From Humisphaera borealis (GTDB lineage Bacteria > Planctomycetota > Phycisphaerae > Tepidisphaerales > Tepidisphaeraceae), in contig NZ_CP063458.1 in assembly GCF_015169395.1 (NCBI RefSeq), forward strand, positions 62,001-126,000: DNA of 64,000 nt, in the 5' to 3' direction. A model generated the notes under the pieces. The model made no database searches and was not told the DNA's origin. It was given only the letters and a program-made list of their open reading frames with translations. Positions 1-64,000 of this stretch are shown one piece after another. Numbering within the stretch: position 1 is the first letter of the stretch; each line of letters opens with the position of its first letter. Both the position numbers and the translations under genes were made by a program.

Positions 1-3000
1 ATCGCCAACGGCACCTTGAAGCTGAAGGCTGCGGCGGGCGGATCGACCGTTCTTCAGGATAGCGCGCCGGTGGCGTTCAGCGTCGACGCGACGTCGCAGT
101 CCGCCGGTGGAACACTGGAACTCCTCGGTGCCGGCGGCGTGGCAAGCGACGAGTTGGCCGGGCCGCTCAGTATCGTCGCAGGTGCCAGTACGGTGAAGGT
201 GACGCCGGGCGCCGCCGGTACTGCGTCGCTCAGGTTTGTGTCGATCGGGACCACCGCGACGACATCAGCGGCATCGGCCGCGTCGACGACGATCACCGTG
301 CCCAGCACGGTCGGGCTTGTTCCGGGGATGGTCATTACCGGCACCGGCGTGACAGCCAACGCGACGATCGCCGCGATCACCGGTCCCACCACGTTCACTG
401 CCAGTGCGGCGCAGACGATTGCCGCTTCCGTTCCCCTGACCTTCTCCCGCCCCAGCGGCGTTGTTGCCGGCGGCGGCGGCACGGTGAACTTCACGCCGGC
501 GGCAGGCGGCAGTGTGATCATCGGCTCGGTCCCGGCGGCCGGTCTGCTCAATGGTTTCTCGTACTTCAACGGTGCGGACTTCGCCTACGCGCCGGCGACG
601 ACAAACGCAACGCTCCGCGCCCCGGTCTATGACACGGATGCGGGCTTCAACACGGTTGCAGGCGGCGCGATCCTGACCGCCGCCTCCAACAATTTCATTA
701 CGGCAACCAGCGGCGCGTTGTCTGACGGGACCGTCGTCGAAGCTGCCGCCAAGACGATTTCCACTGTCAAACTGAGCAATGCCACGACCCTTACCGCCAA
801 CGCCCTGCTGACCATTCAGAGCGCAGCAAACAGCCCCGGCGGCATCCTGCTCTCCGGGGGTTCGGCCACAATTAACGGTACCGCAGGCATCACGTCTGGC
901 GGCACGGGCGACCTCGTTGTCCGAACCGACCTGGCGACCGACGTACTGACAATCTCCACGCCGTTGACGGCAACCACCACTGGCGGTCTCACGAAGACCG
1001 GTGCCGGCGTTCTGATTCTGTCCGCCGTAAACGCACAGACGGGTCAGACCAACATCAACGAAGGTACGGTCCGCCTGAGCGGAGCCACGAGCAGGCTTAG
1101 CGGAGCAAATGCATCCCTGAATGTCCGTCAGGGGGCGACATTGGACCTAAACGGCGTTAGTACCGGCACTGCGATCTTCAGCTTGAACGGTGCCGGCACC
1201 ATCACCAATTCGAATGCCACGACCGCGACCCTGACCCTCGGTAACAACAACGGCACCGGAACATTTGCGGGCATTATCCAGAACGGCCCCAGCGGCGGTG
1301 GCGTCGTGAACGTGACCAAGACCGGTACGGGCGGACAGACCTGGTCCGGTCTGAACACCTACACCGGTGTGACGACGATCGCTTCGACCGGCATCGTCAC
1401 CGTGCCGAACCTGGCCAATATCGGCTCAGCAAGCAGCATCGGTGCCGGCGTGAGCACGGATGACGCCAGTAACGCAGCCAGCCTGGTCTTCACTGGAACA
1501 AGTACCACGCAAGGCTATGGCGGTATCAGCTACACCGGCCGGCAGTCCATCAGCATCAATCGGCTGTTCACCTTCAACGGCGTCGCTTCGGGCGGTGCCC
1601 GTATCCAGAACAACAGTGCAATCAACGCGTCGCTGATCTTCAGCAACCCGGCACCACTCGTTTTCGGCGCTGCGGCAACCAACATTGCACAGGGATTGGT
1701 GCTGGGCGGTTCGTCTTCGGGCGACAACCTATTCAACCCGCGAATCACCAACAACGGCACTGCCGTCACCAACGTCTACAAGTCCGACGCCGGTCTCTGG
1801 ATCCTTGGAAATGCGACGAACAGCTACACGGGCGTGACACAGATCAACGCCGGTGCACTACGAGCGGTCGACGGTACCACGTTGCCGACAGGCTCGAACG
1901 TAATTCTGAACGGCGGCGTGCTGGAAACCGGCGGTACGCTGGCGCGGACGATCGGTACCGGGGCGGGTCAGTTCAAGTGGGTCAATGGTGGCTTTTCAGG
2001 CGGCGATTCGAAGCTCGTCGTCAATATCGCCGGAACCCCGGTTTGGAACGCTCCCGCTTCCCCTGATTTTGTGCTCGGCAGCATGACGCTCAGTTCTGCA
2101 ACGGCCTTGTCCGAGGTGGAGCTGACCGGCGGATTTGACATCAGTCCCGGGTTGGCCGCGACGCCTACGGTAACCACGACCAGCGCGAGCACGGCGGTGA
2201 CCATCACCACTGGGAACACGAACAACCTCGCGATCGGACAGGCGATCTCGGGTGCGAATATTCCCGCCGGCGCGACCATTGCATCGATCACCGGCCCGAC
2301 CACATTTACGCTAAGTGCCAACGCAACAGCCTCCGCCACCGGCACCGCAGCCACCATCGCCGCCGGCGGCTTCAGGTTGATCACGGTTGCGGACAATGGG
2401 AACACCCAGACCGACTTTGCGACGATCTCTGCCAATATCGGCGGATCCGGTGCTCTACGGGTCAGTGGCGGCACGCTCAACCTTTTCGGTGCCAATACCT
2501 ACACCGGCCAGACCCAGGTGGTCGCCGGTACGCTCGTCGTCAAGTCGCTGGGCCTCAGCTCGGCGCCCTCCACCAGCACCAGCGTGGGTAGCAACGTCGG
2601 AGCCAATCTCTCGTCGGGTGCCATTCTTCTCGGCAACGGCGGAACCACTGGTGCCAACCTTCAATATGTCGGCGCCGGCGAAACCTCGGATCGTCTCATC
2701 CAGCTGAACACGACGACCGCGAGCAACATCATCTACTCCGATGGTACCGGGCCGCTGATCTTGACGAACGTCCAGAATAACCTGGTCGCAGGCGCCAAGA
2801 CCCTGGCGCTCCGTGGTAGCAACACCGCCGTGAACATGGTCACCAGCCAGTTGAGCGACAACGGCGGGGCCTTGAGCGTCCAGGTGGACGGCGGCGGCAT
2901 CTGGGTACTGACCAATCCGGCGAACAACTTCACCGGAATCATGAACGTCAGCGCCGGTGCCATCGGCATCGGTAGCACGGCCGCCCTGGGGCTGGGCCAG

Positions 3001-4506
3001 TTTAACCTCGGCAGCGCGATGGCATTCGGTTACCGCAACGACGTGACTGTCGGTTTCCGCGTCCCGAATAACACCAACCCGGCGATCATCGGCGAGTACA
3101 ACTTTACAGTCCCCACGCTGACACTTCTGGCTGACGCGAACAGCCCGTCCATTACCAACACCATCATCGCTGGCAAATCGCTCACTATCGGAAACATCAC
3201 TGCCGATGCGATGACTGCGGCGCGGTCGTTGAGCATCAATGGCAGCGGCCTTACCACGATCACCGGCAGCCTGACGACGACTACGGCCTTCCCCCTCAGT
3301 CTGGCTAACGGAGGCACAGGCCAACTGATTCTGCAGGGGCCCGGTGGCAATGCTTTGAACATCGCCGGCGCGACGATTACTGCCACGTCCGGCCTGACGA
3401 GCCTCAATTCGGATACGGCGCTGGGTGGTGCTGCCCTGGTGTTCAACGGAGGCGCGGTCTCGGTCCTCGGCGCCGATCGGACCTACGCCACAACGAACAC
3501 CACGATCAACAACAACATCACTGCCACCTTCAACGGAAACTTCGGCCTGTCTCTCGGCGGCACATTGACCCTGGGTGCCGCGGCCAACAATGTGACGCTC
3601 ACCAACAACGCAATCGCGGGTAAATCACTGACGTTCTCCGGACCCGTGACCGCCAACGCAATGACCGCCGACCGAACCTGGACGGTCAACGGGACCGGTG
3701 CTACCAACATCAACGGAGCGATCAGTTCGTCTACGGCGTTCTCCCTTGTCCTGGCTTACACCGGGTCGGGCACGCTGACCCTGGGTGGCGCCGGCTCCAA
3801 CCTCAGCGGTACGGCTGACACGACCCCGAGCGGGCAGCTCAATATCACCGGCGCGGGCGGTACCGCGATTGTGAACGGCAGCATCACGGCATCGAGTGCC
3901 GCACTGAACAACGCGACCGCAAAGCTGGGGGGTATCGGTTCGATTGCCGCCCCCCTTACGGTCAGTGCCGGTACGCTCAGTCCCGGTAACAGCGTCGGCA
4001 CGCTGACGGTCGGCGCAGCGGCCGCAACTGGAACGACCCTGACGGTCAACGGAGCGACCTCAAATCTGTTGGTCGAGCTTCAAGCCGATGGGTCTGGCGA
4101 CAAGGTGGTGAACAACGGCAACACCACCGGAAACGGTCTGTCGCATCTGCAGATCAGCCTGTTGTCCGGCTACGTTCCCACGAGCCAGACCTTTTTGCTG
4201 ATCGACAACATCACCGGCACCGCCGCAACGCCCAAGCTGTTTGCCGATGTCCAGCTCCTCTCGGGAGGCAACGGGCCGCAGGCGGCTGTCCCACTGACGC
4301 TGGTGAGCGGGTCCATCTGGTCCGCAACCGACGCAGGCGGCAATGTCTTCACCGTCGACTACAACGCACAAGGCACGGGAACGGCCAACGACGTCATCCT
4401 GACCGTCACCGCCGTCCCCGAACCGGCATCGATCGGCGCTTTGGCGCTGGCCGGTATCGGTTTGCTCGGCGGGCGTCGCCGTCGCAAGGCCGCTCGTATC
4501 GGCTGA
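1..4506 (+). CDS. Autotransporter-type beta-strand-repeat surface protein with PEP-CTERM sorting signal (5' partial)
   Basis: The frame is open from the first base, so the true start lies left of the window; 1501 residues are visible. The protein is rich in Gly, Ala, Thr, Asn and Ser and carries repeated units of the autotransporter-associated beta-strand type (for example GGLTKTGAGVLILS and GGQTWSGLNTYTGVTTI), which predict a long beta-helix. Two longer modules also recur: one with ATIAAITGPTTFT / ATIASITGPTTFT near residues 120 and 760, and one with IAGKSLT..TADAMTA / IAGKSLT..TANAMTA near residues 1055 and 1210. The C-terminus has the PEP-CTERM layout: VPEP at about residue 1472, a short hydrophobic helix, then an RRRRKAAR tail. 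This predicts export and processing by an exosortase-like enzyme. Likely a large adhesin or matrix protein; the ligand is unknown. Confidence 0.85.
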   Translation: MANGTLKLKAAAGGSTVLQDSAPVAFSVDATSQSAGGTLELLGAGGVASDELAGPLSIVAGASTVKVTPGAAGTASLRFVSIGTTATTSAASAASTTITVPSTVGLVPGMVITGTGVTANATIAAITGPTTFTASAAQTIAASVPLTFSRPSGVVAGGGGTVNFTPAAGGSVIIGSVPAAGLLNGFSYFNGADFAYAPATTNATLRAPVYDTDAGFNTVAGGAILTAASNNFITATSGALSDGTVVEAAAKTISTVKLSNATTLTANALLTIQSAANSPGGILLSGGSATINGTAGITSGGTGDLVVRTDLATDVLTISTPLTATTTGGLTKTGAGVLILSAVNAQTGQTNINEGTVRLSGATSRLSGANASLNVRQGATLDLNGVSTGTAIFSLNGAGTITNSNATTATLTLGNNNGTGTFAGIIQNGPSGGGVVNVTKTGTGGQTWSGLNTYTGVTTIASTGIVTVPNLANIGSASSIGAGVSTDDASNAASLVFTGTSTTQGYGGISYTGRQSISINRLFTFNGVASGGARIQNNSAINASLIFSNPAPLVFGAAATNIAQGLVLGGSSSGDNLFNPRITNNGTAVTNVYKSDAGLWILGNATNSYTGVTQINAGALRAVDGTTLPTGSNVILNGGVLETGGTLARTIGTGAGQFKWVNGGFSGGDSKLVVNIAGTPVWNAPASPDFVLGSMTLSSATALSEVELTGGFDISPGLAATPTVTTTSASTAVTITTGNTNNLAIGQAISGANIPAGATIASITGPTTFTLSANATASATGTAATIAAGGFRLITVADNGNTQTDFATISANIGGSGALRVSGGTLNLFGANTYTGQTQVVAGTLVVKSLGLSSAPSTSTSVGSNVGANLSSGAILLGNGGTTGANLQYVGAGETSDRLIQLNTTTASNIIYSDGTGPLILTNVQNNLVAGAKTLALRGSNTAVNMVTSQLSDNGGALSVQVDGGGIWVLTNPANNFTGIMNVSAGAIGIGSTAALGLGQFNLGSAMAFGYRNDVTVGFRVPNNTNPAIIGEYNFTVPTLTLLADANSPSITNTIIAGKSLTIGNITADAMTAARSLSINGSGLTTITGSLTTTTAFPLSLANGGTGQLILQGPGGNALNIAGATITATSGLTSLNSDTALGGAALVFNGGAVSVLGADRTYATTNTTINNNITATFNGNFGLSLGGTLTLGAAANNVTLTNNAIAGKSLTFSGPVTANAMTADRTWTVNGTGATNINGAISSSTAFSLVLAYTGSGTLTLGGAGSNLSGTADTTPSGQLNITGAGGTAIVNGSITASSAALNNATAKLGGIGSIAAPLTVSAGTLSPGNSVGTLTVGAAAATGTTLTVNGATSNLLVELQADGSGDKVVNNGNTTGNGLSHLQISLLSGYVPTSQTFLLIDNITGTAATPKLFADVQLLSGGNGPQAAVPLTLVSGSIWSATDAGGNVFTVDYNAQGTGTANDVILTVTAVPEPASIGALALAGIGLLGGRRRRKAARIG

Positions 4507-4545
4507 TCCTTGGCGGCCGGCGGTCGCCTTCTAGATGACTACGAA

Positions 4546-4580
4546 CAAGGACCTCCCTGTTGCTCAGGGAGGTCCTTTGT
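4546..4580. terminator. Rho-independent terminator after the PEP-CTERM gene
   Basis: A 12-bp perfect stem (AAGGACCTCCCT with AGGGAGGTCCTT, 4547-4558 and 4566-4577) closes a 7-nt loop and is followed by a short T-rich stretch. It starts 40 nt after the stop codon of the surface-protein gene. It could also serve the convergent DUF167 gene. Confidence 0.75.
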
Positions 4581-4662
4581 CGTTGTCGTGTTGATTGTCG
4601 TTTTCACGTCGGCGTGATGTAGTGCCGCTGAGTTGGCGGGGGATGTCACTGAAGGCCGGCCG

Positions 4663-4932
4663 TCAATTCGTCAATCCTGCCAACTTGCCGTCCAACGTCG
4701 CCTGATCCATTCCCTCGATCGCGACCACCTTCCTCGGCTGGGTGTGCCCCCGGCTGATCTGGATGTGGTCCGGGCGGATGCCCAAAAAGTCGGCCAACAC
4801 CTTGATCACCGCCTTGTTGGCCTTGCCGTCTTCAGGCGGCGCACTGACCTGCACCTTCACGCCGTCGCCGTACCGGCCGGCCACGCGGTCGCGGCTGGCG
4901 CCGGGGACGACTTTGACGTTGAGGGTAGCCAT
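4663..4932 (-). CDS. DUF167 (YggU-type) protein
   Basis: An 89-aa protein starting MATLNVKVVPGASRDRVAG. The core VKVQVSAPPEDGKANKAVIKVLADFLGI is the hallmark of the DUF167/YggU family, small alpha/beta proteins of unknown function; the segment PPEDGKAN is its most conserved part. The open frame extends 40 codons upstream, but those residues are Pro/Ser/His-rich and unlike the family, so the internal ATG at 4932 was chosen. It converges with the surface-protein gene. Cytoplasmic; function unknown. Confidence 0.85.
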   Translation of the reverse strand: MATLNVKVVPGASRDRVAGRYGDGVKVQVSAPPEDGKANKAVIKVLADFLGIRPDHIQISRGHTQPRKVVAIEGMDQATLDGKLAGLTN

Positions 4933-5093
4933 GGGGAAGAGGTGGAGGGGTGGAAGGGTGGATGAGTGGTGCGGTTGGTTTCTGTTGTTCGGTGCCTGAC
5001 TGCGAGGCAACGTTGACGATTCACCAGGCGACTGCGTCACCCATTCACCCATTCACCTAGCGATCCACCCACCCCTCCGCCTTCCTCCACGTT

Positions 5094-6011
5094 CTACTTG
5101 ATCCACCCCAGCGTCTTCATCCATTCCGTCGCCAGCACCGGCCACTTGCTGACCGGGTTCTCCGACGGCCGCAGGCCGTAGCCGTGGCCGCCCTTGGCGA
5201 ACGTGTGAACCTCCGTCGGCACCTTCACCGCCTTGAGCGCCAGGGCGTACACGTACGCGTTCTCCACCTTGATGCCGTCGTCCTGCGTCTGAATGATGAA
5301 CGTCGGCGGGGTCTTGTCGGTGACCTTTAGGTCAGCGGCGATCTTCGTCACGTCGGCTTTGTCCACCAGGTACGCGGGGTAGATCAGGAACGCCGCGTCG
5401 GGCCGGCAGCTTTCCTTGTCGGCGTCATCGACGGCGGGGTAAGTGCGCTCGGCGAAGTTGTTGCTGACCGATGCCGACAAATGCCCGCCGGCCGAGAAAC
5501 CCAGCACGCCGACGCGCTTCGGATCGATCTTCCACTCGGCCGCGCGGTGCCGCACGATGCCGATCGCCCGCTGCACGTCCTGCAATGCTGCGGTGTGCTT
5601 CTCCAGTCCCTTACGCGACGGCACGCGGTACTTCAGCAGCACGCCGGTCACGCCGACCGAGTTCAGCCATTTGCAGATCTCGGTGCCTTCCAAGTTGTAC
5701 GCCAGGATGTTGTATCCGCCGCCCGGGCAGACGACGACCGCCGCCCCGGTGTCCTTGTCGGCCGCCGGCTTATAGACGGTGATCGTCGGCTTCGACACGT
5801 CGCCCAGACGAATAATGTATTTGTCGGCGGGGATCTTCGGGTCGGGCTTGGTCTTGTCGACTTCCGGGCCGATGTCCCCCTTCTCGCCGGGTGCAACGTC
5901 GGGCCAGATCGCGATGGGTTGCGGTTCGGCGACGTCCGCGGCGCGCGAGGTCGTGACAACGCCGGCGAAGGTAAGTAGTGCGACAAGTACGAAGCGTGTT
6001 GGGGTTGGCAT
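5094..6011 (-). CDS. Secreted alpha/beta-hydrolase, acetyl-esterase-like
   Basis: 305 aa from the ATG at 6011, which places a clear signal peptide first (MPTPTRFVLVALLTFAGVVT, cleavage near SRAA-DV). The oxyanion motif CPGGGY is at 95-100, the nucleophile elbow GFSAGGH puts Ser at 173, the acid is probably Asp244 or Asp245 (QTQDD), and the base is His276 (KGGHGYG). This is the layout of the BD-FAE/xylan-acetylesterase-like hydrolases common in planctomycete polysaccharide degradation. A 34-codon upstream extension in the same frame lies inside an inverted repeat and is not credible as coding. Substrate unknown; a deacetylase or feruloyl-esterase role on plant or algal glycans is inferred. Confidence 0.85.
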   Translation of the reverse strand: MPTPTRFVLVALLTFAGVVTTSRAADVAEPQPIAIWPDVAPGEKGDIGPEVDKTKPDPKIPADKYIIRLGDVSKPTITVYKPAADKDTGAAVVVCPGGGYNILAYNLEGTEICKWLNSVGVTGVLLKYRVPSRKGLEKHTAALQDVQRAIGIVRHRAAEWKIDPKRVGVLGFSAGGHLSASVSNNFAERTYPAVDDADKESCRPDAAFLIYPAYLVDKADVTKIAADLKVTDKTPPTFIIQTQDDGIKVENAYVYALALKAVKVPTEVHTFAKGGHGYGLRPSENPVSKWPVLATEWMKTLGWIK

Positions 6012-6084
6012 GCCCACTGGAATACCACGGCGGATAGCCGGCATCAATTTGAAAGCCTCACTGCGCGACCCAGCCGCGATCCGA

Positions 6085-6270
6085 ACGAAGAGAACACGAA
6101 GGCGCGAAGGCACGAAGAAGCCACGAAGGATGTCCAGTCAATTGATGGCAATCGGCTTCTGATGCGCAATCCAAAACGAGGCGAGAGCGAAAATGTGTGA
6201 CCATTCGTTTCGTTTGACTTGATCAACTTCGTGGCTTCTTCGTGCCTTCGCGCCTTCGTGTTCTCTTCGT
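6085..6270. repeat. 44-bp perfect inverted repeat in a divergent promoter region
   Basis: Arms 6085-6128 and 6227-6270 are exact reverse complements, separated by 98 bp. The arm is built from degenerate 7-9-nt units of the type ACGAAGG / GCGAAGG / CACGAAG. It lies between the divergent esterase and alcohol dehydrogenase genes, so it must overlap at least one promoter region. Partial, diverged relatives of the same word occur near 11610-11655, 30080, 30990 and 33700-33750. Confidence 0.9.
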
Positions 6271-6303
6271 CTTGGGTGCGCGGGGAGGTATCGTCTGGCC
6301 ACC

Positions 6304-7350
6304 ATGATGCGCGCCCTCGTCTTCGACCGCTTCCAGGAGCATCCCCAGGTTCGCGAGGTCCCCGATCCGCAGCCCGCGCCCGACGGCGTTGTGATCGCCG
6401 TCCGGGCCGCGGGGATCTGCCGCAGCGACTGGCACGGCTGGATGGGCCACGATTCCGACGTCCGCCCGCCTCACGTCCCCGGGCACGAGTTCGCCGGCGT
6501 CGTCGCCGAGATCGGTTCGCGCGTCAGCCGCTGGAAGGTCGGCGATCGCGTCACCGTGCCCTTCTGCTGCGGGTGCGGCGTCTGCCCGCAGTGCCTCGCC
6601 GGCGACCAGCAGATCTGCGACGACTATTTCCAGCCCGGCTTCACCGCCTGGGGCGCGTTCGCCGAGCGCGTCGCGATCCGCTACGCCGACGTCAATCTCG
6701 TCCGCCTGCCCGACGACCTGGGCTTCGTCGAGTCGGCGAGCCTGGGGTGCCGGTTCATCACGTCGTTTCGTGCCGTCGTTACGCAGGGCCGGGTTCGCGC
6801 GGGCGAATGGGTCGCCGTCCACGGTTGCGGCGGGGTGGGGCTGTCGGCGGTGCAGATTGCCCGGGCCGCCGGGGCACAGGTGATCGCGGTCGATATCCGT
6901 CCCGAATCGCTCGCGCTGGCGGTGTCGCTAGGCGCGACGGCGACGGTCGATGTGTCGCAAACCGCCGACGTCGCACAGGCGATCCGGCAGATCGCCGGCG
7001 GCGGGGCACACGTCTCGCTCGATGCCCTGGGCAGCCGAACGACCTGCTGGAACTCGATCGCCTGCCTCCGCAAGCGCGGCCGTCACGTGCAGGTCGGCCT
7101 GATGCTCGGCGACCAGCGCGACCCGCCGATCCCCATGGGGCAGGTGATCGGCAAAGAGCTCCAGATCATCGGCAGCCACGGCATGCAGGCTCACGCCTAC
7201 GGCGACGTGTTCGCGATGCTGCGGACCAGCTCCATCCGCCCGGCGGACCTGGTGAAGCGCACCATCTCTCTCGACGACGCCGCCGAGGCTCTGGTTGCGA
7301 TGGGAAAGTTCGGCGGGGTGGGCGCGACGGTGATCGATCGATTTGGGTAG
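6304..7350 (+). CDS. Zinc-dependent medium-chain alcohol dehydrogenase
   Basis: 348 aa, the usual length for the medium-chain dehydrogenase/reductase superfamily. Predicted catalytic-zinc ligands are Cys39 (GICRSDWHG), His61 and Glu62 (PGHEFAG). The structural-zinc cluster is Cys91, Cys94, Cys97 and Cys105 ([15 protein letters not shown]). The Rossmann nucleotide-binding motif GCGGVG is at 174-179, followed by an acidic residue at the end of strand 2 (AVDIRP) that suggests NAD over NADP. Oxidises or reduces an alcohol/aldehyde pair; substrate unknown. The ATG at 6307 is an equally possible start. Transcribed divergently from the esterase. Confidence 0.92.
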
Positions 7351-7466
7351 CCCCGGGCCGTCGGCGACAGACCAGGATTTTCATCCTTCGTTGCGGTCAA
7401 AGCGTGCGCGGCTCCTTTGACAGTTCCCCGCTGGCAAATCGTTCTGTATCCCCGACAATCCCCCCC

Positions 7467-8297
7467 GTGATCCGAAACGACCGTGGCGACCATTTTCTGC
7501 TGATCACCCAGAACGACCACGCCGTCCTCGCCGGCGAGCTGGCGGCGCGGATCGGCAACGCGCGGTTCGACGGGCCCGATCCGCGAGAGCCAACGCTGCT
7601 CGGCACCGCGATGCACGATGCCGGCTGGCCGCTGCACGATGACGCCCCGACGCTCAACGCCGGCGGGCTGCCGCTGCACGTCATGGAGATTTCCGCGCCG
7701 CTGGCGACACGGGTCTGGAATGAATCCGCTCAAAGGGCTGCCGCGGCCGACTCTTACGCCGGGTTGCTCGTCAGCCTGCACGTGTTCGCGTTGTCGTCGC
7801 TGGCCGTGATGAAGCACCAGAACTCGCTCGACCGCGACGCGGCCCGTCACGAGATGTTCCTGATCAACCAGTTCCAGCAGACCGAGATCGAACGACAGGA
7901 AATCATCCGGCCGCAGTTCGGGCTGCGCAACGACCTGCCCCGGCATATCGGCCTGGCCGATCCCGGCGAAGACCACGAAGAGGACCGCCTGCGGGCCAAC
8001 CTCGGCTGGTTGCGGGCGATGGACGGCATCAGCCTGGACCTGTGCACCGGCAAGCGAGTCTTCGACCGTCTGCCCGAGGTTTATCCGCGCGTCGGCCCGG
8101 TGGGGATGGAGCTGACGATGGTCCACCTGGAGCCGGGCGTGCTGCGGATCGATCCCTGGCCCTTCTCGACCAGCACCATTGACCTGGTGGTCCCCGCCCG
8201 GCGTGTGACGGCTGCGCCGTTCGCGAATGTCGAAGCATTCCGCCAGGCGTACGCGGCTGCGGCGGTGTTCGGGCATCGGGTGCGCGTGGTGCGGTGA
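7467..8297 (+). CDS. DUF3891 family protein
   Basis: 276 aa, starting at a GTG (VIRNDRGDHFLLITQNDHAVLAG). The frame stays open far upstream across the dehydrogenase gene, but that part is a shadow. The opening, with an ITQ-DH segment, a GTAMHDAGW stretch containing paired His-Asp, and the LLVSLH / RHEMF helices, matches DUF3891, a family of unknown function. The His-Asp pair and helical pattern recall HD-domain metal hydrolases, but that is only a resemblance. It follows the dehydrogenase by 116 bp on the same strand and may be co-transcribed. Confidence 0.75.
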   Translation: MIRNDRGDHFLLITQNDHAVLAGELAARIGNARFDGPDPREPTLLGTAMHDAGWPLHDDAPTLNAGGLPLHVMEISAPLATRVWNESAQRAAAADSYAGLLVSLHVFALSSLAVMKHQNSLDRDAARHEMFLINQFQQTEIERQEIIRPQFGLRNDLPRHIGLADPGEDHEEDRLRANLGWLRAMDGISLDLCTGKRVFDRLPEVYPRVGPVGMELTMVHLEPGVLRIDPWPFSTSTIDLVVPARRVTAAPFANVEAFRQAYAAAAVFGHRVRVVR

Positions 8298-8324
8298 CAC
8301 CTCTTTACGTCTGGCTTCACTTCC

Positions 8325-8415
8325 GGGTGGCATGGGCAACGGTACTCCGTTGCCCGTGTCGAACGTTGGTCGGCAATCGCCACGGGCAAGCGAGTACGCT
8401 TGCCCATGCCACCCC
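8325..8415. repeat. Twin-hairpin inverted repeat, copy 1
   Basis: Arms 8325-8358 and 8381-8414 pair with each other with four mismatches, yet each arm also folds on itself perfectly: GGGCAACGG-TACT-CCGTTGCCC in the left arm and GGGCAAGCG-AGTA-CGCTTGCCC in the right. The between-arm differences are therefore compensated inside each arm. It sits between the convergent DUF3891 and propeller genes and may act as a bidirectional terminator. Confidence 0.9.
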
Positions 8416-8489
8416 GTTTTGCGAATCGCGACGCCTTATGTTCGGCCCCTCACCCCAGCCCTCTCCCCCGCGTACGGGGGAGAGAGAGT

Positions 8490-10964
8490 TCAAAACCCGT
8501 GCACCGTGTGGTAGATCTCAAACCGCACGTCGGCGTCGTCTTCGCTCACCAGGTTCACCTCGGTCTTGTACTGCATCGCCGGCTTCATGTCGGGGATTTC
8601 GAGAACCACCGTCTTGCCGTCGGGTTGCAGCTTTGCCGATTTGATCTTCACGGTGTCGTGCGCCGATTTCGTCGGGTCGCTGACACTGTAGTCGGCCGAG
8701 CCATAGTTCTCGGCCCAGAGGTAGTTCCACCGTTCGATCGCGTAGCTCTGGGGGTCGTTGGCTTCCTCGGCGCTGAGCTTGCAGGTGAAGGTGATCGTCA
8801 GGCCGGTTTTCGTCGCTTCGATCGCCGTCGGCATGTGGACGGTCTTGCCGGTGTAGCGGACGCGCTGGAAGCAGCCATCCTTGCCGGCCGACGTCTGCCA
8901 GCCCTTCAGCCCGGCGACGTACAACTGTCCGTCGGCGGGATTGAACCGCGCCCGCATGATGCCGCTGTCGAACGACAGCGGAAACCGCACCACGCCGCCC
9001 TGCACGGTGGCATTCGGCACGCCGGCGACATCCTGCTTCATCGCCAGGAACAGCGAGCAGGTGCCGTAAGACAAATGTAGCAGGCGGTTCTCGAACGGGC
9101 CCCACTGGTTGCTGGTCACCCAGGTTTGCCCGCCGGAGGAATTGTCGATGTTCTTGGGGAACCAGCAGAGCGGGCGGTCGTAATCGGTCGGCGGCGTATC
9201 ACGATGGGCGGTCGGGACGACGCCGTAGAACCCGCCGGCCTTCACCCACGCCAGGCGGCACTTCGGGACCCAGCTTCCCTCGTTATCGCCGGCGGTGACC
9301 TGCCCGTCCGGGCCGACACCGAAGCCGGTCGGCGCGCGAAAGCCGGTGGCGTAGCGCTCCAGCGTTTGGCCGTCGGGCGAGATCTTCAGGATCGAGCCGT
9401 GATGGGCGGCGATCTGGTCGAACCCGCGCCCGCCATTCCGCACCGGGCCGGCCTTGGCGCAGTAGAAATTGCCGGCCTTGTCGGTCTCCAGGCCGAAGGT
9501 GAACTCGTGGAAGTTGGGCGTCACTTCCATGTCGTTGTTGAAGCTCTGGTAGAAGTCGGTCTCGCCGTCGCCGTTGAGATCGACGAGCTTGGTGATCTGG
9601 TCGCGGCCGATGACGTAGATCTGATCGTTGACGATGCGCAGCCCCAGCGGCTGAAACAGCCCCGAGGCGATCCGCCGCCACTTGAGTTCCTTCAGATCGC
9701 CGGTGATTCCGGAAACGGTCCAGACATCGCCGGACCAGTTGCAGATCGCGGCCCTGGTGGGGTCGGAGGTGAAGAAGTCGAACCCGCCCGGCCGCATCCA
9801 GGACTTCCACGGGTTGTCGTCGGGCAGGGTGATGGTGTCGACGATGTAGGGTGCGTTCTTGTCGCGCGGCTGGCCGAGTTGGCCGGCGGTGGTGATGACG
9901 TCGGGCCAGAGAGGGCGGCTTCCGTGACCAGTCAATTCAGTCAGCACGCCGTAGATGTTCTTCGATTCCGGCAGAGCGCGCAACTGGTCGCGCTGTGTCA
10001 CCAGCGGCGACACTTGTGCTGCGACGTCGGCGGCTTTGCCGCTCCAGGTGTGAATGGTCAGCGTGGCCGGCTTCGTGCGTGGTGGGATCGAAAGAACCAG
10101 GCGTCCGCCGGCGGCTGTCTGGTCGGCCAGCCATTTCGTTTCCTTCGGCAGGGTTGAGCCCATCGCGACAAATGCGGTCGCGTCCTCGCCCGATTCGAGG
10201 ACGGCGACACCCGTGTCTGTAACCCGCGCGGTAGCGCCGGCGCGCTGGGCGACGAGCACCATCGCCTGCTGGTCCGAAGCGCCAATTTCCAGTGCACGGC
10301 CGGGCAGGTCGCCGATGCCGCTCTTTTCCAGAGGCATGTCGATCACGTCGCAATTGCCGACCGAGTAGGCAAAAGCGGTGAAGCCGCCGTTAAGACGGTA
10401 CACCCCCTTGTACTTCAGCCAACTGTGTGGGAGCGGACCGAAGCCTTGCGGCCTCGGATCTTTCCAGGCGTCGTCGCCGACGGTGCCGGGCTTCGCCCAG
10501 CCGGGTCCGACGTGGGTGCCCATGAACTGCTTGCCGACGATCTTCACGCTTTTGGAATCGCGAACGTTCGTCCAGTCTCGCGTGAAGTCGATGAATCCGC
10601 CGGTCCAAGCCGCGGCGGTGCGGCAGGTATCGGTGTCGAACAGGACTCCGCCGCCGATCGGCTTGCCGTCGGGGCCGAGCAACGGCTTGCCGCTGGCATC
10701 CTTCGCATCAAGGCGGACGGCAATCCCCTTGTTGGTGATCCCCTGTTCCTCCCACTGATTGGTGATCGTGGCGGTCACGAACGGGCCCTGATCGATCTGC
10801 TGATGGCGTTGTGTCGGTTTCGGTTTGGCGGCAGCTTTGGCGGCGGCAGGTTTCGTCGCAGCCGGTTTGGTGTTGGCGGGCCTGGTCGCCGGTTCGACGG
10901 CGACCGCTACCGAGGCGGCCAGGGCTGACAGAACGACGGCGATCGAGCGAGGGGAGAAAGTCAT
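8490..10964 (-). CDS. Large secreted beta-propeller protein (DUF6797-like, sorbosone-dehydrogenase-like)
   Basis: 824 aa from the ATG at 10964, giving a signal peptide (MTFSPRSIAVVLSALAASVAVA) followed by an Ala/Lys/Pro-rich linker. The segment QIDQGPFVTATI with FDTDTCRTAAAWTGGFIDF resembles DUF6797, recalled from planctomycete and verrucomicrobial secreted proteins. The centre (about 400-700) has NHL or glucose/sorbosone-dehydrogenase-like propeller features: SGLFQPLGLRIV, DLNGDGETDFY, and FRAPTGFGVGPDGQVTAGDNEG. The last 110 residues form a beta-rich end domain. No CxxCH haem motif is present, unlike many relatives. Probably binds or oxidises extracellular sugars; activity unproven. Confidence 0.75.
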   Translation of the reverse strand: MTFSPRSIAVVLSALAASVAVAVEPATRPANTKPAATKPAAAKAAAKPKPTQRHQQIDQGPFVTATITNQWEEQGITNKGIAVRLDAKDASGKPLLGPDGKPIGGGVLFDTDTCRTAAAWTGGFIDFTRDWTNVRDSKSVKIVGKQFMGTHVGPGWAKPGTVGDDAWKDPRPQGFGPLPHSWLKYKGVYRLNGGFTAFAYSVGNCDVIDMPLEKSGIGDLPGRALEIGASDQQAMVLVAQRAGATARVTDTGVAVLESGEDATAFVAMGSTLPKETKWLADQTAAGGRLVLSIPPRTKPATLTIHTWSGKAADVAAQVSPLVTQRDQLRALPESKNIYGVLTELTGHGSRPLWPDVITTAGQLGQPRDKNAPYIVDTITLPDDNPWKSWMRPGGFDFFTSDPTRAAICNWSGDVWTVSGITGDLKELKWRRIASGLFQPLGLRIVNDQIYVIGRDQITKLVDLNGDGETDFYQSFNNDMEVTPNFHEFTFGLETDKAGNFYCAKAGPVRNGGRGFDQIAAHHGSILKISPDGQTLERYATGFRAPTGFGVGPDGQVTAGDNEGSWVPKCRLAWVKAGGFYGVVPTAHRDTPPTDYDRPLCWFPKNIDNSSGGQTWVTSNQWGPFENRLLHLSYGTCSLFLAMKQDVAGVPNATVQGGVVRFPLSFDSGIMRARFNPADGQLYVAGLKGWQTSAGKDGCFQRVRYTGKTVHMPTAIEATKTGLTITFTCKLSAEEANDPQSYAIERWNYLWAENYGSADYSVSDPTKSAHDTVKIKSAKLQPDGKTVVLEIPDMKPAMQYKTEVNLVSEDDADVRFEIYHTVHGF

Positions 10965-11875
10965 GTCTGGTTGATACGCCAGATGTGCGGGGACGTTTTT
11001 GGGTGCGCGAGTTGAGGTGCGGTGCAAAATCGGATCGTGCTTGCCCATGAGCCCGCAATGCTCCGCCGCGGCCGGGGCAATCCGGTTACCTCGCCCTTTC
11101 AGGGCTTTCGATCGACGTTGCAGCAACCCAGCCCTGCGGGCTGGGCTATCGAATCACGGCCCGCTGGGCCTGTGCAACCGGTTCACGACATTCGTCGCCA
11201 AGATCGAATGTTGGACGTAACTCACGCTGTCGGCAACTTCTGGGTGCCATGGGCTGGCGTACTCGCCTGCCCGTGGCCGTGTCGCGACGGTGAGGCATCG
11301 CCACGGGCAGCGGAATACCGCAGCCCATGGCACCCGAAGAACACGCCAGTGCCAAAAATCTGCGCTACACCCTCGAGTGTCACATCCTCCAAAAAAAGAC
11401 TGGACAGCGCCATGCTATGGGGTTAACATTATCCGTACTATTCTCGCAGGCGCGATCGGGCTGGGCTATGCCCCGCCTGCGGGTGATGTTGTCTACCGCC
11501 GGGCGGTCTTAGGTGGGGGACGTGTTGCGCGAAAAGCGTGAATTTCCCAAAACAAAGCCATCGAACAATGGCGAAGCCTCGAGGCGCCCTGGAACCCATG
11601 CTCCTCTGATTCTTCTTCGTGGACCTTCGTGCCCTTCGTGACTTCGTGGTGAAATCGAACTTGAAGTGGCTCTCCGCCGGGATTGTCGAAGTCGTCGCTT
11701 GGCGGTCGTATCTCCTAGAAGGAAGGACAGCGCACCGAAATGCGAATTTCCCAAATAAAAGCCATTGAGCCGGGTGGGCGGGCCGTGCAAAACGCACACG
11801 CCTTGCGAAGGTATCAATCCCACCGGCGGACTGCTCGCCGTTCCTTTTGACCGACATGCACCTGCGGAGCCGACC
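10965..11875. other. 911-bp intergenic region between divergent genes, repeat-rich, no credible gene
   Basis: Separates the propeller gene from the divergent DUF1080 gene. It holds CCCTGAAAGGGC-type and GCCCGCAGGGC-type short palindromes (11090-11165), the twin-hairpin repeat at 11242-11325, a degenerate CTTCGTG-unit tract (11610-11655), and a direct repeat: 11538-11564 against 11742-11768, around 23 of 27 identical, sharing AATTTCCCAAA and AAAGCCAT. Open frames here overlap these repeats and look non-coding. Confidence 0.7.
11242..11325. repeat. Twin-hairpin inverted repeat, copy 2
   Basis: Left arm 11242-11275 and right arm 11292-11325 pair through their outer (GGGTGCCATGGGC) and inner (GCCCGTG) parts. 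Each arm also folds alone: GGGC-T-GGCG around TACT in the left, GGGC-A-GCGG around AATA in the right. The internal stem bases differ between arms but stay self-complementary. Confidence 0.85.
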
Positions 11876-13015
11876 ATGACTTTCCGACGCGCGTTGTTCT
11901 CGATGTCTCTCGCTGCCGCGATGACCGGTGGCGTGATGTATACGTTTGCCGCCGAGCCGCCGAAGAAGGCGGAAGCGAAGAAAGCAGAACCGGCCAAGAA
12001 AGCCGATGCGGAAAAGAAGCCGGCCGCGGGTGTCTGGACAGACGCGGCCGACGCGACCCTTCCCGCCGACTTCGCGCTTCAAGGCGAATACGTCTCACAA
12101 GGCGGCGACGCGACCGGAGCGCAGGTCATCGCGCTGAACGCCGGCGAGTTCCAGGTGGTCGTGCTGCCCGGCGGTCTCCCCGGCGCGGGCTGGGATGGCA
12201 AGTCCAAGTCGCTGCTCGTCGGCAAGATTGAAGGCGGCAAGGTCGCGCTCAAGGCCGCCGAGGGTGCTCGCAAGTATTTGGCCGCCAAGCCGGAAGAGTT
12301 CAGCGCGACGTCCAAGTTCCCGCCCGAAGGGCACAAGGCGTACACCGGCGTTCTCGAAGCCGGCACGTTGTCGCTGACGGCCGACGGCGGCAAAACGATC
12401 GAGTTGAAGAAGACGCTACGCACCAGCCCGACGCTGGAGGCCAAGCCGCCGGCCGGTGCGGTCGTGCTGTTCGACGGCAGCAACAAGGACAAGTGGAAGG
12501 GCGGCCGGGTGGACGAGAAGACCAAGCTGCTCAACACCGACGGGGCCGACATCGTCACCACCGACAAGTTTCTGAACTACACGGCGCACGTCGAGTTCAT
12601 GCTCCCGTTCAAACCCGAGGGGCGCGGGCAGGGGCGCGGGAACAGCGGCTTCTACCAGGTCGACCATTACGAGGTGCAGATCCTCGACAGCTTCGGCCTC
12701 GACGGGAAGAACAACGAGTGCGGCGGCGTCTACACCAAGGCCGAGCCGAGCGTGAACGCGTGCCTGCCGCCGCTGACGTGGCAGACGTATGACGTGGAAT
12801 TCACCGCCGCCAAGACGGACGCGACCGGCAAGAAGATCGCCAACGCCCGCCTGACCGCGCGTCTTAACGGCGTCCTCATCCACGACAACATCGAGATCAA
12901 CGGCCCGACCGGCGGCGCCCGCAAGGACCCCGAAGGCACCCCCGGCCCGATCAAGCTGCAGGGCCACGGCAACCCGCTGCAGTTCCGGAACGTGTGGATC
13001 GTCGAGAAGAAGTGA
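11876..13015 (+). CDS. Secreted DUF1080 (3-keto-disaccharide hydrolase-like) protein
   Basis: 379 aa from the ATG at 11876, which begins a signal peptide (MTFRRALFSMSLAAAMTGGV) followed by a Lys/Ala/Glu-rich linker (residues about 28-52). An N-terminal domain of about 140 residues precedes a C-terminal DUF1080 domain from about residue 195 (VVLFDGSNKDKWKGG) to the end (LQFRNVWIVEKK). DUF1080 folds as a concanavalin-like sandwich; characterised members hydrolyse 3-keto-glucosides, and the family is greatly expanded in planctomycetes. Internal markers include NSGFYQVDHYEVQILDSFG and NECGGVY. Extracytoplasmic sugar hydrolysis or binding is the likely role. The open frame upstream of this ATG is not supported. 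Confidence 0.88.
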   Translation: MTFRRALFSMSLAAAMTGGVMYTFAAEPPKKAEAKKAEPAKKADAEKKPAAGVWTDAADATLPADFALQGEYVSQGGDATGAQVIALNAGEFQVVVLPGGLPGAGWDGKSKSLLVGKIEGGKVALKAAEGARKYLAAKPEEFSATSKFPPEGHKAYTGVLEAGTLSLTADGGKTIELKKTLRTSPTLEAKPPAGAVVLFDGSNKDKWKGGRVDEKTKLLNTDGADIVTTDKFLNYTAHVEFMLPFKPEGRGQGRGNSGFYQVDHYEVQILDSFGLDGKNNECGGVYTKAEPSVNACLPPLTWQTYDVEFTAAKTDATGKKIANARLTARLNGVLIHDNIEINGPTGGARKDPEGTPGPIKLQGHGNPLQFRNVWIVEKK

Positions 13016-13367
13016 GTGTAATTCATCCAGTGCGGCCGAAGAATCACCACGGAGGCACGGAGACACGGAGGGGTGTCCTGCGACCCACGATGTCCGCAAG
13101 GTAACGGAGTAAATTTCTTAGAGAGTCGGTTGTCCTTGAGTTCGCCCGGACCATTGCCACAGCGAGTGGACCGAGGAGGATTCAAGTTGCCCTCCGTGTC
13201 TCCGTGCCTCCGTGGTGCTCTCTTTTTCGGCGGCGCAAGGTGTGTTGCAACCCATCCTCTTTCCCCCTCGATTCCCCCCATGGGCGGAACGAGTGTTCTG
13301 GCGTATCATGCCCGGCCCGTCGGCGATATGTTGAACGACGGTTGCTTCGCCCGCGTAGAGTAGTCAG
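13016..13367. other. 352-bp gap holding a 27-bp inverted repeat
   Basis: No credible gene. The only clear structure is the inverted repeat at 13045-13217. The promoter of the following gene should lie in the last 150 bp, but I cannot pick out a convincing -35/-10 pair. Confidence 0.6.
13045..13217. repeat. 27-bp perfect inverted repeat built from 8-nt units
   Basis: Arms 13045-13071 and 13191-13217 are exact reverse complements, 119 bp apart. The arm is a degenerate 8-nt tandem (CACGGAGG, CACGGAGA, CACGGAGG). A diverged second set of the same word occurs at 14131-14150 and 14268-14287. Confidence 0.9.
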
Positions 13368-14012
13368 ATGAGTCAAGCGCAACTCGCATCCCCCCCGACC
13401 GGACTCGACGATCACGAAGCCGAGCCCGTCGAGCAGGTCGGTACCATTGTCCGCAAGCCGGTCGTTCCCAAGGCCGAACGCGGCGGGATCATTGATCGGG
13501 TCGAAGCGTTTATCAGCAAGTTGTCCGTCCGGGATAATTTCTGGAACAGCATCTGTTCACTGATCTGGCTGCCGCTCGCGTTCTTCAGCGGGCTGCGGAT
13601 GAAGGAGATGGATGCCAACTCCTTCGTCGCGCGGGCCGTGCTGCCGTTCCGGCGGTTTAACCGCAACTGGTATCGGGCGATGGCCGGCGGGGCACTGCTG
13701 GCCAACAGCGAGATCGCCGGCGGCGGGTATGTCTTCGGGCTGTGCGGCGCCGACTACACCGTGGTCTGCAAGCACCTCGAATACAAGTTCCTGCGTCCGT
13801 GCTATGGCCCGGCGATCTACCGCATCAAGGCCCGCGAAGACATCAAGGCGCTGATCGCCGGCGGCGGCGAGTTCAACTGCGTCGTCGATATGGACGTCCT
13901 TCAGCAGGCTTCTAGGGTGGGCGAGAAGGACAAGCGCGTCGGGCAGAGCGTCGCTACGTTCCATGTGACCCCGAAAGTTCACCACAAGGTCAAGAAGGCG
14001 CGTCGGAAGTAA
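13368..14012 (+). CDS. Hotdog-fold thioesterase-like protein (DUF4442-like)
   Basis: 214 aa. The first 40 residues are low complexity. From about residue 90 the sequence (FNRNWYRAMAGGALLANSE, then GADYTVVCKHLEYKFLRPCYG) resembles DUF4442/PaaI-type hotdog proteins, in which a central helix is followed by strands and a GGG-x-F segment. This suggests an acyl-CoA or acyl-ACP thioesterase-like role. A hydrophobic stretch at about 61-76 (SICSLIWLPLAFFSGL) could be a membrane anchor. The tail is Lys/Arg-rich (VHHKVKKARRK). Catalytic residues cannot be assigned confidently, and the family call rests on pattern memory. Confidence 0.6.
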   Translation: MSQAQLASPPTGLDDHEAEPVEQVGTIVRKPVVPKAERGGIIDRVEAFISKLSVRDNFWNSICSLIWLPLAFFSGLRMKEMDANSFVARAVLPFRRFNRNWYRAMAGGALLANSEIAGGGYVFGLCGADYTVVCKHLEYKFLRPCYGPAIYRIKAREDIKALIAGGGEFNCVVDMDVLQQASRVGEKDKRVGQSVATFHVTPKVHHKVKKARRK

Positions 14013-14547
14013 GTCGGCGGAAGTAGTTCGGCGGGTTGTCTGCCGGGCAGACCGACTCGCTTTTCAATCGGCCACTGGTCCAAGCCTTTGTTGAGAGTTC
14101 GACACGTTCCGCGGAAGGGGAAAGAGCGAGCAACACCGAGGCACGGAGGACCGCTTGATGCCTTTGCGCGTCACCTGATGTGGCAGAGGCCAGGGCAAGC
14201 TGAAGGAGAATGAAGACTTGAAGAACAGCCTTCACATCGTTGAGGGCATTTCGGGTCGCTTGGCACCCCTCCGTGTCTCCGTGCCGGCTCAGAAAATAGA
14301 AGTGATGAACGCCAAGACGCCGAGTCACCAAGGACGCAATCCAAGGCGAGGCAACTCTTGGCGTCTCGGCGTCTTGGCGTTCAATCTTGGTGCCGTACGA
14401 AGTTTTCATTGTCTCGGTGAGAGGACCGAGGCCTCATGACGAACTCCGTGGTGATTCTTCTGCCGCACCCCGCTTGCGTCCGTTCGGGCTGACCCTGATA
14501 CTCCCCGCCCGTTCATTCGACGTCGCCAACCGGGTTTCGGAACCTTG
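14013..14547. other. 535-bp gap with diverged repeats, no credible gene
   Basis: Contains a diverged GCACGGAGG-type pair (14131-14150 with 14268-14287) and the inverted repeat at 14306-14383. Short open frames across it are artefacts of the repeats. Confidence 0.6.
14306..14383. repeat. 27-nt near-perfect inverted repeat built from 8-nt units
   Basis: Arms 14306-14332 and 14357-14383 match with two mismatches across a 24-nt spacer. The arm is a degenerate 8-nt tandem (ACGCCAAG, ACGCCGAG, TCACCAAG). Confidence 0.85.
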
Positions 14548-16311
14548 ATGACTGCCAAGACCGCCTCTGCTAACACCGCAGCGTTTGTTTCTCCGCCGCC
14601 CGGGGAATCGCACGTGCGTTTCGTGCTCTGGACGCTGGCGGCGGTGGCGACGTTTGTGCTGGCAGTGGTGACGGCGGTCAGTTTTCCCGACCGGATTTCG
14701 TTCATCAACGACGAGCCCCGCCAGCTGGCCAAGGCCTACTACTCGAACAAGGCCGGCACGCTTGCCCCGTACGGGCTGCAGGGCAACTTCCAGTTCACTT
14801 ACGGCCCGACCGCGACGCAGATTTACCAGGTGATCCTGCTGTTCACGCAGGACCCCCTCACGATCGCCGCCGTTCGCGCCGGACTGAGCGCGGCAATCAC
14901 GGTTCTCGGCCTGCTCTGGCTCGCGCGGACCCTGCGTCTAAATCCGTGGTTCGCCGCCGCGATCTCGCTGGCGCCGTTCCTCTGGGTCTACCATCGCATC
15001 ATCTGGGATGCGAGCTGGGCGATTCCCATCGGCACTCTGGGCCTGGCCGCTTACGCCGCGTTCGTGGCCAGGGGTGGCGGGGTGCGGCTTGGCGTCGCGA
15101 TCTTCTGTACGCTCATCCTTCCGTTCATCCACCCGCAGGACGTCCTGCTGTCGGCACCCATCGGGCTTCACATGCTCTGGCGGCACTGGCGATCACTGCT
15201 GAGGCTCTGGCCGGCCGTCGTGATTCCGTTGGCGGTCGTGCTCGTGCTGAACTGGCAGTACATCCAGCACGTGCGCAAGGAAATCCGGCAGATGCGCGAG
15301 AGTGGCGGATCGAGCGTGTCTGTCGCGCAGTATCCTGAGGGCGTCGTGCCGGAGGAAAAGGAATGGATTCCGCCGCGGGCCAAATCCTTCCTGTCGCCGT
15401 TCCTGAGCGGGCGGATCCTGAGCGGATACAAGTTCGTTGACGGCGGATTCACGTCCGACGATTGGGGCGACCGCGCCGCCCGCTGGGGCAAAGCCGGTTC
15501 GCTCATCATCTATCCGCTGATCTGGCTCGGATTGGCCGTCGCGTTCTGGAGCGTGTTCTGGCGGTTCCCGCGCAGCGTAGCGCCCTGGGAACAGCGGGCA
15601 CGGTTGTTGCGACGCACGGCGAAAGACGGAGACTCGCGCGAGCCTGCCGAATCGGATGCGGCAGCAACCGATGCGCCGGTCGCAGTGGTCAGCCGCGCCG
15701 ATCCGACACCCGCCCGCCGCGCGATCGCAATCATCGCCATGGGTAGCGCGTTGTTTCAGGCCCTGCTGTTCGGAGCGAAGAAGATCCCGATCGAGCCGCA
15801 GTACTTCTTCGGCACATTCGTGGTGCATGTGGTGCTGGCGTGGTACGCGGTGGAGTGGCTCAAGCGTTACCGGCTCGAGACGGCGATGGTCCTGGTGTAC
15901 GGCTTGTCGGTCGGGGCGATCACCTTCGGCCAGATCTACCTCGACAGCGTTCGCCCGCTGACGGGCTCGCCGCGTGCCGCCCGCCCTGAAATCCTGCCGC
16001 TGGGAATGCAGGTCGAGGCCGCCGCCGCGCTCAACAATTATGCCGACGACCAGGTGATGACGGACGTCAGCTTCTACCAGCGTTTCCCGCAGGCGATGAG
16101 ATCGCTGAGACTGCTGATGCCCCCCAAGGCGGGCAAGGATCGGCCCACCGCCGGCAACCTGGTGCTGACGTTCGGCGACGGCCCCAACGGCCCGGGGACG
16201 AAGCTGGTGGTCATCGAAGCCCGGACCGCTGCTCAGGTACCTGCCGACGCCAAGCCGCTGAACGTTCGCCCGCTTCCCAACGGCTGGCTACCGGGTGCCA
16301 AAGAAGAGTGA
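14548..16311 (+). CDS. Polytopic membrane protein, GT-C glycosyltransferase-like
   Basis: 587 aa from the ATG at 14548; a TTG immediately before it also fits the frame. About ten hydrophobic helices are visible, starting with TLAAVATFVLAVVTAVSF, then FINDEPRQLAKAYY in the first external loop. An acidic pair in that position, followed by a Tyr-rich loop, is typical of GT-C enzymes (GT39/GT83 class) that use polyprenyl-phosphate sugars. A soluble loop of about 60 residues (about 345-390) is Arg/Ala/Asp-rich. The last 100 residues are soluble. Function unproven; attachment of sugar to protein or lipid outside the membrane is the best guess. Confidence 0.6.
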   Translation: MTAKTASANTAAFVSPPPGESHVRFVLWTLAAVATFVLAVVTAVSFPDRISFINDEPRQLAKAYYSNKAGTLAPYGLQGNFQFTYGPTATQIYQVILLFTQDPLTIAAVRAGLSAAITVLGLLWLARTLRLNPWFAAAISLAPFLWVYHRIIWDASWAIPIGTLGLAAYAAFVARGGGVRLGVAIFCTLILPFIHPQDVLLSAPIGLHMLWRHWRSLLRLWPAVVIPLAVVLVLNWQYIQHVRKEIRQMRESGGSSVSVAQYPEGVVPEEKEWIPPRAKSFLSPFLSGRILSGYKFVDGGFTSDDWGDRAARWGKAGSLIIYPLIWLGLAVAFWSVFWRFPRSVAPWEQRARLLRRTAKDGDSREPAESDAAATDAPVAVVSRADPTPARRAIAIIAMGSALFQALLFGAKKIPIEPQYFFGTFVVHVVLAWYAVEWLKRYRLETAMVLVYGLSVGAITFGQIYLDSVRPLTGSPRAARPEILPLGMQVEAAAALNNYADDQVMTDVSFYQRFPQAMRSLRLLMPPKAGKDRPTAGNLVLTFGDGPNGPGTKLVVIEARTAAQVPADAKPLNVRPLPNGWLPGAKEE

Positions 16312-16420
16312 CGCAGACGCCCGCGAAGCAGACTCCCGCGGAGCAGCGTCAGGCTGAGTAACTTTTCACGTTCGTCCTTCGTCCTTCATCCTTTCCACTC
16401 TCCCCCCTACACTCCGACGC

Positions 16421-17635
16421 GTGACCGAACCGACCGCAACCCTCGAGCAACGTCCGCTGGCCGTCCTGGGCTGGGCGGCGTTCCTCGCCTGTTCCTGGAC
16501 CTGGTGCATCGGCATGTTCCTGCCGGTGATTCTGCTGCGCGACTATGGCGTCTTCGCGTGGGTGGCCTTTGCGCTGCCCAATGTCGTCGGTGCCGCCGCG
16601 ATGGGATGGGTGCTTTACCGGCCCGGCGCCAGTGAGCAACTGGTCAAATCGCATGCACCGGCGATGACCGCATTCTCCGTCGTCACCGTTCTGTTCCATG
16701 TGCTCTTCTTCGGCTGGGTGGTGCGATGGCTCGGCGGATGGGCGTTCGTCGCCGTCGGCGCGGGCGTGGCGATCGCGGCGTTTCCGGTGCTGATGGCACG
16801 CAAGCCCGCACTGCTTCTGTCGGCGATTGTCTGGCTGGTTTCCCTTGGCGCGTTCGTTACCGCGGTGGCGAATACCGACATCGCTTCGGCGCCGTTCGGA
16901 TCGGCGTCGCTCGAACTGGCCTACCTCACACCGGCGTTTGTTCTGGGGTTCGCGTTGTGTCCTTACCTGGATCTGACGTTCCATCGCGCCCGCCAGGCGC
17001 TCAGCCCGTTCGGGTCGGTGGCCGGATTCACGCTCGGGTTCGGCGTGTTCTTCCTGGCGATGATCGTCTTCACGCTCTGGTACGGGCCGATGGCGATCCC
17101 GCCGGATGCCCTCAGAGTCACTTGGAGTTCCCCACGAGGTCTGGAGCCGGTCGCCGCGATCGCCGTCGTGCTACACATGGCCGGCCAGGGTGGATTTACC
17201 GTCGCCGCCCACGCCGTCGAAGTCAGCCGAAAGCTTCAGCGGCGATCGCCGGGCGTGCGGCGGGGCACCCTTGCAGGCCTGGTGTTCGGCGCACCCATCC
17301 TCATCGCGGCGTTCGTGCTCGCGTCACGCGGCGGCGTTGCCGGTGGTCCTGAGTTCTACTACCGCGACCTCTCGGCGACCGAGATCGGCTACCGGCTGTT
17401 CATGTCGTTCTACGGACTGATCGCGCCGGCGTACGTCTGGATCTTCATCCTGCCATACCGCAAGGCCACGCCGAACCCGCGTCAGCTCTGGTCGACCTTC
17501 GTGATCACAATCGCCTTGGCCGGTCCGGCCTTCTGGATGGGGTTCATCGAGCGGCAAATGGTGTGGGTTCCTGCCGGCGTGGCGGCGATTGTGTTGTCGA
17601 GGTTTGTGTTGTCGGCGCTCGTGCGACGCCGCTGA
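16421..17635 (+). CDS. Polytopic membrane protein of unknown function
   Basis: 404 aa, GTG start (the first codon of MTEPTATLEQ). About eleven hydrophobic helices span nearly the whole length (for example WAAFLACSWTWCIGMFLPVI, FALPNVVGAAAMGWVL, FVLGFALCPYLDLTF, LAGLVFGAPILIAAFVLA). The helix density and the conserved-looking polar FLPVILLRDYG near the N-terminus suggest a transporter or permease, faintly like sodium/solute symporters, but I do not recognise the family. It follows the previous membrane-protein gene by 110 bp and could share its transcript. Confidence 0.7.
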   Translation: MTEPTATLEQRPLAVLGWAAFLACSWTWCIGMFLPVILLRDYGVFAWVAFALPNVVGAAAMGWVLYRPGASEQLVKSHAPAMTAFSVVTVLFHVLFFGWVVRWLGGWAFVAVGAGVAIAAFPVLMARKPALLLSAIVWLVSLGAFVTAVANTDIASAPFGSASLELAYLTPAFVLGFALCPYLDLTFHRARQALSPFGSVAGFTLGFGVFFLAMIVFTLWYGPMAIPPDALRVTWSSPRGLEPVAAIAVVLHMAGQGGFTVAAHAVEVSRKLQRRSPGVRRGTLAGLVFGAPILIAAFVLASRGGVAGGPEFYYRDLSATEIGYRLFMSFYGLIAPAYVWIFILPYRKATPNPRQLWSTFVITIALAGPAFWMGFIERQMVWVPAGVAAIVLSRFVLSALVRRR

Positions 17636-17649
17636 TCGCCGTCGACTAT

Positions 17650-18198
17650 TCACTTTCGGAACGTCCCCTGTGTCACCAGGTTCGGAAAGTAGCCGCCCCG
17701 CGCCAGGCTTACCCGATCGATGGTCATGAACGCCTCCGGGTCGAGCTCCGCAACGATGCTGACCAGCTCCTTTCCCCGGCGACGGGGCGCGACGATGAAC
17801 AGTAGCTGCACGTCCTCCTGGTGCCCGGCACCGTCGATCGACGTCATGCCGAAGCCGGCCTGATGCAGCGCTGTCGAGAGTGCCTTGCCAGGCGTCTTGG
17901 TCACGATCCGCGCCAGGATGGTTCCCGATGCGATCCACCCTTCCAGCGACATGCCGATAAAAGTCCCCGTCGCGAAGCCCGCGGCATACCCGACCATCTT
18001 GTAGGGGTTCCCGGTCGCATCCTTCAGCGCGCTGGAGATGGCAAAGATGAAAATCCCCGACTCCACCAGGCCCAGGCATGACGCCAGGTACTTGCGACCG
18101 CGCATCGCCGAGAGCATGCGAACGGTTCCGATCGAGACGTCAGTGATGCGGAGGGCAAAGATCAACAGCGCCGGCCAGATTGCTTCCATGCCGAACAT
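17650..18198 (-). CDS. UPF0316 family membrane protein (DUF5698/DUF2179)
   Basis: 182 aa from the ATG at 18198; an in-frame ATG at 18255 would add 19 low-complexity residues. The first half has three membrane helices with the family signature LRITDVSIGTVRMLSAMRG. The second half is a soluble domain (ILARIVTKTPGKALSTALH, then DVQLLFIVAPRRRGKEL) matching DUF2179, which is related to a nucleotide-sensing domain in YitT-type proteins. Function unknown; a small regulator or channel is plausible. Converges with the preceding membrane-protein gene, 14 bp apart. Confidence 0.85.
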   Translation of the reverse strand: MFGMEAIWPALLIFALRITDVSIGTVRMLSAMRGRKYLASCLGLVESGIFIFAISSALKDATGNPYKMVGYAAGFATGTFIGMSLEGWIASGTILARIVTKTPGKALSTALHQAGFGMTSIDGAGHQEDVQLLFIVAPRRRGKELVSIVAELDPEAFMTIDRVSLARGGYFPNLVTQGTFRK

Positions 18199-18497
18199 GA
18201 TAGCGCCGGAGCTCAATCCGTCACTGTCAGACGCTTGCGAAGGTTTCGCTGCCACCAGATTGCAGGAGTTTGTACGCGCACTACGGCCGGTGCAGATTGC
18301 CTCGTGTGAAGCATTCGCCGCATGAGACGGGCCTAATCGCTCGCCCGGGCTGATTTATCCGTTCTAGGAGGTGGGCCGACGCACTAATCTTCGAGGATTG
18401 CACGCTCTGACGCAGAGGGCGCGCGGGAGTGACGGCGGTTGTTATGCCGTTCCCGGGCAAAGGCCTTGGCCCAGCTCGATCTGCAGTGAGGGACCCC

Positions 18498-21077
18498 ATG
18501 TCATTCGAATCCGAAGTTGTAGGTCGACCGTCCGCGGGATGGTCTCACGCCCGGGTTGAGCCTCTGGAAGCGCGTCGACTTTTCACCGCTGCGATGAAAC
18601 TGGAAGGCGGCGGCCTTTTCGACGTGGTCGCGTCGATCGTCGACGACCTGTGGCGGCCTATCAAATCGCAGCTCGACAAATCGGATGACGGTCCCGAACA
18701 CGACTTCGACTCGGCGTGGTGGGAGATGCGCGACGACAAGGCCCCGGAAGCCGATCTCGAACTATCGGATATCCGATCGGCAAGCGAGTCAGCCGGTGCG
18801 GTCGTCGTGAAATACGAAGACGATCGGGCGATTGATGTGGGCACCATTGACGGCGGGGATCTTGTCGTGACCGGTCCGGACGGACGGCGCGCAGCGGTGA
18901 CGCTGATCGGCACCGAGTCCACCAAGCTGGGCACGGAAGTCGTCGCTACGTACGCCGTCGCCGCGCCGGGTGGATCGTGGGACGCCGGCGATAACGGGAC
19001 GTGGACGGTCGAACTGGCCCAGGGCGCGGTGAAGGATGCCTGGGGCAACGATTTGGAGTCAGCGTCGGACGACTTCAAGGTCGATATCGCCGTATCGTCG
19101 CCGCCACCATCCGGGCAGACCTTCGAACCGGCACCGGCATCGCCGCCGGCTGTCGTCCCGATGCCTGTCGATTCCGGCTTCAGCGGGGGCACTCCGGTGA
19201 CAAGTGGCTTCGTCGCCGAAGGTGCCGTGACGTTGGAAGACGGGCGGATCATGCTCGCCGGTCGTCAGGGCAACATCGCTGATGGAAGCTCGCAGGGTGT
19301 CCTCAAGCGCTTGAATGCCGACGGCTCTGCCGACCGGTCGTTCGGAAAATCGGGCATCGTGGTCACGCCCGCCGGGCAGAACGTCGCGTTCTTCGCCGTC
19401 GCGCTCGGCGCCGACGGGACGCTGCTCGTTACGGGCCAGCGTGACGGGGACGTCCTGGTCGGGCGGTACAAGGCGAATGGTGGTGTTGACTCGTCGTTCG
19501 GCAACGCCGGTCAGACGACGATCGACTGGGGCGCAACCGACACGGCCTACGCGATCGCCGTCGCCGGCGACGGGGACATTGTGGTGGGTGGTGGCAGCAA
19601 CGGCGCATTCGGCGTCTCCCGTCTGACAGCCGGCGGTGATGTCGACACCTTCTTCGGTTCGCGCGGGACGGCACTGTTCTCGCTCGGCGACGACAGTGAC
19701 AACACCATCGGCGCGATCACCGTTCAGTCCGACGGCCGCATTCTGGGCGCGGGCTCGGTGGGCGGCGCTGTCGCCGTGTTCCGGCTCTCGGACACCGGGC
19801 TGACCGACCGCTCCTTTGGCAACGGCGGTGTCGTCGTGCTGAAGTCACTTTCAACCCGCAATGCCCAGGGCACCGTCGACCATGCGTTGGGCCTGGCGAT
19901 TCAGGACGACCGGGGCATCCTCGTTGCCAACGGGGACGGCGGAAACGTTGCCGTCGAACGTCTTCTCTTCAGTGGCAACCGGGATCGAACATTCGGCAGC
20001 AGCGGCCGCACAACGATCGACTTCGGTGGCGACGACGACGCCGACGCGATCGTCGTGCAGCAGTCGGGAGATATTCTTGTCGTCGGCACGACGACATCCC
20101 AGGGCGGGCGATTGGCGGTTGCGGCCCTGCGGCCAGATGGCGAACTGAACACCGATTATGCCGATGGCGGAAAGCTGACGCTTGAAGCCGGCATGTCCGG
20201 ATCGGGTCGCGCCCTGCACGCGGGCAGCCTGGTCCTGCGTGCCTTCGCGTCGGCCCGCGGCAACCAGGTCGTCGTCGGTGGCAGCGATGGCGGTGGCACC
20301 AGCACGCCTAGCGGAACCGCCAACGGCTCCGGGCTTCGTCGCCTGAACGTGCCCGGTTCGGGCCTTCTGGGTCATTTCGGCACTGTCGATGGCCGCAACA
20401 AGAACCTTCGCTTCGTCGACGGCGACGGCACCGTCATCACCCTGAGCCTTGCCGGCGGGAGCGGGCAGGCCTACTACGACGGGTCGAACGTCGACCTGGT
20501 CCTGAGCAATGTCGCCGACAAGTCTCGCTTAACGATCGGCGCCACCGGCGGTGACGGCCGGATGAAGCTGCGCAACGTCCAGGCGAACGGATCGCTCGGC
20601 ACCGTCACTGCCAGAACCGCCGACCTCGCCGGCACCTTCTGGGTGGACGGCTCGGTAAAGAAGCTGGTCGTCGGCAGTATCGCCAGCACCGTCGCAACAA
20701 CGGGCTCGATCGGCACGATCTCGGTTTTTGGCGACACCAACCGGGCGACTGTTCTGGCCGGCGCCGACCTGGGCAGCGATCATCTGCTGGGTGGCAAGGG
20801 CACCAAGGCCGACACGTTCAGCGCGGCGAGCATCGGCGCCATCATCGTTCGAGGTGCAGTGAAAAAGTCCATGTTTGCCGCCGGCCTCGATCGTGGGAAC
20901 GGAACCTTCCTCGACCGCGACGACAGCGTCATTGGCGGCGAAGAAAGCCGAATCGGGTCGATTCGGGTCGTGAAGGGGATCGACGACGCGTCGAGATTTG
21001 TCGCCGGCAGTCTCGGCAAGGCGAACCTGCCCCTGCGAATCGATCTGGCGGACGACGACCGTTTCCTGGTTCTGTAG
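18498..21077 (+). CDS. Delta-60 repeat surface protein with LEPR-XLL-like N-terminal motif
   Basis: 859 aa. The ATG at 18498 is preceded by GTGAGGGA, a fair ribosome-binding site. The N-terminus carries VEPLEARRLF, close to the planctomycete LEPR-XLL motif found at the start of very large exported proteins that lack a classical signal peptide. Residues about 240-600 contain about six delta-60 repeats (TIGR02608 type), each with a D-x-SFG motif and a LADGR-like turn: RLNADGSADRSFGKSGIVV, YKANGGVDSSFGNAGQTTI, LLFSGNRDRTFGSSGRTTI. They predict a beta-propeller. The C-terminal 250 residues are Gly/Asp-rich beta structure. Likely exposed at the cell surface; ligand unknown. Confidence 0.85.
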   Translation: MSFESEVVGRPSAGWSHARVEPLEARRLFTAAMKLEGGGLFDVVASIVDDLWRPIKSQLDKSDDGPEHDFDSAWWEMRDDKAPEADLELSDIRSASESAGAVVVKYEDDRAIDVGTIDGGDLVVTGPDGRRAAVTLIGTESTKLGTEVVATYAVAAPGGSWDAGDNGTWTVELAQGAVKDAWGNDLESASDDFKVDIAVSSPPPSGQTFEPAPASPPAVVPMPVDSGFSGGTPVTSGFVAEGAVTLEDGRIMLAGRQGNIADGSSQGVLKRLNADGSADRSFGKSGIVVTPAGQNVAFFAVALGADGTLLVTGQRDGDVLVGRYKANGGVDSSFGNAGQTTIDWGATDTAYAIAVAGDGDIVVGGGSNGAFGVSRLTAGGDVDTFFGSRGTALFSLGDDSDNTIGAITVQSDGRILGAGSVGGAVAVFRLSDTGLTDRSFGNGGVVVLKSLSTRNAQGTVDHALGLAIQDDRGILVANGDGGNVAVERLLFSGNRDRTFGSSGRTTIDFGGDDDADAIVVQQSGDILVVGTTTSQGGRLAVAALRPDGELNTDYADGGKLTLEAGMSGSGRALHAGSLVLRAFASARGNQVVVGGSDGGGTSTPSGTANGSGLRRLNVPGSGLLGHFGTVDGRNKNLRFVDGDGTVITLSLAGGSGQAYYDGSNVDLVLSNVADKSRLTIGATGGDGRMKLRNVQANGSLGTVTARTADLAGTFWVDGSVKKLVVGSIASTVATTGSIGTISVFGDTNRATVLAGADLGSDHLLGGKGTKADTFSAASIGAIIVRGAVKKSMFAAGLDRGNGTFLDRDDSVIGGEESRIGSIRVVKGIDDASRFVAGSLGKANLPLRIDLADDDRFLVL

Positions 21078-21154
21078 GAATGTTCGGCGCGGTTGTGCGT
21101 TAGGTGGGCGGATGCGTCACAGCGCATCGTTCAAACCTGCCTACGGAGATGCTC

Positions 21155-22102
21155 ATGTCGCTGGCCCACTACCGCTCGATCGCTATTGCAGCCGCACTTT
21201 CACTGACTTTCGCCGCCGGCGTTCACGCCGCCGATGGGGCCAAGCCGGCCGAACCAGCACCGCCCGCGGCCGCCAAGCCGCAGCGGGCAAAGCCTGCCGG
21301 CAGGGACAATCTTGCCTATCCGCCGAAGCTCGATGGTGCCGAAGTTCAGGTCTACAAGACCATCGGCGACGTCAAGCTCAACGCCTACATTTACAAGCCC
21401 GCCGACTGGAAGGCGTCCGACAAGCGTCCGGCGATCGTGTTCTTCTTCGGCGGCGGTTGGACGAGCGGCTCGCCGGGGCAGTTTGAACAGCACTGCAAGC
21501 ACCTGGCGTCGCGGGGGATGATGGCGATCACCGCGGACTACCGCGTGAAGAGCCGCCAGGGCGTCACGCCGGTGGAGTGCGTCAATGATGCCAAGAGCGC
21601 CGTCCGCTGGGCCCGCGCCAATGCCGAGAAGCTCGGCATTGACCCCGACCGTATTGCGGCCGGCGGCGGATCGGCCGGCGGGCACATCGCCGCCTGCACG
21701 GGTGTGCTCGATACCTTCGACGACGCGGCAGAAGACGCAAAAATCAGCTCAAAGCCGAACGCCATGGTCCTCTACAACCCCGCGCTCGATATTGCACTGA
21801 TCGCGGACAGGCTGGGCGACGTGGCACCGAAGCTGTCGCCGCTCCAGCACGTCAAGGCGGGCGTCGCGCCGACGATCATCTTCCACGGCAAGGCCGACAC
21901 CACCGTCCCCTATGCCAGCGCCGAGCGGTTCGAAACGGCCATGAAAGCGGCGGGAAATGCCTGCAAACTTGTCGGGTATGAAGGCCAGATCCACGGTTTC
22001 TTCAACTACGGCCGTGGCGACGGATCGATGTACAAGGCGACGCTCGCAGAGACCGACCAGTTCCTGGTATCGCTCGGTTGGTTGAAAGCTGCTGCGAAGT
22101 AG
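21155..22102 (+). CDS. Secreted alpha/beta-hydrolase, acetyl-esterase-like
   Basis: 315 aa from the ATG at 21155; GGAG at 21145-21148 gives the right spacing for this start, whereas the ATG at 21149 would touch it. Signal peptide SIAIAAALSLTFAAGVHA, then an Ala/Pro linker. The oxyanion motif FFFGGGW, the nucleophile elbow GGGSAGGH, a late Asp (HGKADTTVPY) and His (GQIHGFFNY) form a complete triad. Same functional class as the esterase at 5.1-6.0 kb but clearly diverged. Likely removes acyl groups from polysaccharides in the periplasm or outside the cell. Converges with the TPR-methyltransferase gene across a gap of only 21 bp. Confidence 0.88.
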   Translation: MSLAHYRSIAIAAALSLTFAAGVHAADGAKPAEPAPPAAAKPQRAKPAGRDNLAYPPKLDGAEVQVYKTIGDVKLNAYIYKPADWKASDKRPAIVFFFGGGWTSGSPGQFEQHCKHLASRGMMAITADYRVKSRQGVTPVECVNDAKSAVRWARANAEKLGIDPDRIAAGGGSAGGHIAACTGVLDTFDDAAEDAKISSKPNAMVLYNPALDIALIADRLGDVAPKLSPLQHVKAGVAPTIIFHGKADTTVPYASAERFETAMKAAGNACKLVGYEGQIHGFFNYGRGDGSMYKATLAETDQFLVSLGWLKAAAK

Positions 22103-22123
22103 CCGCTGGACAGGCCTTGGGCG

Positions 22124-23749
22124 CTATGTCGTCGGCTTTTCGAACACCGCGATCCACGCGGTCACCGGGTTGTTATGTTCATACCGGAGCGTGGTCTGGT
22201 CCATCAGCCGCTGGCTGTAGCCGAAAATCTGCCCGAGCCGTTCGAGGTACTCGCGAGAGTGGACGAATCGACGGGTGCGGGGATGGCGAACGTACCGCTC
22301 GACTTCGCCGGCCTCGAAGGACGCGGCGAGAATTCCGCCGGGCCGCAGCGACTTCCATGCCATCTCGAAAAGTGGCGTGAGGTCGCCGAGGTAGATCAGC
22401 ACGTCGGCAGCCAGCAGTAAGTCGTACGAGTCGGGCGAACGCCTGAGGAAGTCCATGAGGTCGGCCGGTTCGAGCCGATCGTAGTGGCCGCGCTCGCCGG
22501 CTTTCTCCAGCATGCGGGTCGAAAGATCGACGCCCACCAGTTGCCGTGCCATCGGCCGGAGGAACCCACCGCACAGTCCGGTACCGCAGCCGAGGTCGGC
22601 GATATCGAGCAGGCGATCGTCGCGGCGGGTCTTGGCGATCGCGGCCTGGAGTTGCTCCGGCCCGGCGTACGAAAGCTTGTCACGGAGATGGTGGTCGAAC
22701 CGCTCCGCGTAGTTGTCGAACAGATGCGTGATCGCGGCCGGCGTGGCGCGGGCTGGCGACACCAGCCCCGAAATCCCCGCTAGTGCCTCCTGGATTCGCT
22801 CGCGGCCTGCATCCATCCGCAGCCGGTCGTCAAGTTCCGCGATCGCCGGCGAAGGCGCGGCCATTGGAGCCGAGTCCGCAGGATCTGTCTCGTCGTCTTC
22901 GACAATGCCTAGTTCCAGTGCCGACATCAACTGCAGCGCGTCGGCCGTGGTCCGAATGAGATCCGCTTCGCCTGGCTTGCCGACCTTGCGCAGGATGCCT
23001 TCCAGCGTGTTGTAGATCGCCTGCGACCTGGGGCTGCAGCGAATCGCCCGCTTGAGATGTCCGATCGCCAGTTCGAAGTTACCCACCTCGGCGTCGATGA
23101 CACCCAGTGCGTGCCAGGCCTGGGCGTAGTCGCGGTTAAGTTCAAGAGCCTTGTTGAGCCAGTTTCGCGCCGCCCGTCGGTCGCCTTTGGCGCGGTGCGC
23201 CATCGCGGTCTGGAATGCCGCCGACTGATAATCCGGTCGCTTGGCGATCGCCCGGCCGAGTTCCAGAAGCGCCTCATCGGGCTGCCCCGACGCGAGCAGG
23301 GCGATGCCGAGATCGTGGTGCAAATCTGGTGTATCGATCCCCTGTTCGCCGGCACGTTTCAGGGCGGCGACGGCGGCGGTCGCGTCGCCCGCGGATCGAC
23401 GGACGGCGTACGCGCGGGCGAGGGCCAGGAAGGTTTCGCCACGCGACGGTTCCAGCGCGGCCGACTCCGTCAGTGCGGCGATCGCGTCGTCGATTCGGCC
23501 GGTCATCAGCAGCGCCTGGCCGAGGTTGTGGTGATACGCGGCGTCGCCTTCGCGCCCCGCGACCGCCCGTTGCAGCAGGGGGATAGCCTCGGCCGGCTGT
23601 CCGGCCTGCGTGAGAAGCACGCCGAGCCAGTGGAGCGCTTCAGGATCGTCCGGCGCGGCGGCCAGCACGGCCCGATACGCCTCTTCCGCCTGGCGAACGC
23701 GCCCGGCGCGGTGGTGTTCAAGTCCGATCTGTAGGTGGTCTTGCGACAT
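22124..23749 (-). CDS. TPR-repeat protein with C-terminal SAM-dependent methyltransferase domain
   Basis: 541 aa. Residues 1-265 form about seven tetratricopeptide repeats (GLEHHRAGRVRQAEEAYRAVL, then YHHNLGQALLMTGRIDDAI), a protein-interaction solenoid. After an acidic linker (285-300) comes a class I methyltransferase: motif I IADLGCGTGLCGG at 383-395, Asp408 at the end of strand 2 (VGVDLS), and YDLLLAADVLIYLGDL as motif IV. The methylated substrate is unknown. TPR-methyltransferase fusions are frequent in planctomycetes and proteobacteria. The same frame ends in a divergent promoter region shared with the beta-lactamase-like gene. Confidence 0.88.
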   Translation of the reverse strand: MSQDHLQIGLEHHRAGRVRQAEEAYRAVLAAAPDDPEALHWLGVLLTQAGQPAEAIPLLQRAVAGREGDAAYHHNLGQALLMTGRIDDAIAALTESAALEPSRGETFLALARAYAVRRSAGDATAAVAALKRAGEQGIDTPDLHHDLGIALLASGQPDEALLELGRAIAKRPDYQSAAFQTAMAHRAKGDRRAARNWLNKALELNRDYAQAWHALGVIDAEVGNFELAIGHLKRAIRCSPRSQAIYNTLEGILRKVGKPGEADLIRTTADALQLMSALELGIVEDDETDPADSAPMAAPSPAIAELDDRLRMDAGRERIQEALAGISGLVSPARATPAAITHLFDNYAERFDHHLRDKLSYAGPEQLQAAIAKTRRDDRLLDIADLGCGTGLCGGFLRPMARQLVGVDLSTRMLEKAGERGHYDRLEPADLMDFLRRSPDSYDLLLAADVLIYLGDLTPLFEMAWKSLRPGGILAASFEAGEVERYVRHPRTRRFVHSREYLERLGQIFGYSQRLMDQTTLRYEHNNPVTAWIAVFEKPTT

Positions 23750-23867
23750 GTTGACGACGGGGATTCTCGCTCGCGATGGCGTGGGAACAGAAGCTGTGTT
23801 GCGGTTTGCCGGCGACGTCGCCGGATGATAGCGTCGAAGCGCACTTCACCGAAGCGAGGGCCCGCAA

Positions 23868-25004
23868 ATGGTCAGGCGATCGACGTACCAACTCCTTGTC
23901 GCGACCGTGTTGCTTGCTGTGCTACTGCCTGGCACGACCCGACTTCGCGCGGCGGAGGCCCTTTCCACCAGTGCCCCGACCTCGAACCCGACGACCCGGC
24001 CGGTCCGTCCGGCTTCCGGCGAACCCGATGCCCGCTTTGCCGCCCTCGATCAGGCGGTTGTCGCGTTCGCCGATCTGGTGGACGCGGGTGCGGTCACGGT
24101 CGCGGTGAATGTGGATGGCCGGCAGGTTTACTCGCGTGGGTTTGGCTGGCGCGACAAGGACCGCAGGGAACCCGTCACGCCCACTGCCCTGATGCGTGTC
24201 GCCAGCGTCTCCAAGCCGATCACGGCGGCGATCGTGAAGGATCTCTTCCGGCAGAGGAAGTTGACGCCGGATACAAAGGCGTTCGGCTATCTCGGTCTGA
24301 CACCACCGCCCGGTACCGAATTGGACCCTCGCCTGGCTGACATCACGATCGGCCACCTGTTGCAGCACAAGGGAGGCTGGGATCGCGGGGCCGCGTTCGA
24401 TCCGATGTTCAGAACGAGGGACGTCGAGAAAACGCTCGGCCTGACCCAGCCGGCAACCGCCGGCGATGTCATCCGATACATGCTGGGCAAGCCGCTGCAG
24501 TTTGCGCCCGGCGAGAAGTCGGTCTATTCCAACTTCGGCTACTGCGTGCTCGGCCGTGTGATCGAGAAAGCCACCGGCCAGACCTATGAGGCCGTGCTGA
24601 AGCACACCATCACCGAGCCGCTGAAGATTGCCGACCTGAAAGTCGGCCGTAACAGCAGCAAGCAGCGTGACCCGGCCGAAGTCTACTACCCGGTCCGCGA
24701 CGACGCGTTCTCGCTCGATATCATGGACGCCCACGGCGGCATCATCGCGTCGGCTCCCGCGCTATGCCGATTCTTGCAGGCCTACTGGATCAGCGGCGAA
24801 CCCCGGCCGGCAGGGGCGAAGGGGCAGAAGTGGGTTTTCTTCGGAAGCCTTCCGGGCACCACGGCAATGGTCATGCAGCGCAGCGACGGGATGGATGTAG
24901 CTGTGTTGGTGAACCACCGTCGCAATCTGTTCATCGAACCGGACAGTGCGGCGTTGCGGAAGGCGGTCGAAGCGGCGCTCGACGCGTCTTTGGCCAAACG
25001 CTGA
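23868..25004 (+). CDS. Secreted serine hydrolase, beta-lactamase / class C esterase fold
   Basis: 378 aa with a signal peptide (MVRRSTYQLLVATVLLAVLLPG). The active-site SxxK is SVSK with Ser113 and Lys116, and the YxN motif is Tyr220-Ser-Asn222 (KSVYSNFGYCVLG). The third motif, usually HxG or KTG, is not obvious; FGSLPGT near residue 325 may replace it. FAPGEKSVYSN and LLQHKGGWD are typical of the beta-lactamase-related family (Pfam PF00144), whose members are mostly esterases or D-aminopeptidases rather than antibiotic-resistance enzymes. Likely acts on cell-wall peptides or esters in the periplasm. Confidence 0.88.
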   Translation: MVRRSTYQLLVATVLLAVLLPGTTRLRAAEALSTSAPTSNPTTRPVRPASGEPDARFAALDQAVVAFADLVDAGAVTVAVNVDGRQVYSRGFGWRDKDRREPVTPTALMRVASVSKPITAAIVKDLFRQRKLTPDTKAFGYLGLTPPPGTELDPRLADITIGHLLQHKGGWDRGAAFDPMFRTRDVEKTLGLTQPATAGDVIRYMLGKPLQFAPGEKSVYSNFGYCVLGRVIEKATGQTYEAVLKHTITEPLKIADLKVGRNSSKQRDPAEVYYPVRDDAFSLDIMDAHGGIIASAPALCRFLQAYWISGEPRPAGAKGQKWVFFGSLPGTTAMVMQRSDGMDVAVLVNHRRNLFIEPDSAALRKAVEAALDASLAKR

Positions 25005-25054
25005 GTCGAGCGGCGGGCAGGGTCATCTGTTTTGAGGAAGCGAGAGTTCAGTTC

Positions 25055-26149
25055 ATGCGTTCAATCCTTTTTACGATTGGCTTGTGTGTCTCGTCGTTCG
25101 CGCTCCGCGTTGGTGCGGAGAGCGTGGTGATCCCCGATGTCGCCAAGCCGGGGCAGGGGGCGTATGTGAGCGCGGAACTGATCTACCCGCTCGACAACAA
25201 GCCGACGCCGCAGTGTCACGCGTCGACGATCGTCGAAACGCCGACTGGCCTGGTCGCCGCCTGGTTCGGCGGAACCGCCGAGAGCAAGCCGGATGTCGGC
25301 ATCTGGGTGTCGCGACATGATGGCAAAGCGTGGGGTAAGCCGGTCGAAGTCGCCGACGGTGTGCAGTCGCCCGACAAGCGGTTCCCGTGCTGGAATCCGG
25401 TTCTCTTCCAGCCCAAGTCCGGTCCGCTTCTGCTTTTCTACAAGGTCGGCCCGACGCCCAGCAGCTGGTGGGGCATGCTGCGGACGAGTGAAGACGGCGG
25501 CAAGACATGGTCGGCCGCTAAGAAGATGGGCGAGGACCCGAAGATCGGCCACCTGCTGGGCCCGGTGAAGAACAAGCCCATCCAACTTAAGGACGGCACG
25601 ATTCTTTGCCCGTCGAGCAGCGAGCACGACGGCTGGCGGGTTCACTTTGAAGCGACGAAAGACCTCGGCAAGACCTGGGAAGTCATCGGGCCGATCCACG
25701 ACGGCAGGGAGTTCGGCGCTATTCAGCCGAGCATCCTCACCTACGCCGATGGTGGCATGCAGGTGCTTTGTCGCAGCAAGCAGGAGAAGGTGACGCAAGC
25801 CTGGTCTCAGGACGGCGGAAAGACCTGGGGCCCGATGTCGGCGACGGCGCTACCGAACCCCAATTCCGGTACCGACGCCGTCACGCTGGCCGATGGCCGG
25901 CAGTTGCTGATCTACAACCACACCACGCGCCTGGGACTGGGCCTGCCGGCAAAGGGCCGCGAGATGCTGAACCTGGCGATTTCCAAAGACGGCAAGGACT
26001 GGAAGACGGTACTGACCCTGGAGAAGCAAAAGGGGGAGTATTCGTATCCCGCAATCATCCAGACCGCCGACGGCAAAGTGCACATCACGTACACCTACCA
26101 GCGGCAGACGATCAAGCATGTGGTGCTGGACGCGGGGAAGCTGGAGTGA
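25055..26149 (+). CDS. Secreted exo-sialidase-like BNR-repeat protein
   Basis: 364 aa from the ATG at 25055, giving a signal peptide (MRSILFTIGLCVSSFALRVG). Asp-box (BNR) motifs are visible: SEDGGKTWS and SQDGGKTWG, plus degenerate SRHDGKAWG, TKDLGKTWE and SKDGKDWK. The sequence CHASTIVETPTGLVAAWFGGT is characteristic of the sialidase-like family (Pfam PF13088) found in planctomycete and Bacteroidetes secretomes. Six-bladed propeller expected. Many family members act on sugars other than sialic acid, so the substrate is uncertain. It starts 50 bp after the serine hydrolase and is probably co-transcribed. Confidence 0.87.
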   Translation: MRSILFTIGLCVSSFALRVGAESVVIPDVAKPGQGAYVSAELIYPLDNKPTPQCHASTIVETPTGLVAAWFGGTAESKPDVGIWVSRHDGKAWGKPVEVADGVQSPDKRFPCWNPVLFQPKSGPLLLFYKVGPTPSSWWGMLRTSEDGGKTWSAAKKMGEDPKIGHLLGPVKNKPIQLKDGTILCPSSSEHDGWRVHFEATKDLGKTWEVIGPIHDGREFGAIQPSILTYADGGMQVLCRSKQEKVTQAWSQDGGKTWGPMSATALPNPNSGTDAVTLADGRQLLIYNHTTRLGLGLPAKGREMLNLAISKDGKDWKTVLTLEKQKGEYSYPAIIQTADGKVHITYTYQRQTIKHVVLDAGKLE

Positions 26150-26156
26150 TTCTTGC

Positions 26157-26230
26157 GTGCTGAGCCAAAAGTGCCGAGTGCTGAGTTGAAAGCAACTGCC
26201 ACTCAGCACTCGGCACTTTTCGCTCAGCAC
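26157..26230. repeat. 30-nt inverted repeat between convergent genes
   Basis: Arms 26157-26186 and 26201-26230 match with one mismatch across a 14-nt spacer. The arm uses 7-nt units (GTGCCGA, GTGCTGA). It fills the entire gap between the convergent sialidase-like and isoaspartate methyltransferase genes and could terminate both transcripts. Confidence 0.9.
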
Positions 26231-26239
26231 TCACCAGGG

Positions 26240-26899
26240 CTACGCCTCGGCCTTCCACCCTTCTTTGCCGACGAGCTTCACGAATCGCACGGCGCAGACG
26301 TCATTTGACTGGAGGGTGTCGCCGACGCGCGTCACTTTGACGAGCATCTGGCTGTCGTCCGGCCCGACGGGCAGGACGGCGATGCCGCCGTCGGCGAGTT
26401 GCGACATCAGCAGTTCGCGCGGCAGCCTGGGGGCCCCGGCGGCGATAAGCAGCCGGTCGAATGGAGCCGCCTCGGGCCAGCCCAGCGTGCCGTCGCCATG
26501 GCGGAAGTGCACGTTCTTCGCCCCGAGCATCAGCACCCGCTCAAACGCCTCATCCAGCAGCGGCTTGATGCGCTCGATCGACCACACCTCCGCCGCGAGC
26601 TTCGCGAGGATTGCGGTCTGGTAGCCGCTGCCGGTGCCGATCTCCAGCACTCGGTCCGTCGGACGAAGGTCCAGCGCCTGCGTCATCAGCGCGACGATGT
26701 AAGGCTGACTGATCGTCTGGCCATGACCGATCGGCGAGGCGTTGTCGGCAAACGCGTCGGCCTCTCCGCCGACGGGGAAGAACTTCTCGCGTGGCGTCGA
26801 GCGCAGGGCCTCGATAATCCGCGGGTCCTTGATGCCCCGGTCAATCACCTGGTGCTGAATCATCTGCTCGAGCGAACTGCGGGTCTTGGTGGCGGGCAT
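26240..26899 (-). CDS. pcm: Protein-L-isoaspartate O-methyltransferase
   Basis: 219 aa, the normal family length. It methylates L-isoaspartyl residues in aged proteins with S-adenosylmethionine so they can be repaired. The SAM-binding motif VLEIGTGSGYQTAIL is at about 83-97, preceded by the substrate-region motif GHGQTISQPYIVALM that defines this family. IIEALRSTPREKFFP is the expected N-terminal helix, and LPVGPDDSQMLVKV the expected late strand. Cytoplasmic. Divergent from the SAM hydroxide adenosyltransferase gene 84 bp away, so two SAM-using enzymes share a promoter region. Confidence 0.95.
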   Translation of the reverse strand: MPATKTRSSLEQMIQHQVIDRGIKDPRIIEALRSTPREKFFPVGGEADAFADNASPIGHGQTISQPYIVALMTQALDLRPTDRVLEIGTGSGYQTAILAKLAAEVWSIERIKPLLDEAFERVLMLGAKNVHFRHGDGTLGWPEAAPFDRLLIAAGAPRLPRELLMSQLADGGIAVLPVGPDDSQMLVKVTRVGDTLQSNDVCAVRFVKLVGKEGWKAEA

Positions 26900-26983
26900 A
26901 GGCGAACTCCTCCATCGGACGACAAACGACAGACCGCGAAGCCTGTGCGATGCTGGCCGTCCGAACTATTCTACGCTCAATCC

Positions 26984-27766
26984 ATGCCGAAGGTCGCGCC
27001 AACCATTCTGACACTCACGACCGATTTCGGAACCGACGATTTCTACGTCGGCACGATGAAGGGATCGATGCTGCGGCATTGCCCGGGCTCGAGCCTGATC
27101 GATATCACCCACGCCGTTCCAAGGCACGATGTGCTGTTTGGCGCGATCATGCTGGAACGGGCGATCGCGGCGTTCCCGCCCGGCACGATTCACCTGGCGG
27201 TGGTCGATCCCGGCGTGGGAACCTCTCGCCGAATGGTGATCGCCCGCTGGCCGGGGCTCGGGCAGACGGCCGTCTGCCCGGACAACGGGCTGCTCACCTG
27301 GGCGTGGCGTCGCCACGGCCCGGCGGAAGTGTGGGAACTCTCCTGGCGGCCGGCAAGGGCGTCCAGCGTGTTTCACGGCCGCGATATCATGGGGCCCGCC
27401 GCGGCGATGCTGGCGGCGGGCACGCCGATCGAACAGATCGCGGAACGAGTTGACGACCCGATACTCCTGGATGTCGCGCCATTGAGCGACGTGGGGCAGA
27501 GCGGAGAGATCATCCACATCGATCGGTTTGGCAACGCGACGACCAACGTCACGCAGGAACTGTCGGCGTCGATCGCATCGGTCAGCGTCGCAGGCAAAGA
27601 CGTCGGACCCGTCCGGCGAACCTACGGCGATGTCGCTACGGGAGAGCCGCTGGCACTGATCGGCAGCAGCGGACTGGTGGAGATCGCCGTGCGGGAAGGA
27701 TCGGCGGCGGAGGTCTTTTCGCTTCAGGTCGGCGATGTCGTGGAACTGCTGGCGCGACGTCTGTAG
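26984..27766 (+). CDS. SAM hydroxide adenosyltransferase (DUF62 family)
   Basis: 260 aa from the ATG at 26984; the longer open frame upstream is antisense shadow of pcm. Family hallmarks are LTTDFGTDDFYVGTMKG at the N-terminus, VVDPGVGTSRR near residue 75 and the SAM-contacting CPDNGLLTW near 100. The second domain contains IHIDRFGNATTN. This family cleaves S-adenosylmethionine with water (hydroxide) to adenosine and methionine and is related to fluorinases and chlorinases. It lacks an extended fluorinase-type loop, so ordinary hydrolysis is expected. Cytoplasmic. Confidence 0.92.
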   Translation: MPKVAPTILTLTTDFGTDDFYVGTMKGSMLRHCPGSSLIDITHAVPRHDVLFGAIMLERAIAAFPPGTIHLAVVDPGVGTSRRMVIARWPGLGQTAVCPDNGLLTWAWRRHGPAEVWELSWRPARASSVFHGRDIMGPAAAMLAAGTPIEQIAERVDDPILLDVAPLSDVGQSGEIIHIDRFGNATTNVTQELSASIASVSVAGKDVGPVRRTYGDVATGEPLALIGSSGLVEIAVREGSAAEVFSLQVGDVVELLARRL

Positions 27767-27845
27767 GGTGGGCGACGCCTGCCGAAACGATCGTTGCATT
27801 GCCTGACGCGTAGCCGCTGTCACCCGATTGACTCTGGAGCGGAAT

Positions 27846-27934
27846 GGGTGGCATGGGCAAGTGTACTCGCTTGCCCGTGAGGACGCCGTCCGACGCTCGC
27901 CACGGGCAAGCGAGTACACTTGCCCATGCCACCC
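27846..27934. repeat. Twin-hairpin inverted repeat, copy 3 (arms identical)
   Basis: Arms 27846-27879 and 27901-27934 are 34-nt exact reverse complements with a 21-nt spacer. Each arm also folds alone: GGGCAAGTG-TACT-CGCTTGCCC in the left and its complement, with AGTA loop, in the right. It fills the gap between the convergent DUF62 and RDD genes. Confidence 0.92.
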
Positions 27935-27949
27935 AGAATCGCGACGGCG

Positions 27950-28549
27950 TCAGATCACCTTCGTCCCTGCCAATCGATCCAGCAACGCTCGCCGTGAACG
28001 TCCGAGCACTAACAAATATCCAATCGCGAGGACTGCCAATGGGATCACGCCCCAGTTCATCCCGCGCAGCGACACATTGATCGCCCAGATGAACTGCATC
28101 CCGGGTCGCGGCAGTTGCTCCGCCCAGGCGTTGGTGGTCGCCAGCAGGTAGTCGTTGGTGAAGTCGTCGGCGCGGGTGTTGCCGGTGTAAGCGTCGGCGA
28201 TCCAGACCGCCGGGCCGATCCATATCGGCGACCATTTGAGAACGGAGCGCAGGAAGCTGCGGCCGCGCGAAATCGCCTGCCCGTCCGGGGTGCGGACGTC
28301 GAGCTTCAGAAACTGCTTGGCGTAACTGCCGCCGACGATGCCTTCCAGCCAGACGACGGTCAGCGGCATCAGCGCCATCACCGGCATGGCGACGGTCGCC
28401 GGCACCTGTCGGCCGAAGGTGCTGGTGTACCGCGCCCATTCCGACCAGTGCCACCAGAGGATCGGAACGACCAGTAGAACGAACCCGTCAAACACCGTCG
28501 CGGCGAAACGGCGGAGAAGAAAGGAAGCATCACGCATCGCGGTGGCCAT
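27950..28549 (-). CDS. RDD family membrane protein
   Basis: 199 aa from the ATG at 28549; ATGs at 28537 and 28588 are alternatives. The N-terminal helix contains the family Arg and Asp residues (RRFAATVFDGFVLLVVPILW), and the typical cytoplasmic-loop motif YAKQFLKLDVRTPDGQAIS follows the second helix. Four or so membrane helices, the last being GVIPLAVLAIGYLLVLG. Some RDD proteins have been linked to ion exchange, but for most the function is unknown. Opposite strand to bioA, which starts 129 bp away. Confidence 0.85.
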   Translation of the reverse strand: MATAMRDASFLLRRFAATVFDGFVLLVVPILWWHWSEWARYTSTFGRQVPATVAMPVMALMPLTVVWLEGIVGGSYAKQFLKLDVRTPDGQAISRGRSFLRSVLKWSPIWIGPAVWIADAYTGNTRADDFTNDYLLATTNAWAEQLPRPGMQFIWAINVSLRGMNWGVIPLAVLAIGYLLVLGRSRRALLDRLAGTKVI

Positions 28550-28593
28550 GGTCACTGGAGAGTATGGCCTCCGCGGGGTGAGACACAACGGGG

Positions 28594-28621
28594 GAACGTC
28601 GAACGTTGATGTTCGGCGTTC
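28594..28621. repeat. Short imperfect hairpin in the bioA/RDD divergent promoter region
   Basis: GAACGTCGAAC (28594-28604) pairs with GTTCGGCGTTC (28611-28621) with one mismatch across a 6-nt loop. It uses the same 7-nt CGAAC-type words as the larger inverted repeat at 45773-45874. Confidence 0.6.
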
Positions 28622-28677
28622 GCCTTCCTCGTCGCCCTACCCTTGGCACACGCGACCGCCACCCGTACTCTCCCGTC

Positions 28678-30069
28678 GTGTTCAACGCTCCACAAATCAA
28701 GCATTCCACGCAGGATCTCCGCCGGCTCGACAAGCAGCATCTCTGGCATCCGTTCACGCCGATGAAGCTGTGGCTGGAATCCGATCCGCTCGTCATCACT
28801 GCCGCCGAGGGGATGCACCTGATCGATTCCGACGGCCGGCGGTATCTCGACGGGTTCTCCAGCCTCTGGTGCAACGTCCACGGCCATCGAGTGCCGGAGA
28901 TCGACCAGGCGATTCGCGATCAGCTCGACAAGGTGGCGCACACGACGATGCTCGGCTTCGCAAGCGAGCCGGCGACGCTGCTCGCCGAACGGCTGATGCG
29001 GATCGTGCCTTCGAGTTTGTCGAAGGTGTTCTATTCCGACGCCGGCGCGACGGCGACCGAAGTCGCGTTCAAGCTCGCGGCGCAATACTGGTTCAATACA
29101 GGTAAACCAGAAAGGAACGAGTTCGTCGGTTTCGCCGAGGCCTATCACGGCGACACCGTCGGAGCAATGAGCATCGGCCGGATGCCAGCGTTTCATAAGC
29201 CGTACTTTCCGATGCTGTTCAAGACGCATTTCGCGCCGACGCCTTACGTCTACCGGTACGACGTCCAGGGCGCGAGCGACAGCGAGCGCGCGAACGTCGT
29301 CCGCCAGCACTGCCTGAACGCGCTGGAAACGATCCTTCAGCAGCATGGCGATCGCATCGCCGCGGTGTGCATTGAGCCGATGGTGCAGGGTGCGGGCGGA
29401 ATGATCGTGCAACCGCCGGGCTTCCTCTCGGAAGTCGCGAGACTGACCCGGCATTACGGCGCGCTGCTGATCGCCGACGAGGTCGCCGTCGGCTTCGGCC
29501 GCACGGGCAAGATGTTCGCCTGCGAGCAGGAGCAGGTACAGCCCGACATCCTGTGCGCCGCCAAGGGCCTGACCGGCGGCTACCTGCCGCTCGCGGCGAC
29601 GTTCGCCAGCCAGCAGATCTTCGATGCTTTCCTGGGCGAACCCTGGGAAGGCCGCACCTTCTATCACGGCCACACCTACACGGGGAACCCGCTCGCGGCG
29701 GCGGCGGCGCTGGCTTCCCTTGACCTGTTCGAGAAGAACAAGCTGCTCGATCATGTCGGCAGCACCTCCGGCAAGCTGCGGCACATGCTTCAGGAACTGA
29801 AAGAGCTTCCGTATGTCGGCGATATCCGACAACTCGGCTACATGGTGGGGATCGAGCTGGTCGAAGACAAAGCGACCAGGCGCTCGTTCGACCCGCGCCG
29901 CCGGCTGGGCGCCGAAGTCTGCTTCAACTGTCGCAAGCACGGCGTGATCATCCGCCCGCTCGCCGACGTCATCGTCCTCATGCCTCCACTGGCGATGGGG
30001 GAGGATGATTTGCGGACGATCGTGAATGCGGTGAAGACCGAGATCGCGGCGATCCGATCTACGAACTGA
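28678..30069 (+). CDS. bioA: Adenosylmethionine-8-amino-7-oxononanoate aminotransferase
   Basis: 463 aa with a GTG start (first residues MFNAPQIKHSTQDLRRLDKQH). Converts 7-keto-8-aminopelargonate to 7,8-diaminopelargonate in biotin synthesis with SAM as amino donor. The N-terminal HLWHPFTPMK is diagnostic of BioA among class III aminotransferases, as are the substrate-region YHGDTVGAMSIG and YHGHTYTGNPLA. The PLP-binding lysine is Lys296 (AAKGLTGGYLPLAAT) and the PLP-nitrogen partner is Asp267 (IADEVAVGFGRTG). No other biotin genes are in the window, so the pathway is scattered or partial here. Open frame upstream of the GTG is not conserved-looking. Confidence 0.95.
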   Translation: MFNAPQIKHSTQDLRRLDKQHLWHPFTPMKLWLESDPLVITAAEGMHLIDSDGRRYLDGFSSLWCNVHGHRVPEIDQAIRDQLDKVAHTTMLGFASEPATLLAERLMRIVPSSLSKVFYSDAGATATEVAFKLAAQYWFNTGKPERNEFVGFAEAYHGDTVGAMSIGRMPAFHKPYFPMLFKTHFAPTPYVYRYDVQGASDSERANVVRQHCLNALETILQQHGDRIAAVCIEPMVQGAGGMIVQPPGFLSEVARLTRHYGALLIADEVAVGFGRTGKMFACEQEQVQPDILCAAKGLTGGYLPLAATFASQQIFDAFLGEPWEGRTFYHGHTYTGNPLAAAAALASLDLFEKNKLLDHVGSTSGKLRHMLQELKELPYVGDIRQLGYMVGIELVEDKATRRSFDPRRRLGAEVCFNCRKHGVIIRPLADVIVLMPPLAMGEDDLRTIVNAVKTEIAAIRSTN

Positions 30070-30271
30070 GTCGTTCTTTAACCACGAAGGATCGCGAAGA
30101 TGTTCGCCGCATTTCCTCCATGCCGGGAGTCCGTGACACCGGTTTCCGGCTCGTGCGGAGCACGTTCGTAGGGTTAAGGCCGTTCATCCTCTATCTTCCT
30201 CAGGTAGAGTTTCGCATGCACAGGACCAGTTGCGGGATGGCCGGTTCTATGTCGTTGGAAAGGGGTTTGCC

Positions 30272-30991
30272 ATGGCTCGGTCGCCGAAATCGATGCCCTT
30301 GAACTACCGGTCCGCCGGGTCCGAGCGGGCGTCGTTGATTGCTCAGGAACTGGCCGCGGGGGAGGCACTCTCGACCGCCGGCGTTTGCTTGAAGCTGCTC
30401 ATCGGCGTGCCCATGTGCCTGATCGGTCCGTTCTTCCTGACGTTGATCGCGTTCAGTTTCGATATCCGATTCCGGACCAGGACACTGCCGAGCTTCTTTA
30501 CGGTCTTCGTGCTGCTCTGTCTGGTGGTGATCCCGATGTTGATGTGGCTGGAGCGGCGAAGCCGCGGAAAGTTCCTGGAGGACTCACTCGCCGGCGAAGA
30601 TAGCCGCTATTCCAGCTATGGCGAGTACGAGCTGCGCAGCACGGGATTTGTCTGGACGCTCTACACCGAGATCGCCTTGCTCGGGCCGCGGCTGCTCTGG
30701 AGTGCCTTCGACTGGTGGCAGGGGCGGTCAGGTGCGGACTCTCCGATAAGGGGTATCGCTGCAGAGCTGGCCCTGGAGCTCTTCGAGGCCGGCGAGGGCC
30801 GCCAGATAGCCGAACTGATTCGGCCCGATCGCCCGACTTCAGCGTTGTTCCCCGCGCTGAAGTATCTCATCTGGCGCGAGTGGGCGGACATCTCGGCCAA
30901 GCGAGACCGAGTCTGGCTGTGTACGCCGGCGAAGCAGAAGATCGAAGCGATGTTCGTCAGAATCCGGCGTGCGGCGTCGCTCGATCCCTAA
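30272..30991 (+). CDS. Two-helix membrane protein of unknown function
   Basis: 239 aa from the ATG at 30272, with a strong GGAAAGGGG ribosome site just upstream. Two adjacent hydrophobic helices at about 44-62 (LKLLIGVPMCLIGPFFLTLI) and 74-91 (FFTVFVLLCLVVIPMLMWL) are followed by a 140-residue cytoplasmic part. The final section (ALKYLIWREWADISAKRDRVWLCTPAKQKI) looks like a winged-helix or small all-alpha module, but I cannot assign a family. No neighbours that explain its role. Confidence 0.7.
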   Translation: MARSPKSMPLNYRSAGSERASLIAQELAAGEALSTAGVCLKLLIGVPMCLIGPFFLTLIAFSFDIRFRTRTLPSFFTVFVLLCLVVIPMLMWLERRSRGKFLEDSLAGEDSRYSSYGEYELRSTGFVWTLYTEIALLGPRLLWSAFDWWQGRSGADSPIRGIAAELALELFEAGEGRQIAELIRPDRPTSALFPALKYLIWREWADISAKRDRVWLCTPAKQKIEAMFVRIRRAASLDP

Positions 30992-31105
30992 CCACGAAGG
31001 GTCGCAAGGAGGTGCATTCGACTTGGGCACGACCGGGAAAGCCGGGACTGGCTCCGTGAACCTCCGTGCTCGTTCGTGGTCCAAATCGTCGCAGTCAACA
31101 AAAAA

Positions 31106-31138
31106 GAAAGCCCAGCTGGATCAACCAGCCGGGCTTTC
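31106..31138 (-). terminator. Rho-independent terminator, minus strand
   Basis: Read on the minus strand, GAAAGCCCGGCTGG and CCAGCTGGGCTTTC pair over 13 of 14 positions around a 5-nt loop, directly followed by TTTTTTG. The T-run is present only on the minus side, so it terminates leftward transcription from the 31.1-31.56 kb region or from the hydrolase gene beyond it. Confidence 0.85.
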
Positions 31139-31236
31139 GCAGTGTGCATCTGCTGTGGTCTGCGCCGCCTCAGCGGTCGAAGACCGGGCTGCTGTGCAGC
31201 CGCGTGGATCGCGGGAATCGCACCCGCGAAAGCTGC

Positions 31237-31272
31237 TTACAGCAGTCCACACTTACAGTCACAATGGGTCAC
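31237..31272 (-). CDS. Putative 11-residue Cys-rich mini-ORF (MTHCDCKCGLL)
   Basis: A GTG codon at 31272 is followed by eleven sense codons (the GTG included) and TAA. The peptide would contain Cys at positions 4, 6 and 8. Immediately upstream is an 11-nt perfect complement of the 16S rRNA tail, the strongest ribosome site in the window, at ideal spacing. The stop codon lies inside a small hairpin. The layout resembles a leader peptide, but no gene lies downstream on this strand before the terminator. Translation is unproven; the site could instead act as an RNA that binds ribosomes. Confidence 0.35.
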   Translation of the reverse strand: MTHCDCKCGLL

Positions 31273-31283
31273 GGATCACCTCC
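31273..31283 (-). promoter_or_regulatory. Full-length 11-nt Shine-Dalgarno sequence
   Basis: GGAGGTGATCC on the minus strand is the exact complement of the GGATCACCTCC end of bacterial 16S rRNA. Normal sites match 4-6 nt. The GGAGG core is 6 nt from the GTG of the mini-ORF. Confidence 0.7.
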
Positions 31284-31557
31284 AATCAATGCGGGTTTGA
31301 AGGGTGCCTGACCGTGAGGACTCCTCACAAACAGGTTGCCCCAGCGGGGGCCGCCCTTCTACCCATCAGCCTTGCCCAGCAGTCGCTCGCCACGCGGGGT
31401 TGTGCCCTGGCCGCTCTAGATCGGCCAGGGTTCGTCGCGTGCTTGCCGCCGGGCTCTTCCTTCCGGTAACGCCTTACCGGAAACGGCTCGTTCGCCGGTG
31501 TTTCGGATCGCTCCGCAGCACCGGCAGTCGTCGGATCATCGCCTTCGACCGGGAGCA

Positions 31558-32247
31558 TTATAGCCCGCTTCCAGTGGTCGGGAAAAAGAAATCCGGAGAC
31601 TGCACAGTCGCCGTCGTCGCATGCTTTTGAAAGGTGATCGTCGCCACCTGCGCGGCGTACTTCTCGGCGACTTCTACGTGCCCGCCTTCGTGGGTAACGT
31701 CGGCCGATCGGTCGATGTTGTCGAACCCTTCGATCGGCTGCGAGGCGAACCAGTTCGCCGGGTAGGGCATCCGCATGCCTCGGCCGTGATCGAATCGGGC
31801 GATCAGTCCCTTGGTCTGAAAGACGTTGACGGCAAACACGGCATTCGCCGGCTTGCAGGCATGAAGGTCTCGGACCCATCGCAAGGGGACTAGTCGTGAA
31901 ACGCCGCCCCATCGAAACGTGCAGACCGGATCGATCAGACCGATCCGAATGCGGAACCGCGGGCCGAGCGCGTGGGCCAGTTGCAGGGCGCTCCAGCCGC
32001 CGAAGCTGTAGCCGCATAGCCGCAGGTCGAAGGGGGCGGCTGCCGTCGGGGTGCGGCGGTGGAAGTACCTGCGAATCAGCCGCCTTGCGCCCAGCGTATC
32101 GAGCGAGGTGAAGGTGCGATCGGCCCCGCGATCGATCAGGCCGCGGCCGTCGAAACCGTCGCCCAGGGGATTGAAGCCGAGGAACGCGAGGCAGAGCGGG
32201 GGGGCTGTGGCAGAGAGATCGGGCGTGCTGGCTGACGGCATGGTCAC
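31558..32247 (-). CDS. Alpha/beta-hydrolase-like protein of unknown function
   Basis: 229 aa. The segment LCGYSFGGWSALQLAHALG at about 77-95 has the nucleophile-elbow pattern G-x-S-x-G with Ser as nucleophile, and LGPRFRIRIGLIDPVCTF supplies a plausible Asp region. A late THEGGHVEVAEKYA could provide the His. No signal peptide. The short length and lack of a lid suggest a thioesterase-type or lipase-like enzyme; substrate unknown. An ATG two codons in (32241) is an alternative start. Divergent from the Gfo/Idh/MocA gene; a 46-nt inverted repeat sits between their starts. Confidence 0.65.
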   Translation of the reverse strand: MTMPSASTPDLSATAPPLCLAFLGFNPLGDGFDGRGLIDRGADRTFTSLDTLGARRLIRRYFHRRTPTAAAPFDLRLCGYSFGGWSALQLAHALGPRFRIRIGLIDPVCTFRWGGVSRLVPLRWVRDLHACKPANAVFAVNVFQTKGLIARFDHGRGMRMPYPANWFASQPIEGFDNIDRSADVTHEGGHVEVAEKYAAQVATITFQKHATTATVQSPDFFFPTTGSGL

Positions 32248-32323
32248 CGCAGTGTAGTCTGGCTGTGATGTGATGGCTCTGAGCGAAGCGGGCCGGGTTC
32301 CGGGAGTCCTTCTGATGTCGTTG

Positions 32324-32433
32324 CTTCAAAGAGCCGCGCACGAAGTGTACTCACGTAGTAAGCGGGAACGGACCTCGAAACCTCGCAGTTCCCGCTTACT
32401 ACGTGAGTACACTTCGTGCGCGGCTCCTTGAAG
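32324..32433. repeat. 46-nt near-perfect inverted repeat in a divergent promoter region
   Basis: Arms 32324-32369 and 32388-32433 match with a single mismatch across an 18-nt spacer. The arm contains GTGTACTCAC, again with a GTACTC core like the twin-hairpin family, but is otherwise a different sequence. It occupies most of the space between the divergent hydrolase and oxidoreductase genes. Confidence 0.92.
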
Positions 32434-32485
32434 AATCGCATGCTCGCAGCTCAGGATAGCATTCAGGACCTCCATCAAAACACCC

Positions 32486-33571
32486 ATGACCAGAACCTGG
32501 CGTATCGCCGGCATCAACTTCGATCACTTCCACATGGGCGATCTGCTCCGCATGGCGGCGGAGCATCCGTCGGCCGAGATTGTCGGCGTCGCCGACGACG
32601 ACCTTGCCCGCATCGCGCCGATTGTCGCGCGGCGCGGCATTCCCGCCGAGCGCGTCTTCGCCGATTACCGCCAGTGCCTGGAACAAACCAAACCCGACCT
32701 GGTCATCCTCTGCCCGGCGGCGGCGCGGCATGGGGACTGGGTGGAGAAGGTCGCGCCGTACGGCGTACACATCGTCGTCGAGAAGCCCTTCGCCGGCAGC
32801 CTTGCCGAGGCCGATCGCATGATCGCCGCCCAGAACGCCGCCGGGAAGCTGCTGGCGATTAACTGGCCGCTGCGCTGGGTGCCGGCGCATGTCACGGCCA
32901 AGCGGCTGGTGGACGAAGGCATCATCGGCGATGTGATCGAAGTTCACTTTTACGACGGCAACCGCGGGCCGCTCTATCACAGCGCCGACAAGGTGAAGAT
33001 TGCCGAAGCTGAAGTCACCGCTCAGAAGGCGTCGAGCTGGTTCTACAAAGCATCCGCCGGCGGGGGGTCGCTGCAGGATTACCTTGGTTATGGAACGACG
33101 CTCGGCACCTGGTACCTCAACGGCCGCAAACCGATCGAAGTGACTTGCGTTGTTGACGAGCCCCGCGGCCTGGAGGTGGACGAGCATTCGATCACGATCG
33201 CCCGCTACGAGTTCGGGTTGAGCAAGTTCGAGACGCGGTGGGGTACGTTCACCGACCCCTGGACGCACCAGCCGCAACCGCGGTGCGGCTTCGTATTGGT
33301 CGGCCGAGCGGGCACCATCGCGAGCTATGACTACGGCCAGACGATCCGCGTGCAAACGCGGAGCAGGCCCGAGGGTTTCGAGGTGGCGTCCGACACGCTG
33401 GCGTTCCCGCTGAGAAACCCGATCGAGTACGTCCTAAACTGCATCGAAACGGGCAAGCCACTGGAAGGGCCGCTATCGACGGAGATTTCGCGGATCGGCC
33501 AGCAGATTGTGGACACGGCCGTGCTGAGTTCGCAGCAGAAGCGGGCTGTGCCGTTGGTGAATCAAGGGTAG
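32486..33571 (+). CDS. Gfo/Idh/MocA family oxidoreductase
   Basis: 361 aa. The family lysine motif is clear: HIVVEKPFAGSLAEADRMI, with Lys of EKP as the usual catalytic or cofactor residue. The N-terminal Rossmann region is atypical: RIAGINFDHFHMGDLLRMA replaces the normal GxGxxG with a His/Asp/Phe-rich loop. The C-terminal domain includes SSWFYKASAGGGSLQDYLGYG and a late HP-like segment. Such proteins usually use NAD(P) to oxidise or epimerise sugars or inositols and are abundant in planctomycetes. With the altered loop, cofactor binding may differ. No signal peptide, so cytoplasmic. Confidence 0.88.
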   Translation: MTRTWRIAGINFDHFHMGDLLRMAAEHPSAEIVGVADDDLARIAPIVARRGIPAERVFADYRQCLEQTKPDLVILCPAAARHGDWVEKVAPYGVHIVVEKPFAGSLAEADRMIAAQNAAGKLLAINWPLRWVPAHVTAKRLVDEGIIGDVIEVHFYDGNRGPLYHSADKVKIAEAEVTAQKASSWFYKASAGGGSLQDYLGYGTTLGTWYLNGRKPIEVTCVVDEPRGLEVDEHSITIARYEFGLSKFETRWGTFTDPWTHQPQPRCGFVLVGRAGTIASYDYGQTIRVQTRSRPEGFEVASDTLAFPLRNPIEYVLNCIETGKPLEGPLSTEISRIGQQIVDTAVLSSQQKRAVPLVNQG

Positions 33572-33933
33572 CCCGGCGAATCACGGGACGTCTGGCTCAA
33601 GAACGCGCCATGGTTAGCGGTTGCACCGCAGGTGCACTCTTTTCCCTTTGGATACGACGCAGAAGAGTGCACCTGCGGTGCGACCGCTAATCGGAATCCC
33701 CGCTTCCTTCGCGTATTTCTTCGCGGCTTCGTGCCTTCGCGTTCTCCCCACGGTTCCATATTTGCGGCAGAAACGGCCGATAACCATTGCATCCGGGCCC
33801 GCAATGCGCACAATTTGCGCCTTCGGGAGCTTGCGGTTCCCGACGGTGCCTTGTTCGTGCGGAGCACGAACCTGATGCCGGCGTCACCACAGCGTTCGAC
33901 GATTCGTATTCGGTCATGGAGGACCGACCCACC
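33572..33933. other. 362-bp gap upstream of smc, holding repeats
   Basis: Contains the inverted repeat at 33614-33690 and a CTTCGTG/CTTCGCG-unit tract at 33700-33750 related to the 6.1 kb repeat. The open frame that extends smc upstream runs through these repeats and is not credible. A GGAGG at 33918-33922 serves smc. Confidence 0.65.
33614..33690. repeat. 28-nt near-perfect inverted repeat
   Basis: Arms 33614-33641 and 33663-33690 match with one mismatch across a 21-nt spacer. Each arm contains its own small hairpin (GCACC-GCA-GGTGC), as in the twin-hairpin elements. Confidence 0.88.
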
Positions 33934-36900
33934 ATGCGACTCAAGAAGCTGATCCTCCACGGATTCAAGAGCTTTGCCGACCGCACCGAGTTCGTTTTCG
34001 ACTCGGCGATCACCGGCATCGTCGGGCCCAACGGCTGCGGCAAATCCAACGTCGTCGACGGCTTTAAGTGGGTGCTCGGCGAACAGTCCGCCAAGAGCTT
34101 GCGCGGCGACGCGATGATGGACGTCATCTTCAACGGCTCCGGCGGCCGCAAGCCCGCGGGCCTGGCCGAAGTCGTTCTGGTCTTCGACAACCCCAAGCGC
34201 GAAGACGGTTCCCGCCACCTGCCCGTTGATCTTGACGAAGTCTCCGTCGGCAGGCGTCTCTATCGCGACGGCACCTCCGAATACACCCAGAACAACGGCG
34301 TCGCCCGGCTGAAGGACATCCGCGAACTGTTCATGGATACCGGCGTCGGCGTCGACGCGTACAGCGTGATCGAACAGGGCCGCGTCGCCGCGTTGCTCGA
34401 AGCCAACCCCGAAGAACGCCGACTGATTTTCGAGGAAGCGGCGGGCATCTCCAAGTTCAAACAGCGCAAGAAGGAAGCCCAGCGCAAGCTCGAAAAGGTC
34501 GATCAGAACCTCGTCCGCGTGCACGACATTGTCGAGGAAGTTGATCGACGGCTGCGAAGCGTGAAGGTTCAGGCCGGCAAGGCGCGGAACTACCAGGAAT
34601 ACGCCGTTCGGCTCAACGAGCTGCGGCTGAGCTACGCGCTGCGTGAGTATCACACGTTGCACGCGCAGGTCGCCGAGCTGCAGACCGGCCACGACGACGG
34701 CAAGTTCCGCCAGGAAGACGCGTTCGCGAACCTGTCGCGCAGTCAGAACGCGCTGGCGGAAAAGCGGGAGAGCTTTGAAGTGCTCAACCGAGCCAAGCAG
34801 CAGGCCGAGCACCAGGTGGTCGAGACGCGTGCCGGTGTGCAGTCGGCCGTCCAGAGGCAGAACTGGGCCGAAGAACAACTCCAGCAGATCACCCACCAGC
34901 AGGAGCAGTTCGAAGCCGATCGCGAAGCGGCCTCCGAACGACTGGCCGAGGTGGAATCGACACTCGAAAGCGAGAGCCAGTCGCTGACGGAACTGACGGC
35001 CGAGCTGTCGGACCGCCGGTCGCAGATTGAGGAACATCAGGACGCCCACCGCGAAGGGCAGCTACAGCTCAACAACGTGGGCCGGGAGATCGAGCAAAAC
35101 AAGTCGGGAATCCTCGACCTGATGCGCCGGACCGCGACGACCAACAGCCGGCTTGGCGCGATCGAGATCGAACGCAAGAACATCGCCAGCCAGCAGGGCC
35201 GCCTCGCCGAGCGACAGGCGGTCATCACGCAGGAACAGTCGGCGATCGCCGGGCAGCAGGCCGATCACCAGTCCCGGCTGACGGACGTCACCGAACATCT
35301 GGCCGAGCGGCAGCGGGAACTGGAACTAAAACGCGAAGCGCTCCAACAACTCGGCAAGCAGATCGCCACCGCCAGCGATAACCTGGGCGCCGCGAGGGAA
35401 CACCGCTCGGGCCTGCTCAGTCGCCAAAAGCTGCTCAAAGACCTGGAAGCCAAGCGCGAAGGCGTCAGCGAAGGTGTGAAAGCCGTCCTGCGGCAGCGGG
35501 GCCCGGGAGAGCCTTTCGCGTTTGTTCGCGGGCTGGTCGCCGACTTCATTCGCGTGGATGTCGAGCACGCCACGCTGATCGAAGCCGCCCTCGACGGGCG
35601 CGACCAATGGCTGGTGACCGATGAAGCCGGCGCGGTCAGCCGTCTGACCGCCGTCGCCGACGACCTGGAGGGGCGTGTCAATCTCCTCTGCACGACGGAA
35701 CTTCCGCCGGCCAACATTCCGGCGCACAACTGGAACGCCCACAATCACCTGATTCGCTTCGCTTCGGACCTGGTCCGGTTCGAGCCAAGCGATGCGAATC
35801 TTGCAGATCACCTGCTCGGCCGGACGATTGCCGTCGACAACCTGAGCGCCGCCGGCGAACTTCGCAAGCTCGCCCCCGCGGGCTGGCGGTTCGTCACGTA
35901 CGCCGGCGAAGTTGTCGAGACCGACGGCACCGTCCGGGCCGGGCCGTTGACGGCGGCGATGGGTCTGATTTCGCGTCGGTCGGAACTGGAAGTGCTCGAT
36001 CAGCAGTTGATCGATGTTGAGGCGAGAATTGTCGGCCTGAGCGAGCAGCTCCAGCACACCAACGCCGCCGCCAAGTCGATCGAAGAAGAGCAGAATGCCC
36101 TGCGGAACGAAATCTACAAGGCCAACACGACCAAGGTGGAGCTGACGAGCAAGCTGCAGCAGTTTGCCGACAAGGCCGCATCGCTGGGCCGTGAACTGCC
36201 GCTGGTCGAGCGCGAGCTGGCGAACTACGAATCGCAGATCGAGAAGCTGGCCGCCGAGGAAGAGAATGTCACCCGCCAGCGCGAATCGCTCGAAGCCGAA
36301 CAGGCCGAGAAGCAGCGGATGGTGGAGGACCTGACCGTCCGGCATCGCGAGTTGTCGGAGCAGATGAAGGTGCTCGCCGAGACCCTGACGGCGGCCCGGG
36401 TCGAGCTCGGCCAGATTCAAGAGAAGCAGCTCGCATGCCAGCAGCACGTCGGCCGGTTGACGGCCCAGCGAGCGGAGCTGTCGCAGCAGGTCGAACGGCT
36501 GGCGCGATCGGCCGAGGGGCTCGTCCACCGGCGCGGGCAGGTGGAGCAGGAACTGGTCAGCGCCAAGGAAGCCGAAGCGATGCTCGCCGAGCAGCTCGGC
36601 ACGCTCATCGCGCAAGCGCAGGAACTGGCGTCGCAGGCCCGCGAAGCCGGCGAGGCGATGCGCACTTTCCAGGCCGACGTCGAACGATACCGCTCCAGCT
36701 ACGCCGAGATCGAGCAGTCCATGCACGCGCTGGAGGTCAGCCTCGGCCAGAGCCGGGTGCGGCTGGAGACGGTCATCAGCCGGACGCAGGAAGAGCTGCA
36801 GATCGACATCGTCGAGCGGTACAAGCAGATCACGACGCCGAAGGAAGAAGTCGAAGTCGAGCCTGTTGTCGAAGAGGCTGTCGCATCAGCCGAGCAGTCA

Positions 36901-37833
36901 CAGGAGGCTGTGGAAGCTGCACCGGTGGAAGAAGAGGAGACCATCACCGGCGCGATGCCGTCGCTCTATGGCGATGATGCGGGTGTCGTAAAGCCGGCAC
37001 AGGCCGTCGCCGTACCTACTCCCCAGCCCGTCGCCGCCCGCAAGCCGGACGAACCCCAGTACAACTTTCTCGACGGCGACATCGACTGGGATGAGATCGC
37101 CGCCGAGATCAAGGAACTCAAGGAAAAGATCCAGCGCCTCGGCAACGTCAACATTGACGCGATCGCCGAGATGGACGAACTGGAACAGCGGTCGACGTTC
37201 CTCACCCAGCAGGTCAGCGACCTGACCGAATCGAAGCGGCAGCTCGAAGAGCTGATCGACCGGATCAATGTCGAGTCGGGTTTGCGATTCGAGCAGACAC
37301 TGACAGCCGTCCGCGAGCACTTCCAGGGCATGTTCCGCAAGCTCTTCGGCGGCGGAAAAGCCGACATCTTCTTGGAGACCGAAATCGAGCTCAAACCCGT
37401 CATGGGCCCCGATGGCGTGCTTCTGCCGCCGGAAAAGAAGAAGGTCGACCCCCTCGAAGCCGGCATCGAAATCCTCGCCCATCCGCCGGGCAAAAAGCCG
37501 GCCACGATCAACCAGCTCTCCGGCGGCGAGAAGGCGATGACCTGCATCGCGCTGCTGATGAGCATCTTCAAGAGCAAGCCCAGCCCGTTCTGCATCCTCG
37601 ACGAAGTGGACGCCCCGCTGGACGAAGCCAACAACCAGCGGTTCGGGCTGATCATCCAGGAGTTCCTGAGCATCAGCCAGTTCATCGTCATCACCCACCA
37701 CAAGCGGACGATGCAGATCTGCGACGTGCTGTACGGCGTTACGATGCAGGAGCAGGGCGTCAGCAAGCGAGTCGCGGTGAAGTTTGACCAGGTCGACAAC
37801 CAGGGCAGGATCAGCGAAACCGCGGCGGCGTAG
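33934..37833 (+). CDS. smc: Chromosome segregation ATPase SMC
   Basis: 1299 aa from the ATG at 33934 (MRLKKLILHGFKSFADRTEF, the canonical SMC start), GGAGG 12 nt upstream. Head N half: Walker A GPNGCGKS at 31-38. Coiled coil about 170-505, hinge about 510-680 (GVKAVLRQ start, then DQWLVTDEAGAVSRL), second coiled coil about 700-970. Head C half: signature LSGGEK at 1195-1200, Walker B CILDEVDAP at 1220-1228. It condenses and segregates the chromosome as a dimer with ScpA/ScpB, which are not in the window. Unusually, about 70 residues (970-1042) are an acidic, Pro/Ala/Val-rich, probably disordered insertion near the second coil's end. Confidence 0.96.
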   Translation: MRLKKLILHGFKSFADRTEFVFDSAITGIVGPNGCGKSNVVDGFKWVLGEQSAKSLRGDAMMDVIFNGSGGRKPAGLAEVVLVFDNPKREDGSRHLPVDLDEVSVGRRLYRDGTSEYTQNNGVARLKDIRELFMDTGVGVDAYSVIEQGRVAALLEANPEERRLIFEEAAGISKFKQRKKEAQRKLEKVDQNLVRVHDIVEEVDRRLRSVKVQAGKARNYQEYAVRLNELRLSYALREYHTLHAQVAELQTGHDDGKFRQEDAFANLSRSQNALAEKRESFEVLNRAKQQAEHQVVETRAGVQSAVQRQNWAEEQLQQITHQQEQFEADREAASERLAEVESTLESESQSLTELTAELSDRRSQIEEHQDAHREGQLQLNNVGREIEQNKSGILDLMRRTATTNSRLGAIEIERKNIASQQGRLAERQAVITQEQSAIAGQQADHQSRLTDVTEHLAERQRELELKREALQQLGKQIATASDNLGAAREHRSGLLSRQKLLKDLEAKREGVSEGVKAVLRQRGPGEPFAFVRGLVADFIRVDVEHATLIEAALDGRDQWLVTDEAGAVSRLTAVADDLEGRVNLLCTTELPPANIPAHNWNAHNHLIRFASDLVRFEPSDANLADHLLGRTIAVDNLSAAGELRKLAPAGWRFVTYAGEVVETDGTVRAGPLTAAMGLISRRSELEVLDQQLIDVEARIVGLSEQLQHTNAAAKSIEEEQNALRNEIYKANTTKVELTSKLQQFADKAASLGRELPLVERELANYESQIEKLAAEEENVTRQRESLEAEQAEKQRMVEDLTVRHRELSEQMKVLAETLTAARVELGQIQEKQLACQQHVGRLTAQRAELSQQVERLARSAEGLVHRRGQVEQELVSAKEAEAMLAEQLGTLIAQAQELASQAREAGEAMRTFQADVERYRSSYAEIEQSMHALEVSLGQSRVRLETVISRTQEELQIDIVERYKQITTPKEEVEVEPVVEEAVASAEQSQEAVEAAPVEEEETITGAMPSLYGDDAGVVKPAQAVAVPTPQPVAARKPDEPQYNFLDGDIDWDEIAAEIKELKEKIQRLGNVNIDAIAEMDELEQRSTFLTQQVSDLTESKRQLEELIDRINVESGLRFEQTLTAVREHFQGMFRKLFGGGKADIFLETEIELKPVMGPDGVLLPPEKKKVDPLEAGIEILAHPPGKKPATINQLSGGEKAMTCIALLMSIFKSKPSPFCILDEVDAPLDEANNQRFGLIIQEFLSISQFIVITHHKRTMQICDVLYGVTMQEQGVSKRVAVKFDQVDNQGRISETAAA

Positions 37834-37834
37834 G

Positions 37835-37856
37835 CGTGGTCGCTTCAGCGACCATG
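37835..37856. repeat. Hairpin between convergent smc and small membrane gene
   Basis: CGTGGTCGC and GCGACCATG pair over nine positions (one G-T) around a TTCA loop. There is no T-run, so a terminator role is possible but unproven. Confidence 0.6.
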
Positions 37857-37872
37857 AGAAGGTAGGAGTCGC

Positions 37873-38082
37873 TCACTCGAGATTCCCCAGAATAAACGGG
37901 CTGGCCATCAGCAGTACGCAGCTCACGGTCATCAGGAGCAGGCTCGACAGGAAGTAGGGGACCACCATCAGCAGCAGTCCGGCCACCAGCGGCACGATGC
38001 GCGGGGCCTTCTTCCCGTACATGAACATGCCCAGGCCGATCATGCTGAAGAGCGACGAAAGCATCAGCCAGCCCATGTCCAT
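37873..38082 (-). CDS. Small conserved membrane protein
   Basis: 69 aa from the ATG at 38082 (MDMGWLMLSSLFSMIGLGMF). Two to three membrane helices with the memorable MFMYGKKAPRIVPLVAGLLLMVVPYF. The pattern GMxMYGKK followed by PLVAGLxLMVxPYF is one I recall from short proteins found in many bacteria, sometimes annotated without evidence as amino-acid transport protein. Function unknown. Converges with smc and lies divergent to the secreted-protein gene downstream. Confidence 0.75.
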   Translation of the reverse strand: MDMGWLMLSSLFSMIGLGMFMYGKKAPRIVPLVAGLLLMVVPYFLSSLLLMTVSCVLLMASPFILGNLE

Positions 38083-38324
38083 GGCATACCTATCGGTTGA
38101 ATGGCAGACGGGAAGAAGGACGTCTGCACAGCAGATGTAACAACCGGCCGGCAACAGGTCTCACAGTCGCCGGGTACGACGGGGTATGAGCCACCGCCTT
38201 TCCCGCCGTCGATCTCTGCAATCCGCATCACCTTAGTCCAATGGCTGTGCCGCGAATACCGACAAGGGTGGACGCTGTAACGTCTGGCGGATACGACTAC
38301 ACTCTGGGCAACAAGGAGTCCTTC

Positions 38325-39341
38325 TTGCGCCGACATCTCGCTGCCGTCGTTCTGCTCGCCTCTGCCCTGACGCCCGTCTTCGGTCAGGACAAGCCCGCCA
38401 ACCCTGCCAAAGAAGCTCCGGATTCGGTCCGGCCGTCGGAGCCCAAGCCCGCAGACAGCGCCGCGGCCCAGCCGAAAGCCGATGCGGCTCAGAAGTACGA
38501 CATCAAGCTCGCCCGACCCAGCAAGGTCGGCGACAAGTTCCGCCTGGAGGCCGTCGGTGCCACGCGCAAACGCCTGGTCGCGGTGGCCAACGGTGAAGAA
38601 CAGAAGCCGCAGGATGAGCTGCTGGGTGTCAGTGTTGATGGTGTGGTCAAGGTGCTTGAAGTGAACAAAGATGGCGTCGAAACCAGGCTGTCGCTGACGA
38701 TCGAAACCTGTATCGCCAGCGTGGGCAAGCAGCAATTGCCGCTTCTGCCGGCCGGTACTGTCGTGGTCGTGTCGTGGGACAAGGCGAAAAAGAGTGTGTG
38801 GTTCACCATGGACGGCCAGGCCTTGCCGGACGATGTCGGCGACCTGCTCGAACTGGCCGTCAGCGTGAGCGATCCCGAAGGCGCCACCGACGACGCCATC
38901 TTCGGCACGAACGAGAAGCGACAGGTCGGCGACAGCTGGCCCATCGATGCGGCCGTCGCCGCCAAGGAGTTCGGCCGAATGGGAATGAAGATCAAGGAGG
39001 AAGACCTTTTCGGCCAGACGACACTGGTTGAAAAGACCGATGCGCACGACGCGCCGGCGATGGTCATCAAGACCGAGTTCAAGGCCAGGTCGCTCGCGAG
39101 CGACCCCAAGGCGGACAACAAGATCAAGGTGCAATCCGGCAACATGACGATTACCACGACCGTCACGATGCCGGTCGATATCACGGCCCCGGCGACGAAG
39201 GCGGAGATGAAGATGAAGCTGTCCCGCGAACTGGTGGGACAGAATGACGACGGCAAGGAGCTGCGCGCCATTGAAACGATTGACCGGGAATGGGAACGCA
39301 GCGTTAAGCCCGTAGAGCGCGGCGCAAAGCCGGCAAAATGA
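38325..39341 (+). CDS. Secreted protein of unknown function
   Basis: 338 aa from a TTG at 38325. AAGGAG at 38313-38318 has ideal spacing to this codon, and starting here places a clean signal peptide first (LRRHLAAVVLLASALTPVFG). Starting at the ATG at 38241 would bury it behind 28 extra residues. An Ala/Pro/Lys-rich linker (about 23-60) leads to a beta-rich domain (YDIKLARPSKVGDKFRLEAVG, later KRQVGDSWPID) and a C-terminal part with ITTTVTMPVDITAP. No known domain recognised. It ends 81 bp before the WD40 kinase gene on the same strand and may be co-transcribed. Confidence 0.72.
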   Translation: MRRHLAAVVLLASALTPVFGQDKPANPAKEAPDSVRPSEPKPADSAAAQPKADAAQKYDIKLARPSKVGDKFRLEAVGATRKRLVAVANGEEQKPQDELLGVSVDGVVKVLEVNKDGVETRLSLTIETCIASVGKQQLPLLPAGTVVVVSWDKAKKSVWFTMDGQALPDDVGDLLELAVSVSDPEGATDDAIFGTNEKRQVGDSWPIDAAVAAKEFGRMGMKIKEEDLFGQTTLVEKTDAHDAPAMVIKTEFKARSLASDPKADNKIKVQSGNMTITTTVTMPVDITAPATKAEMKMKLSRELVGQNDDGKELRAIETIDREWERSVKPVERGAKPAK

Positions 39342-39422
39342 CCGGTGTTGGCTTCGTATTGCAGCAATACCCGATAGCCGCAACACCCCAAGCAACACCC
39401 AAGGCAACACCCCAGTCCACTC

Positions 39423-42400
39423 ATGGCCGAACCGGTGAAAGTTCCTGACGGGCCTTGCCCGCCCCAGCCTACGTCCGACGAAACGCTCGACGTTGAATCG
39501 CCGGCGGGAATCCCGTCGCATGCTCCTCACGCCTTCGAGCAGAACTCGCCGCGCAAGCGCCAGGATTCGTCAACGCCGGCTTCGGTCGCCGCCGAGCCCT
39601 CGATGGCCGGACAGAACACGATTGATGTCGGCGACAAGACGTTTGTCCGAGGTGTCACTTCGCCGGCCTCGGCGATGCATTCGGGGTCGGGTCGAAAGCA
39701 GTTCGGTGAGTACGAGCTGGTGCGCGAGCTGGCCCGCGGCGGGATGGGGGTCGTCTACGAAGCGGTGCAGACGCGGCTGAAGCGCACCGTCGCCGTCAAG
39801 ATGATTCTGTCCGGCGAGTTCGCCAGCGACGAGCAGATACAGCGGTTCTTCGCCGAGGCGCGGAGCGTTGCCAACCTCGACCACCCCAACATCGTCCCGG
39901 TGTACGAGGTTGCCGAGCAGAACGGCCAGCATTTCTTCAGCATGAAGCTGGTGGACGGCGGCAGCCTGTCGAGCCGGCTCTACACGTATAACGGCCAGTT
40001 CCGCAAATCCGCCGAGATGCTGGAGAAAGTCGCCCGTGCCGTCCATCACGCCCATCAGCGCGGCGTGCTGCACCGTGATCTCAAGCCCGGCAACATCCTG
40101 CTCGACCGCGACGGCGAGCCGATGGTGACCGACTTCGGTCTGGCCAAGATCGTTGCCGATGACAGCAATGTCACCCGGTCCGACGCCGTCGTCGGCACGC
40201 CCGCGTACATGGCACCCGAGCAGGTGCTGGGGGCCCGCTACACGACCACGTCCACCGACATCTGGGCACTGGGCGTCATCCTGTACCAGTTGCTCACCCA
40301 GACGCAGCCGTTCAAGGGGGAAACGTCGCACGAAACGCTCAAGCTGGTCATGGAGACCGAGCCGGTCCGACCGCGGCAGGCCGACCCGCGCGTGCCGCGC
40401 GACCTGGAAACCATCTGCCTCAAGTGCCTCCAGAAGGACCAGCCACGCCGTTACGCCACGGCCGACGCACTGGCGGCGGACCTGCGGCGATTCCTGGCCG
40501 GAGAACCGGTCGAGGCCCGGCCGGTCAGCACGCCTGAACGCCTGTGGCGGTGGTGCCGGCGCAATCCGGGCCTGGCGACCACCGGTGCCGTGGCGATCTT
40601 CGCGGCGGCGGCGGCGATCGTCATCCTGTCGGTGTCGGTCGCGGTCATCTCCGACCGCGAGCAGAAGGCCAACAAGCTCGCCAACGACAACGCCGACCTG
40701 CTCAAAAGCGAACGCGCCCTCAGCCGTGCCCGCGAACGCGACAACGTGAACCTGCGGCTGGAACAAGCGGTCCGGCAGTGCGATCTTGACGCCGGCGTGG
40801 GCCTGCTGATGCTCGCCCGCGTTCTGCAGGAGGCCGAGGCGATCGACGCCCCGGACCTGGCGATGTCGACGAGGCTGCAACTGTCGGCGTGGGGCGGCGC
40901 GATCCATCCGCTGCAATGCATCGTCCGCCACGAAGCTGCCGGTGCGGGCGGCGTGCAACTGGTCGCGCTGTCGGCCGACGGATCGATCGCCTACACCGCC
41001 GGCGCGGACAACCGCATTCGCGCTTTTGCGACGGCGACGTCGCAGCCGATCGGCGAACCTCTCAACTGCAACAAGCCCGCGTCGGCAATGGGGGTCGTCC
41101 CTGCGACAGGCGTTCTACTGATCGGTTTCCGCGACGGCACGTCGCGATGGTGGCATCCCGATCCGCAGCACGCATTGCCCGCCGCCACGCCTTTCCACGG
41201 TGACGGCAAATCGATCACGCAGATGGCGTTTTCCGCCGGCTCGGGGCGCGTGCTGACATGTGGCCAGGACGGCTTGGCCCGGTTGTGGGACGTTCGCACG
41301 GGCCGGCAGATCGGCGGTGACCTGAATCATTGCGGTCCGGTCGCGGTGTGCGCCATGTCCGAATACGCCAATCGCATCGCGACCGGCGGCGAGGACGGAT
41401 CGCTCCGACTGTGGGAGATGACGACCGCGAAGCCGGTGGGCGAGGCGCTGCAGCTGGGACGGATCTGGGGACTTTCGTTCCGCGACCTGTTTCACCAGGT
41501 CGTCGTCGTCACCCAGAACGCGGCGATGATCTACGATGCCAAAGACGCCAGGGCACATTCGATGCTGCGGCAGCCCCCGGCGTTCACGTTCGCCATGACG
41601 ATGTCGCCGGACGGCTTGCGAGCGGTCGGAGCGGAACTGGGCAACGTGGCCCGCGTCATCAGCCTGTCAGGACCGATGGAGACCCGCGTGCCGCTGCGTC
41701 ACGGCAGCAACGTGACGGCACAGGCCTTCAGTGCAGACGGCAAGTCGGTCATTACCGGTTCTGGTGACGGCCTGGCGCGGGTGTGGCGTGTCGCCGATGA
41801 CCGCTACAGTTCGGAAGGCCCGCCCGCCGGTGCCCCTGCGGCGGTGCTGAGCCGCAGCGGCAAGTTCATCGCCACCGTGACCAATGACGGCGGCGTGAAG
41901 TTCGCCGACGCCCGTACGGGCAAGACCGTCGCAGTTCTGGCTGACAAAAGCCAAGTCGTTTCGATCGCGATCAGCACGGACGACAACTTCGTCCTCGGTG
42001 GAAGCTCGGACGATACCGCGAGCCTGTGGGATGTCCGAACGCAGCGCCGGATCGGCGAGCCGGCGACAGTGGGCGACCTGGTGCGAATTGTCGCCTTCAG
42101 CTCCGACGGCCGCACGGTGCTGATGAGTGGTTTCAACGGCAATGTGCAACTGCGACGGGCGGCAGATTTTTCGCTCATCGGCGAACCGATCGAGCACGAG
42201 CAACTCAAGGTGGCCGCGTTCTCGCCGGACGGCAGATGGGTCGTTACCGCCGGCGATGACGGGACGGCCCGCATCTGGCCCGTGGAAGGACCGCGCGTCC
42301 CCGCCAAAGAACTTCACCACGATGCACGCATCTGGGCGGTCGCGTTCAGTCCCGATGGCACCAGGCTGGCGACCGGCGGACAGGACGGCGTGGCCAACCT

Positions 42401-42902
42401 GTGGGACATCGCCTCGGCCCGCACGATCGGCCAGCCGATGGCTCATCAGGAGGAAGTGCAGATCGTCGCGTTCTCGCCGAACGGGCAGTGGCTCGCGACC
42501 GGAGAGCCCGGTCGCGTGGTGCGGCTGTGGGACGCGACCACCGGCCTTGCCCGCCGTCAACCGATTGCGCTATCGGACAGACCCGAGGCCGTCGCGTTCA
42601 GCGACGACGGGTCACGGCTGATCGTTGGTGCCCTCGACGGCTCGGTTGTGCTGTGGGACGTCGCGGGGCATCGCGCTATCGGCCCGACACTGCGGCGGCA
42701 GTCCAGCATCACAGCGGTGGCATTCGTTCCCGGCGGGGACGCGGCGATGATCGCCACCGTCGGCGGCGACGTTCGGTTGCAACCCGTACGGCCCATCCCC
42801 GGAAAGCCTGCCGATGTCGCCGGCTGGGCCCGCGCCCTGACCGGCGTGGAACTGGACGAATCGGGCGCGGTGCGGGTACAGGAGTACCGCGCGGCGAATT
42901 GA
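39423..42902 (+). CDS. Transmembrane Ser/Thr protein kinase with C-terminal WD40 propeller
   Basis: 1159 aa. N-terminal disordered tail (1-93), then a complete Hanks-type kinase: glycine loop ELARGGMGVVYEA (102-114), VAVK with Lys126, catalytic HRDLKPGN with Asp219, DFG at 237-239, and activation-segment GTPAYMAPEQ at 258-267. A membrane helix (TTGAVAIFAAAAAIVILSVSV, 387-407) is followed by a coiled segment (DREQKANKLAND). From about 460 to 1150 there are about twelve to fourteen WD40 repeats (examples VRTQRRIGEPATVGDL, FSPDGTRLATGGQDGVANLWD). It probably senses an external signal through the propeller. Kinase-WD40 fusions are typical of planctomycetes. Confidence 0.93.
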   Translation: MAEPVKVPDGPCPPQPTSDETLDVESPAGIPSHAPHAFEQNSPRKRQDSSTPASVAAEPSMAGQNTIDVGDKTFVRGVTSPASAMHSGSGRKQFGEYELVRELARGGMGVVYEAVQTRLKRTVAVKMILSGEFASDEQIQRFFAEARSVANLDHPNIVPVYEVAEQNGQHFFSMKLVDGGSLSSRLYTYNGQFRKSAEMLEKVARAVHHAHQRGVLHRDLKPGNILLDRDGEPMVTDFGLAKIVADDSNVTRSDAVVGTPAYMAPEQVLGARYTTTSTDIWALGVILYQLLTQTQPFKGETSHETLKLVMETEPVRPRQADPRVPRDLETICLKCLQKDQPRRYATADALAADLRRFLAGEPVEARPVSTPERLWRWCRRNPGLATTGAVAIFAAAAAIVILSVSVAVISDREQKANKLANDNADLLKSERALSRARERDNVNLRLEQAVRQCDLDAGVGLLMLARVLQEAEAIDAPDLAMSTRLQLSAWGGAIHPLQCIVRHEAAGAGGVQLVALSADGSIAYTAGADNRIRAFATATSQPIGEPLNCNKPASAMGVVPATGVLLIGFRDGTSRWWHPDPQHALPAATPFHGDGKSITQMAFSAGSGRVLTCGQDGLARLWDVRTGRQIGGDLNHCGPVAVCAMSEYANRIATGGEDGSLRLWEMTTAKPVGEALQLGRIWGLSFRDLFHQVVVVTQNAAMIYDAKDARAHSMLRQPPAFTFAMTMSPDGLRAVGAELGNVARVISLSGPMETRVPLRHGSNVTAQAFSADGKSVITGSGDGLARVWRVADDRYSSEGPPAGAPAAVLSRSGKFIATVTNDGGVKFADARTGKTVAVLADKSQVVSIAISTDDNFVLGGSSDDTASLWDVRTQRRIGEPATVGDLVRIVAFSSDGRTVLMSGFNGNVQLRRAADFSLIGEPIEHEQLKVAAFSPDGRWVVTAGDDGTARIWPVEGPRVPAKELHHDARIWAVAFSPDGTRLATGGQDGVANLWDIASARTIGQPMAHQEEVQIVAFSPNGQWLATGEPGRVVRLWDATTGLARRQPIALSDRPEAVAFSDDGSRLIVGALDGSVVLWDVAGHRAIGPTLRRQSSITAVAFVPGGDAAMIATVGGDVRLQPVRPIPGKPADVAGWARALTGVELDESGAVRVQEYRAAN

Positions 42903-42941
42903 TGCGTCGGATGGCCAGACTCTGCAACAGAACGCGGATCC

Positions 42942-43036
42942 GGGTGCCATGGGCTGACGTACTCGTCTGCCCGTGGCGGTGTTTCTGCAAGTGACGCTTC
43001 GCCACGGGCAGCGGAGTACCGCAGCCCATGGCATCC
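42942..43036. repeat. Twin-hairpin inverted repeat, copy 4
   Basis: Arms 42942-42975 and 43003-43036 share outer (GGGTGCCATGGGC) and inner (GCCCGTG) pairing. Left arm folds as GGGC-T-GACG around TACT, right arm as GGGC-A-GCGG around AGTA; stem bases differ between arms but remain complementary within each. It sits between the co-directional kinase and DUF3748 genes, so both could be affected by termination here. Confidence 0.88.
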
Positions 43037-43083
43037 AGCGTGTGATCCCAATACCGCTCTGGCTGCCAATTAGCCTCGCCACG

Positions 43084-44391
43084 ATGCCCGACCGCCAGAT
43101 TACCTTCGCCCCGCACGGTCACCTTTTGACCAACACCGCCGTCTGGTCGCCGGACGGACGGCGGATCGTCTATGACGTGCGCAGTGATCGCGACGGATCG
43201 GTGTTCGACGGGACACGCATTGAATCGGTCGATGTCGAAACCGGGGAGATCGCGGTCCTGTACCAATCGCGGAACGGTGCCGGCTGCGGTGTCGCAACCT
43301 GGCATCCGACCGAACCGCGGGTGGTCTTTATTCTGGGGCCGGAGCATCCGACGGCCGACTGGGCCTACGGCGCGTCCCGACGGCAGGGCGTGGTGGTCGA
43401 TGCCGCGAATCCCGGCGTCGCCGTTCCGCTGGATGCCCGCGATCTTGTGCCGCCTTTCACCCCTGGCGCCCTTCGCGGCGGCTCGCACGTGCATGTTTTC
43501 AATGCCGAAGGTTCGCTCGTCAGCTTCACCTACGACGACCAGTACCTCTCGCGATTCTCCGAACCGGGGATTGATCATGACATCAGCCTGCGCAACGTTG
43601 GCGTCAGCGTTGTCGGCAAGCCCGTAGCGGTACCGAAATCGCACCCGCGGAATCACGACGGCTCGGCGTTCTCGGTCCTGGTAACGCGGACAACCGCCAA
43701 CCCCACCCCCGGCGGCGACGACTACCGCAAGGCGTATGAGGAAGGCTGGATCGGCGTCCGCGGTTATCAACAGGCAGACGGCTCATGGCGGCGGCATGCG
43801 CTGGCGTTTCTCGGCGACGTGGTCAACGCCGACGGCCGGCCGGCGACGGAGGTCTTTGTCGCCGATCTGCCGGACGACCTGTCGCAACCCGGCGACGGAC
43901 CGCTGGCGGGCACGGAGACTCGACTCCCCTCGCCGCCTACAGGTGTAATGATTCGCCGCCTGACGCGCACCGCGGATCGCCGGTATCCCGGCGTGCAGGG
44001 TGTGCGGCACTGGGTTCGCTCGTCGCCGGATGGGGCGCAACTCGCCGTCCTGATGCGCGACAATGCCGGCGTCGCGCAGCTGAACCTCGTGTCGACCCGC
44101 GATGGAGCATTACGGCAGCTGACGCACCACGCGACCGATGTCGCGTCGGCGTTTACCTGGAGTCCGGACGGTCGGTACATCGCTTACATCAATGGTGGCT
44201 GCGTCTGCAGGGCCGAGGTGGCCAGCGGCGCGACGTATCGTCTGACGGAGCCGGACGCCGAGATCAGCCGAGTTCCACTGCCGCTGGCTTGCGTGTGGAG
44301 CCCGGACGGCCGCCGCGTCGCCTATCAGCGGCGGGTACGGATCGCTAGCGGAAACGAGTACAACCAGATCTTCGTTGCCGACGTGCCATGA
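43084..44391 (+). CDS. DUF3748 (YidR-like) beta-propeller protein
   Basis: 435 aa from the ATG at 43084; the open frame before it passes through the repeat. N-terminal MPDRQITFAPHGHLLTNTAVWSPDG starts a TolB-like propeller with repeated SPDG(R) turns (about 20, 320, 365, 420). The segments WHPTEPRVVFILGPEHP and GGSHVHVFNAEGSLVSFTYDDQY fit DUF3748, typified by Escherichia coli YidR, of unknown function. No signal peptide is evident, unlike periplasmic TolB. Probably cytoplasmic; ligand unknown. Confidence 0.8.
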   Translation: MPDRQITFAPHGHLLTNTAVWSPDGRRIVYDVRSDRDGSVFDGTRIESVDVETGEIAVLYQSRNGAGCGVATWHPTEPRVVFILGPEHPTADWAYGASRRQGVVVDAANPGVAVPLDARDLVPPFTPGALRGGSHVHVFNAEGSLVSFTYDDQYLSRFSEPGIDHDISLRNVGVSVVGKPVAVPKSHPRNHDGSAFSVLVTRTTANPTPGGDDYRKAYEEGWIGVRGYQQADGSWRRHALAFLGDVVNADGRPATEVFVADLPDDLSQPGDGPLAGTETRLPSPPTGVMIRRLTRTADRRYPGVQGVRHWVRSSPDGAQLAVLMRDNAGVAQLNLVSTRDGALRQLTHHATDVASAFTWSPDGRYIAYINGGCVCRAEVASGATYRLTEPDAEISRVPLPLACVWSPDGRRVAYQRRVRIASGNEYNQIFVADVP

Positions 44392-44410
44392 ATAGGAAGG
44401 ATTTGCCAAC

Positions 44411-44923
44411 GTGATCAACGCCATGTCCGACAACCCGTTCGCCGTGCTGACGCTCATTGGTGCACCGGCGATCCTGACCAATGCGTCGTCGTTGCTGGCC
44501 CTGGGGACCAGCAACCGATTCGCCCGTGCGGTCGATCGGCAGCGGCAACTCTCTTCGTTGCTGGAGAAGGACAACGGGAAGATGGATCAGGTCGAGGCCA
44601 ACCTTCGTCTCACGCAACTCCACTGGGCCGAAGCCCGGGGGCAACTGCTGCTGAAGGCACTGACAAGCATTTACCTGTCGCTCGGTGCTTTTGCCGCCGC
44701 CAGCCTGCTGTCGCTGATGGGGGCGCTCATTGGGGATCGTGCGGCGTATGTCAGTTTCGCCGCGGGGATACTGGCGATACTCGCCGGACTTGTTGGCGTC
44801 GGCGGGCTTGTCGCCGGCAGCGTTCGCCTGGTCCGGGAGACGCGCATTGCACTGCAGAGTCTGAAGGACGAAGCGGCGTTCACGACGAAGCGGTTCGAGT
44901 CGCGACATCTGCCGCCGGTGTAG
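44411..44923 (+). CDS. DUF2721 family membrane protein
   Basis: 170 aa with a GTG start; GGAAGGA lies about 10 nt upstream, and an ATG at 44423 is an alternative. The family pattern is an N-terminal amphipathic and partly hydrophobic helix (FAVLTLIGAPAILTNASSLLALG), the basic segment TSNRFARAVDRQRQL, and two C-terminal membrane helices (YLSLGAFAAASLLSLMGALIG, FAAGILAILAGLVGVGGLVAG) followed by RLVRETRIAL. Function unknown. It follows the DUF3748 gene by 19 bp and is probably co-transcribed. Confidence 0.85.
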   Translation: MINAMSDNPFAVLTLIGAPAILTNASSLLALGTSNRFARAVDRQRQLSSLLEKDNGKMDQVEANLRLTQLHWAEARGQLLLKALTSIYLSLGAFAAASLLSLMGALIGDRAAYVSFAAGILAILAGLVGVGGLVAGSVRLVRETRIALQSLKDEAAFTTKRFESRHLPPV

Positions 44924-44945
44924 GCATTGCGGGTGCACGTGGCCG

Positions 44946-45749
44946 TCACAGCTTCTCGATCAGCTCTTTAACTCTCGCCACTTCGACTGCGTTTCGGGGG
45001 TCGCCGTCTTTCTTGAATGCGGTGCCGACGATGAAGCCGTCGGCGTAGTTGGTGTAATGGGGCACCGTGCGTGCGGTGACGCCGCTGCCGACGAAGACGG
45101 GGACGTCCTTCGCGTAGCCCTTGGCGTCGACGACTTTGTCGGGGTCGGTGGTTTTGCCGGTGCCGGCACCGCTGACGACCAGGCCGTCGGCCAGCCCGCG
45201 GTGCAGGGTGTCGTCGATCTCATCGGCAAGCGGGCGGGGGGCGAGCGGGGCAGAGTGTTTGACGTCGACATCGGCCAGGATTTTTACATCGGCCTTGAGC
45301 ATCGCCCGCTCGCGGAGCAGGTCGTGGGCGATCGCCTGCAGGATGCCCTGGTCGGCCAGCCGTCCGCCGCAAAGCACATTGACTCGGATGAAAGCCGCCC
45401 CCACCGCATGGGCGATGGCCAACGCCGATTGGCCGTCGTTGCGAAGGACGTTGATGCCCAGGGGAAGCTGCACGACGCGCCTGCGGATTTCCGCGGCAAG
45501 CGCGGTCATCTGTGCGACGACGTAGGCCGGCACGCGGCCGGGATAGAAGGGGACGTCGCCGAAGTTCTCAATCATCAGCCCGTGAACTCCGCCCTCGGCG
45601 AGCGCGTCGGCATCGCGCAGCAGTGCGTCGCGCAGTTTTGGCATGTCGCCGCCATACCGCGGTGACCCCGGCAGCGGCGGCAGGTGCAACATGCCAATCA
45701 CAGGTTTGGCGACGGAGGACCAGACGGGCAGGAAGGGGGGAGTGGGCAT
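44946..45749 (-). CDS. BtpA/SgcQ family protein
   Basis: 267 aa TIM-barrel-like protein of the BtpA family (Pfam PF03437). The N-terminal KPVIGMLHLPPLPGSPRYGG is diagnostic, as is GGVHGLMIENFGDVPF. The segment VNVLCGGRLADQG, then LADVDVKHSAPLA, and a phosphate-binding-like VFVGSGVTARTV complete the fold. BtpA is needed for photosystem I stability in cyanobacteria, but most bacterial homologues (including SgcQ) belong to non-photosynthetic species; the fold suggests a sugar or nucleoside processing enzyme. Not evidence for photosynthesis. Converges with the DUF2721 gene. Confidence 0.92.
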   Translation of the reverse strand: MPTPPFLPVWSSVAKPVIGMLHLPPLPGSPRYGGDMPKLRDALLRDADALAEGGVHGLMIENFGDVPFYPGRVPAYVVAQMTALAAEIRRRVVQLPLGINVLRNDGQSALAIAHAVGAAFIRVNVLCGGRLADQGILQAIAHDLLRERAMLKADVKILADVDVKHSAPLAPRPLADEIDDTLHRGLADGLVVSGAGTGKTTDPDKVVDAKGYAKDVPVFVGSGVTARTVPHYTNYADGFIVGTAFKKDGDPRNAVEVARVKELIEKL

Positions 45750-45772
45750 TGTTTGGGCCTGTGAATACAGAT

Positions 45773-45874
45773 GCGAACATCGAACATCGAACGCCGAATA
45801 TCGAACACCGAAGTAGCAGTGAATGTCGGCTTGCTTCGATGCTGGATGCTCGGTGTTCGATGTTCGGTGTTCGC
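45773..45874. repeat. 41-nt imperfect inverted repeat of 7-nt units
   Basis: Arms 45773-45813 and 45834-45874 pair over roughly four fifths of positions across a 20-nt spacer. The arm is a degenerate 7-nt tandem (CGAACAT, CGAACGC, CGAACAC). It lies between the co-directional acyltransferase and BtpA genes. Confidence 0.8.
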
Positions 45875-45905
45875 TTACAAAACTTCAACCGCGCCCGGGC
45901 CGCGG

Positions 45906-46532
45906 CTACTTGCCGTCTTCCGCCCGCCGGCGCAGCGTGGCGACCGACTCTCTGGCGCGGGCCAGGAACGTCGGCTTGTCCTCGCCTTCGTTCGGGCGGA
46001 TGGGCGTTCCGAAGGTGACCGCCGCAAGAAGGGGGACGAGGATGAAGTCTCCCTTGGGCAGAATGCGGTTGAGGTTCTCGAGGTAGACCGGTACCAGTTC
46101 CACGTCCGGGCGTTTCTTGGCCAGGTGCCAGAGCCCGGGTTTGAACTCGCCTACGGTGGCATCGTCGTCGGTGGCGCGGGTGCCTTCGGGGAAGATGATC
46201 AGTGAATCGCCGGACTCCATCGCCTCTTCCATGATGCGGAGCGGGTTGTTCTCGCGGGTGACCTTCTTGCGTTCGATCAGCACGGCGCGAAAGACGTCGC
46301 GGGCGATCTTGCGGCGGATGGGGCCGGCCTCCCAGTAATCCTTCGCGGCGACGGGGCGGGTCATCCGCCGAACGGGTGTCGGCAGCGCCGCCCAGATGAC
46401 CGGGGCATCAAGATTACTGGTGTGGTTGGCGAAGAAGATCCGCTGCGGAATGACGCCGTCCGGGCGGACGGGATCCGAGCCTTTCCAGCGGGCCTGCGCA
46501 CCGGTGACGAGCCTGAGCAATCCTGCAATCAC
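45906..46532 (-). CDS. plsC: 1-acyl-sn-glycerol-3-phosphate acyltransferase
   Basis: 208 aa from a GTG at 46532. The PlsC catalytic motif is NHTSNLD (36-42, His37 and Asp42 as HX4D), and the glycerolphosphate-binding motif is FPEGTR (114-119). It acylates lysophosphatidic acid to phosphatidic acid at the inner membrane face. The GTG overlaps the TGA of the upstream CDP-alcohol transferase in a GTGA sequence, a classic sign of translational coupling; the much longer open frame through the neighbour is shadow. Its partner adds the head group, so the two form a small phospholipid operon. Confidence 0.9.
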   Translation of the reverse strand: MIAGLLRLVTGAQARWKGSDPVRPDGVIPQRIFFANHTSNLDAPVIWAALPTPVRRMTRPVAAKDYWEAGPIRRKIARDVFRAVLIERKKVTRENNPLRIMEEAMESGDSLIIFPEGTRATDDDATVGEFKPGLWHLAKKRPDVELVPVYLENLNRILPKGDFILVPLLAAVTFGTPIRPNEGEDKPTFLARARESVATLRRRAEDGK

Positions 46533-47230
46533 AGCTTCGCTCCTTTGGCCCGCATGTCGCGGAAGATGAACCCCAACCGCCGGAGGATCGTGAACACGCA
46601 GCCGACGACGATCAGCAGCAGTGCGCCATACATCACCCATCGCCGGGCGGAATCGTGGAACCACGCAACGACTGCGGCGACGACGCAGGCCGCGGTCAGC
46701 AGTGCCATGCGGTGCTGTTTTGCCATCGGTCCGAGGAAGTACGTTCCCGCGCCGATGGACCGCCCGAGGACGCGGACATAAGCCGTCAGGATCGCGCCAA
46801 TCGCAGCGAGCCAGCCGAGTTCGACGCCGGTGGTAATGCCGATGCCGTAGCCCGCCGCCGCAAGGAGGATCGGGTCGGCCAGGCGGTCGGGGAGGTCGTT
46901 GAACACTTCGCCGGTCGGCCCGCCCTTGCCGCCTTCGACGGCGACCATGCCGTCGAGCAGGTTGCAGATCAGCCGGCCCTGGATGCCAACGATCGCCAGC
47001 AGGTAGAGCAGGCCGGCGAGCCAGGGCGGTACCTCGGCCCTTGTAAGCACAAGTCCCAACGCCCCGACGGCGGCGAAGGCAACGCTGGCCATCGAGATCG
47101 TGTTGGGCTTGACGTTTCTGCGGACCAGTTCGTTGGCTAGCGCCGACGCCCATCGCGAAGACCGTGCCTTGATCGGCCGCCGCGCGCCGGCGGCGGGGGA
47201 GTTTGGGTCACCGTCGGCGACTTCGGTCAT
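46529..47230 (-). CDS. CDP-alcohol phosphatidyltransferase family membrane protein (variant motif)
   Basis: 233 aa with about six membrane helices. The family active-site motif DGxxAR(8x)GxxxDxxxD is present in altered form at 93-115: Asp93, Gly94, Ala97, then Val98 in place of Arg, Gly107, Asn111 in place of the third Asp (Asp112 follows), and Asp115. The text LLDGMVAVEGGKGG and GEVFNDLPDRLAD recall a recognised branch of the superfamily, so activity with a different head group is more likely than inactivity. Upstream partner of plsC, overlapping it by four bases. Confidence 0.85.
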   Translation of the reverse strand: MTEVADGDPNSPAAGARRPIKARSSRWASALANELVRRNVKPNTISMASVAFAAVGALGLVLTRAEVPPWLAGLLYLLAIVGIQGRLICNLLDGMVAVEGGKGGPTGEVFNDLPDRLADPILLAAAGYGIGITTGVELGWLAAIGAILTAYVRVLGRSIGAGTYFLGPMAKQHRMALLTAACVVAAVVAWFHDSARRWVMYGALLLIVVGCVFTILRRLGFIFRDMRAKGAKL

Positions 47231-47295
47231 GAATGGAAGAATAGCAGAGAATGAAGCGGATTGGGCTAAAGATTGATTGAAGGAGCGTGGTGGAT

Positions 47296-47383
47296 GGTGC
47301 CACGGGTCGCCGGTACTCCGGAGACCCGTGCAATTGCGTCCCCTCGCGCACGGGTCTGCGGCGTACCGCCGACCCGTGGCACC
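47296..47383. repeat. Twin-hairpin inverted repeat, copy 5
   Basis: Arms 47296-47330 and 47349-47383 share outer GGTGCCACGGGTC pairing. Left arm folds around TACT (GGGTC-G-CCGG with CCGG-A-GACCC), right arm around CGTA (GGGTC-T-GCGG with CCGC-C-GACCC). The spacer (GTCCCCTCGCG) closely resembles that of copy 6. Located between co-directional genes. Confidence 0.85.
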
Positions 47384-47414
47384 AAGCTGGGGACAGGACG
47401 GTCGATTGAGCCGC

Positions 47415-48206
47415 TTACGACTTGCCTTCCGTCGTCACGATTTCGGTCGTCGATCCGGTGGCGGCATTCTTCTTCGGCATCGTTCGCCACCGGCCGACCA
47501 GCATGAGGCCGGTCTTGATCAAGCCGACGAGCGCCGTCGCCGCCAACAGGATCAGCGCGATGGTGGTGATCAGCCCGGCCAGATCGCGCAGCAACGTCAG
47601 CGCGCCATAGATCCCAACGCCGGCGCAGCAGATGACCGCCAGCAGGATGAGCAACCGGTGTTTGAGCTGCAGCGGCGGTAGCGACGCGACCGCCGACGCG
47701 GCGCCGGCCACCCGTCCGACGGCGACCCGCATCGCGGCGGTGTCGATACTGACGCCGGTCATCGGCGACGGGGCCACCGGCAACTGGGCCCGTTCGACGA
47801 TCACCGGCACCGATGCCGACGATGACTCGGCGAGGGCAGGTAGCGATTCCTGTTTGCCGCGCCCCGCTCGAGCCTTTGCGGGCTTGGGCGATGGCTTGGG
47901 CGCAGCGAGCTTGTCGTGGCAGTCGGGGCAGACCAAGTGGTTGTCCCAAACCTGCAACGGCTCCAGCCGTCCGATCTGCCTGCCACAGTTTTCGCACGAA
48001 CGCTGGAAAAGCTCGGGCGACAGGGCAGGGGTGGGCGGACCGGGCCGCGAACCGGACTTGGGGGTGCCCTCGCCGGCGGCGGCGAGGATGTCGGCGGCAA
48101 GCGGGTGCGTGGCCTTGCCGCACTCGGGGCAAGTGACCAGCTTCCCCAGATTCCTGGGGGTAACCGCGATGCGGCCGCCGCAATGTCCGCAGGTGAACTT
48201 CTTCAT
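47415..48206 (-). CDS. Zinc-ribbon membrane protein of unknown function
   Basis: 263 aa from the ATG at 48206. Two zinc-binding clusters: CGHCGG with CPECGKA (residues 6-35) and CENCGRQ with CPDCHDK (about 70-97), both CxxC pairs of rubredoxin-like ribbons. A Pro/Lys/Ser-rich linker leads to two C-terminal membrane helices (LLILLAVICCAGVGIYGALTLL, LITTIALILLAATALVGLI). Zinc-ribbon plus membrane architecture is common in planctomycetes with unknown role. The open frame beyond the chosen start lacks a convincing Shine-Dalgarno or homology-like sequence. Confidence 0.78.
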   Translation of the reverse strand: MKKFTCGHCGGRIAVTPRNLGKLVTCPECGKATHPLAADILAAAGEGTPKSGSRPGPPTPALSPELFQRSCENCGRQIGRLEPLQVWDNHLVCPDCHDKLAAPKPSPKPAKARAGRGKQESLPALAESSSASVPVIVERAQLPVAPSPMTGVSIDTAAMRVAVGRVAGAASAVASLPPLQLKHRLLILLAVICCAGVGIYGALTLLRDLAGLITTIALILLAATALVGLIKTGLMLVGRWRTMPKKNAATGSTTEIVTTEGKS

Positions 48207-48399
48207 CGGTCGACCATCCGCCGCTGTCGAGCCACGTCTACCCTTCGACGACACGAGTATACCGTCCGGCCTCGCCCGCGCGCAACCCATGGTGGGAACT
48301 GGCCCAAGGCCCGGCCATTGGCTGCCTTTGGCACGTCAATTTCACGTCGCCCGATATTGAATCGCCTTTTATCGCGACTTCGGATAAAACATTGGCCCT

Positions 48400-49347
48400 A
48401 TGGCCGAGCCGGTCTTGTCAGAACTCGCTGAAACCTCGTCCACCAGCTCGGACAAGACGACACCCGTTGTCACGCTGAGCCCGGCCGAGCCCATGGCCCG
48501 CGACTGGAAGCAGCCGCGAATCGGCATTCTCGTTGTTGCTTACAACGCCGAGAACACCCTGCGTGGCGTTCTGCACCGCATTCCCGAGCCGATCGTCCGG
48601 AAGATCGACGAGATCTTCATTTTCGACGATGCCAGTTCCGACAACACCGCCGCCGTCGGCCGCGCCTGCCGCGACGAACTGCCCCACGCCAAGATTTCGG
48701 TCTTTAAGAACCCCGTCAACCTGATGTACGGCGGCAACCAGGCCCGCGGCTACATCTACGCGATGGAGCAGAACCTGGACATCGTCGTGCTGCTGCACGG
48801 CGACGGCCAGTACGCCCCGGAAGTGATGCAGGATCTGCTCACGCCCCTGGAAAAGGGTGAAGCCGAGTGCGTCATGGGCAGCCGCATGATGGTCAAGGGT
48901 GCGGCGCTCAAGGGCAACATGCCGATGTACAAGTACGTCGGCAACAAGGTCCTGACGTACATGGAGAACAAGCTGATCGGAACGAAGCTCAGCGAGTTCC
49001 ATTCCGGCTACCGGGCCTATTCGGTTCATGCCCTTAAGAAACTGCCCCTAGGCCGTCTGACGTTCAACTGGCACTTCGATACGCAGATCATCATCGAGCT
49101 GCTGAAAAAGAACTTCCGCATCAAGGAAGTGCCGATCCCGACCTACTACGGCGACGAAATCTGCCACGTGAATGGCGTCGTTTACGCCATGAATTGTGTG
49201 AAGGAAGCCGTCCGCTACTGCCTGTTCGACCGCTGGAAACGCCCCCGCAATGGCCAACGCGACCGCAACGCCGCACTACCGAGTCCATCACGACCCCAAG
49301 AGCAGTCACCAGCAGATCTCCAGGCTCGTGCGGGAACTGCGACGTAG
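48400..49347 (+). CDS. Family 2 glycosyltransferase
   Basis: 315 aa. GT-A fold motifs: RIGILVVAYNAENTL (about 40-54), FIFDDASSDNT with the first acidic pair, and the DxD-equivalent LLHGDGQYAPEVM near 133-145, followed by GSRMMVKG. Resembles dolichyl-phosphate-mannose-synthase-like transferases that use a nucleotide sugar and a polyprenyl or protein acceptor. The protein lacks an obvious C-terminal membrane helix; the conserved core seems to end near residue 285 (YCLFDRWKRPR), and the last about 30 residues overlap the next gene by 98 bp in another frame. Probably makes lipid-linked sugar or a surface glycan. Confidence 0.9.
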   Translation: MAEPVLSELAETSSTSSDKTTPVVTLSPAEPMARDWKQPRIGILVVAYNAENTLRGVLHRIPEPIVRKIDEIFIFDDASSDNTAAVGRACRDELPHAKISVFKNPVNLMYGGNQARGYIYAMEQNLDIVVLLHGDGQYAPEVMQDLLTPLEKGEAECVMGSRMMVKGAALKGNMPMYKYVGNKVLTYMENKLIGTKLSEFHSGYRAYSVHALKKLPLGRLTFNWHFDTQIIIELLKKNFRIKEVPIPTYYGDEICHVNGVVYAMNCVKEAVRYCLFDRWKRPRNGQRDRNAALPSPSRPQEQSPADLQARAGTAT

Positions 49348-49936
49348 TCCTGTACTGGACGTCGGCTGCGCCACGGGGATGCTCGCCCACCTGGTGAAAG
49401 ATGCGAACCTGACGCTCGACGGCGTCGAGGCCAACAGCGGCTGGGCCGACGTCGCCCGCCCCTCCTACCGCAACGTCTGGTCGAGCTACGTCGAGGCCGC
49501 GCCGCTGCCGGATGGCGAGTATGGCACGGTCGTCTGCGGTGACATCCTCGAACACACGCCCGATCCGGTCTCCATCCTGAAGAGATTGCGTCAAGCCGCT
49601 CAGCCGGACGCGACGTTCATCGTCTCGGTGCCCAACATCGCGCACATCGCAGTCCGCCTGCTGCTGCTGATGGGCAAGTTCCCGAAGATGGAACGCGGTC
49701 CGCTCGACAAGACGCACCTGCAATTCTTCACCAAGGACACCGCGAAAGACATGGTCGAGGCGGCCGGGTTGAAGGTCGTCAAGACATTGACGACCGGCGT
49801 GCCGCTGGATGAAGTCTGGAAGAAGGGGGAAGGCAGCCTGATGTACAAGTTCTTCAGCCGGTGCCAGCACGTGGCTCTGGCGATCGCGCCCAGGCTGTTC
49901 GGGTTTCAGTGGATTATGGTCTGCAAGGCGGGGTAG
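49250..49936 (+). CDS. SAM-dependent class I methyltransferase
   Basis: 228 aa. Motif I VLDVGCATGMLAHLV at about 35-49, acidic strand-2 end Glu (DGVEANSGWA), and motif IV TVVCGDILEHTPDP. The layout matches methyltransferase type 11/23 proteins often paired with glycosyltransferases. The ATG at 49250 lies inside the end of the glycosyltransferase gene; GAAACGCCC precedes it without a strong ribosome site, so a later start or translational coupling is possible. Likely methylates a sugar or polyprenyl glycolipid made by its partner. Confidence 0.87.
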   Translation: MANATATPHYRVHHDPKSSHQQISRLVRELRRSPVLDVGCATGMLAHLVKDANLTLDGVEANSGWADVARPSYRNVWSSYVEAAPLPDGEYGTVVCGDILEHTPDPVSILKRLRQAAQPDATFIVSVPNIAHIAVRLLLLMGKFPKMERGPLDKTHLQFFTKDTAKDMVEAAGLKVVKTLTTGVPLDEVWKKGEGSLMYKFFSRCQHVALAIAPRLFGFQWIMVCKAG

Positions 49937-49937
49937 G

Positions 49938-49953
49938 GTCCGCCTTGGCGGAC
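49938..49953. repeat. Single GTCCGCC hairpin arm between convergent genes
   Basis: GTCCGCC-TT-GGCGGAC forms a 7-bp hairpin, and the preceding GTAGG gives it the same sequence as one arm of the inverted repeat at 61644-61730. It may represent a solo arm of that element. Confidence 0.65.
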
Positions 49954-49987
49954 GCGAGACGTTTGCCCGTTCTTGAACAGTTGACGG

Positions 49988-51208
49988 TCAAACCGTCAGC
50001 ACCCGCAGGCTCGACTCCGCGAACGCCGTACGCAGTTCCTTCACGTCCTGCGCTGAGAGCCCCTTCAATACACTCGTCGGCTTCTTCGACCCGCTCATGA
50101 AGTGCTTCAACGCCGCCACGAACAGTTCCGGCTGTTCTTCGGCGTCGACCTCCACCGTCTGGGGGAAAATCGCGTCCAAGGCGGCGACGCCTTCGTCGGT
50201 GATCTCGGTCAGCTCTTCCACCCAGCGCAGTACCTTGTCCGTCGGCGTTTCATCGGGGAACCGCTGCGCGACCAGCGCGAGCAGATCGGCACGGGTCGGC
50301 GCGTTCATCAGAAGTGCCAGGAAGAACCGGTGGTCGGGCTCGGTGATGGTGCCGCGCATGCGCTTGATCGATTCCCGCCGGGCCTCCTCCGACAGGGTCG
50401 CCGCGACGCCGGTTGCCAGTTTGCCGTGGCGTTCCTGAAACGCCGCCAGCGCGGCGTCCCATTGATCCAGGTACTGAAGGTGTCCCATGCCGTGTCGCAG
50501 CATGTGGAACCCTCGCTCGAAATCCAGGTCGGCGATCATGTCCATCATGACGCCGGCGTAGCTTTCGTTTCCGGTTTGCTCGAGCACGTCGAGCAGTTGC
50601 CGCCGGCGAAGCGAGAGCATGTCGGTCGAATGGGGATCCATCGCGATGTGTGGCGGCAGGTAATTGAGCTGCGGCCCCGTGCCCGGATCGTGCTGAGTCC
50701 GCACGACGACCGAGATCGACGGCGTATCCAGGTGGAACAGTGAATGGATGTCCTGTGAGCCCGAAACAATGGGCACGGTACGACCTGTTTCCAGAAGCTC
50801 GATATGCTTCATTCGCACGTTGCCGACGCGCAGGTAGGGCGTCACCGTCTGCGCGTTGTCAAACTCGTACTGGGCGTGAATGCTCGAACCGTGCATGACG
50901 TGGAACGCGCCGGAAAACTCGTGCTGGTGGATCGCGGTCGTTCCGTCGAGCCAGAACAACACCTGGATGTAGAAGCGAGGGTGGCTGAAAGCAATGAGTT
51001 CCGGCTGGCCGAAGTCCGAATCCGTCTGGGCAGGCTGTTCGTCGTCGAAAAGAAACTGACGCATGAACGCCCCAAGGTCGACGTGCTCCGCCGGCGGCCG
51101 TTCGTCCAGTGCGAGGCACGCGATATCGGGGAACTTCGCGAGCGAGAAGTTCTCGCACTTCCATCGCTCCAGAATGATGCCGCCGAGCTGCTTGAAGAAC
51201 GCGTCCAT
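49988..51208 (-). CDS. Cupin-like protein of unknown function
   Basis: 406 aa. A double-stranded beta-helix (cupin) segment is suggested around 85-175: LFWLDGTTAIHQHEFSGAFHVMHGSSIH contains a plausible metal site with His94, His96 and later His. Residues 215-400 are helical (LDVLEQTGNESYAGVMMDMI, then FQERHGKLATGVAATL), giving a two-domain protein. No signal peptide, no membrane segment. I do not recognise an established family, so neither substrate nor pathway is claimed. Converges with the methyltransferase gene. Confidence 0.62.
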   Translation of the reverse strand: MDAFFKQLGGIILERWKCENFSLAKFPDIACLALDERPPAEHVDLGAFMRQFLFDDEQPAQTDSDFGQPELIAFSHPRFYIQVLFWLDGTTAIHQHEFSGAFHVMHGSSIHAQYEFDNAQTVTPYLRVGNVRMKHIELLETGRTVPIVSGSQDIHSLFHLDTPSISVVVRTQHDPGTGPQLNYLPPHIAMDPHSTDMLSLRRRQLLDVLEQTGNESYAGVMMDMIADLDFERGFHMLRHGMGHLQYLDQWDAALAAFQERHGKLATGVAATLSEEARRESIKRMRGTITEPDHRFFLALLMNAPTRADLLALVAQRFPDETPTDKVLRWVEELTEITDEGVAALDAIFPQTVEVDAEEQPELFVAALKHFMSGSKKPTSVLKGLSAQDVKELRTAFAESSLRVLTV

Positions 51209-51408
51209 GAAGGCACTCTATAGGAGCGGCCTTCAATTCGCGCCTTCGCATCACAGGTTTCCAACCCCGCCAGACGGCTAAAGCACTATGCCGTGATGCG
51301 CGGTTTGTGACAAACGAAAAAGGCCGCCCAGCGTTTCGCGAGCGACCCTGGCCACATTGCTGCGGCGTGTGTTTCGTGGGGACCTGAGGTCCGCCCGATT
51401 TTCTTTGA

Positions 51409-51996
51409 TTAGTACACGACCGCGGTCGCGTCTTCGATCGCTTCGATGACCTGCCGCACATGGAACGGCTTGCGGAGGAACCCGTCGAAGCCGCCGGCGA
51501 GCAGGCCCTTGGCCTCGTCGTCGGTCATCTTTCCGCTCATCGCGATCATCTTCGTGAGCTGCAGGTCGGAGTTGCCCTTGACGTGCTTGGCGACCATCGG
51601 GGCGTCGACGCCTTTAAGGTGCATGTCCAGCAGGATGACGTGCGGACGGAACTTCTCGGCCATCACGCCGGCGTCGAAGCCGCTCTTGGCGACTTCCACT
51701 TCGTACTTGGCTTCGTCTTCGAGGATCTTTTCGAGCACTTCGACGATGTCAGCTTCTTCGTCGACGATCATCACGCGCATCTGGCCGGTCATCAGGCCGT
51801 TCAGCGGCATGCCGTGCTGCTTCATGAAGCGAATGAGCTGCGTGAGCGGAATGCGGCGGTCCTTGCTGCCCGGAATTCGGTAGCCGGTAAGCGCGCCAGA
51901 GTCGAACCACTTGGAGACCGTGCGCGGGGCGACGTTGCAGATCTTGGCAACTTCGCCGGTGGTCAGGACGTCTTTGACTTTGGTTGTGGCGTGCAT
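51409..51996 (-). CDS. Excisionase/MerR-type HTH fused to response-regulator receiver domain
   Basis: 195 aa from the ATG at 51996; GGAGAG lies 6 nt upstream. Residues 9-57 form an excisionase-like winged HTH: VLTTGEVAKICNVAPRTVSKWF, then GYRIPGSKDRRIPLTQLI. Residues 73-190 are a receiver domain with acidic pocket Asp79/Glu80, phospho-acceptor Asp124 (ILLDMHL), Ser154 at the switch position and Lys176 (RKPF). DNA-binding domain first and receiver second is the reverse of the usual order. No histidine kinase is adjacent. Probably an orphan transcription regulator phosphorylated from elsewhere. Confidence 0.88.
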   Translation of the reverse strand: MHATTKVKDVLTTGEVAKICNVAPRTVSKWFDSGALTGYRIPGSKDRRIPLTQLIRFMKQHGMPLNGLMTGQMRVMIVDEEADIVEVLEKILEDEAKYEVEVAKSGFDAGVMAEKFRPHVILLDMHLKGVDAPMVAKHVKGNSDLQLTKMIAMSGKMTDDEAKGLLAGGFDGFLRKPFHVRQVIEAIEDATAVVY

Positions 51997-52301
51997 GGCA
52001 TTCTCTCCGAGCATCCGACGTCATGGCCGTTCGATCTGGTCTCGAGCGGCGGCCACGCGCAAATGAGCCCTTTGGCGACCGGCGACCTTTCGAGTCGCCG
52101 AGGTACCGACGCGTATCGGAACCCTGATCAGCCCTCCACGACGAACCCCGCCGGGCTACTGCAGGTGATATCGGCGTAGTGGATAAGAGCTTTAGGAGGC
52201 GTGAGACATCGGTAGGGGCCGATGGGATGGTGGGGAGATTGCGGGCCGGATTACCGGACGTGCCGGCATTTTGTTACAGATTTCGAGGTGCCGAGCCGGG
52301 A
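51997..52301. other. 305-bp gap upstream of the HTH-receiver gene, no gene seen
   Basis: The gap separates the HTH-receiver start from the end of the zinc-ribbon gene. It should hold the regulator's promoter. The open frames here are short and lack ribosome sites. No terminator-grade hairpin recognised. Confidence 0.5.
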
Positions 52302-53234
52302 TCAGCGGCCGCCGGGCTTGCTGTAGTTGGGATAAATCGGACTGGGGGCCGCCGGAACCGCGACCGTTCCGCGGGCCAGTTCCGCGTTGTTTTCGTCGAA
52401 CAGCACGAACTGCACGATCGACGGTGTGGGTTGCGCCACACCGGCCGGCACGACCATTTCCACCTGCATCGTCGGCGTGGGGCTGTAACCGTAGGTCTGC
52501 ACCGAATAGCTCGACTCGCTCGATCCTGCCGAAACCCATGTGCCGACGCAAAGTGCCCCGTCGGGGTTGCTGTAGCCGTAGGATTGGCTTCGGACCGAGT
52601 AACCCAGCGAATCGACGAAGTAGCCGACCACCAGAACTCGCGAACGCGAGCCGGGGCCGACGCTCGCCTTCAGAACGTACTGGGGTGTACCGTCACGACT
52701 GACGCGTTGGACGGACAGGTTTCGCATGACAACCGGCTGGGGAGAACCCATGGCCGGTGCCGGCGGGACGAATGCTGCGAGTGGCCTCGGCGGTAAAGAG
52801 GCCGATGGTGCTACCTCCGACGTCATCACCGCGGCCTGCGGCGCCGCAGGCTGAACATTGGTCTTACTGACACGACCGATCGCATAGAAGATCCCCAACA
52901 CCACAATGATCGCCAGCAGGCAGCCGCAACCGGCGTTGCTCTTTTTCTTTGGCGGAGGCACCGGACGTGCGGCGGGCGGATAGCCTGCGGCGGTATAACC
53001 GCCTGCAGGATAGTTCTGTGGGAGATACTGCGGTGGGGGTGGGGCGATGGTCGGCGGCGTCTTGGGGACACCCGGCGGTGGAAGCTGCGGCGGCCCGCGA
53101 CCGGCCGGCCCTGCCGACGGCGGAAGCTGCTGCATCTGCGGCAGATCCAGCCCGCACCGCGAGCAGAACCGCGCAGCCGAGCCGCGCGGCTTTGCGCCGC
53201 ACCGCGGACATGCTGCCAGTCCCTGCTGTGCCAT
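52302..53234 (-). CDS. Zinc-ribbon, proline-rich single-pass membrane protein
   Basis: 310 aa from the ATG at 53234. N-terminal zinc ribbon CPRCGAKPRGSAARFCSRCG (residues 9-28), then a 70-residue Pro/Gln/Gly-rich disordered region (PPPPQYLPQ, YPPAARPVPPPKKK). One membrane helix GCGCLLAIIVVLGIFYAIG near 110-128 precedes an extracytoplasmic beta-rich domain (MRNLSVQRVSRDGTPQYVLKA, then QVEMVVPAGVAQP). Zinc ribbon inside and beta domain outside suggests a scaffold or sensor. No family assigned. Open frame upstream of this ATG is not supported. Confidence 0.75.
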   Translation of the reverse strand: MAQQGLAACPRCGAKPRGSAARFCSRCGLDLPQMQQLPPSAGPAGRGPPQLPPPGVPKTPPTIAPPPPQYLPQNYPAGGYTAAGYPPAARPVPPPKKKSNAGCGCLLAIIVVLGIFYAIGRVSKTNVQPAAPQAAVMTSEVAPSASLPPRPLAAFVPPAPAMGSPQPVVMRNLSVQRVSRDGTPQYVLKASVGPGSRSRVLVVGYFVDSLGYSVRSQSYGYSNPDGALCVGTWVSAGSSESSYSVQTYGYSPTPTMQVEMVVPAGVAQPTPSIVQFVLFDENNAELARGTVAVPAAPSPIYPNYSKPGGR

Positions 53235-53474
53235 GACTCGCTCCCTGAACCAGTACCCCGCGAATGGTAGACCGGGTGATCTCCTGCTGCCAGCACAAAG
53301 CGAAGGTTGTCCTTCCGTTCCGGCACCGGCGGCGGTGACGCCCACGCGCCCGGCAGACGCGAGTCCGACCTTCTGCTTACCCTCGCCGATCCCGACGCCC
53401 CTTACATCGTGGTAACGAAACTTAGCGCAGGAGCTCGTCAAATTGAAGCGCCAGGCTCATACAATCCTCACGCG

Positions 53475-54704
53475 ATGGCCAAGAGAACCTCCAAGAAGAA
53501 GAGCGATTTTCCACTGCTCGACCACATCGAAAAGCAGATGGAAAAGCTCCGTGAGAACGTCGCCGACGCGATTGAAAAGTTTGACGAAGAAGCAATCCAC
53601 GATGCCCGCGTTGCCACCCGGCGGCTGAAAGCGGCACTGGAACTGACGTCGGCCGTTCTCAGCAAACGTCATCGCAAACCGCTGGACAGCGGACTGCGTA
53701 AGATTCGGCGACGGCTCGGGCCGCTTCGCGACGCCGACGTGATGATTCATCACCTGACCGCGTTGACCGGTGATCGCCGTCACGGCCAGGCGGCCGCATG
53801 GCTGATCGGCCGGCTCGAACAGGCACGCGAAGGCCTGCGCGAGGAATCCCGCCAGGGCCCTTCGGTCGAAAAGCTGCTTCGGCGGACCGAGGCGTGGCCG
53901 ATGGTCCGCGGCGAGATCATCGAGGCCCGCGAAGGCGTCGACGGACTGCTCGCCGAGTCGTTGCACGCGCAGGTGGATGCGTTCGCCACCCAGGCCGCCC
54001 AGCTGGTCCGCGAGTACGCCTCGGGGTCGCGGGTGGCGGCAGGCGATCGTGACGACGCGTCGAACCACGCGAACCGGCAGAACCCGCACGACGTCCGCAT
54101 TGCCGCCAAGGCGCTGCGGTACACGCTCGAGATGGCCCAGGCCGAGGGCCGATCGCCGGGCGCGCGCGTCATGACATCGTTCAAGCGCATGCAGGAATTA
54201 CTCGGCACATGGCACGACTTTGTCGTGCTCGCCGATTACGCGCTGAAGGAAGTCGTCGCCTCGGAGCTGATGCACCACGAGGTCGCGACCAGCGATCGCG
54301 TGATCGAGCTGGCCAAGTTTGCCGTGAAGCGTTCGGCACAGGAGTTGTCCGCGTTCTGCAGACTTTGGGAGCAGAAAGGCGAGCCCATTGCGGTCCGGAT
54401 CAGAGCTGTTTTCGAGCTGATGCGCACCGTCCCCGGGCCTGAATCACCCCAGAGCGAATCACCCCTGCCCGAATCACCGCAGAGCGAAAAGTCTATGCCA
54501 GCTCATCCCGGCGTCTGGCGCAGAAGGTCTTCGACCGAAAGCGACGAAGCTGCCGAGTCGAGCAATGATGTGACCGTCGGCGGCGACGATTCATCGCGAC
54601 CGGGGGATGACCTCAGAGAATCTCGAACGGATCTCGATCCTTCCGGGACAGGATCATCGGAAGTTCCGGCAGCCGGCCCGACAGCATCGCGGCGAGCCGT
54701 TTGA
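53475..54704 (+). CDS. CHAD domain protein
   Basis: 409 aa from the ATG at 53475. The conserved histidine alpha-helical domain spans about 25-305, with the typical VHDARVATRRLKAAL-like motif seen as IHDARVATRRLKAALEL, and the second-half repeat PHDVRIAAKALRYTLEMA. CHAD domains bind polyphosphate and often occur on polyphosphate granules. The final 90 residues are acidic, Ser/Pro/Glu-rich and disordered, including a threefold 15-nt DNA repeat (54441-54485; ESPQS, ESPLP, ESPQS). The 3' end overlaps the convergent Nif3-like gene by 92 bp. Confidence 0.9.
   Translation: MAKRTSKKKSDFPLLDHIEKQMEKLRENVADAIEKFDEEAIHDARVATRRLKAALELTSAVLSKRHRKPLDSGLRKIRRRLGPLRDADVMIHHLTALTGDRRHGQAAAWLIGRLEQAREGLREESRQGPSVEKLLRRTEAWPMVRGEIIEAREGVDGLLAESLHAQVDAFATQAAQLVREYASGSRVAAGDRDDASNHANRQNPHDVRIAAKALRYTLEMAQAEGRSPGARVMTSFKRMQELLGTWHDFVVLADYALKEVVASELMHHEVATSDRVIELAKFAVKRSAQELSAFCRLWEQKGEPIAVRIRAVFELMRTVPGPESPQSESPLPESPQSEKSMPAHPGVWRRRSSTESDEAAESSNDVTVGGDDSSRPGDDLRESRTDLDPSGTGSSEVPAAGPTASRRAV
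54441..54485. repeat. Three 15-nt tandem repeats inside the CHAD gene
   Basis: GAATCACCCCAGAGC, GAATCACCCCTGCCC and GAATCACCGCAGAGC follow each other without gaps, encoding ESPQS / ESPLP / ESPQS in the disordered tail. Confidence 0.85.
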
Positions 54705-55719
54705 GCGTCGCCCGCTCGCTGTTGGAATGCAGCGTGCAGACGACGGTCAGCCCGGCGTTGGCGGCCTTCAGGGCGTCGTGGTGACGCATCTCACCGGTCA
54801 GATAAAGCTGCGCGCCGCCGCCGATCGCCTGGTCGAGCAGATCGCCGCACGCACCGGCGCAGACGGCGGCACGGGTGATGGAACCGCTCGTCGGCCCGGC
54901 GATGAGCAGGTGGGGTAGTTCCAGTTCCCGCTTGATGCGCTCGAAGACGGCCTGGCGTTCGGTCGGCGCAGGCAGGTCGCCGATCCGGCCGATACCGTGC
55001 CCCTCGGGCGCAGCTCCAAGCACATTCAGGTCGAACGCCGGCTCTTCGTAGGGATGGGCGGCTCGCAGGGCATTCACTACCGCATCGACCCTGGCGGTCG
55101 GGACCACGGTTTCGATTTTAACTTCAGGCACGCGTTCGAACTGCCCGCTCTTGCCGACGGTCGGGTCGCTGCCGGCTTCGCCGAAGAAGGTGCCGGTGCC
55201 GGCAGTGCGGAAACTGCACGCCGAGTAATGGCCGATACGCCCGGCACCAGCCGCGAAGATCGCGGCGCTGACTTTCTCGAGCGAGGTCTCGGGAACGAAC
55301 GTCACCAGCTTGTACTGCGACGGCTTATCCTCGCTGACCTTCAGCGGCCAGCGCTCGGCCAGCCCCAGGGCATCGGCGAGCACGTCATTCGTGCCGCCTT
55401 CGGCGACATCCAGCGCGGTGTGGGGCGAGTAGATCGCCACGCCCCGGCGAATGGCATCAAAAACCGCCGCGCTCGCTCCGCTGGCCGTCACGCGGGAGAG
55501 CAATGGTTTGAAGATCGGCGGGTGGTAGGCGATGACGGCGTCGCACTTTTCGCCGGCCGCTTCGCACGCGACGGCGGGGGTGTAGTCGATCGTCAGCATC
55601 ACCCGCGTCAGGTCCTGCGCCGGATCGCCGACCAGCAGGCCGACGTTGTCCCACGACTCGGCGTAGCGCGTGGGGGCGATGGATTCCAGGGCGGCGACAA
55701 GGTCGGCGACGGTAGGCAT
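54613..55719 (-). CDS. Nif3-like dinuclear metal center protein
   Basis: 368 aa from the ATG at 55719; codons before it use TTG and lie in poor context. Family motifs: ESWDNVGLLVGDP, then CDAVIAYHPPIFKPL with metal-ligand His, then IYSPHTALDVAEGGTNDVLA. The end YLTGEMRHHDALKAANAGLTV contains the second metal-ligand pair. The insertion around residues 140-240 (FVPETSLEKVSAAIFAAGAG, GHYSACSFRTAGTGTFF) is the YqfO-type domain that distinguishes long Nif3 proteins from the short YbgI type. A hexameric metal hydrolase-like protein; in some reports tied to GTP cyclohydrolase or folate metabolism. Confidence 0.93.
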   Translation of the reverse strand: MPTVADLVAALESIAPTRYAESWDNVGLLVGDPAQDLTRVMLTIDYTPAVACEAAGEKCDAVIAYHPPIFKPLLSRVTASGASAAVFDAIRRGVAIYSPHTALDVAEGGTNDVLADALGLAERWPLKVSEDKPSQYKLVTFVPETSLEKVSAAIFAAGAGRIGHYSACSFRTAGTGTFFGEAGSDPTVGKSGQFERVPEVKIETVVPTARVDAVVNALRAAHPYEEPAFDLNVLGAAPEGHGIGRIGDLPAPTERQAVFERIKRELELPHLLIAGPTSGSITRAAVCAGACGDLLDQAIGGGAQLYLTGEMRHHDALKAANAGLTVVCTLHSNSERATLKRLAAMLSGRLPELPMILSRKDRDPFEIL

Positions 55720-55779
55720 GGTGGTAATCCGGTCAGTCAATTTCGCGAAGCGTACAAACGTAACCGATGCGCTGGTTGA

Positions 55780-56688
55780 TCAATCGCTCTGAGCTACCGC
55801 CTCGGCGTACGCTTCCATCAGTCCGAGCGTCACCTTCCCCGGCTTGTCCCCGCCGATCGCCTTGCGCTCGATCCGGCAGACCGGCATGATCCCCATGTTG
55901 CTGTTGGTGATGAACACCTCGTCGGCTTCCAGTAGATCGCTGATCGACACTCCCCGCTTGACGACTTCGATCCCCGCCTCGGCGGCCAGGTCGAACACCA
56001 CGCTACGGGTGACGCCGGGCAGTACGTTGCTTTTCGGGTAGGGCGTCAACTGGCGGATCGACTCTTCGCGCAGCTCTTCGTTCGTCGGTGGCGTGACGAG
56101 CCGACCATCCTTGACGATCAGCACGTTGGTGATCGATCCGCACTGCAGGTAGTTGTGGACGTTAAACCAGAGCGCCTCGCCGGCTTGCCTCCGGTTAGCT
56201 TCTTTCAGGGCAGACAGCCGCGAAAAGTAGTTCAGCGTTTTGTGTCCCGCCTGCAAGTCGTACGGGTTGAGCTTCTGCTCATCGAGCACGATGACGGTCA
56301 TCCCCTTCTGGTAATACTCCTGCGGGTAGGGCTCCAGTGGGGCAGCCGTCAGCAGGACAGTCGGCTCCAGCCGCATGCCGTGCAGGGGATCCTGTGTCGC
56401 CCGGCCACGGGTGACGGTCAGCCTGAGCCGTGCCTCGGCCAGGCCGTTTCGCTGCAGAAGTTCAGTCGTCGCGGCGGCGATCGCTTCGTCGCGCTGCTGA
56501 AGCGGGACGAACAGTGCGTCACACGATTCGCGCACCCGGGCCAAGTGGCGGTCGAGCATGAACACGCTGCCGCCGTAGGCGCGCATGGTCGTAAAGACGC
56601 CGGCCGCGTGAAGCAGGCCGGTGTCGCGGATGGAGATTGTTGCCGACTCTTCGTCGATGAATGAACCGTTGATCCAGGCGAATGACAT
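55780..56688 (-). CDS. Class IV aminotransferase / aminodeoxychorismate-lyase-like protein
   Basis: 302 aa from the ATG at 56688. Class IV fold: WINGSFIDEESATISIRDTGLLHA at the N-terminus, PLP lysine Lys150 (QAGHKTLNYFSRLSA), and the cofactor-phosphate region SITNVLIVKDGRL. Candidates are aminodeoxychorismate lyase (PabC), branched-chain aminotransferase or D-amino-acid transaminase. PabB in the same window (61.7-63.0 kb) favours the lyase, which converts aminodeoxychorismate to p-aminobenzoate for folate, but the genes are 5 kb apart. 60 bp upstream of the Nif3-like gene on the same strand, possibly co-transcribed. Confidence 0.82.
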   Translation of the reverse strand: MSFAWINGSFIDEESATISIRDTGLLHAAGVFTTMRAYGGSVFMLDRHLARVRESCDALFVPLQQRDEAIAAATTELLQRNGLAEARLRLTVTRGRATQDPLHGMRLEPTVLLTAAPLEPYPQEYYQKGMTVIVLDEQKLNPYDLQAGHKTLNYFSRLSALKEANRRQAGEALWFNVHNYLQCGSITNVLIVKDGRLVTPPTNEELREESIRQLTPYPKSNVLPGVTRSVVFDLAAEAGIEVVKRGVSISDLLEADEVFITNSNMGIMPVCRIERKAIGGDKPGKVTLGLMEAYAEAVAQSD

Positions 56689-56731
56689 GGCGGGGATGAT
56701 ACAGACGGGGCTAGCGAGAACGAACCGGCCG

Positions 56732-57475
56732 CTATTGTACGTTTCTGGTCTCCAGCAGCTGGGGAACCAGCAGTATGGTGTCATCGTCTTGCAACCAGCC
56801 GTCGACTTCGTCGGTGACGGAACCGTTTACAAATCGGATCGTGAAATGCGATTGATCCTGAGGATCCGATTGTCCTGCGAAGATTTGGGTGACTCCGTCC
56901 TTCGGGACCAGAATGCCTGTCGCGGATTCCCCGGCCGTGAGAGGTACGGCGCGCTGAATCAGGGTTCCCGGAGTGAATGCAAGCGAGACCATGATTAGCG
57001 CTGACTTGTCCTGTGAAACCCCAACCGTCCCACCCCCAATACCTGCGAAAACGACGACAATCCGGCGGTTTCCACGACCGCTCATCCGTTCTCCGATATA
57101 AACGACTCGCGAGCCGGCGAAACCGAGGCCCGCCGCAAAATGCGACCACTGATGAGGTGCCTGAAGGGAGTCACTGAATCGTCGTTCGAGGACGCTTTGG
57201 CCCGGCGCTCGCGGCGCGATTGTGCGGGCGAACACCTCCGTGGCAGCGTCTGGCACACATGCAATCGCCGCCGACTGCGCCTGGTACAACCTGAGTTCAT
57301 CCGCCGAGTCTTGAGCCACTTTCGACGAAAACTTCCAAGCGACAAATCCACCCACGGCGACAATCCCCGCTAGCAGCGCGATCCACCGCCACGATTTGCG
57401 CGGTTTGGCGTATTGAAGGGCGTGCGGGATCGGAACTGCACGCGGAAGCGGTTGGTCTGTTGGGTCCCCGTCCAT
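56732..57475 (-). CDS. Single-pass membrane protein of unknown function
   Basis: 247 aa from the ATG at 57475; a GTG directly before it is an equal alternative. Basic N-terminus (KPRKSWRW), one membrane helix (IALLAGIVAVGGFVAWKF) at about 33-50, then an external domain of about 190 residues with ALIMVSLAFTPGTLIQRAVPL and a C-terminal beta-rich stretch (ILLVPQLLETRNVQ). Two Cys at most, no zinc cluster. No family recognised. Divergent from the PIG-L gene, 23 bp between starts. Confidence 0.65.
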   Translation of the reverse strand: MDGDPTDQPLPRAVPIPHALQYAKPRKSWRWIALLAGIVAVGGFVAWKFSSKVAQDSADELRLYQAQSAAIACVPDAATEVFARTIAPRAPGQSVLERRFSDSLQAPHQWSHFAAGLGFAGSRVVYIGERMSGRGNRRIVVVFAGIGGGTVGVSQDKSALIMVSLAFTPGTLIQRAVPLTAGESATGILVPKDGVTQIFAGQSDPQDQSHFTIRFVNGSVTDEVDGWLQDDDTILLVPQLLETRNVQ

Positions 57476-57498
57476 CACCGTTTAGTGTATTCCCTGCC

Positions 57499-58236
57499 AT
57501 GAACAAAATCGCCCTCTCCCTGCTCGCCCATCCCGACGACGCCGAGATCCTTTGCGGCGGAACGCTCATGCGACTTGCCGACGCCGGGTGGGAGATACAC
57601 ATCGCCACAGCCACGCCCGGCGACTGCGGGACGATGGTCGAGAACCGCTGGGCGATCAGCAGCATCCGCACGAAAGAGGCCAAGGCCGCCGCGGACATGA
57701 TCGGGGCGACGTATCACTGTCTCGACGAGCGAGATCTGATGGTGGTGTTCGATAAGCCGACGATCCAGAAGACGATGGACCTGTTCCGCCGGGTGGCACC
57801 GACGCTGGTGTTCACCCATGCCGCCAAGGACTACATGATGGACCACGAGCAGGTCAGCCTGCTCGCGCGGGCGGCCAGTTTCGGGTACGGCGCGCCGAAC
57901 ATCTCGCACCACCCGTTGAAACCCGGCAGCCGGGTGCCGTACCTGTATTACTGCGACCCGATTGAAGGCATCGATCCGTACGGCAAAGAGGTCGAACCGA
58001 CGACGTTCATCGACATCTCGGCCCAGATGGAGAAGAAGGTGCAGATGCTCGCATGCCACGCCAGCCAGCGGGAATGGCTGCGGGCGCATCACGGGATGGA
58101 CGAATACCTCGACTCCACCCGCCGGCATTCGGCCAAACGGGGTGCGAAGATAGGCAAGGCGGCGGGGGAGGCGTTTGTGCAACACCTGGGCCACCCGTAT
58201 CCACACGACGACATTTTGGCGAAGATATTCGGGTAA
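57499..58236 (+). CDS. PIG-L/LmbE family zinc deacetylase
   Basis: 245 aa from the ATG at 57499 (MNKIALSLLAHPDDAEILCGG). The zinc motif HPDDAE is at 11-16 (His11, Asp14; Asp13 as general base), and a later His in YMMDHEQVS supplies the third ligand. Length and motifs match N-acetylglucosaminyl deacetylases such as BshB1/MshB and diacetylchitobiose deacetylase. The next gene encodes a NagB-like protein, so removal of the N-acetyl group from a GlcNAc-type sugar followed by isomerisation is the likely pathway. Cytoplasmic. Confidence 0.92.
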   Translation: MNKIALSLLAHPDDAEILCGGTLMRLADAGWEIHIATATPGDCGTMVENRWAISSIRTKEAKAAADMIGATYHCLDERDLMVVFDKPTIQKTMDLFRRVAPTLVFTHAAKDYMMDHEQVSLLARAASFGYGAPNISHHPLKPGSRVPYLYYCDPIEGIDPYGKEVEPTTFIDISAQMEKKVQMLACHASQREWLRAHHGMDEYLDSTRRHSAKRGAKIGKAAGEAFVQHLGHPYPHDDILAKIFG

Positions 58237-58242
58237 TCGCCT

Positions 58243-58318
58243 TGTGGCATGGGCATGTACTCATGCCCGTGTCGTCCCCTCGCGAAATGCACGGGCATGA
58301 GTACATGCCCATGCCACA
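58243..58318. repeat. Twin-hairpin inverted repeat, copy 6
   Basis: Arms 58243-58271 and 58290-58318 are exact reverse complements across an 18-nt spacer. Each arm also folds alone: GGGCATG-TACT-CATGCCC in the left and GGGCATG-AGTA-CATGCCC in the right. It lies in the 94-bp gap between the deacetylase and NagB-like genes and could attenuate the downstream one. Confidence 0.92.
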
Positions 58319-58330
58319 TAGAACATCACT

Positions 58331-59296
58331 ATGGCACGACCCATCACGCTCCTCTCGACGCTCAAGGGCTCCCTGCTCGAGAAGTTCTTCCCCACCGGCT
58401 GGAACCTTCGCAAGATGGATCAGTGTGCCGCGATGTCGCGCGAGCAACTGCTTAAGCCGGCGAAGTTCTGGAACAAGGACTTCAAGCCCGTCGTCGTCAA
58501 AGACGTCGCCGACATGGACAAGCAGATGGGCGACGCGATCGCCGACCAGATCGAGCAGACCCGCAAGGCCGGCATTCCACTGGCGATCATCCTGCCGGTC
58601 GGGCCGATGGGCATGTACAAGCAGGTGATCGCCCGCATCAAGGCGAGCAAGACGCCCTGCGACCATGTTACCACCTTCAACATGGACGAATGGGCCGACG
58701 CCAAGGGCAACAGCATGCCCGGCGATCAGCCCGGCGGCTTCGAGCACGCGATGACCCACGCGCTCTTCGGCCCGCTCGGCAAGCTGACCGTGCCCAAAGA
58801 GCAGCGCAACTTCGCGACCAAGCGCAACCTGCCCGCCTACGCCGGCAAGATCGCCGAACTGAAACAGCGCCGCGCACGGCTGGTGACGGTCTACGGCATC
58901 GGCAGGGTGTGTCACATCGCGTTCTGGGAGCCGCACCTGGCGGCCGAGTTCCCCAACCCCTCCGACTGGAAGCGGCAGACGCACAAGATCGGCGTCGCGC
59001 TGCAGCCGCTGACCATCGAGCAGAACGCGATCACCAGTTTCGCCAGCCGATTCACGTTGGTGCCGTGCTTTGCCAACACGATCGGCCCTGGACTGTTCCT
59101 GCAGAGCGATTACTGCATCGGCGGAGCCGATGGGGCCTATCCCGCCCACGGCGCCCAATGGCAGGGGATGAGCATCTGCACCACGCTGCAACACGGCCCC
59201 GACGCCTGGCTGCCGAGCACGTATATGCCGACATTGCCGGGGCGGATGTTTGTGGTGAAAGAGCTGTTCGGGCCGTTGAAGCCGGATGCGCATTGA
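58331..59296 (+). CDS. Glucosamine-6-phosphate isomerase-like (NagB family) protein
   Basis: 321 aa, somewhat longer than NagB (about 266). Family motifs: ILPVGPMGMYKQV (phosphate loop), FNMDEW with Asp119 and Glu120, and YGIGRVCHIAFWEP at 188-201. In Escherichia coli NagB the last motif reads with Asp141-Gly142-His143 and Glu148; here those positions are Val193, Cys194, His195 and Glu200, so one catalytic acid is missing. The extra length lies mostly after residue 200. Likely acts on an amino-sugar or sugar phosphate downstream of the deacetylase, but the reaction may differ from GlcN6P deamination. Confidence 0.82.
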   Translation: MARPITLLSTLKGSLLEKFFPTGWNLRKMDQCAAMSREQLLKPAKFWNKDFKPVVVKDVADMDKQMGDAIADQIEQTRKAGIPLAIILPVGPMGMYKQVIARIKASKTPCDHVTTFNMDEWADAKGNSMPGDQPGGFEHAMTHALFGPLGKLTVPKEQRNFATKRNLPAYAGKIAELKQRRARLVTVYGIGRVCHIAFWEPHLAAEFPNPSDWKRQTHKIGVALQPLTIEQNAITSFASRFTLVPCFANTIGPGLFLQSDYCIGGADGAYPAHGAQWQGMSICTTLQHGPDAWLPSTYMPTLPGRMFVVKELFGPLKPDAH

Positions 59297-59318
59297 GTTT
59301 GGATGACGGGGAACACGA

Positions 59319-59672
59319 ATGCCGCCAAAGCTCGACTACGCAACGTCCGCACGGGTCCATGAGTCGGAGCAGCGATTCATGCGAGTCCGATCCAGTTGGA
59401 CTGGTGTACTTCTCCTTGGCGCGATTGGATGCGGCGTGACCGCTTTACTGCTAGCTTTCGCCGTGCAACGGCAACCTGACTCTGAAGAGGTTGCGGCTAT
59501 CGTCCTGCTGATAGTGGCGACTGTCGTGCTCTGTCTGCTCGCAGCTGTGAGGCACCGCAAGCGATCGTACAAGTACGCAGGCGATATTGTTCCGCTACTC
59601 GTCTGCATTGTCATTGCAATCGGCTTCGCGATTCGAGCGGTATGGGAACTTGCACACTGCCGCGTCTATTAG
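59319..59672 (+). CDS. Small membrane protein, paralogue 1
   Basis: 117 aa with three hydrophobic helices (WTGVLLLGAIGCGVTALLLAF, AAIVLLIVATVVLCLLAAV, IVPLLVCIVIAIGFAIRAV). The N-terminal KLDYA and the first helix WTGVLLLGAIGCGV match the second small gene at 59829 (KLEYA, WTGVCLIGAIGCGV). Function unknown. Together with the NagB 3' end it was duplicated in tandem. Confidence 0.65.
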   Translation: MPPKLDYATSARVHESEQRFMRVRSSWTGVLLLGAIGCGVTALLLAFAVQRQPDSEEVAAIVLLIVATVVLCLLAAVRHRKRSYKYAGDIVPLLVCIVIAIGFAIRAVWELAHCRVY

Positions 59673-59757
59673 CAAAGAGTTTTCAACGAGTCGTCAATCT
59701 TCAAATCCGGTAGTGCCTAGGTTGCACGATCCTCGGGAATGGTTTCTCCACGCTGAC

Positions 59758-59836
59758 GGGGCGGATGTTTGTGGTCAAAGAGCGGTTCGGGCCGTTGAAG
59801 CCGGATCCGTCGAGGAAGAGGTTGCCGCGTGACTGA
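59758..59836 (+). pseudogene. Duplicated 3' fragment of the NagB-like gene
   Basis: 59758-59809 repeats 59239-59290 with three or four substitutions in 52 nt (offset 519 bp). The frame encodes MFVVKERFGPLKPDPS, against MFVVKELFGPLKPDAH in the intact gene, and then runs into a stop at 59836. Only the last 17 or so residues of NagB are present, so it is a non-functional remnant left by a tandem duplication. Confidence 0.85.
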
Positions 59837-60161
59837 GAAGCTCGAGTATGCAGGATCTACCGTCCCACAAGGCACCGAAAAACCGCGATGGACAGGAGTG
59901 TGCCTGATCGGAGCGATCGGATGTGGCGTCCTGGCGATTCTGAGGGCGTACCGCCATTACGGGTTGTTGTTAGAGAACGATGTGGTTCTAGTTCCGGCGC
60001 TGCATCTCGTGACGATTCTGTTGTCGGCCGTGGCGATCCATCGCTTTCGGAAGCAGCGTGGGCGAACGGCCTCTGAAGTTCTGCTGCTGGTGACAGCTTT
60101 GCTAATCGTGCTTGGCCTCGCTTCGATCTCGATCAAGCTGTACGTTGAAGCTCCGCGGTAG
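59829..60161 (+). CDS. Small membrane protein, paralogue 2
   Basis: 110 aa with a GTG start; GAGGAAGAGG at 59813-59822 is a good ribosome site created within the duplicated NagB fragment. Three helices (WTGVCLIGAIGCGVLAIL, LVPALHLVTILLSAVAI, VLLLVTALLIVLGLASI). Shares KL(D/E)YA and the first-helix sequence with paralogue 1, then diverges. Function unknown. Confidence 0.65.
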   Translation: MTEKLEYAGSTVPQGTEKPRWTGVCLIGAIGCGVLAILRAYRHYGLLLENDVVLVPALHLVTILLSAVAIHRFRKQRGRTASEVLLLVTALLIVLGLASISIKLYVEAPR

Positions 60162-60182
60162 CACCACCTCGTCCCGCTGCGT

Positions 60183-61574
60183 CTACGGTTTCACAATCCC
60201 CTTCAGTTTCGCCATCTCCGCCGCGTACTTCGGATCGCTTGCGACGTTGCGATATTCACCCGCGTCGGTCTGATGATCGTACAACTCCACGCCCGCCTTG
60301 CCGTCGTCCCACTCAGTGTAACGCCAGCGGTCGGTCCGCACGCTGCGGCCGGCGCTCTTGCCGCGCTGCACCTGCGTGTATGCCGGGCGGTCCCAGCTCG
60401 TCGCCGGATTCTCCAATAGCGGCCGCATGGAAACACCCTGCAAACCGGCCGGCGGTTTGACGCCGGTCAGGTCGGCGAGCGTGGGGAACAGGTTGAGAAA
60501 CTCGACGACTGCCGGCGTCGATTTGCCGGCGCTGCGGCCGTCGGGCAGTGCCATGATCAGCGGGGCACGGGCGCTGTACTCGAAGATCGTGTTCTTGTTC
60601 CACCACCCGTGCTCGCCGAGGTGATAGCCGTGATCGCCGACGAAGACGACGATCGTCTTGTCGGCGAGCTTCAGCCGTTCGAGTGCATCGAGCACCTTGC
60701 CCACCTGCGTGTCGGTGAAGGTGGTGCCTGCGTAATAGCAGCGCATGAATTCCCGTCGTTCGGCATCGGTGAACTTGTCGAATGCTTCGGCGAGTGCGCC
60801 GCCGCCGGTCGCGATCTTCAGGTCCTTCGTCCGATCCGCCGGCTCGACATGCGGCTTGAGCGAATCCAGCGGATAGAGATCGAAGTACTTTTTCGGTGCA
60901 ATGAACGGGTCGTGCGGCTTATGAAACCCGACGGCCAGGAAGAAGGGCTTGTCCTTCTGTTCTTCCATCAGTTTGATCGCGTCGCGGGCGACCTGGCCGT
61001 CGGGCTGGTCTTCGTCGTCGCCGTCGGCGGCCAGCCAGCGACACCAGTTCAGCTTCCCTCCGGTCATGTTCCGACCTTCGCCGCGCAGGCCGGTCGCGGT
61101 GGCCTGGTAGAACCGGCTGACGGTCCAGGACTTTTCGTCGTCCATCTGCTCGTTGCGCTCCTCCATCGTTCCGCCGCGATGGAAAATCTTGCCCAGGCTC
61201 GCGGTGAAGTAGCCGTTCTCTTTGAACATCTGCGGCAGGGTGACGACATCGGGCAGGTTCTTGCGGACCTTGACCGAGTTATCCAGCACCCGCGTGGTAT
61301 CCGGCCGAAGGCCGGTCAGGAATGACGAACGGCTGGGATTGCAGACCGGGTACTGCACGTAGGCCCGGTCGAATCGCACGCCCCGGGCGGCCAGGCGATC
61401 GATGTTCGGCGACTTCACCGCCGGCACGCCGTAGCAACCGAGTTCGTTGCGAAGGTCGTCGGCGACGATGAACAGGACGTTGGGCCGAACGGCTGCCTCG
61501 GCGGCAGGCGCGTGCAATGGAAAAAGACACGGGGCGACCAGTACCAGGACAACCATCCAACGTGCAGATGTCAC
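60183..61574 (-). CDS. Secreted sulfatase (iduronate-2-sulfatase-like)
   Basis: 463 aa with a signal peptide ([20 protein letters not shown]). Type I sulfatase: metal-binding [18 protein letters not shown] with Asp39 and Asp40, and the formylglycine motif CNPSR with Cys78 and Arg82 ([17 protein letters not shown]). A second metal-ligand region is [17 protein letters not shown]. Text around YPVCNPSR and GFHKPHDPF resembles iduronate-2-sulfatase-type enzymes. It removes sulfate esters from polysaccharides after Cys78 is oxidised by a formylglycine-generating enzyme, not present here. Periplasmic or external. Confidence 0.94.
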
Positions 61575-61643
61575 GAGACCCTCCGGTGAAACTGAACGCA
61601 GAACGTCGTCGGGCGGACCTTATTGTTCGGCGTACCGGGTTTG

Positions 61644-61730
61644 GTAGGGTCCGCCCTGGGCGGACGCGGGGTACTCGTTGGCCAAACGCGGTACATCGGT
61701 TCGCCAATGGTCCGCCAAGGCGGACCCTAC
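61644..61730. repeat. Inverted repeat with GTCCGCC hairpin arms
   Basis: GTAGGGTCCGCC (61644-61655) begins the left arm and GGCGGACCCTAC (61719-61730) ends the right. Each arm is itself a hairpin (GTCCGCC-CTG-GGCGGAC and GTCCGCC-AA-GGCGGAC type). GTACTC and GTACAT lie in the spacer. A solo arm occurs at 49938-49953. Confidence 0.82.
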
Positions 61731-61749
61731 TCAGAGCGATGAAGCCGAC

Positions 61750-62985
61750 TCAAAGTGATGAAGGCGACACGCCCAGCGCCGCCAGCATGGCCCGCGCCTT
61801 GACCATCGTCTCTTCGTACTCGGCTTCGGGTTCGGAGTCGGCGACAATTCCGCCGCCGACGGGCACGTGCACCAGGCCGTCCTTCACCATCATCGTGCGG
61901 ATGGCGACATTGAACTCCATCGACCCGTCAGCGCCGATCCATCCGATCGCGCCGCAATACGGGCCGCGGCGGACGGGTTCGAGCTCGTCGATGATCTGCA
62001 TCGCGCGGATCTTCGGGCACCCCGTCACGCTGCCGCAGGGGAACATCGCCCGCAGGATGTCCACGAAGGTGACGTCCGGCCGCAGCGTTCCCTCGATGGT
62101 CGCCACGCCGTGATAGACCGTCGGGTGTGCCTCGATCGTCCGCGCCTGCGAAACCTTGACCGAACCGATGCGGCAGATGCGCCCGAGGTCGTTCCGCTGC
62201 AAGTCGACGATCATCGCCAGCTCGGCCTGGTCTTTGGCGCTCACGCGAAGCTCGGCGTCCATGCCCGGCAGCAGGGGGCGTGTGCCCTTGATCGGCCGGC
62301 AGATGATACGACGGTTGCCATCGGGCTGGGGATCGACGCGGAAAAACAGCTCCGGCGAATTGCACAGCAGCGCGAAGTCGCCGTACTGCAGAAACGCGCC
62401 GAACGAAGCAGGGGTGAGTTCCTGCAACCGCCGATAGATGTCGATCGGGTTCTCGCGCAGCGGCGCGAGGATGCGCTGCGAGAGATTCACCTGGAAGATG
62501 TCGCCGGCGGCGATGTAATCGATGCAGCGGCGGATCGCCGCGAGGTAGTTCTGCCGGGCGACGGCGAGCCTGGCGGCGCGCTCGCTGCGGAGGCCGCTTG
62601 CGCGCAGCGGGACCGGCGTGCCGGGGATGTCCGATCCGTGCAGCGAGAACGCGAACAGCGGCACGCCGGGCAGTTCGATCGCCCGCGTCGGCAGATTCTC
62701 GAACCAGCGGCCCAGGTCGTAGCTGAGAAAGCCGATCCACCGCGCGTCACGCGGCAGGTCGGCGTGACGGAGGTAGTTGGGCAGCGTCGAGAGCGCTTCC
62801 AGCGGATTGTCGGTGGTACCTTCGGAAAGCTCGCCGCAGCGCAGCTCGGCGTGGCCGGTGCTGTCGGCGGCCATCAGCCAGCGGGCCTGCTCCTGCGGCC
62901 AGGCCCAGCGCGAGGATCCGTTGCCATCCAGCCGGACGGTCGGTGAGGTGACGAGCTTGCCGGGGTTGGAAAAGAGAGACGGCAT
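61750..62985 (-). CDS. pabB: Aminodeoxychorismate synthase component I
   Basis: 411 aa chorismate-binding enzyme. C-terminal domain holds GDIFQVNLSQRIL, NSPELFFRV, the ammonia/lysine motif PIKGTRP with Lys233, RNDLGRICRIGSV, and GSVTGCPKIRAM. PIKGT, rather than PIAGT, separates PabB from anthranilate synthase TrpE: Lys233 forms the covalent intermediate at C2. Makes 4-amino-4-deoxychorismate from chorismate, the first step toward folate p-aminobenzoate. The partner lyase candidate is at 55.8-56.7 kb. A glutaminase subunit (PabA) is not in the window. Confidence 0.95.
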   Translation of the reverse strand: MPSLFSNPGKLVTSPTVRLDGNGSSRWAWPQEQARWLMAADSTGHAELRCGELSEGTTDNPLEALSTLPNYLRHADLPRDARWIGFLSYDLGRWFENLPTRAIELPGVPLFAFSLHGSDIPGTPVPLRASGLRSERAARLAVARQNYLAAIRRCIDYIAAGDIFQVNLSQRILAPLRENPIDIYRRLQELTPASFGAFLQYGDFALLCNSPELFFRVDPQPDGNRRIICRPIKGTRPLLPGMDAELRVSAKDQAELAMIVDLQRNDLGRICRIGSVKVSQARTIEAHPTVYHGVATIEGTLRPDVTFVDILRAMFPCGSVTGCPKIRAMQIIDELEPVRRGPYCGAIGWIGADGSMEFNVAIRTMMVKDGLVHVPVGGGIVADSEPEAEYEETMVKARAMLAALGVSPSSL

Positions 62986-63044
62986 GGATGGCTGCTTCGG
63001 TCGATGGCGCGGCGGTCAATTTGTCGGCGGTTGCCGGCCGCAGA

Positions 63045-63053
63045 TGGTATACT
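63045..63053 (+). promoter_or_regulatory. Extended -10 promoter element of the Uma2 gene
   Basis: TGGTATACT combines the TGn extension with a near-consensus -10 (TATACT, 63048-63053). A correctly spaced -35 is absent. The expected start of transcription falls on or next to the ATG at 63060, which would make the mRNA leaderless. Confidence 0.55.
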
Positions 63054-63059
63054 TCAAAC

Positions 63060-63767
63060 ATGGCGACGACACTGCAAACGCCTGTAAATCTGCCGAATGA
63101 AACCGGGGTCGGGGAAATTCCGCGGCTGGAGAATGGCGACCGGTTGACCGACCACGAGTTCCTTCGCCGCTATCGGGCGATGCCCGCAGTAAAGAAGGCT
63201 GAACTGATTGAAGGGAGAGTCTACCTGGGGTCACCCGTATCGGCCGTCGGGCATGGGGAACCGCATGCCGACATCGTCGGATGGCTTGAATGCTACTGCG
63301 CCATGACACCGGGCGTCTTTGTCGGCGACAACTCGACGACCCAACTCGACCGCGACAACGTTCCCCAGCCCGATGCCTACCTGCGGCTCGATCCGTCGCG
63401 AGGCGGACAGGCCAAGATCGGTGACCACGGCTACGTCAACAACGCACCCGAGTTGATCGTCGAAGTCGCCGCCACCAGCGCCCAGTACGACCTGCACGAA
63501 AAACTCAACGTCTACCGCCGCAACGGCGTGCTCGAATACATCGTCTGGCGGACATTCGACAGGGCGGTGGACTACTTCGTTCTCGACAACAGCGAATACG
63601 TCCGCAAGTCGCCCGACGCCGATGGCATCTTCCGATCGCGCGTCTTCCCCGGGCTCTGGCTGGCTCCCGCGGCGTTGCTCATCCGCGATATGGCGACGGT
63701 GCTGAAAGTTTTACAGCAGGGGATCGCCTCGCCGGAGCACGCCGAGTTCGTTAGGCCACGAGCTTGA
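63060..63767 (+). CDS. Uma2 family protein (DUF820, PD-(D/E)XK nuclease fold)
   Basis: 235 aa from the ATG at 63060. The DUF820 pattern is LTDHEFLRRY, AELIEGRVYLGSPVS, the first acidic PQPDAYLRLD, and NAPELIVEVAATSAQYDLHEKLNVYRRNGVLEYI (shown in part as ELIVEVAATS) with Glu and later Lys as the (D/E)xK pair. The family has a restriction-endonuclease-like fold and is very abundant in cyanobacteria and planctomycetes; its biological role is unclear. No ribosome site precedes the start. No mobile element flanks it here. Confidence 0.88.
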   Translation: MATTLQTPVNLPNETGVGEIPRLENGDRLTDHEFLRRYRAMPAVKKAELIEGRVYLGSPVSAVGHGEPHADIVGWLECYCAMTPGVFVGDNSTTQLDRDNVPQPDAYLRLDPSRGGQAKIGDHGYVNNAPELIVEVAATSAQYDLHEKLNVYRRNGVLEYIVWRTFDRAVDYFVLDNSEYVRKSPDADGIFRSRVFPGLWLAPAALLIRDMATVLKVLQQGIASPEHAEFVRPRA

Positions 63768-63814
63768 ATCGGTGCCCGCACGGCCGGCACGTCTCACCGG
63801 CTCCAAAAAAAGAA

Positions 63815-63848
63815 ACGAGCCCCGGAAGATTCATCTCCCGGGGCTCGT
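63815..63848 (-). terminator. Rho-independent terminator of the glutamine synthetase III gene
   Basis: ACGAGCCCCGG (63815-63825) pairs perfectly with CCGGGGCTCGT (63838-63848) around a 12-nt loop. On the minus strand a T-rich run follows within a few bases (TTCTTTTTTTG). It lies 27 bp after the stop codon of the gene entering from the right. Confidence 0.88.
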
Positions 63849-63874
63849 CGCGTGTCATCAACTCCCGCCGATCA

Positions 63875-64000
63875 TCACTTGATGAACAGCATTTCGCGGT
63901 ACTTCGGCAGCGGCCAGAGGTCGTCGCCGACGATGCCTTCCAGCGTGTCGGCCGCCTCGCGGGTCGCGACCAGCGCCGGGATGATGCTGTCGCGGGCATA
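63875..64000 (-). CDS. Glutamine synthetase type III, C-terminal fragment (partial)
   Basis: 41 residues from the right edge to a TGA at 63877-63875; the gene continues beyond the window. The sequence IIPALVATREAADTLEGIVG followed by DDLWPLPKYREMLFIK matches the C-terminus of long GSIII-type glutamine synthetases, where a late helix with REAADxLE precedes WPLPxYREMLF. That enzyme incorporates ammonia into glutamine with ATP. Type III is common in Bacteroidetes, cyanobacteria and planctomycetes. The adjacent terminator fits the gene's 3' end. Confidence 0.78.
   Translation of the reverse strand, partial: YARDSIIPALVATREAADTLEGIVGDDLWPLPKYREMLFIK

Follow-up and report, generated by a model that had tools for sequence, protein, structure and literature searches.

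tmRNA is a structured RNA with an internal open reading frame (ORF) of about 10 codons, the stop codon of which lies in a hairpin, and in architecture its mRNA-like domain comes closest to the RNA described here, encoded on the minus strand of a 64-kb stretch of the Humisphaera borealis genome (the window). Unlike tmRNA, whose ORF is entered at a resume codon and needs no Shine-Dalgarno sequence or start codon, this RNA has a conserved 11-nt Shine-Dalgarno sequence and start codon; it lacks the alanine tRNA-like domain and the 3' CCA of tmRNA, and ends in a terminator. RNAIII/hld, SgrS/SgrT and SR1/SR1P are standalone RNAs that are translated and that encode functional proteins. A promoter and terminator of their own are a trait of such dual-function small RNAs that is also predicted here, both in the sequence and in its homologs. 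By contrast, it is the frame and the stop that are conserved in the present RNA, not the peptide, and the conservation spans a phylum. For base pairing with targets, as in such dual-function RNAs, we found no seed that is both conserved and unpaired and has known targets.

Leader peptides, such as trpL and the upstream ORF of S. aureus rbf (PMC13009471), likewise pair a short ORF with a strong or extended Shine-Dalgarno sequence, and extended pairing between the Shine-Dalgarno sequence and the 16S tail has been established to determine initiation in S. aureus (PMC13009471). In contrast to leader peptides, the RNA in the window has no conserved downstream gene, and its own terminator follows the whole structure. 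Another described RNA, the Rhodopirellula-1 motif, is a candidate in Proteobacteria and Planctomycetes that was tabulated without an Rfam accession (PMC2864571). The columns of its table entry read '?', 'y' and '?'; taking the 'y' to mean cis-regulatory, the motif differs from the RNA described here, although the two are set apart by description, not by sequence, and may overlap (PMC2864571). A literature search returned no description of our RNA.

We propose that the locus encodes a standalone, structured, ribosome-engaging RNA of Planctomycetota that is translated and whose conformation is switched by its translation, a reading that we regard as the probable one on balance. Sequence comparison makes the anatomy highly probable, namely a standalone RNA with an extended match to 16S rRNA, a short frame with its stop, and a stop codon within a covarying hairpin. 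The conformational switch, modelled from alternative pairings, is put forward tentatively.

Locus anatomy and distribution

The minus strand is rich in hairpins between a TATAAT box and an intrinsic terminator (31099-31562; Table 1). The minimum free energy of this strand (31560..31099, 462 nt) is -234.2 kcal/mol, as compared to -188.4 +/- 5.9 kcal/mol for 100 dinucleotide shuffles (z -7.74), which confirms the hairpin-rich minus-strand region that a preliminary description had proposed; the plus strand also folds, less strongly (z -5.85), as expected for inverted repeats. The right-hand limit drawn in that description coincides with the TATAAT box, and TATAAT-like boxes occur at the matching position in most family homologs. 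The -35 box of the window copy is weak; a fuller promoter, TTGACN-(16-19)-TANNNT, lies upstream of 25 of 76 homologs, as compared to 4 of 71 downstream controls. A terminator scan gave three matches where 2.0 were expected. Two of these are weak or nested, and the opposite strand has merely a 5-bp terminator-like site, so that the strong terminator, with its T-run of TTTTTT, is confined to the minus strand as had been claimed. Complete homologs also finish in a terminator hairpin and T-run.

Table 1. Features of the locus in window coordinates, with the basis of each assignment
Feature	Position	Strand	Basis
Predicted RNA, ~450 nt	31099..31550	-	z -6.4 to -7.7 against shuffles; homologs by BLAST and covariance model
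-10 promoter box, TATAAT	31557..31562	-	sequence; start of transcription expected near 31550
5' hairpin TTTCCGGTAAGGCGTTACCGGAA (loop AAGGCGUU, conserved in own family)	31461..31483	-	compensatory stem changes
Conserved GGAAGAGCCCGGCGGC strand of the 5' domain	31441..31460	-	near-invariant in family alignment
Extended Shine-Dalgarno GGAGGUGAUCC, complementary to the 16S rRNA 3' end over all 11 nt	31273..31283	-	own 16S
Micro-ORF GTG ... TAA, 11 codons, MTHCDCKCGLL	31237..31272	-	conservation of frame and stop
Stop-codon hairpin region, segments A-D	31187..31252	-	pairing energies, homolog folds, alignment
Short hairpin CUGCU-GUA-AGCAG with the stop codon, pairing state A:B	31233..31245	-	sequence and fold
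T-loop-like hairpin CGCGG-GUGCGAUUC-CCGCG	31210..31228	-	covarying stem; contains the GGTGCGATTCCC block
Intrinsic terminator, 14-pair stem (31138..31106) followed by U6	31099..31138	-	terminator search

An alignment of the bacterium's own family shares the promoter box, the 5' hairpin with its invariant loop and a GCCCGGCGGCGG strand; the rest consists of variable or optional hairpins, followed by a 3' domain that closes in the terminator. The stem of the 5' hairpin shows five pair types at alignment columns 10-19. We rejected a candidate pseudoknot between GGGC of the 5' loop and GCCC before the Shine-Dalgarno sequence, for which the RNAs' own pairs averaged -9.7 kcal/mol as compared to -10.0 kcal/mol for permuted pairs.

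Using BLAST with plain DNA against 150 relatives, we recovered the locus in 12 genomes of the same family, where conservation falls into two blocks, the 3' part (identity up to 92%) and the 5' hairpin. R1, a covariance model built on the 3' domain, matched 51 of 397 genomes of the class, nearly always in single copy and in many cases beyond the bacterium's own family. Its relatives were used to build R2 and then R3, by which 174 of 377 good-quality Phycisphaerae genomes (46%) and 116 of 377 genomes of a phylum sample carry the RNA, with about 72 of the latter matches outside the class and, again, nearly always one copy. The R3 counts probably underestimate the true numbers, given weak models (0.59 bits per position) and strict filters; there is also an opposite bias, in that some of the weakest R3 matches are false. 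One match (L105) is a false positive found through its Shine-Dalgarno sequence alone, and several of the weakest matches in a held-out set are false too. A search of plasmids and phages gave no match. The preliminary description had named covariation in relatives as a check, and conservation does extend past the terminator and is accompanied by compensatory base changes. We conclude that, as judged by sequence, the uncatalogued single-copy RNA gene is real and occurs across Planctomycetota.

The L105 match lies in an AT-rich planctomycete region where, at approximately 1270-1560, tandem micro-ORFs each have their own Shine-Dalgarno sequence and encode peptides rich in Lys, Pro and Gly (MKKGKGPKK, MKKSKPSPKKK, MKKSKPSPKK and MKKGKGCSPKK).

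The 16S complement and the micro-ORF

In every family, the RNA has a common centre that reads approximately AAA, GGAGGUGAUCC, GUG/AUG/UUG and a very short frame. The genome's own 16S gene ends in GGCTGGATCACCTCCTTTC. Of 74 homologs, 48 carry its 11-nt complement unchanged and most of the others carry it nearly so, and in many members GAAAGGAGGUGAUCCA lengthens the 16S match to ~15 nt. Elsewhere in the 7.19-Mb genome the 11-mer is rare: of six copies, two are antisense to 16S, two precede ordinary-looking start codons, one lies elsewhere and one is the copy described here. By predicted pairing, the Shine-Dalgarno sequence is no more open than the remainder of the RNA (mean unpaired 0.33 as compared to 0.34), and the value for the five preceding bases is 0.61. 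Because a near-invariant 16S complement recurs phylum-wide in one standalone RNA, ribosome capture is suggested to be central to this RNA.

Capture could be the whole function. The RNA would then be a 30S decoy, in which the 11-15-nt 16S match titrates free small subunits and the micro-ORF stabilises initiation, with no switch. The extended complement is the most conserved sequence across the phylum, exceeds the needs of ordinary initiation and is scarce in the genome, all of which fits a decoy. A pure decoy, however, needs no fixed stop position and no hairpin in covariation with the final codons and stop codon, such as that described below, and we consider this explanation fairly unlikely.

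The preliminary description had found no credible long ORF. It is true that no long ORF fits, but an 11-codon ORF (GTG ACC CAT TGT GAC TGT AAG TGT GGA CTG CTG TAA) preceded by the 11-nt Shine-Dalgarno sequence had been passed over. Read in the frame of the start codon, 73 of 75 homologs reach their first stop at codon 9-15, as compared to 4 and 2 of 75 for the remaining two frames. Among 40 held-out matches that played no part in model building, the corresponding numbers were 31 for frame 0 and 5 and 2 for the others, and several of the nine failures are evidently false matches. A few members lack a canonical ORF or are false matches (L017, L046-L048 and the 9 of 40 held-out). Across 74 curated homologs from 22 families, the start codon is GTG (58), ATG (12) or TTG (4) and the stop codon TAG (37), TAA (23) or TGA (14), with ORF lengths that vary between families by whole codons. 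These data argue that the RNA is very probably translated via the conserved micro-ORF.

The micro-ORF could also be read as a micropeptide gene, with a peptide of 9-15 residues as the product and the RNA as its mRNA. Conservation of the Shine-Dalgarno sequence, start, frame and stop is consistent with this, as are the recurrence of Cys in many members and a BLOSUM similarity that drops somewhat when the reading is shifted out of frame 0. By contrast, codon differences are mostly non-synonymous, far above synonymous, with no clear excess at third positions; GAGGUGG is read CGA-GGU-GGU in some families and ACG-AGG-UGG in others; the peptides differ strongly among families; and the remaining RNA is long and structured. 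We therefore find a micropeptide gene quite unlikely. Because the peptide drifts, translation rather than its product seems to be what is conserved, and the most conserved parts of the RNA are a complement of the 16S tail and a frame with a seemingly unimportant product.

The stop-codon hairpin and a possible switch

The translated RNA that we favour would end its short frame inside a structure. Segment A comprises the final codons and the stop, and segment D lies downstream. The predicted pairings of the four segments are alternatives, either A:B with C:D, or A:D with B:C, with A:D enclosing B:C and an apical loop that is often CCGACGGG. In 45 sequences of the class, true partners formed the A:D duplex with a mean energy of -15.7 kcal/mol, as compared to -13.2 kcal/mol (sd 0.33) for permuted partners (0 of 5000 permutations). 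With partners permuted inside families the mean was -14.1 kcal/mol and again 0 of 5000 reached the true-partner energy, a strong result but one that gives no formal probability, as this permutation leaves within-family relatedness in place. Folding of more than 60 homologs predicted the A:D form for most of them, and the window copy itself is predicted to adopt A:B/C:D. For the own-family alignment (A1), shuffles score below the helix model, and alignment-based counts, which are of sequences rather than of events, agree with the stop hairpin. We infer that the stop codon sits in a hairpin that is kept by compensatory change.

In the bacterium's own family, the apical loop carries an insertion, the T-loop-like hairpin, which is absent from other families and whose stem shows GC, AU and CG at one pair and UA and CG at another. 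The GGTGCGATTCCC block, in which the preliminary description had seen a faint likeness to the loop of the cobalamin riboswitch, is part of this family-restricted hairpin, and the likeness did not hold; a reordered cobalamin riboswitch core was unsupported, and RF00174 gave no match even at E<=10. A seeming resemblance to a split tRNA-Tyr or T-arm was set aside once the hairpin proved to be a family-specific insertion. In L017, a 19-nt insertion with its own hairpin shifts the frame of the micro-ORF, which then terminates at a UGA within the T-loop hairpin.

The arrangement of frame, stop and alternative hairpins would allow translation to operate a switch. A 30S subunit would be captured through the long 16S match, and since the ORF is about one ribosome footprint long, each RNA would hold one ribosome. 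Translation up to the stop codon would pull the A:D hairpin apart, and the terminating ribosome would cover the stop and segment B, such that the C/D strand and the apical loop are freed, or C:D forms. The RNA would thereby report its own translation and could act as a sensor of ribosome or initiation capacity. We know of no standalone RNA that senses or occupies ribosomes in this manner. Going one step further, the RNA may be a phylum-wide, housekeeping-type translation meter that captures one 30S subunit through pairing to the entire 16S tail, translates a dispensable micro-ORF and refolds when the ribosome terminates within the RNA's hairpin; this remains a doubtful extension of the model. 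If it is true, this trans-acting RNA would signal by being translated rather than through its product.

Known RNA families and genomic neighbours

A scan of the 64-kb window found no Rfam family at gathering score, in keeping with the earlier proposal of a candidate new RNA. A single-copy RNA gene that is conserved over much of a phylum and lies below the Rfam threshold is unusual. ARAGORN found no tRNA or tmRNA in the window, and RF00023 (tmRNA) gave no match, whether at gathering score in the window or at E<=10 in the region. The genome has a conventional tmRNA at 716728, RNase P RNA at 5985777 and SRP RNA at 7182969, so the locus is none of these, to which the preliminary description too could not match it. 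At E<=10, eight sub-threshold matches appeared, the majority of which owe their score to the terminator hairpin, with the Caulobacter small RNA CC2171 (RF01867), the closest catalogued RNA, a notable exception.

CC2171 has in common with our RNA a terminator and GAAAGGAGGUGAUCCAGUG, the complement of the 16S 3' end plus GUG, and from that GUG its consensus can be read through 22 codons until a UAA, itself within a hairpin. The locus might thus be a diverged member of a known Rfam family, most likely this one, shared by Alphaproteobacteria and Planctomycetota. Sub-threshold matches do recur, with 20.6 bits for the window and 37.2, 31.5, 31.2 and 30.3 bits for the relatives L094, L109, L100 and L097; all of these scores, however, are far under the gathering score of 75 bits, which neither the window nor any relative reached, good alignment is limited to the terminator and the block complementary to 16S, and the matches rest mainly on GAAAGGAGGUGAUCCAGUG. 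Unrelated control genomes and antisense 16S give weak RF01867 matches as well, and CC2171 differs in its apparent ORF, which is twice as long, in its phylum and apparently in its hairpins. Membership is therefore improbable; the likeness suggests, rather, that CC2171 works in a similar way. From its consensus frame, CC2171 may be translated rather than non-coding.

The gene downstream of the RNA varies in identity among homologs and, by longest ORF, lies on the same strand in 37 and on the opposite strand in 29. The next gene in the window is convergent. By eye from translations, a convergent ilvC or a divergent guaB adjoins in some family members, elsewhere fusA or an ECF sigma gene lies downstream, and in another family der lies upstream. 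We found no conserved regulated gene downstream among homologs, and the earlier judgement that the element is not cis-regulatory is borne out by this variation in neighbour and strand. An orphan leader-peptide attenuator, or another cis-regulatory leader, would have the classical layout of leader peptide, alternative hairpins and terminator, and a same-strand gene (fusA, ECF sigma factor) does follow in some f1 and f14 genomes. Besides the unconserved neighbour, the terminator is independent of segments A-D and the ORF has no fixed run of one codon type, which makes a leader very improbable. Its predicted promoter and terminator mark the RNA as a standalone gene, not a leader. Finally, chance hairpins of GC-rich DNA next to a terminator, conceivable in a GC-rich genome where the plus strand is strongly folded too, are contradicted by the cross-phylum conservation, compensatory changes and conserved frame, and can be dismissed.

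In two members of the family (L010 and L013), fusA (elongation factor G) follows ~0.4 kb downstream of the RNA gene, in the same orientation. The window also contains, at 32331-32431, a near-perfect palindrome of ~100 bp (GAGCCGCGCACGAAGTGTACTCACGTAGTAAGCGGGAAC followed by its inverted copy) that resembles a MITE or REP element and is repeated at ~30 places in the genome with 72-94% identity.
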